From positions 1 through 34,585 of IMG/VR virus record IMGVR_UViG_3300025110_000053: a stretch of 34,585 nt of DNA, one strand, 5' to 3'. A program made the position numbers and the translations under genes. Below are positions 1 to 34,585 of the stretch, piece after piece. The notes below the pieces were generated by a model. The model worked only from the letters and a program-made list of their open reading frames with translations. It ran no database searches and was not told the DNA's origin. Source of the stretch: a virus. Position 1 is the stretch's first letter, and each line of letters starts with the position of its first letter.

Positions 1-4
1 ATAA

Positions 5-1714
5 ATGACAAAAGCAAGAGACATATCAAAGCTTTCAGCGGTTGAGGTAAACGCTACTGCAGATCAAACAGATGCAGAAGTTAAAGCAGCTGTTGAAGCT
101 GCTAGTGATAGTAATACATTTACAGATGCTGATCATAGTAAACTAAACGCTATTGAAGCTAGTGCTGATGTAACAGATGCAACTAATGTAACTGCAGCTG
201 GGGCTTTGATGGACAGTGAGTTGACTAATTTAGCTGCAGTCAAAGCTATTAATCAGAGTCTTGTGACTACTGCTAGTCCAACCTTTAGTGCAGTAACAAC
301 TACTGGCAACGTTGGTATTGGCACGAGTTCGCCAAACTCTGCCGCTGATTTGCACGTTGCTGACACCTCAGATGCTCGTATATGGCTAGAGGCAACTAGT
401 GGCGACACAATGGAACTTTACGCAGGGACAAATGTTTCTCTGTTTAATAGAAGTAATAATGCTCTAACTTTTGGTACTAACAACGCAGAACGTATGCGTA
501 TAGACAGCTCAGGCCGAGTGGGAATTGGAATTACGAGTCCAACGGAAAAGTTTACAGTAGTTAATTCCTCGTCAGGTATTGTTGGTCGTTTTACAAACAA
601 CACAAACCAAACTCTTGACTTAGGTGTAATCTCAGGCAGTGGTACGGCTGGCGGCGTTTACTACAACAGCGCAAACGCAGGCTATCACGCATTTCAAGTT
701 GGTGGCACAGAATATATGCGTATCGACAGTTCAGGAAACGTGGGTATTGGAACTACGAGTCCAAGCGATAGATTAGTTGTCCAAAAAGATTCTAGTAATA
801 TAGAACCAATTTTAGTTATTAAAAACGATAACACTACTGATGACAATGGTGTTTCTATAGATTTTGCAGGTAAAGATACAGGGAGCAATAATATAACCTA
901 TGGTCGTATTGCCACCAAGTATACTAACCATGCTACAGAAAAGTCTCATATGATCTTTTCTCATAGAAATGACAGTGGTGCATTTGATGAGTGGATGAGA
1001 GTAACCCATGATGGTAACGTGGGTATTGGAACTGCAAGTCCAGATAATCCCTTAGAAGTCGTAGGTGCTGATAGTGGCATTAAGATTTCATCAGCAAGTA
1101 GTAATAGACCTCACTTACGGTTTGAATGTGGAAGCGATGAAAAACTTCGATTATCAGCTAATGGTGCATACGGTGCAATTGGCGATGGTTCAGATGCTAA
1201 TCGTTATATGATACTTAAAGATGGCAAAGTTGGAATAAATGATGAACCAACAGATTTATTTTATATTACTGGTAATGCTACTTCTACTGCAATGGGTATT
1301 AAAATAGGTACTAACGGCTATAATGGTATAGAGTTTGATAACGCTACTGGTTCACTTGTTGGTCGTATTACAATTAACTCTGGCACAACTGCTTATGTTA
1401 CATCTAGTGATTATCGGCTTAAAGAAAATGTAACAGACATGACAGGTGCTACTACAAGGTTAAAACAATTAAAACCAAAACGATTTAACTGGATAGCAGA
1501 TAATACAAATACTCTTATTGATGGGTTCTTAGCACACGAAGTTAGTAGTATAGTTCCAGAAGCGGTTGCTGGTGAGAAAGACGCAGTACATCCTGACGGA
1601 CATCACGAAGCTGGTGAGATAGATCCACAGGGTATTGACCACAGTAAACTAGTACCACTACTCGTAAAAACAATACAAGAGCTTGAAGCTCGTATAACAG
1701 CACTGGAGGCATAA
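5..1714 (+). CDS. Tail fibre protein with C-terminal S74 intramolecular chaperone
   Basis: A 569-residue, Ser/Thr/Gly/Asn-rich fibre. Residues about 1-85 are alanine-rich, with the DADHSKLNAIEAS type of sequence common at marine phage fibre N-termini. The middle carries repeats of the form MRIDSSGNVGIGTSSP. The C-terminus (about 467-569) is an S74 peptidase/chaperone domain: S468-D469-YRLKENV marks the usual self-cleavage site, and a predicted terminal helix (VPLLVKTIQELEARITALEA) would trimerise. In this family the chaperone folds the trimeric fibre and then cuts itself off before serine. The start follows an in-frame TAA at 2-4. The same ATAAATG arrangement joins this gene to the next fibre, so another gene probably ends just outside the window. 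The likely role is host receptor binding; the receptor is unknown. Confidence 0.85.
   Translation: MTKARDISKLSAVEVNATADQTDAEVKAAVEAASDSNTFTDADHSKLNAIEASADVTDATNVTAAGALMDSELTNLAAVKAINQSLVTTASPTFSAVTTTGNVGIGTSSPNSAADLHVADTSDARIWLEATSGDTMELYAGTNVSLFNRSNNALTFGTNNAERMRIDSSGRVGIGITSPTEKFTVVNSSSGIVGRFTNNTNQTLDLGVISGSGTAGGVYYNSANAGYHAFQVGGTEYMRIDSSGNVGIGTTSPSDRLVVQKDSSNIEPILVIKNDNTTDDNGVSIDFAGKDTGSNNITYGRIATKYTNHATEKSHMIFSHRNDSGAFDEWMRVTHDGNVGIGTASPDNPLEVVGADSGIKISSASSNRPHLRFECGSDEKLRLSANGAYGAIGDGSDANRYMILKDGKVGINDEPTDLFYITGNATSTAMGIKIGTNGYNGIEFDNATGSLVGRITINSGTTAYVTSSDYRLKENVTDMTGATTRLKQLKPKRFNWIADNTNTLIDGFLAHEVSSIVPEAVAGEKDAVHPDGHHEAGEIDPQGIDHSKLVPLLVKTIQELEARITALEA
494..1042 (+). repeat. Three 48-base fibre repeats in the first fibre gene
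   Basis: In-frame copies lie at 494-541, 716-763 and 995-1042, each running from an ATG codon to the CCA of the SP dipeptide. They encode MRxxxxGxVGIGxxSP. Copies 1 and 2 are close at DNA level, while copy 3 is diverged in its first half. A partial copy (GNVGIGTSSP) lies near 305-334. Spacing is irregular (222 and 279 bases between starts), so this is a dispersed repeat rather than a tandem array. Confidence 0.8.
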
Positions 1715-4018
1715 ATGTCAGGATATATAGGAACAACCCCAGTACCTCAAGCAACTCAACATAGAGAAGCTTTTACTGCTAATGCAGATCAGACAACCTT
1801 TGCAACTGCAGGTTATACTGTAGGGTTTATTGACGTATGGTTGAATGGAGTTAAGCTTGCAGCAGCAGATGTAACAGTTACTAACGGTTCTGATATAGTC
1901 CTTGCTTCTGCAGCAGCAGCTAATGATATCATAGAGTACGTAGCATTCGTACCATTCAATGCAGCTAACCAGACCTTTACAGGTGCTACTGTGATTAACT
2001 CATTGAACATTAATAGCGATGGTGCTACAGTTACTGGGATAAAAGACGAAGACAATATGGCATCTAACGATGCTAACAAACTAGCAACACAGCAGTCTAT
2101 TAAGGCTTATGTAGATTCTACAGTAGCAGCTACCAATGAAGTTGTTGAAGATACTACACCTCAACTCGGTGGAGATCTGGCTTCTAACGGTAACGATATA
2201 CTGATGGCTGATAATGATAAAGCCATCTTTGGTGCAGGGTCTGACCTACAGATTTACCATGATGGTTCTAATAGCCTTATTAGTGAAGCAGGTACAGGTG
2301 GATTAAAAATTCTTTCAGGAGATGTTTATATAAGAAATCCATCAGATGCAGATATGATACACGCTACTTCAGGGGGAGCAGTAACACTTTATCACAATGC
2401 AAATGCTAAACTAGCCACAACCTCAACAGGCATAGACGTAACTGGCACAGTAACTGCTACAACATTACACGCGTCATCCACAGCATCTACTAGTAACAGT
2501 ATAAGAATCTCTAATTCAGAGGGTTCATTTGAAGCAAGGGTCGATGCTGGAGAATTTTACCTATATGACGTTAATGATAATAGAATACCGTTTTTAATAA
2601 ACAGCTCGGGTCAAACTGGGTTGGGCACAACAGACCCAAGGCATATTCTAGATATAGAAGCTAGTACAACTGGAGCTATTCCGACAAATGCTGATATGGG
2701 TGCATCTAATGAAAATGATAACTATTTCTCATTCCATAACTCAAGTAACAGTGCAACATTTTCTGGTCTTTCGTTAGAGACAAGAACATCTGGTGCTTCA
2801 AAGTGGTTAATTGCTAACGAGTGGAAGGACACTTATCTTGGTGACTTAGTATTTAGAGTAAGGGATGGTGGCAGTTCTTCTTCTGAAGCGATGCGTATCG
2901 ACAGCTCGGGCAACGTGGGAATTGGAACTTCGAGTCCAAGAAGACAACTTCACTTGCATAATACTGCTAGTGCAACCACAAAGTTTATGATTACAAACGG
3001 TGCTACAGGCGAATCAAATGATTCACAAGGATTTCAGATTGGTATCGATAGCTCAGGAAATGCCGTTCTTGAAAATAGAGAAAATACTAATCTAACATTA
3101 TCAACAAATGATGTAACAAGATTGTCCATCACCAATACTGGTTATATTTCTATGGCAGGAGCAGCTGATGTTCGTTTAACTTTAGGGTCTCAAGGTACTG
3201 AAGGGAACAACGATGCAAACTGGGTAAGAGGTAACGGGACTTCTTTAAGTTATAATGCGGCTTCTGCTAACCATATCTGGGAAATTGGTGGTGCTGAAAA
3301 AATGCGAATGGACAGCTCAGGCCGAGTGGGAATTGCTAATGATACCCCTGGAGATTTTAGTTCTGCCGCTGATGACTTAGTTATAGGTAACTCTAGTCAA
3401 AGCAGTGGTATTACAATTCGTTCAGGAACTACTGCTAATGGTAATATATTCTTTTCAGATGGCACGACGGGCAATGAAGCCTACAGAGGTTACGTTCAAT
3501 ATGCTCATAATGGAGACATATTAAGACTCGGTACCGCAGCTGCTGATAGGATAGTTGTCGACGGATCAGGTGCAGTTACTATGCCATACCAACCAGCGTT
3601 CAGTGTTCATAAAAATGGTACTGACCAATCTAATTTTGCTCTTAATACAGATGTAGTTGTAACGTGGACACATTCACGGTTTGACCAAAACTCAGACTTT
3701 GATTTTGTAAACGGTAGATTCACAGCACCTGTAACAGGTAAATATCAACTTAATGCAAATATACTTTTAGATAATATTGACGCTGCGGCCGACTATATTA
3801 TTGTATTTTTAGCCACAAGTAATAAAAATTATAGATTTATCTTTGACCCAGACTTATACGGTGACAAAGCTTATTGGTCAGTTGCTATAAGTGTTTTAGC
3901 TGACATGGATGCAAATGATAATGTTAGTGTTAAAGTAAATCAAGGTGGCGGCACTCAACAGACAGATATTGATGGCAGCTCAGACTATACAACTTTCTCA
4001 GGCTACCTAGTAGCATAA
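1715..4018 (+). CDS. Second tail fibre or appendage protein with C1q-like C-terminus
   Basis: A 767-residue structural protein directly following the first fibre; GGAGG at 1705-1709 lies five bases before the ATG. The N-terminal block (about 1-90, starting MSGYIGTTPVPQA) is a type often found at the virion-attached end of marine phage fibres. The middle contains NGNDILMADNDKAIFGAGSD and further MRIDSSGNVGIGTSSP repeats shared with the upstream fibre. The C-terminus (about 625-767, PAFSVHKNG through GRFTAPVTGKYQLN to YTTFSGYLVA) has the pattern of a C1q/TNF-like jelly roll, a trimeric binding head. Unlike its neighbour it has no S74 domain. It is probably an adhesin; attachment point and ligand cannot be told from sequence. 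Confidence 0.8.
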   Translation: MSGYIGTTPVPQATQHREAFTANADQTTFATAGYTVGFIDVWLNGVKLAAADVTVTNGSDIVLASAAAANDIIEYVAFVPFNAANQTFTGATVINSLNINSDGATVTGIKDEDNMASNDANKLATQQSIKAYVDSTVAATNEVVEDTTPQLGGDLASNGNDILMADNDKAIFGAGSDLQIYHDGSNSLISEAGTGGLKILSGDVYIRNPSDADMIHATSGGAVTLYHNANAKLATTSTGIDVTGTVTATTLHASSTASTSNSIRISNSEGSFEARVDAGEFYLYDVNDNRIPFLINSSGQTGLGTTDPRHILDIEASTTGAIPTNADMGASNENDNYFSFHNSSNSATFSGLSLETRTSGASKWLIANEWKDTYLGDLVFRVRDGGSSSSEAMRIDSSGNVGIGTSSPRRQLHLHNTASATTKFMITNGATGESNDSQGFQIGIDSSGNAVLENRENTNLTLSTNDVTRLSITNTGYISMAGAADVRLTLGSQGTEGNNDANWVRGNGTSLSYNAASANHIWEIGGAEKMRMDSSGRVGIANDTPGDFSSAADDLVIGNSSQSSGITIRSGTTANGNIFFSDGTTGNEAYRGYVQYAHNGDILRLGTAAADRIVVDGSGAVTMPYQPAFSVHKNGTDQSNFALNTDVVVTWTHSRFDQNSDFDFVNGRFTAPVTGKYQLNANILLDNIDAAADYIIVFLATSNKNYRFIFDPDLYGDKAYWSVAISVLADMDANDNVSVKVNQGGGTQQTDIDGSSDYTTFSGYLVA
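2891..2938 (+). repeat. Fibre repeat shared with the first fibre gene
   Basis: This copy of the 48-base ATG-to-CCA repeat is nearly identical in sense to the copy at 716-763, differing mainly at synonymous or near-synonymous positions. It lies more than 2 kb away in the neighbouring gene. Confidence 0.75.
3302..3348 (+). repeat. Degenerate copy of the fibre repeat
   Basis: It begins like the copy at 494-541, and the stretch CAGGCCGAGTGGGAATTG is identical in both. It then diverges after GIA/GIG, so only the first two thirds are conserved. Confidence 0.6.
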
Positions 4019-4020
4019 CC

Positions 4021-4047
4021 ATTGGGCGAAACAACCCTATTTTAAAG
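4021..4047 (+). promoter_or_regulatory. Possible late promoter or weak hairpin between fibre and small-gene cluster
   Basis: The 40-base gap between the fibre stop and the next gene contains ATTGGGC, then CGAAACAACCC and a T-run. The first seven bases equal the start of the promoter recalled for marine phage Syn5 RNA polymerase (ATTGGGCACCCGTAA). GGG and CCC could also pair around a short loop, giving a weak terminator-like shape. No second copy was found, so this is only a candidate. Confidence 0.2.
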
Positions 4048-4058
4048 GAAATAAACAA

Positions 4059-4343
4059 ATGGCAAACCACACTAAAACAACAACACTTACAGATTTACAG
4101 CAAAAGATACTCGCTAACGATTTGTACACAGAAGCAGATAATTCAGGCTTAGATACTTGGATTGACGGTGCAGTTACTGGCAAGATTAATAGCTGCTGGA
4201 AACGGATGCAGTCTGAATGGACTACTAAGCTTATGAATGATGAGAGCTTTACGGATAGCATACCGAGTAACCAAGCAGACTTTGTAGCACTTGTAACAGC
4301 TAGGTCAGACTATAAAACTCGTAAACAACGAGATGATTCATAA
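4059..4343 (+). CDS. Small protein of unknown function
   Basis: A 94-residue soluble, predicted helical protein (MANHTKTTTLTDLQQKILANDL...). It has no signal peptide, membrane segment or catalytic motif that I recognise. It has an AAGGAAAT ribosome site and follows the fibre genes at a 40-base gap. Trp and charged residues are spread throughout and the end is hydrophilic (KTRKQRDDS). The position between fibres and lysis-type membrane genes suggests a late gene. No function is assigned. Confidence 0.7.
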   Translation: MANHTKTTTLTDLQQKILANDLYTEADNSGLDTWIDGAVTGKINSCWKRMQSEWTTKLMNDESFTDSIPSNQADFVALVTARSDYKTRKQRDDS

Positions 4344-4370
4344 ATTTAAACATAACACAAGGAGAATACA

Positions 4371-4595
4371 ATGGGAAAAGATAAAAAGACACCCATCACT
4401 ATTAACGATAAAGAATATATACTAGAGGATATGACAGACGAACAGAAGACACTCGTTAATCATTCCGTAGATCTAAGTAGAAAGATAGACTCTATGAAGT
4501 TTAACTTAGATCAACTTACTGTAGGTAAAGAAACATTTGTTAAAATGTTAGAAGAATCACTTAGCAAAGTTGAAGAAGCTGAAGTTGTAAATTAA
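4371..4595 (+). CDS. Small coiled-coil-like protein of unknown function
   Basis: A 74-residue acidic protein. The N-terminus (ITINDKEYILEDMTDEQKTL) is a short beta hairpin-like segment that recurs in small proteins of marine phages. The rest (about 28-70) is heptad-rich and probably forms one long helix or coiled coil. A strong AAGGAG ribosome site precedes it. There are no catalytic residues. I recognise the general type but no established function; it may be a small structural or scaffold-like component. Confidence 0.7.
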   Translation: MGKDKKTPITINDKEYILEDMTDEQKTLVNHSVDLSRKIDSMKFNLDQLTVGKETFVKMLEESLSKVEEAEVVN

Positions 4596-4613
4596 ATTAA
4601 AGAGGTACATTTT

Positions 4614-4883
4614 ATGGAACTAAACAGTCAAACGGTAATACGAAGTGTACCTCTTACAGTTCTTGTAGGTCTTGGTGTACAAGCAGTAGCTATTATATGG
4701 AGTGCATCGATGATGTACTCTGATATACAAGCGAATGCTAATGAGATTGCAAAAATATCTGTAAGAACTCTAGCACTAGAGAAAGCTGTACAGGATCAAG
4801 CAGTATCTTTAGCACGTATAGATGAGAACATAAAAGCTATAAGGAAATCAGTAGATAGTATAGCTTTAGTTCAGTTAAAATAA
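4614..4883 (+). CDS. Small membrane protein with one transmembrane helix and coiled coil
   Basis: An 89-residue protein with one predicted membrane helix at about residues 12-35 (VPLTVLVGLGVQAVAIIWSA), followed by a heptad-patterned helix (about 36-85: NEIAKISVRTLALEKAVQ...). The arrangement resembles small late membrane proteins of marine phages near lysis genes and could be a holin accessory or spanin-like component. It lacks a lipobox, so an outer-membrane spanin subunit is not supported. Its stop is followed after one base by the start of the EF-hand membrane gene, so the two are translationally coupled. Confidence 0.7.
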   Translation: MELNSQTVIRSVPLTVLVGLGVQAVAIIWSASMMYSDIQANANEIAKISVRTLALEKAVQDQAVSLARIDENIKAIRKSVDSIALVQLK

Positions 4884-4884
4884 T

Positions 4885-5208
4885 ATGACAAAGAAATTAC
4901 AAGTGAATAGTAAGTATGCTGTTGCTGATACTGATGGCGATGGTATAATTACTGATGAGGAAATGGATCGACATGAACGGTGGATTCGTTTAGAAAATGA
5001 AGATAAGTTAATGGATACACAAAGGATAATGGCATGGGTTGCTATGTTAGCTACAATAGCAGCTGTAGTAGTTTTACTAACACCTATTATTCCTGCAGAT
5101 AGAATGTCTGCTGTATCAGCATTTTTAAACACCTTTATAGTTGCTCAACTAGGTGTGGTTGTAGGATTTATGGGAGCTACAGCTCTGAGCAAAACAAAAA
5201 CTAAATGA
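4885..5208 (+). CDS. Membrane protein with an EF-hand calcium-binding loop and two transmembrane helices
   Basis: A 107-residue protein. Residues 15-26 (DTDGDGIITDEE) form a perfect canonical EF-hand loop, with Asp at positions 1, 3 and 5, Gly at 6, hydrophobic at 8 and Glu at 12. A charged helix (27-45) follows, then two predicted membrane helices (about 49-70 and 83-101) and a basic tail (SKTKTK). The start lies one base after the upstream stop. The topology resembles a class II holin with a calcium-binding head. Calcium sensing is inferred only from the loop. Similar small proteins occur in marine phages, but I know of no demonstrated function. Confidence 0.75.
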   Translation: MTKKLQVNSKYAVADTDGDGIITDEEMDRHERWIRLENEDKLMDTQRIMAWVAMLATIAAVVVLLTPIIPADRMSAVSAFLNTFIVAQLGVVVGFMGATALSKTKTK

Positions 5209-5224
5209 TGGAGTATCATAACAA

Positions 5225-5569
5225 ATGAAGACACTAATTATTGCAGGTACTTTAGTTACCTTACTAGGAGTTTCTGCAAATGCAGAGGCTGTTTCATCGT
5301 CTATTAAACCAGATGCATCTGTTGAGTATGCATTTAAAACACAGCAGTGGTCTGGAGATGTAGGCATTACAACAGGTTTTAGTGGGTTATCTATAAGACC
5401 TTCACTAGACTGGTCATATACAAGTGCTAACTCTATCGCAGTTGATGGTGCAAAAGTAACAAGCACACTGCCACTAGATAGTAACTTATCAATTTACTCA
5501 GAGTTATCTTTGAGTAACAAGTTAAAGTATGATAGTGTATCAATAGGACTATCATATACTTTTGAATAG
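5225..5569 (+). CDS. Exported beta-rich protein, possibly outer-membrane
   Basis: A 114-residue protein with a clear Sec signal peptide: K2, a hydrophobic core at 4-16, and an AxA cleavage site at A18-N19-A20 before E21. The mature part (about 94 residues) alternates polar and hydrophobic residues (VEYAFKTQQWSGDVGITTG, SLDWSYTSANS, SVSIGLSYTFE), as amphipathic beta strands do. It ends with aromatic residues at a strand end, reminiscent of outer-membrane barrels. No cysteines or catalytic motifs are evident. A phage protein of this kind could sit in the host outer membrane (superinfection exclusion or lysis), but this is inference. Confidence 0.7.
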   Translation: MKTLIIAGTLVTLLGVSANAEAVSSSIKPDASVEYAFKTQQWSGDVGITTGFSGLSIRPSLDWSYTSANSIAVDGAKVTSTLPLDSNLSIYSELSLSNKLKYDSVSIGLSYTFE

Positions 5570-5578
5570 GAGAATTAA

Positions 5579-5767
5579 ATGGATTGGATTAAAGGAAGAT
5601 TAAAAGAACCTTCTAGTTACGCAGCTGCCGCTGTTGCTGGATTAGGTCTTGGAATTGTATTTACATTACCAATACTAAGTTGGGCAGGAATAGTATGCGC
5701 TATCTTTGCTCTAGTACTAAAAGAAGATTCTTGTAATTGTGATAACAAAAAGAAGAAAAAGAAATAA
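5579..5767 (+). CDS. Small holin-like membrane protein with poly-lysine tail
   Basis: A 62-residue protein. A short amphipathic, charged N-terminus (MDWIKGRLKEPSSY) is followed by a hydrophobic region from about 15 to 46 that could span the membrane once or as a tight hairpin, then CNC and six consecutive lysines. Small size, hydrophobic core and basic C-terminus fit a phage holin, and the MDWIK.RLKEPSSYAA start is frequent in marine phage holin-like proteins. It has a good GGAG ribosome site. Two other membrane genes nearby could equally be the holin. Confidence 0.6.
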   Translation: MDWIKGRLKEPSSYAAAAVAGLGLGIVFTLPILSWAGIVCAIFALVLKEDSCNCDNKKKKKK

Positions 5768-5778
5768 GGAGATTTGAT

Positions 5779-5895
5779 ATGCCAATGGTAAACGGAAAGA
5801 AATACCCATATACAAAAAAGGGTATGGCAGCAGCAAAGAAAGCAAAGATGGTAAAGAAAGCTGTAAAATCAAAAGGTAGTAAATACAAAAAATAG
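5779..5895 (+). CDS. Very basic 38-residue protein
   Basis: A short reading frame from ATG at 5779 to TAG at 5893-5895, preceded by AAGGAG. The product starts MPMVNGKKYPYTKKGMAAAK and ends KSKGSKYKK; about 14 of its 38 residues are lysine. Small proteins beginning MPMVNGKKYPYT recur in marine phages, which together with the ribosome site makes this a real gene. It precedes another basic protein by nine bases. It is probably nucleic-acid binding or virion associated; no function is known to me. Confidence 0.7.
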   Translation: MPMVNGKKYPYTKKGMAAAKKAKMVKKAVKSKGSKYKK

Positions 5896-5904
5896 GAGAG
5901 TTTA

Positions 5905-6195
5905 ATGCCAGCAAAGAAAGGAACTATGAAAGGTCACACCATAGGTGGAGGTCATAAAAGACCTACAAAATCTGGTGCTGGCATGACAAAGAAGGGTGTT
6001 GCTAAGTATAGAAGAGACAACCCCGGATCTAAACTTAAGACAGCTGTTACTGGTAAAGTAAAGAAAGGAAGTGCAGCAGCTAAACGACGTAAGTCATATT
6101 GCGCTCGATCTGCTGGACAAATGAAACAGTTTCCTAAAGCAGCTAAAGATCCTAACAGTAGATTAAGACAAGCCAGAAAACGATGGAAGTGTTAA
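5905..6195 (+). CDS. Basic DUF6321-like protein
   Basis: A 96-residue, strongly basic protein rich in Lys, Arg and Gly. The core (about 24-75: AGMTKKGVAKYRRDNPGSKL, then TGKVKKGSAAAKRRKSYCAR) matches what I recall of DUF6321 proteins in marine phages. The charge suggests DNA or RNA binding, or packaging with the genome. There are two cysteines (C67 and the final C96) and no catalytic motif. It has a GGAG ribosome site and lies in tandem with the 38-residue basic gene. Family assignment is from memory; function is unknown. Confidence 0.75.
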   Translation: MPAKKGTMKGHTIGGGHKRPTKSGAGMTKKGVAKYRRDNPGSKLKTAVTGKVKKGSAAAKRRKSYCARSAGQMKQFPKAAKDPNSRLRQARKRWKC

Positions 6196-6199
6196 TTCT

Positions 6200-6222
6200 A
6201 TATACCCCTTAAAGGGAGAAAC
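6200..6222 (+). promoter_or_regulatory. Possible promoter or hairpin upstream of the reductase gene
   Basis: The 50-base gap before the reductase gene contains TATACCCCTTAAAGGGAGAA. The run AAAGGGAGA resembles the +1 region of T7-type promoters (GGGAGA). CCCT (6206-6209) and AGGG (6213-6216) can also pair around a three-base TAA loop, the general form of N4 virion-polymerase promoters, although the stem is only four pairs. Either reading is speculative and no other clear copy was seen. Confidence 0.25.
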
Positions 6223-6245
6223 TATCTAATTAAAGAGGACTATAA

Positions 6246-8024
6246 ATGAACAATGTGTATTATGAATCACCAACAATGACTATCTCTGAGGAGATTGATA
6301 AAATGAAGTATCGTCAAGAAGGTGAAACATTTGATGATAAAGTAAGACGTATTGCTGGTGCATTACATGATACCCCAGAGCATAAGTACGAACTGCAGGA
6401 TATCTTAGGGAACATGAGGTTCCTACCTGCAGGTCGTGTGCAGAATGCTGTGGGTTCTAGAAGAATTACAACAGCATATAACTGTTTTGTATCAGGTACA
6501 ATAGAAGATTCTATGAGTAACATTATGGAAAGAGCTTCTGAGGCTGCAGAGACTATGAGAAGAGGAGGAGGCATTGGGTATGATTTTTCGAAACTGCGTC
6601 CAAAAGGGGATCTTATTAAATCCTTGGATTCCAAATCGTCTGGGCCAGTATCTTTTATGGGTATCTTTGATTCTATTTGCCAAACCATTGCGAGTTCGGG
6701 ACATAGACGAGGCGCGCAGATGGGTGTTCTACGTGTGGACCACCCGGATATTAAAGATTTCCTTACTGCTAAACGTAATTCTGATAAGCTTACTGGTTTT
6801 AATATTAGTGTAGGTATTACCGATGACTTTATGTCAGCACTAAAAGAAAATGAAGAATACGAATTAATGTTTGATGGTGTTCATAGAGGTAGAGAAAGTG
6901 CTACTGAGATATGGGAAATGATTATGTCAAGTACTTGGGATTGGGCAGAACCCGGAGTTCTATTTATTGATAGAATAAAAGAGATGAATAATCTTTACTA
7001 CTGTGAAGAGATAGCTGCAACTAATCCATGTGGTGAACAACCATTACCTCCATACGGTGCTTGTTTGTTAGGATCTTTTAATCTTACTAAGTATGTACAC
7101 GGAGAGACATCTATAGATGGAGAGGAAAGCGGTCCTTATATATTTAACTTTACGCAATTTAAAGCTGATATACCACACATAGTTAGAGCTATGGATAACG
7201 TTATAGACCGTACAATATATCCATTAAAGCCACAAGCAGATGAAGCAAAGAATAAAAGAAGAATGGGGTTAGGACTTACAGGACTAGCGAATGCTGGAGA
7301 AATGTTAGGGTATCCATATGGATCTGATAGTTTTCTAGCATGGGCAGAAAAAGTGTTTGCATGTTTGAGAGACAATACATACAAAGCTTCTGCTAAGTTA
7401 GCTGAAGAGAAGGGTTCATTTCCTATGTATAGAGAAGAGTATTTGAAAAGTAATTTTGTCAGGTCTTTACCTGCTTCAGTTAAAAAGGAAATACGCAAAC
7501 ATGGCATCAGGAATTCGCACCTTACCTCGATTGCTCCAACTGGTACGATCAGTCTGGTGGCAGATAACGTCAGTGGAGGAATCGAACCAGTCTTTTCACA
7601 TTACTATGACCGTACCATCCAGACTTTTGACGGACCAATCGTTGAAAGAGTTGAGGACTATGCGTACTCAAAAGGGATTAAAGGACGAACTGCAAATGAA
7701 ATAACAGTAGATGAACACTTGTCAGTATTGTTACTGGCTCAAAATTATATTGATTCAGCTTGTAGTAAAACGTGTAATGTGGGGGATGACGTAACGTATG
7801 AAGAGTTCAAACAGGTCTATATGGATGCCTTCAACGGTGGAGCGAAAGGGTGTACGACGTTTAGAGCGTCAGGTAAAAGATTTGGAATCTTTAACGCGCC
7901 CTTGGAAGAAGAAGAGAAGGATGAGGTCAAGATTAAAAGCGTTACAAAGAAGAGTAGAGAGGAGGAAGAGGCGATATTGGCTTGCTTCATTGATCCACTC
8001 ACCGGACAAAAGGAATGCTCTTGA
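6246..8024 (+). CDS. nrdJ: Ribonucleotide reductase, adenosylcobalamin-dependent (class II)
   Basis: A 592-residue enzyme reducing ribonucleotides to deoxyribonucleotides for phage DNA synthesis, using a radical from vitamin B12 coenzyme. Visible motifs are C80 (YNCFVSG), the radical site N260-P-C262-G-E264, the second barrel cysteine C273 eleven residues later (as C408/C419 in the Lactobacillus enzyme), GLTGLAN, and SIAPTGTISLV. A C-terminal shuttle pair, C580 and C591 (CFIDPLTGQKEC), should be re-reduced by thioredoxin. No class I radical subunit or class III glycyl site is present, so class II is favoured. The gene lies among late genes, away from the replication block. Base composition is uneven along the gene, suggesting mosaic origin. 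Confidence 0.92.
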   Translation: MNNVYYESPTMTISEEIDKMKYRQEGETFDDKVRRIAGALHDTPEHKYELQDILGNMRFLPAGRVQNAVGSRRITTAYNCFVSGTIEDSMSNIMERASEAAETMRRGGGIGYDFSKLRPKGDLIKSLDSKSSGPVSFMGIFDSICQTIASSGHRRGAQMGVLRVDHPDIKDFLTAKRNSDKLTGFNISVGITDDFMSALKENEEYELMFDGVHRGRESATEIWEMIMSSTWDWAEPGVLFIDRIKEMNNLYYCEEIAATNPCGEQPLPPYGACLLGSFNLTKYVHGETSIDGEESGPYIFNFTQFKADIPHIVRAMDNVIDRTIYPLKPQADEAKNKRRMGLGLTGLANAGEMLGYPYGSDSFLAWAEKVFACLRDNTYKASAKLAEEKGSFPMYREEYLKSNFVRSLPASVKKEIRKHGIRNSHLTSIAPTGTISLVADNVSGGIEPVFSHYYDRTIQTFDGPIVERVEDYAYSKGIKGRTANEITVDEHLSVLLLAQNYIDSACSKTCNVGDDVTYEEFKQVYMDAFNGGAKGCTTFRASGKRFGIFNAPLEEEEKDEVKIKSVTKKSREEEEAILACFIDPLTGQKECS

Positions 8025-8047
8025 GGAATTATTAAAGGAGTAAACAA

Positions 8048-8569
8048 ATGTTATTTGGATTACCAACGGCTTTGGTCAGTTCAGGATTTGGAGCCATCAC
8101 TGGCTTTGCAGGTAAGATCTGGAGCCAAAACCAAGAAGTGAAAGCTTCTGAAAGAAAGCATCAAATGGACATGATTGTTGCTGTATCAAAAGCAAACAGT
8201 GATGCTGCTGATACTGAAATAAAATTAATGGAAGCTAAGATTAAATATGAGAAAGGCTTATCAAAGACAGATCCACATAGGTCTGTAGCTCGACGAGTTC
8301 TTGCATATGGATTATTAATAACACTAGCATTTGGTATACCCTATATGGTAGTAATGTATGACTTCCAATGGTTTGATATAAAAACAGTTATGGAAGAAAG
8401 CAATGGAATATTTGGTATAGGTAAAAGTAATAAAGAAGTACAAGAGGTCACTACAGTTATTGGGTTACCAATGATATGGTTAATGACTTTACTAGATGTA
8501 TTTGCTGGTATCATATCGTTCTACTTCGGTGGATCAATAGCCAAGTTTAGAAATCCATACGCGAAATAA
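8048..8569 (+). CDS. Holin-like membrane protein
   Basis: A 173-residue protein. It has a hydrophobic N-terminus (about 3-25), a long charged helix (27-80), and two strong membrane helices at about 84-103 and 138-162, ending in FYFGGSIAKFRNPYAK. The layout resembles Holin_3TMs, a family of three-helix holins known from gene transfer agents and marine phages. Its place between the reductase and the nozzle gene, with an AAAGGAG ribosome site, fits a late lysis gene. No endolysin gene is visible beside it. The family assignment is by pattern only. Confidence 0.55.
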   Translation: MLFGLPTALVSSGFGAITGFAGKIWSQNQEVKASERKHQMDMIVAVSKANSDAADTEIKLMEAKIKYEKGLSKTDPHRSVARRVLAYGLLITLAFGIPYMVVMYDFQWFDIKTVMEESNGIFGIGKSNKEVQEVTTVIGLPMIWLMTLLDVFAGIISFYFGGSIAKFRNPYAK

Positions 8570-8581
8570 TAGGAGGTTCTC

Positions 8582-10426
8582 ATGGCAGGACAAGTTATAC
8601 CACTTACAGACTTAGCATCTATGGGCGTAATGTTAGATGCATCGTCATCTTCATTGCCACCTAACGCATTTTCAGATGTGAGTAATGTTAGATTTAATGC
8701 AGGTGCTGTACGTAAAATGGAAGGTGAACTAGCGATTAGTTTAACTAGCTGTCCTACATCAGGAATAGAATATGTAGCTTACTGGCAAGGTCCAACAAAT
8801 AATTATTATATTGTTGTACATGTTGCTAGTACTACAGCTACAGTGTATGCATGGAATACTGCAGCGCTAGGTACAAGAATCACTGCAGGTACTATGACAA
8901 CTAGTACTTCAGCTAAATGGTCGCATACTACATTCAATGGTGGGTTTCATTTTATTCTTAATAATAGTATTGATAAACCAAAGTATCTAGCAGATCCTGT
9001 AAGCACTAATACATTATTTGAGTTACCTAATTGGGATTCATACTTATCACAGACAGAAGTAATAAATATGCAGTGGGATGAGTTTAACACAGATATACCT
9101 TTAGGAAAATCTACTATAGACTTTAGCTCACAGAACATATTGTATACAGTTATACCTATGGATACTACTCAACCAGTGTTAAACTTTAAGATGACAACTC
9201 TTAATCCATCTGAAACACCTGTTACTATAAATAATAACTCTTCTTCTGCAGAGGTAACAGCAACACCTAGAGCTAGAACAGATACTTTAACTGGTGCGTT
9301 ACCCGGGGATACGATAAGGATATCTATACAAGATACACCTACTATTAATGTACGGTGTGGTGTTATTAAATCTTATGGCAACTCTTTAATAGCAGGAGAT
9401 CTTACAGAAACTAATGCTTCTACTTCTGCTGTAATAAGAAAACTTCCGGGTGTAATAAGAACATCTGATGTTGCAGCACCGGGTAATATACCTACAAGCT
9501 GGAATCCATTTAGAGATGGAGCTAACACAGCTGATGAGTTTACATTATCAGGTACAGGAACTGTTCGAGACATGGCTGAAATGCAAGGTGTAATGTATGT
9601 TTATACAGATACTTCTATTCACTCTATACAAAGAACAGGTGGGTTTATCCCATACTCTGTATCTCCTGTAACAGAAAGCTATGGAGCTAACTGTCTTGGT
9701 GCTGTAAAAGAATATGATGGTAGACATATAGTTGTTGGTAGTGATGATGTTTATATATTCTCTGGTCATCCCGGAAATATACAATCAATAGCTGACTTAA
9801 GAGTTAGACATTATTTATATGGTACATCTACTACATTAGATCCTAATAATATACGTATAATAAGAAATAGAAGATATGATGAACTTTGGTTTTACACACC
9901 ATCAAGTAATACTAATAATAATGAAGTATTAATATGGAACTACAGAACTCAAGCATGGACTAAAAGAGCGCAAACAAATATAGTATGTGCCGATGTAGCA
10001 CCATCGTCTGGTAATGATAACTCATCAATACCTATAATAACAGATTCAACATCTGTATTCTATGGTGACGTACCTTCTAACTATACATTAAAAGATGGAT
10101 CTACTGTGTATGATTCATTTATTGAAAGAGAAAGACTAGCTATGACACCTGAGTTTGATACTGAGGAGTTAAGCTCTATTGCTATACTCATGTCTGGATC
10201 ACAAGATTTAGATGTAGAACTCAAAGGAACTTCAAGACCCCAAGATGAAACAGGTGTAACTAGTGGATCATCGTTTACATTTAACTATGCTACTGACTAT
10301 AAAGTAGATACTAGAATACAAGGTCGATTCTTAAACTATAAGATAGGTGATCAGTCTGCTACAACAGGAGCAGCTTGGAGTTTAACAAGTCTTCAACTAG
10401 AAATAATTAAAGGTGGTACAAGATAA
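8582..10426 (+). CDS. Tail nozzle or tail tubular protein B-like structural protein
   Basis: A 614-residue, beta-rich protein. The start (about 1-60: SLPPNAFSDVSNVRFNAGAV followed by RKMEG) is the typical opening of podovirus nozzle/tail-hub proteins. Repeating blade-like segments follow, such as GVIKSYGNSLIAGDL, NPFRDGANTADEF, MYVYTDTSIHSIQ, VVGSDDVYIFSG and WNYRTQAWTKR, consistent with a beta-propeller. T7 gp12 is longer (794 residues) and plays the same part, the tail tube through which DNA leaves. Order supports this: it precedes the fibre/tip protein and the ejection proteins, as gp12 precedes gp13-16. The stop overlaps the next start by one base (TAATG). Confidence 0.7.
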   Translation: MAGQVIPLTDLASMGVMLDASSSSLPPNAFSDVSNVRFNAGAVRKMEGELAISLTSCPTSGIEYVAYWQGPTNNYYIVVHVASTTATVYAWNTAALGTRITAGTMTTSTSAKWSHTTFNGGFHFILNNSIDKPKYLADPVSTNTLFELPNWDSYLSQTEVINMQWDEFNTDIPLGKSTIDFSSQNILYTVIPMDTTQPVLNFKMTTLNPSETPVTINNNSSSAEVTATPRARTDTLTGALPGDTIRISIQDTPTINVRCGVIKSYGNSLIAGDLTETNASTSAVIRKLPGVIRTSDVAAPGNIPTSWNPFRDGANTADEFTLSGTGTVRDMAEMQGVMYVYTDTSIHSIQRTGGFIPYSVSPVTESYGANCLGAVKEYDGRHIVVGSDDVYIFSGHPGNIQSIADLRVRHYLYGTSTTLDPNNIRIIRNRRYDELWFYTPSSNTNNNEVLIWNYRTQAWTKRAQTNIVCADVAPSSGNDNSSIPIITDSTSVFYGDVPSNYTLKDGSTVYDSFIERERLAMTPEFDTEELSSIAILMSGSQDLDVELKGTSRPQDETGVTSGSSFTFNYATDYKVDTRIQGRFLNYKIGDQSATTGAAWSLTSLQLEIIKGGTR

Positions 10427-12723
10427 TGACTGTAATTAAACCTCCAATAACAGGTGACTTAGCGCTTGACTCATGGTTAAACCAGATTACGCAAGCGATT
10501 AATAAAGGTGACATTGGAACTGTAGGTGCAACTGGTCGAGCAACAACAGGTGCAAGTGGGTTTAATACGGCTACTATATATTTATTTGCAAGAACTCCTA
10601 CTAACTCAGCTCCTGCAAAACCTAATGAGCAAACGGTTTATACGTATAGTACAGCAGCTATTGTTGGTAGTTCGTCAAATAACAATGGTGAATCTGGAGG
10701 TATTGGAGTTAGCCCTATTGCTAACACATGGTTTCGTAGTGTACCTCCTGCATCGAGTGGAGAATACGCATGGATAACTTCTGTAAATGTAGCTGATCTT
10801 GATCCTATAGAAACTATTTCTGCTAGCTCATGGACTACAGTATCAGCATTAGCTGCTCCCGGATTATCTAATCGAGTTGATATAGCTTATTTTACAGTTC
10901 TTGATGGATCATCTGGAACTAACTCATTTCCAACAGGTACAGTAGCAGGTGGTAACTATACTAAAGCTACTAAAGGTTCAAGAAACTTTGAAGGAATTCG
11001 TACAGTATCGTGGGAAGGAGTAGAACCTGCACCATCAACTACTGTTGGTGACTATGTTATTACTCAAATGCAAGGTGATACAGGAAATACTGGTGCTACG
11101 GGAAATACTGGTGCTACGGGAGATCCGGGTTCTACTGGAAGTACGGGTCAAAGACAAACTACAGGCGTTATATATTATACAGCTCAATCAGCTAATGCAC
11201 CTACTAGACCTACTAATGGAACTAGTGGTGGTACAAGTAATGCTACTTGGGATTGGAGCGCAGGTAATTTTTCTACGCTACCAAGTAATTGGTCAATGAG
11301 TCCACCGACTCCTAATCCTACTGATACAAACTCTTATTGGCAATCAGCTTTTAGTTCTTACGAAGCTACTAATGGTGGTACTACAAACTTAACATTTGAA
11401 GCACCTACAAAGATTATAGTGTTTGATGGTATCGTTAAGTTTACTAATAGTAATAACTCTATAGCTTCAACTTCCGGTGGTTCTACAACAACTGTGTTCT
11501 TTCCAAAAGTATTTAGGCAATCAGGTATACCTACTTCATTAGCAAAGAATGATGTGTGGATTGATACCGATGATAACCAAATGTATATCGCACAAATAGC
11601 TGGAGCTGATGCAGTTACTACAGGTGAATGGGAAAGATCGGTAGATGCAACTGCTCAGTCTGCTGCAAACACTGCTACTACTAATGCAGCTACAGCACAG
11701 ACAACAGCTAATACCGCAGTCACTAACGCAGCAACTGCTCAAGCTGCTGCAGATAATAAATCAAAAACATTTAAGCAAGATACTATGCCGAGCGCAACAG
11801 CAGTAGGTGATATATGGATTGATACTAACGATAGTAATAAAATGTATTTTGCTACTAACGCTAATGCTGGTCCATCTAGTGCTGGTGGAACTCCATCTAA
11901 TTGGATACTAGAAGACTTTGCTTCAGTTATTAATGCGAATACTACAACTATTGATGGCGGTAAAATTACTGCAAACTCTGTCACTGCAACCCAAATAACT
12001 GCAAATACTATTACAGCAAATCAAATAGCTACAAATGCAATAACTGCAGACGAAATAAATGCAGGTGCTATTACAGCTGCTAAGTTAGATGCAGATGCAA
12101 TAACAGGTAAGAATATTCTTATAGGTGATCTTGCAGTAAACACAAGCACAGGAGCTGTAACTGGCGGTGAAGGGTTTAAAGCTATAGGCACTGGAACTGG
12201 TGCTGGTATAGTCGCTATGGGTGATAGTACAACTAATATAAGTGTGCATCCTAGCTCTGGATTATTAACATTAAACGGTGATATTGTTGCAACTGGAAAT
12301 TTAAATGCAAACTCAGTAACAACTAGTGCTACTTTGTTTCCATCAGCTTTAGTTATAACGAGTAACACCTATCAAGATTTAGGTACTATTACATTATCAG
12401 TAACTGAGGGTATGACAGGAGCTTTTTGGTTTTCAGGATTTATTAGTTTTCCTTCAGAAGCTGGTAATGGATCAATATATCCGGGTCCAATGGCTGTACG
12501 TTTATTATATCCAGATGGATCTATAGCGTATCAATTTACAGAAAATGTAAATGGTCGAGGTGGACAAGCTGTAAGAATTGACGGTCTTGCTTTGTTTACA
12601 GCTGTATCAGGAGCAACTTCTATGCCTGTTAAACTTCAAGGTGCTATAGCTTCTGCAGATACAAATATAAGAGATACAACATTATCTGGGTTTGCACTAC
12701 TAGGAATAGGATTAAAACGATGA
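10426..12723 (+). CDS. Tail tip or fibre protein with collagen-like repeats
   Basis: A 765-residue virion protein. The N-terminal part (about 1-30) contains TGDLALDSWLNQITQAINKG, a common anchor-type start. Beta-rich domains follow, then Gly-X-Thr collagen-like triplets (about residues 219-245), and an Ala/Thr-rich helical stretch (about 408-448, TAQSAANTATTNAATAQ). The region at about 509-560 repeats ITANxI, as in the central-fibre part of lambda J-like tail tip proteins. The C-terminus is a beta domain. The protein probably forms a trimeric fibre or central spike. The gene overlaps the next start by four bases (ATGA), which pairs it with the chaperone gene. Confidence 0.75.
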   Translation: MTVIKPPITGDLALDSWLNQITQAINKGDIGTVGATGRATTGASGFNTATIYLFARTPTNSAPAKPNEQTVYTYSTAAIVGSSSNNNGESGGIGVSPIANTWFRSVPPASSGEYAWITSVNVADLDPIETISASSWTTVSALAAPGLSNRVDIAYFTVLDGSSGTNSFPTGTVAGGNYTKATKGSRNFEGIRTVSWEGVEPAPSTTVGDYVITQMQGDTGNTGATGNTGATGDPGSTGSTGQRQTTGVIYYTAQSANAPTRPTNGTSGGTSNATWDWSAGNFSTLPSNWSMSPPTPNPTDTNSYWQSAFSSYEATNGGTTNLTFEAPTKIIVFDGIVKFTNSNNSIASTSGGSTTTVFFPKVFRQSGIPTSLAKNDVWIDTDDNQMYIAQIAGADAVTTGEWERSVDATAQSAANTATTNAATAQTTANTAVTNAATAQAAADNKSKTFKQDTMPSATAVGDIWIDTNDSNKMYFATNANAGPSSAGGTPSNWILEDFASVINANTTTIDGGKITANSVTATQITANTITANQIATNAITADEINAGAITAAKLDADAITGKNILIGDLAVNTSTGAVTGGEGFKAIGTGTGAGIVAMGDSTTNISVHPSSGLLTLNGDIVATGNLNANSVTTSATLFPSALVITSNTYQDLGTITLSVTEGMTGAFWFSGFISFPSEAGNGSIYPGPMAVRLLYPDGSIAYQFTENVNGRGGQAVRIDGLALFTAVSGATSMPVKLQGAIASADTNIRDTTLSGFALLGIGLKR
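11083..11118 (+). repeat. Two perfect 18-base tandem repeats encoding collagen triplets
   Basis: GGAAATACTGGTGCTACG occurs twice in a row (11083-11100, 11101-11118), encoding G-N-T-G-A-T. Related G-x-x triplets continue to about 11160. Such repeats change copy number easily and would lengthen or shorten the fibre stalk. Confidence 0.85.
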
Positions 12724-13115
12724 GTGATTATACAATTTATAATACTTCAACTGGAGTAATAATAGCTAACTTACAAGCTGATTCTGATTCTTTAGCAGAT
12801 CTTAATACACCTACTGGACATCAGTGGATTAAACAAAAGTCTGACTCTGAAACACAAAGAGTTGTAGATGGTAGTATAGTATCTAAAACAAGTACAGACT
12901 TAGCAGCTGCTACGTTATTAACTGATACATACAATGCAGAATCTAAACGATTAGAGTTATTAGCTAAGTCTGATTATGTGCAAACTGTAGACTTTAATGC
13001 GAAGCTATCAGATTCTGCTAGAACTAATTGGCAGAATTATAGACAAGCATTACGAGATGTTCCAGATCAATCTGGTTATCCATCTAGTATCACATGGCCT
13101 ACAAAGCCAACATAA
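12720..13115 (+). CDS. Tail fibre assembly chaperone-like protein
   Basis: A 131-residue protein whose C-terminus (about 98-131: DSARTNWQNYRQALRDVPDQ, GYPSSITWPTKP) has the hallmark of phage tail assembly chaperones of the Phage_tail_APC type. The N-terminal half (IYNTSTGVIIANLQADSDSL) resembles the small beta domain of such proteins. The start overlaps the upstream fibre gene (ATGA), so it is probably made together with that fibre and helps its folding or attachment. Whether it remains in the virion is unknown. Confidence 0.7.
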   Translation: MSDYTIYNTSTGVIIANLQADSDSLADLNTPTGHQWIKQKSDSETQRVVDGSIVSKTSTDLAAATLLTDTYNAESKRLELLAKSDYVQTVDFNAKLSDSARTNWQNYRQALRDVPDQSGYPSSITWPTKPT

Positions 13116-13124
13116 GGAAAACAC

Positions 13125-13526
13125 ATGAGGATGTTAGGACACGAGGAGTTAACCCTTAGATGGGGAGAGATAGCTCCTGAAGTAGAGAAATCATTAGCGC
13201 ATGGACTAGGAGATATAACTTCCTATGACTTGTTCATTGAAAATCTCAAGGGAATCGCACAGTGTTGGGTTCTCGAAGAAGAGGGCAAACTAAAAGCTGT
13301 AGCTATAACAAGGATACTTGAGTACACTAAGTACAAAGAGTTTGTTATAGTTACTACAACTGGTAAAGGTTGGTTCAAGTATGGACCACCTATACTAGAG
13401 AAGTTTGAAGAATTTGCAAAAGAGATGGGATGTAAGTATGCATCTATCTATGGTAGAAAAGGTTGGGCAAGAGCCTTGCCAAAAGAATATAAACAACCTT
13501 TTACGGTTTTAATGAAGGAGTTATAA
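13125..13526 (+). CDS. GNAT-like protein, T7 gp13 position
   Basis: A 133-residue protein with an acetyltransferase-like order of elements: N-terminal helices, strands EEEGKLKAVAITRI and EFVIVTTTG, then a helix GPPILEKFEEFAKEMG and a strand CKYASIYGRKGWARAL. The usual Q/RxxGxG/A acetyl-CoA loop is not clear (TTTGKGWFKYG lies near it), so activity is doubtful. It is followed by gp14-like and larger ejection proteins, the slot held in T7 by gp13, also a GNAT-like virion-assembly protein. A structural or assembly role is favoured over catalysis. Confidence 0.55.
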   Translation: MRMLGHEELTLRWGEIAPEVEKSLAHGLGDITSYDLFIENLKGIAQCWVLEEEGKLKAVAITRILEYTKYKEFVIVTTTGKGWFKYGPPILEKFEEFAKEMGCKYASIYGRKGWARALPKEYKQPFTVLMKEL

Positions 13527-13527
13527 T

Positions 13528-14271
13528 ATGTATTTTAACCCACTAAGTCCAACGAAATGGACACAACATCCTCATACACAAGTACGATGGGGAGGAGGTG
13601 GAGGATCATCAACTACAACAGGTGTACCTGATTGGTTACGTCCTCAAGTAGAGAAAGCTGCAAACGATGCTACAGCATTGTATGATGAAGGTGCTTTAAG
13701 TAATGTAGCTGGATTAACACCAGAGCAAATGGATGCATACAATAGAAAACTAGAGCTTGGTAAACAAGGTGGTATGTTGGATCAACTAGCAGCTGATTCT
13801 TATGGAGCTGCAGGAGCTTATAGAGATGCTGCACAAGGCACTGGTCTGTTTGGATCTGATGCTTTGGGTCAACAGATCACGGCAATGAAAGATACTATTG
13901 GTGATGCACAGATGGCTCAGTTAGGTCAACTACAAGGTAATGCATCTTTTGGTGGTAATTTAGGATCTGCAAGATCAGAGGCTATGAATGCTGCAGCTTT
14001 ATCTAAGACTGCTGGTGAAATGGGAGCAGCTGAACTTGCTAACAGACGTAACGCTTCTTTAAGTGGAGCGCAAGGTGTTATTGGATCTGGTTCTACTATT
14101 GGTCAACAAATGGGTCAAGGTGTATCAGCTACAGAAGGTGTAGGGTCTGCAATACAACAACAGAATCAAAACGAAGCTGACGCTGGATATCAAGGTATAC
14201 AAAGATTGTTTGGTCTTTATGGATCTCCTGCTGTTGGTCAGAAAACTGTTTCGTCTGGAGGTGGTAAATAA
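13528..14271 (+). CDS. Internal virion (ejection) protein, gp14-like
   Basis: A 247-residue, Ala/Gly/Gln-rich protein. GGGGGSSTTTGVPDWLRPQV near the N-terminus, then long helices of small residues (GNLGSARSEAMNAAALSKTA), are typical of the first, smallest ejection protein of podoviruses. T7 gp14 is 196 residues and inserts in the outer membrane during DNA entry. There is no signal peptide; low-complexity helices could span a membrane after ejection. The stop overlaps the next start by one base (TAATG). The role is inferred from composition and gene order. Confidence 0.6.
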   Translation: MYFNPLSPTKWTQHPHTQVRWGGGGGSSTTTGVPDWLRPQVEKAANDATALYDEGALSNVAGLTPEQMDAYNRKLELGKQGGMLDQLAADSYGAAGAYRDAAQGTGLFGSDALGQQITAMKDTIGDAQMAQLGQLQGNASFGGNLGSARSEAMNAAALSKTAGEMGAAELANRRNASLSGAQGVIGSGSTIGQQMGQGVSATEGVGSAIQQQNQNEADAGYQGIQRLFGLYGSPAVGQKTVSSGGGK

Positions 14272-15503
14272 TGGCTGGTATGTTACAAGGAATGGGAGGT
14301 AGTCTCTCTGAAGAAGATCTAAAAAAGTTTGGACCTATAATAGCATCACAAGGACCAATGCCAACACCGTCTTTAGATGGTAACTTAATACAAGCTGGTT
14401 CTACAGGTAATGCAGCTGCACCGTTAGCTGGGTATTTAAACAAAACAAGTACAGGTAATCCTGTTATATCATATGTGCCACCACATTTAAGACCTGAAGA
14501 TGATGCACCTGAAGATGGAGAGGGATCTCCTAACGATGGTATCACAGATGGTGAAGATCCTATAGACTCTGATGGTGATGGTATACCAGATACAATTCTT
14601 CCACCCGGAGGCTTCTACGATGTCGGAGGGGGAGGAGACAATCCTGATGGTATGGGTGGTCAAGTTGGAGATGTATCTTATTACGGTGGTGGATATAATT
14701 CTTTTACAGATATGATTGATGGTGGTGGACCGGGAATGTTTGGTGGTCAACATCAAGGTATGTTTAGTAATGTAGGTAATGCTATATCAGGTGTATTAGG
14801 ACAAGATAACATAGCTAATACAGGTAATATCTCTTATGCATATAACCCTGCAAGTAATAATTCTGTTAATACAGCACCACATCCCGGAATACAATACACA
14901 GCACCTGCTGCTGCAGTACTAGGTCTAGCAGATCAAACAGTTGATAACTGGAGTGCTGGTCAAGAAGATGGTGGTGATGCTAGTAGTGGTGGTAGTCCAA
15001 GTAGTGATGGGAGTGGTCAGGCTGGTGACGTAAATAATGATCCTAATTCTATGAGTATGGGTGGCCCTGTAGAATACTATGCTAAAGGATCAATGTGTCC
15101 TAAGTGTGGTAAATCAAACTGTGGATGTGGTTATAATCAAGGTGGTCCTGTCCAATACAAAAAGTATGGTGGATCTATATGGGATACTGAGAACCAATTA
15201 AGAATACAACAACCTGCATTAGATCAGAAACGTAGACAAGCACCGATGGCTCAGAAGAGTTCTGGTGGACTCCTTGGGACTATCATGGGAATCGGTAAGA
15301 TGGCGTCTGTATTAACTGGTAATCCGTTGATGGCTATGTTTGGTGAGGGTGGTTCTGTAAAAAATACACCTGTATTAGGACCATTAAGTAGTAGACAGAT
15401 GAAGATGGAATCTCACATGAAGAATGAAGCTCGTAAAGATATGAAGTTTGCTATTGATGAGAAGCGTAAACAAGAATTACATATGAATAAACTTAGATCA
15501 TAA
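14271..15503 (+). CDS. Gly/Asp-rich virion protein with zinc-knuckle motif
   Basis: A 410-residue, very Gly/Asp/Ser-rich protein of low complexity. Residues 99-107 (DSDGDGIPD) form a calcium-type DxDxDG loop. Residues 276-286 (CPKCGKSNCGC, cysteines 276, 279, 284, 286) could bind one zinc, flanked by GGPVEYYAKG and GGPVQYKKYGG, a repeated pattern also common in marine phage internal proteins. The C-terminal 50 residues are helical and basic. It lies between the gp14-like and lysozyme-bearing proteins, so it is probably packaged or an assembly factor. I do not recognise a specific function. Confidence 0.6.
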   Translation: MAGMLQGMGGSLSEEDLKKFGPIIASQGPMPTPSLDGNLIQAGSTGNAAAPLAGYLNKTSTGNPVISYVPPHLRPEDDAPEDGEGSPNDGITDGEDPIDSDGDGIPDTILPPGGFYDVGGGGDNPDGMGGQVGDVSYYGGGYNSFTDMIDGGGPGMFGGQHQGMFSNVGNAISGVLGQDNIANTGNISYAYNPASNNSVNTAPHPGIQYTAPAAAVLGLADQTVDNWSAGQEDGGDASSGGSPSSDGSGQAGDVNNDPNSMSMGGPVEYYAKGSMCPKCGKSNCGCGYNQGGPVQYKKYGGSIWDTENQLRIQQPALDQKRRQAPMAQKSSGGLLGTIMGIGKMASVLTGNPLMAMFGEGGSVKNTPVLGPLSSRQMKMESHMKNEARKDMKFAIDEKRKQELHMNKLRS

Positions 15504-15518
15504 TATAGGAGAAGTAAT

Positions 15519-18500
15519 ATGCCTAAACATCCCGGACGTCCGAAGGGATCGGATACAGTTCCTGCTTGGTTAACACCCGGAGAATTTGTTATGAACGCTG
15601 AAGCTGCTCGTATGTTTGCTCCTCAGATACAAGCTATGAATGATCGTGGGAGAGCCGTACAAAAGGCTCAAGGGGGTACAATACCTGAGATGGGAACAGT
15701 ACCTATTCCAACGACACCTAACCCCAGTGCTGCTTATCACGAAGGTGGTGCAGTTACAAAGTCTATTGTACCAAAAGCTAGGAAACAACCTCCAGCTTGG
15801 ATGAATCAAATAGAGATGAGAGAGGGTGGATTAAAAAGAGAAATCTATATAGACTCTGAAGGGTATCCTACAGTAGGTATAGGTCATAGATTACCTGACG
15901 AATATAAAAGTAAAAAAGGTCAAGTGTTATTCTCTGATGATCAATTAAATAAATGGTTTACTGAAGACATTGCAAAAGCTACTACTAATGCTTCTGACAA
16001 CATATCTAATTTTGATTCTTTAGATAGTAATGTACAAGGTGCATTAATTAATCAAGCTTTTCAATTAGGTGGAACTGGTCAGAAAGGTTTTGAAAAAATG
16101 ATTAAAGCTATTGAAGATGGAGATATGAATAAAGCAGCTTCTGAAGCTTTAGATTCAAACTGGTTTAGTCAAACTCCAAAGAGAGCATTAGATTTAGCTA
16201 GTATACTTAGAGGTGAGGAACCCAAAATGGAATATAATAAAGGTGGACCAGTACCAAGATACTATGGATTAGGAAGTTTTGTACGATCATTGTTTGGTAC
16301 AGATGATGATGATGATAGGTTTACTATGCCAGATGCAACTGCTTTGTCAGGTACTCCTAACTATATGTTCAGTAATAAAAATGATATTGTAGTACCTCCA
16401 AATGTACAAACTAAAATAAACACCGATGGTAGTTGGTTTAATTCAGAATATGCTGGAGAGCCATTACATATGGGAGATTCAAATTTTGATGTACCAGAAC
16501 CTCCTAAGTTTTCTGATCAAGATTTAATTCAGAACTCTTCAAATGCTTTAAAAGATGTACCACTTATATCCTTAAAGGACGATGACTTAGGTGCATTAAA
16601 AGAGTTAGGTAATGATGACGCAGAAGATATTCTTAAACAAAGAAGAATAGCAAATGAGTATGGATCATACGTACCAACTAATTTTAATCCTGAAAGAAGA
16701 AGATTAGAAGATGAAGCATATAATAGATTTGGTATGAATCTAAATGATGATAATACTTTATCTCCTGTAGAAAAACCAGTAAATCTTGATCCAAGGATAG
16801 GTGTATCTGAATACTATGGAGTTCCTAAAGACTATGGAAGTGGTATGAGTTTGAATGAAGATGCACGAGCATCATTACCACCTAGGTTTATGGACCCACG
16901 TACAAGAAAAATACCAACTGGTCCTGCAAGTTATGATCAAATGCCACCAAGAAGAACGGCAGATATAGATATAGGTGAAGGTTCATTTGGTTATGGACAA
17001 TTTAAAAGACCTGACGATCCTACTTTTAAACAGTTAATACGAGATGGTGAAGGTAATAATGTTTTAAGAGGAGACTTAGGGATGCCTATGGACCCTGTTA
17101 ATGTAGATTCAAATGACCCAAGGGTAGGTGTACCTGAATACTATGGAGTTCCTAAAGTAAACGAATCAAAAAGGGGTCGTATAGGAGAAAAAGTTGAACC
17201 TGTAGTTGAATCAACATTCTTAGCTAATGCTACACCAGAGCAAATAGATCAGTATAATACTGAAAAGGAAAGACGTGAACTAGAAAAGAAAACTATTGGT
17301 AAAACAGGGTTGAATGTTAATGAAGCAGAAAGACAAGAAATCTATAAACAGAAAGTTCTAGAAGCAGAAGAATTTATTGAAACTGGATCTGAAGAAGCGT
17401 TTGCTAAAGCAAAGAATGAAAAAGAAAGATTAGAAGTTGTTGAGAAAATAAAAAAGGCTAATGCATTAATTGCAAACTCTAAAACTAAAGCTAGAATAGA
17501 AGCTAATAAAGATAAGTTATTAAAGAGAGGTCAAGCTACACAAATTAATCAAGAATTAGATAGTAAAATATCTGCTCTTCAAAAGGAATTAGGAACAGCT
17601 ACAGATCCTAATCATAAAGCATTTTTAGAAAAAGAAATAGATAGGTTACAAGGTAATAAAGTTGATACTACTACAGATGTATTAAGTAAAGATGATTCTA
17701 GTAGTGATGGTGGTAATGTAAGCCCTAAGAATTCTCCAGAAGTTAACTTAGATAATTCAGAAAAATCTAACAATCAGCAATTAGAAAATGATCCTACTAT
17801 TGAAGATAAAGGGAAGAACGCTCCACCAGAAGTTAAAGCAGCTGCAGTAGATGAAATAAAAAGTGTCTTTGGTGAGATGTTTGATGTTGAAGAACTTACA
17901 CGAATGGCTATACTATATCTAGGTGCTAGGGCAACTGGTGCATCTGGATCACAAGCTATGGCATTTGCTGGTAAGAGTTACCTATCTCGATTAGATAATA
18001 AGTATAAACAGAATAAGTTTAATGAACATTACAATTCATTACTTAAAGGTAATAATTTTACAAGGGATTCTATGGAACTTTATAAGTATACTAAAGATCC
18101 TAATGTCTTAGTTACTAAATCATCTTTACGAAAAGGAAGTGTATCAGGAGATCCTAAAGGTGAAGTGTTTTACACAAAAGCTAATGTAAGAGGTGTAAGA
18201 GGTCAGAAATTAAGATTGTTTAAAAATGATGAAGTAGATTCAACTGGTAAGAAAACAGGTAATACATTTTATACAACATCTGATGGAACACCTATAAGTC
18301 AACAACAGTTAGAGATGTATTTTACTACTGATGAATCTACTATACCGGAAACTGATGCGTACATAAAATCAAGAAATGAAGTTGCAACAGGGATACGTCC
18401 TGTGATAAAAGAAAAGATTGATATGTTTAAACCTACTGATACTAATGAAGGTAATCCTGCAATGTATAAGATTGTAGGTAATCATAAAGAAAAAATTACA

Positions 18501-19019
18501 ATGGAAGTAGCTAAATTTTCTAAAGATCTTCAATTAAAAGAAGGTCAAATGGTGACTGCAAATATTATTGAGAATGCTTTTGGTAAACTACAAGATGATA
18601 TTGATGATGGTTTTTATGATGATGTTAGCACTATAACATTTACTGATTACTTAGATCGAGCTTATATAGGTACGAAGGTAGGTAATGAGAAATACTTTAC
18701 ATATGAGACTTCAAATGGTAAATCAAAAACAGACTCAGCTAAAGATGTTGATATTGCACTTGATGGATTAACTAGAGGTGTTAAGTCAAAGGGTGGTGGT
18801 AAATGGATAAATACTCCTCCTATTGTCATTAATGATTTGTTATTAAGACAAGCTAAAATTAAACTTGGAAATGGTGAAGGTAGTATGAATGATGCAGAAA
18901 GAGCTAAATTTAATGCAGCTTATGAAAAGTCAATTAAAACTAAACCACAATCAAAAATGTTATTCTATTTAGAAACTGAAATTAATGAATTAAATTATGA
19001 TGATTATTTTAAAAGATAA
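15519..19019 (+). CDS. Internal virion protein with GH24 lysozyme domain
   Basis: A 1166-residue protein. Residues 11-26 (SDTVPAWLTPGEFVMN) are a motif common in phage internal and tape-like proteins. Residues about 95-235 form a T4-type lysozyme: MREGGLKREIYIDSEGY with PTVGIGH gives catalytic E102, D112 and T118 (T4: E11, D20, T26). The wall-cutting domain would open the peptidoglycan during DNA entry, as the transglycosylase of T7 gp16 does. The remainder (about 240-1166) is charged and helix-rich with no recognised domain. A 14-residue motif, DPR(I/V)GV(S/P)EYYGVPK, appears twice (424-437 and 533-546). Confidence 0.8.
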   Translation: MPKHPGRPKGSDTVPAWLTPGEFVMNAEAARMFAPQIQAMNDRGRAVQKAQGGTIPEMGTVPIPTTPNPSAAYHEGGAVTKSIVPKARKQPPAWMNQIEMREGGLKREIYIDSEGYPTVGIGHRLPDEYKSKKGQVLFSDDQLNKWFTEDIAKATTNASDNISNFDSLDSNVQGALINQAFQLGGTGQKGFEKMIKAIEDGDMNKAASEALDSNWFSQTPKRALDLASILRGEEPKMEYNKGGPVPRYYGLGSFVRSLFGTDDDDDRFTMPDATALSGTPNYMFSNKNDIVVPPNVQTKINTDGSWFNSEYAGEPLHMGDSNFDVPEPPKFSDQDLIQNSSNALKDVPLISLKDDDLGALKELGNDDAEDILKQRRIANEYGSYVPTNFNPERRRLEDEAYNRFGMNLNDDNTLSPVEKPVNLDPRIGVSEYYGVPKDYGSGMSLNEDARASLPPRFMDPRTRKIPTGPASYDQMPPRRTADIDIGEGSFGYGQFKRPDDPTFKQLIRDGEGNNVLRGDLGMPMDPVNVDSNDPRVGVPEYYGVPKVNESKRGRIGEKVEPVVESTFLANATPEQIDQYNTEKERRELEKKTIGKTGLNVNEAERQEIYKQKVLEAEEFIETGSEEAFAKAKNEKERLEVVEKIKKANALIANSKTKARIEANKDKLLKRGQATQINQELDSKISALQKELGTATDPNHKAFLEKEIDRLQGNKVDTTTDVLSKDDSSSDGGNVSPKNSPEVNLDNSEKSNNQQLENDPTIEDKGKNAPPEVKAAAVDEIKSVFGEMFDVEELTRMAILYLGARATGASGSQAMAFAGKSYLSRLDNKYKQNKFNEHYNSLLKGNNFTRDSMELYKYTKDPNVLVTKSSLRKGSVSGDPKGEVFYTKANVRGVRGQKLRLFKNDEVDSTGKKTGNTFYTTSDGTPISQQQLEMYFTTDESTIPETDAYIKSRNEVATGIRPVIKEKIDMFKPTDTNEGNPAMYKIVGNHKEKITMEVAKFSKDLQLKEGQMVTANIIENAFGKLQDDIDDGFYDDVSTITFTDYLDRAYIGTKVGNEKYFTYETSNGKSKTDSAKDVDIALDGLTRGVKSKGGGKWINTPPIVINDLLLRQAKIKLGNGEGSMNDAERAKFNAAYEKSIKTKPQSKMLFYLETEINELNYDDYFKR

Positions 19020-19043
19020 ACATAAACTCTTAAGGAGAGATAT

Positions 19044-22000
19044 ATGGGATTAATAAATGATGTAGTCCAACAAGACAACAGGCAGTTAGGGCAGACTGGA
19101 TTTTCATTCCTTGATGCTGATACTCTCCAAAAAGGTCAAGGTGAAAACGCTAAAAAGTATAGGCTTATGGGGTATGATTCTCCAGAAGTTGCAAAGATAA
19201 TAGGTGGTAAGTTCAAAGCTGGCACAGCTGGTGGAGAACAAGCCACTCAGACTATCTGGGAATTAGCAAACAAATTTGGATATACAAACATAAAGCCACA
19301 AGTTGATGATAAAGGTAATGAAGTATTAGATTCAACTGGTACTCGTACTATGGCTGATTTGTATAATGAAAATGGTGAATCTTTTAAAGATAAACTTTTA
19401 CAAGAAGGTATATTTAATCCAACAAGAAGGTTTGCTACTGATCGAGATAGGATGATATCTTCTCTTGGAGATATAGATAGGTCATACAATGCTTTAAATA
19501 ATGTTAAGCTTACTGGTGATGATGAGGTTTGGGATAAAGCTGCAAGCGTCTTAAGGAAAGCAGAGCATGATGAAGGTGAGAAAAGGTTAGGCTTAAAAGG
19601 TGTAGCTCCTACAGAAGCTGCACTAGAAGCTGCCAATGCGTTAGGGTATGGTGATTACTTTTTACAAAACACTGTAGCTACTAGACGTAGAGATAGAAAC
19701 TTAAACAATGAATCACTCAATCCTCTATCGGATTCGTGGGAGAAGGGGTGGTTAAGTGTATTAGAATCATCATACGGATTCCTTGAGATGGCAGGTGATA
19801 CTTTAGGATCTGAATATGTATCTGAGATAGGTGAAGAAGGAGTTCAAAGAGCCAGAGAAAATATGGCTTACTATGGTACTGCTCTTACAGATTACAGAGA
19901 TGTTAATGGTGTAATGGATGCTATATCCTTTGTCAGTAATAACATGGCTCTATCATTACCATACATGGCTGTTACAGTAGGTGGTATGATGGCTGGTAAT
20001 CTTGCAACACCGGGCATAGCTGCATTAGGTTTAGGAGCTAAAGGATTTCAAGCTGCAAAGTATGGAGCGCAAACCCTTGCACCTTCTTCTGTTTATGCAG
20101 GTATGACTTGGAACGAGATGGAAGGAGAGAAGAGTGCTGCTATTGCTTTTGGATCTGGTATTGCTCAAGCAACATTAGATAGGCTAGGTATCTTTGGAAT
20201 ATCTAGAGTTGGTAAAGCACCTAAGAAACTGTTTAATGAAGCCAGTGAACAACTAACAAACCTTCAGAAAACAATTAGGTTAGGTAAAACTAAAAACGGA
20301 ACATACAAAAAGAACAAACTTGGTAAAGCAGCTGAAGAAGCTGAGACTATATTTAATAGATTAGCAGGTAGTTCTTTAGGTGTACAGTTTGGTCTAACTG
20401 CTGCGAAAGAGCTGACTAGGGAACAAGCTGAACAAGTAGTTGCTTCTGCTTCTCGTAGAGAAATAGCTAATATGTTTAAAGATGGTGCTAAGATTGCTAA
20501 AGAACAGTATGCTGGTAAGAAAGTTATAATGGATCTTGTAGGTAATACAGGACGAGCTGGATTATCAGAAGGTATTACTGAACTTGGGCAAGAAGTAACT
20601 GGTTATGTATCTGCTGTTATCGGATCAGATAAACTATTTGATATGAATGAACTTAAGCATCGTGCAATTACAGCAGCTATCGTGGGTACTGCAGTAGGTG
20701 GTCCATTAGGCGCACCGGGAACTGTAGTGAATGCAGCAGCTTGGCACAATGTAGATAGACTGATAGGTAATGCAGAGCTAAATGAAGCATCTGAAAGCTA
20801 TCAGTTTGCTGAACAAGAATCAGATTTAAAAACTAATTTACAGAATGCTAAAGATACTAGACAAGAAATAGAAGTAAACAAATCTAAAAAAAATACTATA
20901 CCAATAACATCTCTTGATGAGAAAGCAACTAGAGAAGAATCAAGACAGAAAGATGAGAATATTGAAGATAGAGTTTTAAATGCATTAAAGAAATTTCCTA
21001 ATTTATTTAAAGGAGCAACTGCTGCAATCTTTGATAAGACATTAATGAGAGATTCTGCTATTGCTAGAAAGATGGGTTCCCAATTTGGAGCATTTCTTCA
21101 AAAAATAAATCCGGGATCTACTTATGAATCTAGTAAATTATTAAATAGATCTTTCTTAAGAAATATAGTTGAAGATCCTGATGTTTATTATAATGCTGTT
21201 ATGGGTAATAACAAGAACACAAGAGCTAACAGACGATCAGCTAGTGAACGTATGTATAAACTATGGGAACTTAGTCAAGATAAAAACGGTAACTTTAATA
21301 AAAATAAATCTAGAAAACAAGCAAAGCAATTAAACATGACTGACGCTGAAGCGAATGCTCATATTGGACTTATTGAAAGTTTACAAAGATTATCTGATGA
21401 AGGTTTGAAACAATCTAGAGCAAGTGGATTATCTCTTAAAAAACTTAGAAGTTATATGTCAAAGTATAGATCTATAAGTGTTAAAGCTATAGCTAAAAAC
21501 AGACCAAAGTTTGAAGCAGCTTTAATGTCTGAATATAAAATATCTCAGAACGAAGCAAAAGAAATAACAGATCGTATCCTTAGTAATAATATAACTAATA
21601 TAGATGAAGCATTTACTGTTGCAAAAGGGGAACTAACTCCGGGATTTGCACATGAACGTACAATGAAACTCTCTGAAAAAGAAAGTATGAAAGAGTTTTT
21701 AGAACAAGATGTGTTTGCTAACGTCGCTTCTTACACGCATAGTTTATCTAGACATGTAGCACATCATCAATTTGTTGGTAAGGATGGAGAAGTATTAGCT
21801 TGGGAACTTAAAAAGATGGAGCTAGAGCTAACTCCTAAATATGGTGCTGAAAAAGCTAGACAGATAACTGACAAGGTTGCTCTTGGGATGAAGAACTATC
21901 TTGACGCAGAGTCAGGTAACTACAAACGAGCTACTAGTGATGCAGGTAAAAAGTTAGAATCAATTCAAAGAAGCTTTATGTTGTTTACAACACTGGCTGG

Positions 22001-23291
22001 ATTACCTCTTGCTACTATATCTTCTTTTGTTGAATTAGCTTTAACAGGTAGATCATTAACAGCAAGTCAATTAAATGGTTTATTTAAAGCACAGGGTAAA
22101 GAACTTGCTAATACATTATATAGAGGTATGATTGATATAGCTAATAAAGCACCTGCCGTAAATGTAAGTGAAGCTAATACAATGAGTGAAGCTCAAATTG
22201 TATTAAAGAATTTAGGGTATCATGAGTATGATGTAGGTGCTGCTACAACTGTAGGTGCTACTGAGATCAATGCTTGGCAACAAGATATAATGAAGTCATT
22301 CTTTAAATGGAATGGTCTTCAAGGTTGGACTAACTACACTCGTGCTGTAAGAGCATCTATCGCTGTTGATTTTATAAATGATAAATTAAAAATAATTCAT
22401 ACATATAATATACAGAATGTAGATGGTAAAGCACCTATGACTAGGGAAGTTCAATTAGCTAGAGAGTCTTTACGAAATCTAGGTATGGATGTTGACTTCA
22501 TGGTTGACTTATTTGAACGATTTGAAAACAATGGTGATGGTCAATCTGCTAATCAAGTATTTAAAATGGATGCAACTATACCAGATGCTCATGTACCAGA
22601 AGGTGAATTACCATTACGTACAAGTATACTATCTAAACAAGAAGAACAGATGCGTAACGAAAACATCAATGAAGCTATGTTTAATTTTATTAATGAAGCA
22701 GTTGCATTACCTATGTCTTCAAACAGACCATTGATCTATCAAGATCCTAGGTTTGCTTTATTCTTTCAGTTCCAAGGTTTCATGGCAACATTCACAGCTA
22801 ATCATATTCCTCGTATGTGGGGTGAGTACGTTAAACGTGGTTCACCTGAGATGAAGTATAGTGCATTTGCTACAATGGCAACTATGATCCTGTTAGGGTT
22901 CACTTCACAAGCATTGAAAGATATGATTAAATATGAAGAAGGTGAGAATGAATACTTAGACACACCAAGATATATTAGAAGGGGTATTACTTCGTCTGGA
23001 TTACTTGGTACATATGAACGTGTTCTTGATCAGTTCTTTCCAATGTACACTACCACTGCACCTAAAGATGAAGCGAATGGTAGATGGATGCTTCGTACAA
23101 TAGCGAGTGAATCTCCTGCTGCAAGTAACCTTAAGAGACTTGTAGATGGATTTGGTAATATAATAGAAGGTGAAGTTGGATCTGGTGTTAGAAAGATTGC
23201 AAAGTCTACACCTTTTATAGGCTCAGTTAATAGAGCAACTAATCAAATCGGTGAAGCTGCAGGTAAGTTAGATTTTAAAGATCAAGAATAG
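19044..23291 (+). CDS. Large ejection protein with N-terminal staphylococcal-nuclease-like domain
   Basis: A 1415-residue protein. Residues about 20-115 match the staphylococcal nuclease fold: D26-T27, YRLMGYDSPE with R40, D45 and E48, GGEQATQTIWELA, then GTRTMADLYNENG with R101 and LLQEGI. These correspond to nuclease D21, R35, D40, E43 and R87, so an active enzyme is plausible. The rest is mostly helical, with hydrophobic stretches near residues 293-330, 550-570 and 1271-1290 that could cross the host membrane. The conserved-looking FQFQGFMATFTANHIPRMWG lies near the C-terminus. Size and position match the T7 gp15/gp16 ejection proteins. A cytosolic, membrane or periplasmic target for the nuclease cannot be decided. 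Confidence 0.75.
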   Translation: MGLINDVVQQDNRQLGQTGFSFLDADTLQKGQGENAKKYRLMGYDSPEVAKIIGGKFKAGTAGGEQATQTIWELANKFGYTNIKPQVDDKGNEVLDSTGTRTMADLYNENGESFKDKLLQEGIFNPTRRFATDRDRMISSLGDIDRSYNALNNVKLTGDDEVWDKAASVLRKAEHDEGEKRLGLKGVAPTEAALEAANALGYGDYFLQNTVATRRRDRNLNNESLNPLSDSWEKGWLSVLESSYGFLEMAGDTLGSEYVSEIGEEGVQRARENMAYYGTALTDYRDVNGVMDAISFVSNNMALSLPYMAVTVGGMMAGNLATPGIAALGLGAKGFQAAKYGAQTLAPSSVYAGMTWNEMEGEKSAAIAFGSGIAQATLDRLGIFGISRVGKAPKKLFNEASEQLTNLQKTIRLGKTKNGTYKKNKLGKAAEEAETIFNRLAGSSLGVQFGLTAAKELTREQAEQVVASASRREIANMFKDGAKIAKEQYAGKKVIMDLVGNTGRAGLSEGITELGQEVTGYVSAVIGSDKLFDMNELKHRAITAAIVGTAVGGPLGAPGTVVNAAAWHNVDRLIGNAELNEASESYQFAEQESDLKTNLQNAKDTRQEIEVNKSKKNTIPITSLDEKATREESRQKDENIEDRVLNALKKFPNLFKGATAAIFDKTLMRDSAIARKMGSQFGAFLQKINPGSTYESSKLLNRSFLRNIVEDPDVYYNAVMGNNKNTRANRRSASERMYKLWELSQDKNGNFNKNKSRKQAKQLNMTDAEANAHIGLIESLQRLSDEGLKQSRASGLSLKKLRSYMSKYRSISVKAIAKNRPKFEAALMSEYKISQNEAKEITDRILSNNITNIDEAFTVAKGELTPGFAHERTMKLSEKESMKEFLEQDVFANVASYTHSLSRHVAHHQFVGKDGEVLAWELKKMELELTPKYGAEKARQITDKVALGMKNYLDAESGNYKRATSDAGKKLESIQRSFMLFTTLAGLPLATISSFVELALTGRSLTASQLNGLFKAQGKELANTLYRGMIDIANKAPAVNVSEANTMSEAQIVLKNLGYHEYDVGAATTVGATEINAWQQDIMKSFFKWNGLQGWTNYTRAVRASIAVDFINDKLKIIHTYNIQNVDGKAPMTREVQLARESLRNLGMDVDFMVDLFERFENNGDGQSANQVFKMDATIPDAHVPEGELPLRTSILSKQEEQMRNENINEAMFNFINEAVALPMSSNRPLIYQDPRFALFFQFQGFMATFTANHIPRMWGEYVKRGSPEMKYSAFATMATMILLGFTSQALKDMIKYEEGENEYLDTPRYIRRGITSSGLLGTYERVLDQFFPMYTTTAPKDEANGRWMLRTIASESPAASNLKRLVDGFGNIIEGEVGSGVRKIAKSTPFIGSVNRATNQIGEAAGKLDFKDQE

Positions 23292-23300
23292 GAGAGTACT

Positions 23301-26300
23301 ATGGTAGTAAATGTTCAAAGCAGTTTTGATTTTGGCAAAGACCAGAAGGAAGACATTGTAAAAGAACAAACTAGTGCAGAAGCATTAAAGAAATCTTCTA
23401 ATATTGCTTTAGAAAACTTACAAGAAGATAAAAAAGTAACCCTTCCTGTTGAACAGGTGGGGTCTACTTCTAACCTTATAGATTTTGAAAGTGTTAGAAA
23501 TCCTAATTACACTCAGTCATCTGGAGCTAATCTTATTGATTATGTTATTAATAAACCAGATGCTATTGATGAGTATCAAGATAATACTATAGGTGCAAAA
23601 GAAGGTGTTGAATCTGATTTACCTATGGGATTTAATGCATTATCAAATGAAGCTCAAGAAGAACTTAAAAGATTTAATCGTGTAGGTGATACGATAGTAG
23701 ATAGGTATAATAAAGTACCTAATACTAATGAACAGGCTGATGGTAATATGTTACCAAGAATAACAAGTATAATCGATCATACTAGAGCTGGTTTTGATAT
23801 ACCTACTCAAATTGAGCCTGATCCTAAAGCACTAAACATGACTCATGGAGAGCTTAGAGCATCGTTAGAACCACAGAATCAATCTATAGAAGGTACTGCA
23901 AGAGCTAATGCAACAGCGCAACCTTTAGGTAAGATACTAAATAGGTTTGATTCTATAGAAAGAATACCTGTTGCTAATAAATATAAGACTGTAATAAAAC
24001 CTGATATGCTTGCTATTGGATTAGCATTAACAGAAAAAAGTTTTGCTGAAGGAATGTATTCAGATCCTAAAGCTTACAAAGAAGCTATGTTAGAAGAGGC
24101 ATCTAATCAAGAATTAGACTCTGAACAAAAGGCAGAAGTCTATAAAAAGATAAAAGACTTTGAAGATAAGATGGCAAGTGGTGACACTACTGCACCAATG
24201 GTAGCAAAGAACCAAGGATTAGAAGTGTTAGGTCGTGAGATTGCTCAAGAGTATCTTATAAAAACAGGTAGGCAAGATAGGATTGGTGAGATAGATTCTA
24301 TAGAAGCTCAACATCTTGCAGGTTATTTTAAAGAACTATGGTCTAAGAATCATTCTGTAGATGGTGATAATATATTTAGAGATGGTACTGGACTTGTTAC
24401 TCGACAAGACTCTACACAAGATGGTACTCAAATTAATTATCAGTTAACTCCATTAGGGGTTGAATATCTAACAGGAAGATCGGGTGGAAGTAGAGATGTA
24501 TTAAACATATTATTCCCACCTAAAAATGTAAGACCTTCTAAACGTCCTCTACCACAAGGAAGACTTCCCGGTGCTGTAGGTGAGATGGTTAGAGATATGT
24601 CTGGTATCTTAGGTACAAATAAAAAATCATTTCCTAAAGATGAATATCTTCAAGAAGCTATGAATAATTTATCTACTATAGGACACGTTGTTAATAAGAG
24701 AAGAAATAAACTTCTATTAATAACAGCACTACCTTCTATTGCACAATTAAACCCTGCGACAACAGAGGGTTCTAGGAATCCTGAAATGTGGATGGCTGAA
24801 ATAAACAGCCTAGGCACTAAGAAGTACGAAGGGATTATGGCTGAGAAGATAGCTCAAGATAGGAGAAGACAAGCTGCTAAAGATAGGGATGAAGAGTTTA
24901 CAGAAGTTGCAATCAATCCTGCAGAAGAGTTTGCTAGGTTAAAGATAAAAGCTTCTAGAACTTTACAATCTATTCAGATGGAAAGAGAGGGTGAAAACTT
25001 TTTAACTTATTCTTTGCAAGGTTACTCAGGCAGAATTGCACCACAACAAACTTTATTTAATCCAACGTCTAATAAAGATGTTAGATTTGTAACAACATCA
25101 GGTGCAGCTGTTCAAGTAACTAAAGGTAGTAAGAAAGAAAAAGTATTAAGACAGATGTATGCTTTAATGTTGTTACCATCTATATCAAAAGGTGTAGCAG
25201 ATGCTGAAGGACAAGGTACAGCTCGTGGAGCTGATATGTTATTGCCAGAGGCAAGAGAGTTTCAACTCGAAGCTAATACTCGTCAGTTATATGAGTGGGG
25301 TCAGAGGTTAAGTACAGCTTTAGACAATACTATGTCTGATACATTATATGAGACTATAGCTAACGAAGTAGTTGGAGATGTAGATTACCAGCAATCTACT
25401 GCTGCTAAATCAAATTTAAGTCTTGGGTTAGATCCCTCTATAAGAGAAGATAAAGAACTTATAGATGCTATTGCAAAAAGAGGTGAAGATGGGTTAGCAT
25501 TTATGGATGGTGTTATTGATTTCTATAATTATAAAAATGCTATGGATAAAGGTATACCATTTCGTACATTCTTTAATGCTTATATAGATGGTAAGACTAA
25601 TGGTCTTGCAACTAATGGGTTTCAACATGGACATTTACCAACAGGTTTTGCAACTGGTGTTATACGTAATGGAAATATATCTTTATTAGATGGAGATAAA
25701 GATCTTAGAGATTATCTTCAAGAGATTAACTTACAAATATTAGAAAATGATATAGGTGGATCTGCTACTGGTAATTTTAATAAAGTACTTGATGATTTTA
25801 TGGTTGTATCTCGTGTTGTATTTTCAGATAGAGAACTTAACAAACAAACTACTATGACTTGGGGATATGGTGCAGAGCTTGCTACATTTAAAAAATCTAT
25901 TGATGATGTAATAGATAAGTTTGTTGCTAAATATCAATTTGAAAGTCAGAAAGGTCAATTATCACCAGAAGGTTTAACATTTTTACAATCACTAGATAAA
26001 GTGATGGGAGTTGGAACAGTTACGACTAGAACTGGAGATAGTAGTCTACCTTCAGATATAAGAGAAGCGTTTGTAGAAAATATACATGCTTTATATGTTA
26101 AAGGTTTACAACAAACCCTATCACCTGATGTTATTAAAGCTAGAACTTTATTAAGAGGAGCTGCTATGGCTCATACTTTTCTAGATGAGCTTATGGTTTT
26201 TAAAACTCACAGTGGATATGAACTTAATGTAGGTGGTAAAGTATCTAAAGGATTAACAGCTGATACTAAATCAGGTAAATATGGATTTGATACTGTTGAT

Positions 26301-27086
26301 GGTAAAGGTAATACAATAACTCAATATAATTATGAGACTGCACAAACACCACAAGCAAAGACATCTCAAAAAGATGCAGGAGAAGTCACTTGGGGTGGAG
26401 CATTACCAGCACCTATACAATCTATTGATGGATCTGTTGTTGCTATGACTGTAGCAGGTGATAGTTGGAAAAGATTAAGTACTAACGCTAAGAAACCATA
26501 TGTGCATACAATATATGATGCATTTAAAATGGATGTAGATAGTTATGAAACTGTTTTAGCTGAGTCTAATAAGAATTGGATGAAGATAAATGAAGATTGG
26601 AACTACATGCAACAAGCTCTTGAGTCTTTAGAAAATGCAATGGGTAAGTTTAAAAAGAAACTTAATACTAACCCTGATGCACCAATACCTAAACATACTG
26701 TTGATTATATAATGCATTTGTTTAGTCCTGTAAGAGAAGGTAGTAAAACTACTAATTTAAAATATAAATTAATTAAGCTAGATGATGAGCTACGTTTTAT
26801 AAGTGCAGCAACTTCAAAACAAAGAAATAAAATAGCTTCTCTTATTGAGAGAGATCTTTACAATATTTTAACAAGGTCAGGTAAAGAACTTAAAGATGTA
26901 ACTATGAGAGAGTATTCAATGTTTGTATCTAAATTTGCTTCAAGATTAAACTTAAGAAATCAAATGAGATCTCACATAGGTCTTATGAATAAAAATAAAA
27001 AAATCCTTCTAAAGAAAATAAAAGAAGAAGGACTAGGCTTTGACTTTAATGGTGAGTTTATACCATTACAGTACTACGCCCACTAA
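23301..27086 (+). CDS. Putative virion-packaged single-subunit RNA polymerase
   Basis: A 1261-residue protein, the last gene of the ejection-protein operon. The first 500 residues resemble no domain I know. From there all T7/N4-type polymerase motifs appear in order. The DxxGR-type motif is GYSGRIAPQQTLFNP (R578; T7 R425). Motif A is YIDGKTNGLATNG (D763; T7 D537). Motif B is DRELNKQTTMTWGYG (R844, K848, Y856; T7 R627, K631, Y639, same spacing). Motif C is PIQSIDGSVVAMTV plus HTIYDAFK (D1073; T7 D812). N4 packages such an enzyme and injects it to transcribe early genes; position among ejection proteins suggests the same here. It is unlike the other RNA polymerase in the window. Packaging is inference, not shown. 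Confidence 0.8.
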   Translation: MVVNVQSSFDFGKDQKEDIVKEQTSAEALKKSSNIALENLQEDKKVTLPVEQVGSTSNLIDFESVRNPNYTQSSGANLIDYVINKPDAIDEYQDNTIGAKEGVESDLPMGFNALSNEAQEELKRFNRVGDTIVDRYNKVPNTNEQADGNMLPRITSIIDHTRAGFDIPTQIEPDPKALNMTHGELRASLEPQNQSIEGTARANATAQPLGKILNRFDSIERIPVANKYKTVIKPDMLAIGLALTEKSFAEGMYSDPKAYKEAMLEEASNQELDSEQKAEVYKKIKDFEDKMASGDTTAPMVAKNQGLEVLGREIAQEYLIKTGRQDRIGEIDSIEAQHLAGYFKELWSKNHSVDGDNIFRDGTGLVTRQDSTQDGTQINYQLTPLGVEYLTGRSGGSRDVLNILFPPKNVRPSKRPLPQGRLPGAVGEMVRDMSGILGTNKKSFPKDEYLQEAMNNLSTIGHVVNKRRNKLLLITALPSIAQLNPATTEGSRNPEMWMAEINSLGTKKYEGIMAEKIAQDRRRQAAKDRDEEFTEVAINPAEEFARLKIKASRTLQSIQMEREGENFLTYSLQGYSGRIAPQQTLFNPTSNKDVRFVTTSGAAVQVTKGSKKEKVLRQMYALMLLPSISKGVADAEGQGTARGADMLLPEAREFQLEANTRQLYEWGQRLSTALDNTMSDTLYETIANEVVGDVDYQQSTAAKSNLSLGLDPSIREDKELIDAIAKRGEDGLAFMDGVIDFYNYKNAMDKGIPFRTFFNAYIDGKTNGLATNGFQHGHLPTGFATGVIRNGNISLLDGDKDLRDYLQEINLQILENDIGGSATGNFNKVLDDFMVVSRVVFSDRELNKQTTMTWGYGAELATFKKSIDDVIDKFVAKYQFESQKGQLSPEGLTFLQSLDKVMGVGTVTTRTGDSSLPSDIREAFVENIHALYVKGLQQTLSPDVIKARTLLRGAAMAHTFLDELMVFKTHSGYELNVGGKVSKGLTADTKSGKYGFDTVDGKGNTITQYNYETAQTPQAKTSQKDAGEVTWGGALPAPIQSIDGSVVAMTVAGDSWKRLSTNAKKPYVHTIYDAFKMDVDSYETVLAESNKNWMKINEDWNYMQQALESLENAMGKFKKKLNTNPDAPIPKHTVDYIMHLFSPVREGSKTTNLKYKLIKLDDELRFISAATSKQRNKIASLIERDLYNILTRSGKELKDVTMREYSMFVSKFASRLNLRNQMRSHIGLMNKNKKILLKKIKEEGLGFDFNGEFIPLQYYAH

Positions 27087-27140
27087 AAAAAATACCCCAC
27101 TAGGAATCCGTAATGGAAACTTAGTGGGGTTTTTTATTTT
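27084..27140. terminator. Bidirectional rho-independent terminator
   Basis: A-run, then ACCCCACTA (27094-27102), a 19-base loop, TAGTGGGGT (27122-27130) and a T-run. The nine-pair stem is flanked by A8 on the left and T6 with more T on the right, so it can stop transcripts from both directions. It sits exactly where the two operons converge: it starts in the polymerase stop codon and ends at the stop codon of the minus-strand gene. Confidence 0.92.
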
Positions 27141-27384
27141 ATTTAAGCATACCTTTCTTCGCCAACATTATTTTAATGTCTCGTTCAGCTTTAGATCTAT
27201 TCTCTTTAGCTTGTTTCTCTGGTATACCTGCATCAATGTTTTCTTGATAGACAATATCTAACATGGCATCATTGATCTTCGGTGTGTTTGCAATTTCAGG
27301 ATCTAGATTGTATTTCTCTACATACTCCTCGTCCTTTATTCCTGCACCTCGGAGTGCTAAATAATTGTAATCTTTCTTAGTCAT
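27139..27384 (-). CDS. Small charged protein of unknown function
   Basis: An 81-residue, highly charged, probably helical protein (MTKKDYNYLALRGAGIKDEE...), last gene of the leftward operon. Its ATG is preceded by AGGAGGAATT, the best ribosome site in this operon, eight bases after the end of the RNA polymerase gene. No known domain, signal or membrane segment is visible. Being made with the polymerase, it might modify transcription or the host, but that is guesswork. Confidence 0.75.
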   Translation of the reverse strand: MTKKDYNYLALRGAGIKDEEYVEKYNLDPEIANTPKINDAMLDIVYQENIDAGIPEKQAKENRSKAERDIKIMLAKKGMLK

Positions 27385-27392
27385 AATTCCTC

Positions 27393-29702
27393 CTATGCAA
27401 AGAAGTAGTCAGAGTCTTGGATATCGTTGATATCTAATTCACCTAACTGTGGTTGTTGTACATCTAGACCCTCATGGTCTTCAGATATTAGCTCTTGTTC
27501 GAGCCAGTTGTAGAAGTTATCTACATCGTACATGTCTATAAAGACTCTCTTGGTTATCCCAATGAGATGCTCTACGTCACATGCATGGGTTGAGAAGCTG
27601 TCATGTACTGCACCAAACTCTCCATGCCACTGATCTACTACGAGAGCCATGTGACTTGCGTCGAGTGAGTGTATTACATTAGGTGATATGCCACACAAGA
27701 AACCTTGTATGTCAGGATAGTCAGTTGCTGTTTGAGCAACATGGTTTATCCCTTGATGACCACCAGTAGCTTTCTTGAATCCTGCAATAGTACCTCTACC
27801 TTTCTTACGTTCCATTCTAAACTTTGTGTATTCAACATCAAAGCCAGATGGCGTAGTCCATTTAACTCTATCAGCACCATTACCATGTACAAGAATTGAT
27901 TTGTATTTAGATGTAAACTTAACAAGATCATCTAACTCTTCAATCTCTTTATCAGTTATGTCCTTTGTCTTGAACAACTCTGATCTTCTTTCTACAGCTT
28001 CTTTGTATTCTTCTCCTGCTGGATTACCTTCTTGATCAACTTTCTTGAAGGAACCAAGCTCATACTTTGCAAGCTCCTGAAGGTAACTCATAGTTTGTAG
28101 GGGTCCGGGACATACATTATTGATTGCTTTGATTAGTATCTTAGCAAACTTATTGCAGTCATCCTGAGTAATCCCATACTCTGTATGATAGTCTTCAGCT
28201 TTACAATCGAAGAACATGTTCTCAGCTATCTTCTTAGCACCTGCTGAGTATGCACGAGTCATACTACCACGTTTAGTAATACCTTTACGTATACTTTTCA
28301 TTGGCATACGACTGAGTATATCAACTAATCGTTCATCATCTGTTAAGTTGATTAGTTCTTTTGCAGTTTGTACATAGAAGTCTTTCTGGATTTCCCTAGG
28401 AATAAGACCTACCAGATCACCTGTTCGGTTATCTTTAGAGATAGCACCTAAGTGCTGCCATCCATTGTTAGATCCATCAATAGGTATTGGAAGATTCGTC
28501 ATGAATATTCTTTTATCTTTGAGAGCTTTGTGATAATCAGACCACTCGATACAACAAGCTAAGAATGTTACTATCTTTTCTGCTGTTGTATCAATCACAC
28601 CATCAGTACCTAAGTCAATAAGACTATCCATGTTCTCATTGACCCATCGTACCCTATCGTCCAGAGTCATCTTATCCACTGAGATATTATCTAGACCTTC
28701 TTCTTCTAGGTATGATTTGTAGTCTGCTTCGCACCACTCTGGTATCTCATCGATTCCATAGCTTGCATTAAAGCTTGTAGCTGTATGTACTGCTAACCAA
28801 TACAAACCTTCTTGTGTCATAGGTTTAGCTCTTGCGAACTTCAACATGCCACGAGAGATGTCTGATCCCTGATAGTTTAGGAATGGTTCTTTGTAGTACA
28901 ATCGTCCTCTATAGTCAGCATCTAAGTACTGATAGAATACATCTTCATCTTTTAGTATGTTAGCTTTAGCTATAATAAAGCTCCATTCAAGTGCTTGACT
29001 ACGACGCTTTAGTTCTTTTGCATCGTTGTCAGTGAATGGTACAGAGCTAGAGAATATTTCTCTGTTCTTTTCTATAACTTCTAACACTCTTCTATTGATT
29101 CTCCATCCAGAGTTTTGCAGTTTATCTATTGACCGAATGTATGGTCTGTCTAGTTCTAGATAATCCTTACCAGTTCTACCTTTTATCACAGGGAATTGTA
29201 CTGATCCAGACTTCTGCATCATACTGTTGATCTTCCTTGGTGGTGTGACTGTTGTGTGTAATAGATTAACTCTAGAGAACATACCCGGTATGTCTGCCAG
29301 TTCTACCCATCGAGCTGTTGCAGATATTATATAACTAGTATTCCTAGTCTTAGGATAATAGATATCTACAAAGCCACATTGAAAGAATGCTTCAATGAAT
29401 AGATCACCTAATCTTATTTGATTAAGCCAAGTCAGTTCCCTTCCTACTGATCTACTCACTTCTCTTCCTATCTTGGAAGATGCATTCGTTAAGCTAGCTG
29501 TTCCTACAGGATTAGAACTACTGCTTGTTGTAAACAATATTTGTATAATCTGAAGGGAGTTCTTTACGAACCCCTCCATGTTTACTTCATACTCTTTATC
29601 GTATTGCAGAACAACTGCACCTGTATTTGCTTTTGGATTTTTAGTGTTGACAGTCCTCACTTTATCAATGAGGTAGTCGATCACCTCATAAATAGGCTGC
29701 AT
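27393..29702 (-). CDS. T7-like single-subunit RNA polymerase
   Basis: A 769-residue DNA-directed RNA polymerase, somewhat shorter than T7 gp1 (883). Motifs in order are DYRGRLYYKEPFLNYQG (263-279, with R267), PIPIDGSNNGWQHLGA (catalytic D409), KGITKRGSMTRAYSAG (K477, Y485), SPNVIHSLDASHMALVV (H678) and AVHDSFS (H700, D701), ending YFFA like the FAFA foot of T7. The position of T7 R627 is occupied by K473, with R472 beside it. The N-terminal 250 residues are diverged, as usual for promoter-binding parts. It lies downstream of the primase gene (three-base gap) instead of being the first early gene as in T7, which fits a middle/late transcription role. Confidence 0.93.
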   Translation of the reverse strand: MQPIYEVIDYLIDKVRTVNTKNPKANTGAVVLQYDKEYEVNMEGFVKNSLQIIQILFTTSSSSNPVGTASLTNASSKIGREVSRSVGRELTWLNQIRLGDLFIEAFFQCGFVDIYYPKTRNTSYIISATARWVELADIPGMFSRVNLLHTTVTPPRKINSMMQKSGSVQFPVIKGRTGKDYLELDRPYIRSIDKLQNSGWRINRRVLEVIEKNREIFSSSVPFTDNDAKELKRRSQALEWSFIIAKANILKDEDVFYQYLDADYRGRLYYKEPFLNYQGSDISRGMLKFARAKPMTQEGLYWLAVHTATSFNASYGIDEIPEWCEADYKSYLEEEGLDNISVDKMTLDDRVRWVNENMDSLIDLGTDGVIDTTAEKIVTFLACCIEWSDYHKALKDKRIFMTNLPIPIDGSNNGWQHLGAISKDNRTGDLVGLIPREIQKDFYVQTAKELINLTDDERLVDILSRMPMKSIRKGITKRGSMTRAYSAGAKKIAENMFFDCKAEDYHTEYGITQDDCNKFAKILIKAINNVCPGPLQTMSYLQELAKYELGSFKKVDQEGNPAGEEYKEAVERRSELFKTKDITDKEIEELDDLVKFTSKYKSILVHGNGADRVKWTTPSGFDVEYTKFRMERKKGRGTIAGFKKATGGHQGINHVAQTATDYPDIQGFLCGISPNVIHSLDASHMALVVDQWHGEFGAVHDSFSTHACDVEHLIGITKRVFIDMYDVDNFYNWLEQELISEDHEGLDVQQPQLGELDINDIQDSDYFFA

Positions 29703-29705
29703 ATA

Positions 29706-31334
29706 TTATTCTCCTGTTGCTACAAAATCAAAATCAAATCCTCCTGTAGCAGTTAATCGGCTTGTATTGTGGTCATAGATTGCCGAACCTGCATTACCAG
29801 TTAGTCCAGTGAACCTAGATTTCAATACTCTAAACTTTATAACATTTCTCTCAGCATCTGATTCTGATACCAGATTTCTAGCGAAACTTATAATGTCAAA
29901 CGAGATCTGTTTGATAGAACCAGATCCCTTGATGTCATCGATAGAGGCTAGCTTACCCTCTTCGAAACTCTTAGTGCCACCTTGTGCTTTACGTAGGTGG
30001 GATATAAGACCCAACCATATGTTGTGTCTCTTAACAATCTTAAGTAAGTCAGACATAATCTTATCAACTGCTTCATTACCTGAGAGGCCTTCAGATCCCT
30101 CAGAAACAGCGATAGTGATGTGATCTAGTACCAAGTACTTACAACCCATCAATGCCATGTATTCGATCTTCTCAATGAGACTGGAGTCGCTTACAGATCC
30201 TGCATGATCTAGTAGTATCAATCTCTCATCACCAAAGACTCTCTTGAAGCCATGTCTAGCTTCGTCTGGTGTTATTGGAGTGGGGTTCATTGTACCTCTA
30301 CGAAGTTGCATAGATATAAACTTCTCTGCAGTATCTCCAATGCTTTCCTCAAGAGATATCAAACCTATCTTATCTTCTGTTTTATCTAGAAGATCTAAGA
30401 TAACTTCTTTAATCACAGTACTCTTACCACTACCAGTACCACTAGTGAATAGGGTAATTTCACCATGTCTAATACCTTTAACTTTCTTATTTAGTCCTTC
30501 TAAACAGTCAGGGTAAGGGATAGATTCTACGTTTTGTCTTTCAACAAACTGTTTCCATATCTGTTCTCCTGTTACAATACCTGCAGGTGACCAAGGTTGG
30601 GCATCCCATATGCATCTTTGTAATACTTCTGGACCCAGATCCTTTAAGACGTCACAGGCGTCCTTTCTAGGTAGGGAAGCGACTTTTACCTTACCCACCC
30701 CTATCATCTTAGCTACAGCCGCTGTACAGGCTTCTCCTGCCTCGTCCTGATCAAACGCTAGTACAATAGTTTCAAACCTGTTGATCCAATCTCTTTGTTC
30801 AAGCACTACTTTTGTAGCAGATGCAGAGGGTATAGACACACAAGAATAGAATCTTTTGTATCTTCTATAGAATGCTTCAGCGACTGCCATAGCATCTAGC
30901 TCACCTTCAGTGATGACTAACATCTTATTTGTATTCGATACATTCTGACCGAATAACTCTACGTTTGAAAAGTTACCATGTATTCTAAAATCTTTTGGTA
31001 ACATTCTTTCTTTATAAGCTACTATCTTACCCTTTCGAGTGTATGGATAGTAGTGTGACCCCGGTTTTCCATCTGGGGTTGTTGACATTTTTACACCATA
31101 GTGATCTGTTACTTCCTTAGAGATGTTACGACTAGGTATAGGATAACTAGTATAACTAGTAATGTCGGTGACGATATCATAATTTGTATGGGTGATTGGT
31201 TCATCCCTTTCCTCAGTTACATTTAATTTCTTTGATCGATTACAACTAAAACAGGTTCCAACTCCATCGTCATAGGATGCAAATGCATCTGATGATCCAC
31301 AGAAGTCGCATGGACCCATTGTATATCTACTCAT
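29706..31334 (-). CDS. Bifunctional DNA primase-helicase (T7 gp4-like)
   Basis: A 542-residue replication protein (T7 gp4: 566). The N-terminal zinc ribbon has C9, C12, C28 and C31; the TOPRIM primase core has TEGELD (E143) and D195-Q-D197. The C-terminal RecA-like hexameric helicase has Walker A SGTGSGKST (298-306, K304), catalytic SLEES (E330), Walker B LVLDHI (D404) and a later SHLRK. It unwinds the fork and lays down primers for the DNA polymerase encoded upstream in the same operon. All key residues are present. The start overlaps a possible 20-residue leader frame by four bases. Confidence 0.95.
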   Translation of the reverse strand: MSRYTMGPCDFCGSSDAFASYDDGVGTCFSCNRSKKLNVTEERDEPITHTNYDIVTDITSYTSYPIPSRNISKEVTDHYGVKMSTTPDGKPGSHYYPYTRKGKIVAYKERMLPKDFRIHGNFSNVELFGQNVSNTNKMLVITEGELDAMAVAEAFYRRYKRFYSCVSIPSASATKVVLEQRDWINRFETIVLAFDQDEAGEACTAAVAKMIGVGKVKVASLPRKDACDVLKDLGPEVLQRCIWDAQPWSPAGIVTGEQIWKQFVERQNVESIPYPDCLEGLNKKVKGIRHGEITLFTSGTGSGKSTVIKEVILDLLDKTEDKIGLISLEESIGDTAEKFISMQLRRGTMNPTPITPDEARHGFKRVFGDERLILLDHAGSVSDSSLIEKIEYMALMGCKYLVLDHITIAVSEGSEGLSGNEAVDKIMSDLLKIVKRHNIWLGLISHLRKAQGGTKSFEEGKLASIDDIKGSGSIKQISFDIISFARNLVSESDAERNVIKFRVLKSRFTGLTGNAGSAIYDHNTSRLTATGGFDFDFVATGE

Positions 31335-31393
31335 TGGTACTCTCTTTCTGCCTTTAGCTTTCTATTCTTTGATCTATTCATCTTCGTTTTCAT
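31331..31393 (-). CDS. Possible 20-residue basic leader peptide
   Basis: The 69-base gap before the primase gene holds a frame starting MKTKMNRSKNRKLK and ending AEREYQ, whose stop overlaps the primase ATG (ATGA). The overlap style matches real gene joins in this genome, and the product is basic like other small phage proteins. No clear ribosome site precedes it, and it is short enough to arise by chance. Confidence 0.25.
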   Translation of the reverse strand: MKTKMNRSKNRKLKAEREYQ

Positions 31394-31403
31394 TTTACGT
31401 AGA

Positions 31404-31772
31404 TTACTCTTCTTGTTCTTGCTCTTTATAAACTCTGACTCGAATATATTCTTCTCCTTTTGGGACGATTCGTTTTCTGAGTTTGATTTTGTATACTTTG
31501 TTATCATTGAAGTCCTCGAATATTCCTTGATACGTATCTAATATTGGTTTAATTATATTGTCGAGATCAGCTCCTCTATTTGAGAAGCCACCCTCAACCT
31601 CGAATGTTACTTGGTTAATTCCAAAAGGCCACTCTACTTCCTTGAGGAACTCACCGATATCCTCTTGGTACTTAACATACTCAGGACTCTTGAAGGATCT
31701 TTTCCCCCTCGCTCCCAGCATCTTGTTTGCACTCAGGGGTTTTATCTTGAATAGATGACTTAACATCTTCAT
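31404..31772 (-). CDS. RusA-type Holliday junction resolvase
   Basis: A 122-residue endonuclease that cuts branched DNA. IKPLSANKML is the usual RusA start, and NRGADLDNIIKPILDTYQG with NDNKV gives D69, D71, K75 and D90. These correspond, shifted by one, to catalytic D70, D72, K76 and D91 of E. coli RusA. It should resolve recombination and replication intermediates before packaging, the task of endonuclease I (gp3) in T7. Its first 30 codons overlap the exonuclease gene by 92 bases in another frame; GGAGG at 31776-31780 lies just upstream. A second ATG at 31766 would give better spacing and lose two residues. Confidence 0.88.
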   Translation of the reverse strand: MKMLSHLFKIKPLSANKMLGARGKRSFKSPEYVKYQEDIGEFLKEVEWPFGINQVTFEVEGGFSNRGADLDNIIKPILDTYQGIFEDFNDNKVYKIKLRKRIVPKGEEYIRVRVYKEQEQEE

Positions 31773-32445
31773 ATTCCTCCCATGTTTTCAACATAGATAA
31801 TAATCTTAGAGATATCTTAGGATCACCTGCGTCATGATCAACCCATGCTTTCTTTACATATCTCCACATTGCATCAGTACCTACACCTTCTAAGATCTTT
31901 TCAGCTTTCTTAGGTCCAATCCCTTTGATTCCGGGGATGTTATCTGTACGATCACCAGTTAGACATTGGATCATAAGAAGTTTGTGAGCTTCATCATCAT
32001 CAATAAATGTATGTGTTTTCTTATTAAAGTTGTAATGATTTCCGGGGATCTGTAACAAGTCTTTATCTATACCTGCGATTATGTATTGATCATCTGCTTC
32101 ACGAGCTTCGTAAGCCCATATAGAAACTAAGTCATCAGCTTCCATACCATGTGCAGGTATTGCTCCCCATCTTTTAATGATGTGATCATGACCATAGTAC
32201 AAGAAGCTTTTAAGTTCTTCCTTAAGGTCTGGTCTGTTTTGTTTGTATGGTTTATAAATTTCTTTTCTAAAGTTACCTTTACCTTTAATGGCAACCTTTA
32301 GTTCACCACCGAAACAATTACCTTCAATCTCAAGCATGAGTGAATCAATGTTTTTCTTTACGTGTATTTTAGTTTTTGCTATACAAGCTGCTTTGAAATA
32401 AACAGAATCAGCATCAACTAACACGAGTGGTATTTCATTGTGCAT
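31681..32445 (-). CDS. 5'-3' exonuclease of the FEN family
   Basis: A 254-residue metal-dependent nuclease. Key parts are D11 and D13 (VDADSVYFKA), K65-K68 region (YKPYKQNRP), EADD (E102, D104, D105), GIDKDL (D127, D129), GDRTDN (D165, D168) and a helix-three-turn-helix DNA clamp (NIPGIKGIGPKKAEKIL, about 169-185). It should remove RNA primers and degrade host DNA, like T7 gp6 or T5 D15. The last 30 codons overlap the RusA start. The N-terminus overlaps the end of the HNH gene by 11 bases. No polymerase domain is attached. Confidence 0.92.
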   Translation of the reverse strand: MHNEIPLVLVDADSVYFKAACIAKTKIHVKKNIDSLMLEIEGNCFGGELKVAIKGKGNFRKEIYKPYKQNRPDLKEELKSFLYYGHDHIIKRWGAIPAHGMEADDLVSIWAYEAREADDQYIIAGIDKDLLQIPGNHYNFNKKTHTFIDDDEAHKLLMIQCLTGDRTDNIPGIKGIGPKKAEKILEGVGTDAMWRYVKKAWVDHDAGDPKISLRLLSMLKTWEEYEDVKSSIQDKTPECKQDAGSEGEKILQES

Positions 32446-32779
32446 ACTTACTCCTTTCTTTATAAGTATCTTGGTTTACATATGTCTTTACTGCATGGCA
32501 GTTTTTACATAGCACTCTACATTTAGAGAGTTCTTTCTTTACTGTAGTCCATCTCTTAGATGAGATAGTTCTACCCTCACTGACAGTGAAAGCTTTCTTT
32601 CCGGGTTCTATATGGTCAAGGTCAAGAGCTACACCATTAGCATTGTAGCCACATCGTTCGCAACCCTTCATCCTTTTCCATCTATGTATTATATCTTTAC
32701 GATATCTTTGTCTTACCCATCTAGAAGTATACTTACAGCCATTATAGTTTCTACCCTTCGGTATTCCTTTACTCGCCAT
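32435..32779 (-). CDS. HNH endonuclease
   Basis: A 114-residue protein with a basic N-terminal half (WVRQRYRKDIIHRWKRMKG) and a zinc-bound HNH core: C40-x2-C43, LDLDHIEPG (D55, H56), then LCKNCHAVKT (C91, N93, C94, H95). It lies between DNA polymerase and exonuclease and overlaps both (one base, TAATG, and 11 bases). This is the usual setting of a free-standing homing endonuclease that spreads between related phages. An alternative is a genuine nuclease acting in host DNA breakdown. No intron is evident in the neighbouring genes. Confidence 0.88.
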   Translation of the reverse strand: MASKGIPKGRNYNGCKYTSRWVRQRYRKDIIHRWKRMKGCERCGYNANGVALDLDHIEPGKKAFTVSEGRTISSKRWTTVKKELSKCRVLCKNCHAVKTYVNQDTYKERSKYAQ

Positions 32780-34585
32780 TAGTGTACATCTGCGTAGCTT
32801 GTGCCAACAACATAGTTACCACCATCCATACATTCAACACCAAAAGTCTTAGGTGCTTCTCTGAAGGATTCCTGTAGTATCTCACCCACACGATTAGCAT
32901 CTTTCTTTGATGCAACGTATGCAATTTCGTCATGGTAGAACAATCTAGGTTCAGCTTTTAGTCCTTCCTCTTTAATCTTCTTCATAGAATAAGATAAGGC
33001 AGCTTTACATGTGATACCTTCAGTCGTTTGAAGTAGGTAGTTTAAGCATTGATGTTCTGAGTTAGCAAATACAGGTCTGCCATCTAGTGCAGGGAACCAT
33101 CCAGCTCCTTGACTGTGGAAAGTATTTGTCCATGTCTCACTCACCCACTTACGTAGATCATCTAATCCTTTGATACCTTTTGCAAACTTAGCTCTAGATT
33201 CTTTACCTACTTTAGCATTTGATTTACCAGTAAGTACTTGACCAAGTTTAGCATCACCAGCTCCGAAGAGATAGGCATACAGGTAGCTTTTCGCTATACC
33301 TCTTGAGCATCCTAGGGAGTCGGCATTTCTTTGGTGTTGATCACCATAACATACCTCATGTGTGAAGTCTTCGTTACCAACGTAGTGACATAGACCACGT
33401 AATTGATTACCTGAACTATCTGCACCTACGACAACCATATCATCGTCTGCTACAAATAATTCTCTTAGTTCTTTACCCCAAGGTGCATTCACACTAGGTA
33501 AGTTAACGATGATTTCATGTCTTGCTCTGAACGTAGGAGTACCTATGACCCACATGTTACCATGAATACGTCCATCCTTTACCTGCTCCAACCAGCCTCG
33601 TATAACAGAGGAACGATTTCGTAAGGTATAGTACTCGTCAATCATTTCTCCTAGCTCACCGAGCTTTAAAAGCGATGTGGTGGTAAGTTTAGGTGTAGTA
33701 GTTACCCAAGACCCATCTGGCATACGTTTCTTAATGAACTCGTCTGGTTTCCAACCTTTCTTCGTTAGTAACCACTCTTTGACAAGATCTAGTTGCCCTA
33801 ATGTCACACCATTTACAGTGAACCTTTGGAACTCTGTACCTGCTGGCATTACGTGTGTATCTTCACACTTCACTTCATATCCTAGGTACTCTGAAAGAAT
33901 TCGTGCAGTTACAATAGTGTAATCACCATTCTTTTTGTACTTAGGCGTCTTAGGTATTTTATCGATGTAGGTTTTATGTTCACCTAGTTCAGGCTCTATG
34001 GTACTACATATAGTATCCATCTTATCTTCCATCTTTTTAAGGTTTTTGTGTGCAAGTTCTACATCAAACTTCCAACCCTTTTCTCTAGCCATTACATTGA
34101 ATACAGCTGCATCATGTTCTATTCGTAATCCCTTTCCGATTAAGGGGTTCTTAGAACTGATTTTATTGTATTCTTCTATTAGGTTATTGAAGACATCAAC
34201 ATTAAGTTTAACATCTTGGACACAGTATCGAAGCATCTCTCTACTGTAGGCACTCCAATCATCGTAGTGGATCTTAGAGTTGTTTAGGTGTTCTCCCCAT
34301 CCTGCAAGACCTTGCTTGTGGGTACGTCTGTATCGTAGGACTTGTGACATGATCCATGTGTCGTAACATTTCTTTGAGTTAAGATCGGTTCCATACAGTT
34401 TGTCGACTTGTACGTTGTCAAATCCGATGATGTTATGCCCGATAAGTACTTGGGCGTTATTGAGGAGCGATACTCCATCTTTGATAGGAGGTAGTTTATC
34501 GTCGTGGTCAGAGTATTTATATACATTTCCAGTCTCCATGTTCTGTGCAACCAAACACCATATTACAGTTGCGTCAAATCCATCT
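32779..34585 (-). CDS. Family A DNA polymerase, cut by the window end
   Basis: A replicative T7-type polymerase with 3'-5' exonuclease; the frame remains open to the window edge, so the true start and Exo I (DxE) are missing. The TTG at 34552-34554 is not the start: DGFDATVIWC precedes it in frame. Visible motifs are Exo II HNIIGFD (34418-34438), Exo III YCVQD (about 34211-34231), polymerase motif A GADSSGNQLRG (about 33394-33435), motif B RGIAKSYLYAYLFGAG (about 33260-33308) and motif C YHDEIAY (about 32921-32941). All catalytic residues shown are intact. Tyrosine occupies the place of T7 Y526/E. coli F762. It is the first gene of the leftward replication operon in view. Confidence 0.94.
   Translation of the reverse strand, partial: DGFDATVIWCLVAQNMETGNVYKYSDHDDKLPPIKDGVSLLNNAQVLIGHNIIGFDNVQVDKLYGTDLNSKKCYDTWIMSQVLRYRRTHKQGLAGWGEHLNNSKIHYDDWSAYSREMLRYCVQDVKLNVDVFNNLIEEYNKISSKNPLIGKGLRIEHDAAVFNVMAREKGWKFDVELAHKNLKKMEDKMDTICSTIEPELGEHKTYIDKIPKTPKYKKNGDYTIVTARILSEYLGYEVKCEDTHVMPAGTEFQRFTVNGVTLGQLDLVKEWLLTKKGWKPDEFIKKRMPDGSWVTTTPKLTTTSLLKLGELGEMIDEYYTLRNRSSVIRGWLEQVKDGRIHGNMWVIGTPTFRARHEIIVNLPSVNAPWGKELRELFVADDDMVVVGADSSGNQLRGLCHYVGNEDFTHEVCYGDQHQRNADSLGCSRGIAKSYLYAYLFGAGDAKLGQVLTGKSNAKVGKESRAKFAKGIKGLDDLRKWVSETWTNTFHSQGAGWFPALDGRPVFANSEHQCLNYLLQTTEGITCKAALSYSMKKIKEEGLKAEPRLFYHDEIAYVASKKDANRVGEILQESFREAPKTFGVECMDGGNYVVGTSYADVH

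Follow-up and report, generated by a model that had tools for sequence, protein, structure and literature searches.

A holin-like membrane hairpin of phages with a conserved EF-hand-type loop, often encoded beside lysis genes

Introduction

Holins are the clocks of phage lysis, and their trigger is poorly understood. Class II holins, of which the lambdoid S21 protein is an example, have two transmembrane (TM) helices and an N-in/C-in topology. A small open reading frame in a 34,585-nucleotide stretch of viral DNA (IMG/VR record IMGVR_UViG_3300025110_000053, positions 1 to 34,585; the whole stretch is here called the window) raises the question of what an EF-hand-type loop is doing on a protein of this shape. 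A preliminary description had read the product (the window protein) as a perfect EF-hand directly followed by a two-pass membrane region, encoded in a late, lysis-like gene cluster, and had proposed a calcium-responsive holin or pore working in sea water, where calcium is high.

By its look we take the window to be a fragment of a marine podophage, host and podophage status both being our presumption. It encodes a single-subunit RNA polymerase (best match Roseobacter phage CRP-7, 37% identity), a primase-helicase, a ribonucleotide reductase and tail fibres. The features discussed here are listed in Table 1.

Table 1 Position of the hairpin gene, its parts and the neighbouring features in the window
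Feature	Position	Strand	Remarks
TM-coil protein	4614..4883	+	89 aa; N-terminal TM and coiled-coil-like tail; ends 1 nt before the EF gene
EF-loop and two-TM hairpin protein	4885..5208	+	107-aa open reading frame; PHROG 27150 family
12-residue EF-hand loop DTDGDGIITDEE	4927..4962	+	residues 15–26
TM1	5026..5082	+	residues 48–66, hydropathy; runs on from the long helix beginning in the loop
TM2	5113..5169	+	residues 77–95, hydropathy; basic tail after it
114-aa protein	5225–5569		just downstream of the EF gene; neighbour family of 16
Small membrane protein with lysine tail	5579..5767	+	62 aa; alternative small-holin candidate; neighbour family of 20 loci
GTA_holin_3TM-like membrane protein	8048..8569	+	173 aa; PF11351 19.0 bits, below the cut-off of 24.8
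Phage_lysozyme domain	15819..16163	+	inside a 1166-aa protein, 15519–19019

Results

The loop and hairpin of the window protein

The open reading frame is real. The loop that it encodes reads D1, T, D3, G, D5, G6, I, I8, T9, D, E and E12, and all the canonical EF positions (D1, D/N3, D/N/S5, G6, I/L/V8 and E12 in a 12-residue loop) are occupied as expected. Searched across the six frames of the window, an EF pattern matched once in its strict and once in its loosened form, both times at DTDGDGIITDEE, with a chance expectation in shuffled open reading frames of 0.003 (strict) and 0.007 (loosened) matches; in shuffles of the window protein itself the strict pattern arose in 2 of 200,000. A chance motif as the origin of the loop is rejected by the shuffle statistics and the single six-frame match. 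Elsewhere in the window, the region 14271–15503 holds DSDGDGIPD, a thrombospondin-3-like motif and a possible second calcium site.

The description as a perfect EF-hand holds for the loop positions and not for the rest of the hand. In an AlphaFold2 model of the window protein (mean pLDDT 81.4, pTM 0.50) the incoming helix is only five residues long (10–14), there is no second EF hand in the chain, and the Pfam EF-hand models score below their cut-offs (EF-hand_5, 14.9 against 25.9 bits; EF-hand_1, 14.3 against 25.4 bits), so that the usually paired helix-loop-helix scoring over the Pfam cut-off is not found here. The loop thus has every canonical position in common with EF-hand and dockerin-type loops (PF00036, PF13202) and differs from them in being single and unpaired, with a short incoming helix and an outgoing helix that runs into the membrane. 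EF-hand_5 at E ≤ 0.01 matches 14 of 34 family representatives.

The two-pass membrane region after the loop stands as described. In the model the loop leads into a long helix (24–65) that includes TM1, followed by a turn and a second helix (71–106); hydropathy and the model helices agree that this small protein has two transmembrane helices, as class II holins do. A fold search of the model against the PDB and BFVD, which is uninformative for a helical hairpin, gave nothing at E ≤ 0.001. The window protein belongs to PHROG 27150 (E = 3.3e-7), a large phage family with the annotation function unknown, whose profile matches 26 of the 34 representatives at E ≤ 0.001. It is not placed in a curated holin family, as no holin model in Pfam, PHROGs or NCBIfam matches it; among the representatives, Phage_holin_3_6 matches two weakly (best E 2.7e-4, with no cut-off comparison given). 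Class II holins share with the hairpin its size, the two hydrophobic helices and the basic tail; the N-terminal EF-hand-type loop sets it apart from them, as does the want of a holin-model match for the window protein.

Conservation of the loop among relatives

The preliminary description had made conservation among homologues a test of the loop. A whole-protein search found 77 loci. The 19 diverse members taken from this search and from isolates are invariant at D15, D19, G20, E26 and Q46, of which the first four are loop positions 1, 5, 6 and 12 and the last is a linker residue. Among 34 members below 70% identity, a set biased in that it came partly from a search with the loop itself as pattern, only D15, D19, G20 and E26 are invariant. 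Two further searches did not use the loop, each viral scan being of the best 80 loci. D1, D/N3, D/N5, G6 and E12 are kept in 64/64 distinct proteins (from 75 newly found loci) in the fully loop-free search, and in 49/49 (from 78 newly found loci) in the search with patterns outside the loop and whole-protein confirmation; both sets favour the loop-bearing branch, since their seed alignments came from loop-bearing members. Within that branch the ligands of the loop are thus near-invariant, as the earlier reading needed. Position 5 is N in four of the 64. The non-ligand positions 2, 7 and 11 vary, as does 4 in the fully loop-free set, and synonymous codons vary at the conserved sites (D1 is GAT in 114 and GAC in 60 of 174). 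Fixed ligands, variable non-ligand positions and synonymous change together mark a metal site on which selection acts.

The loop invariance of a 69-sequence alignment is not used as evidence, because this alignment was pre-filtered for the loop pattern and its invariance is partly by construction. Proteins below 90–95 aa, contig-end pieces such as L070–L072 and L074, were dropped before counting, and L075 had no open reading frame match. In all, 220 distinct proteins were examined, and at least 505 and at least 551 stretches passed tblastn in two scans. A scan of bacterial genomes seeded with one subgroup (A5) gave two loci, both on contigs of metagenome-assembled genomes, and one of these contigs is equal in length to a viral contig of IMG/VR.

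The loop is retained in the freshwater Limnohabitans phage DC31 and in phages that infect the soil bacterium Sinorhizobium meliloti. The high calcium of sea water, on which the earlier proposal drew, is therefore not the explanation, and sensing specific to sea water is ruled out.

Loop-less hairpins and topology

The hairpin also occurs without the loop. In Stenotrophomonas phage DLP_6 a relative has the hairpin and lacks the loop, and a search seeded with it gave 56 distinct hairpins from the best 80 loci. Together with CRP-345 and DLP_6 these form a third set of 58 proteins, in which 26 loops are intact, four have one off-consensus position (the "near" loops L320, L362, L363 and L365, with T at position 8 or 3) and 28 proteins are loop-less. 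Many of the 28 begin just ahead of the basic segment that precedes TM1 (e.g. RWKNRRRMAW). A loop-free model, A2, matches loop-less hairpins at E values from ~2e-3 to 8e-18, which makes the hairpin homologous, and PHROG 27150 matches hairpins of both kinds. Those of DC33, cta1H496 and DLP_6 (PHROGs 22774, 14936 and 27150) are thus the homologous hairpin with the EF loop absent. Because such homologues were found in the third set, the comparison indicates that the hairpin is the core of the family and the EF loop an optional module, usually either intact or absent; since hairpins occur without it, the loop is unnecessary for hairpin function in general.

The C-terminal tail is net positive in 68 of the 69 aligned proteins, and there is positive charge ahead of TM1 in 58/58 proteins of the third set. 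In the 69-protein alignment the segment ahead of TM1 is slightly negative on average (−0.87), so the argument for topology rests on the C-terminal tail and the third set. From these an N-in/C-in topology is predicted, which would place the EF loop, probably, in the cytosol, a location that also speaks against the sea-water argument.

The loop may equally be a structural Mg2+ or Ca2+ site, constitutively occupied, which caps the long helix and keeps the hairpin stable but senses nothing, and this would fit either of the lysis roles discussed below. The lone, unpaired loop with its short incoming helix in the model is in keeping with such a site, as is the strict conservation of the ligands alike in sea-water, freshwater and Sinorhizobium phages. 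It sits less well with a module that is dispensable: the loop-less hairpins of DC33 and cta1H496 occupy the same lysis slot as loop-bearing ones, and DC33 has the same recorded host, DCL3, as the loop-bearing DC31. We regard a purely structural site as possible, if on the unlikely side, and as plain a reading as the calcium-dependent pairing considered in the Discussion.

Lysis genes around the hairpin in relatives

Neighbouring open reading frames were clustered, the cluster representatives were named with Pfam and PHROGs, and all loci were searched with the cluster models. The representatives match Phage_lysozyme, GH108, the PHROG 465 endolysin, Rz and GTA_holin_3TM. The models used to recognise lysis genes derive from near neighbours, so the counts below are too low for endolysins of other families, whether close to the hairpin or distant. 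Within 3.5 kb of 174 distinct homologues, many with truncated flanks, we found an endolysin in 96, a 3TM-holin-like gene in 82 and a spanin-like gene in 29, and at least one of the three in 125. Where 5.5 kb was available on both sides (n = 56), a recognised endolysin is present in 31 loci, at 0–2 kb downstream of the hairpin in 26 of them and scattered across the other ten 1-kb bins in 5. At least one lysis gene occurs in 37 of the 56; the remaining 19, with no recognised lysis gene within 5.5 kb, include T4-like isolates and the two closest relatives of the window (L001 and L002). In 28 of 91 complete loci, neither an endolysin nor a 3TM-type or spanin gene was recognised. By hydropathy, 97 of 98 distinct cassette endolysins have no N-terminal hydrophobic export segment, and a large-hole holin is therefore expected. 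The family thus shares with class II holins the spanin-like and endolysin neighbours and the endolysins without export segment, these neighbours being seen in many relatives and not around the window copy. In many cassettes a 155–232-aa protein with a C-terminal TM (clusters 0 and 26, e.g. L117:6631-7098) lies just upstream of the hairpin, with the −1 kb bin holding 18 such genes and 23 of the 56 loci having one overall; the representative of cluster 0 is PHROG 32327, whose function is unknown in PHROGs.

The cassette can be followed in named phages. In Roseobacter phages CRP-1 and CRP-9 the loop-bearing hairpin, an endolysin and a small lipoprotein-like gene follow one another, overlapping or abutting; the small protein has a lipoprotein look and a C-terminal TM and belongs to PHROG 30566 (function unknown), and one of its relatives also matches an Rz-like spanin PHROG. 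CRP-345 has a loop-bearing hairpin, a "spanin2 family protein" and an endolysin. In DC31 the loop-bearing hairpin (6001–6339 in locus coordinates) is followed by an Rz-like gene (6341–6790), in which a lipoprotein-like open reading frame (6513–6758) is nested, and by an M15 endolysin (6803–7186). Limnohabitans phage DC33 has a TM-coil gene, the loop-less hairpin, an Rz-like gene with a nested lipoprotein-like open reading frame and an M15 endolysin, and record cta1H496 has the same first three elements, then a second two-TM open reading frame and a GH108 lysozyme. The Rz-like and lipoprotein calls in these last three are made on architecture (N-terminal TM, nested lipobox-like open reading frame), with no Pfam match over cut-off.

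The T4-like phages HTVC008M, Melnitz and phiM19 have a different arrangement, with the hairpin gene flanked by gp51 and by a large protein that is partly tape-measure-like, and no annotated lysis genes within 6 kb. This would suit a membrane- or virion-associated protein acting in tail assembly or genome entry, its lysis neighbourhood being incidental. The large protein has a tape-measure match in HTVC008M and a weak one in phiM19; in Melnitz the protein at that position matches only the phiM19 family (PHROG 27688), and the loop-less hairpin of DLP_6 has the same position. The gene next to the DLP_6 hairpin, however, contains a GH108 domain, the endolysins of relatives cluster 0–2 kb downstream of the hairpin, and DC31, DC33 and cta1H496 keep the order hairpin, Rz-like gene, endolysin. 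A tail or entry role is on this evidence very unlikely. The lysis link of the family is well supported by gene neighbourhood, and the hairpin is very probably a protein of the lysis module.

The hairpin and other holin-like genes

Three classes of neighbour were counted as 3TM-holin-like: one over the PF11351 cut-off (representative 77.3 bits), a second at 21.0 bits against the cut-off of 24.8, and a third, PHROG 2524, with no Pfam match and holin-like by reading only. The GTA_holin_3TM (PF11351) or PHROG 3427 holin occurs in the same cassettes, often as the next gene; it is a separate protein, as the hairpin has two TM and is not matched by this model. A 3TM-holin-like gene lies within 2.5 kb in 30 of 50 complete endolysin-bearing loci, and the hairpin may accordingly be a regulator or a second holin; for the same reason hole formation by the hairpin is held as no more than likely. 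It could, for example, be a partner or antiholin that times a separate holin (the 3TM GTA type, the PHROG 2524 type or some other small membrane protein), with the loop as a sensor or an oligomerisation element. The other holin types swap (clusters GTAh_a, GTAh_b and PHROG 2524) while the EF hairpin stays, in loci that were chosen on the hairpin; two other holin-like open reading frames are present in the window (5579–5767 and 8048–8569); and two holin-like proteins per cassette are reported for mycobacteriophages (PMC13056207).

Such a partner is hard to name in some cassettes. Among the complete endolysin loci, 20 lack a 3TM-type gene within 2.5 kb. In 12 of these, apart from the spanin-like lipoprotein, no further small multi-span open reading frame lies within 3.5 kb, and a relaxed search (E 10) of these 12 with holin-type models found none. 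L095, where a GTA-type holin gene follows 2.5 kb downstream, is not among them. In DC33, moreover, no two-TM open reading frame other than the loop-less hairpin is listed in the interval from the TM-coil gene to the Rz-like gene and endolysin. We hold the partner or antiholin role to be the less likely one, and lean slightly towards the hairpin itself being the hole-former.

Surroundings of the window copy

The late, lysis-like cluster of the preliminary description is evident in many relatives, and near the window copy no endolysin was recognised. None adjoins the hairpin gene in the window, L001 or L002. In the window, which may be a fragment, PHROGs 465 and 315 have no match and PHROG 7 matches only inside the 1166-aa protein; the start of this protein weakly matches a tape-measure PHROG, and by its size the protein looks like a virion-type hydrolase and not a free endolysin. 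The lysis role of the window copy therefore rests on relatives. In L009 and L058, with hairpins 83% and 80% identical to that of the window, the order is TM-coil gene, EF hairpin, GTA-holin-like gene (of the sub-cut-off class) and GH108.

Downstream of the window hairpin come the 114-aa gene, the 62-aa gene, the ribonucleotide reductase gene and the GTA-holin-like gene, so that the reductase separates the last from the EF gene. L001 and L002 share this order, and their GTA-holin-like open reading frames are 99% and 86% identical to that of the window; PF11351 run over ten related records gave a single match, below cut-off. Neither small gene has a match, the 62-aa gene in Pfam or PHROGs and the 114-aa gene in the same two at E ≤ 0.1. 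By eye, the 114-aa product has a signal-peptide-like start, a beta-strand-like pattern and an outer-membrane look. Upstream, the gene order differs among the window, L001 and L002: a relative of the TM-coil gene is found in L002 (83% identity), one gene further upstream, and none in L001. The TM-plus-coil model also matches L079:3292-3873 beside the hairpin, which is CRP-207 gp73, recorded as a "putative lysozyme", an annotation that looks doubtful.

Discussion

We read the window protein as a class-II-holin-like hairpin that carries a divalent-cation module, optional in the family and under strong selection, and we give this reading as a whole an even chance. Binding of Ca2+ by the loop in vitro is likely. 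Control of the trigger time by calcium during infection is much more doubtful.

On this reading the hairpin would accumulate in the inner membrane and take part in the formation of the hole that frees the cytosolic endolysin. The loop, in the cytosol, would bind a divalent cation, with Ca2+ the likeliest. Since an EF loop on its own normally needs pairing to be stable, cation binding would couple to the pairing of neighbouring hairpins and could tune the trigger of assembly. Free calcium is low in the cytosol; a first leak in the membrane would let in Ca2+, which would favour assembly and give positive feedback. Such a calcium-gated lysis clock, idle at low cytosolic calcium and, after a leak, self-accelerating through loop binding and pairing, is in our view unlikely. 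If true, it would make lysis sharp and let it be triggered also by membrane damage from outside, and the module could be gained or dropped as a unit with the hairpin kept.

The hairpin is of a known, holin-like kind, and its EF module appears to be undescribed in the open-access literature searched. No EF-hand holin is described among the open-access matches listed, or in the passages found in PMC5795418, PMC8528129, PMC6918029 and PMC12629253. Many phages have a tiny two-helix membrane protein with a strongly conserved calcium-type loop, often beside lysis genes, and this suggests a lytic pore, possibly under calcium control. With a near-invariant metal loop in some members and naturally loop-less hairpins at the same gene position in others, the family offers a ready comparison for ion control of lysis timing.

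The hairpins are called "hypothetical protein" in isolate records and are left unannotated in DC33 and cta1H496; the present reading supplies a function hypothesis for the family. A taxonomy label in these records also looks wrong, as DC33 (L396, PQ492659.1) is filed under Inoviridae despite its 39 kb and its Rz-like and endolysin cassette.
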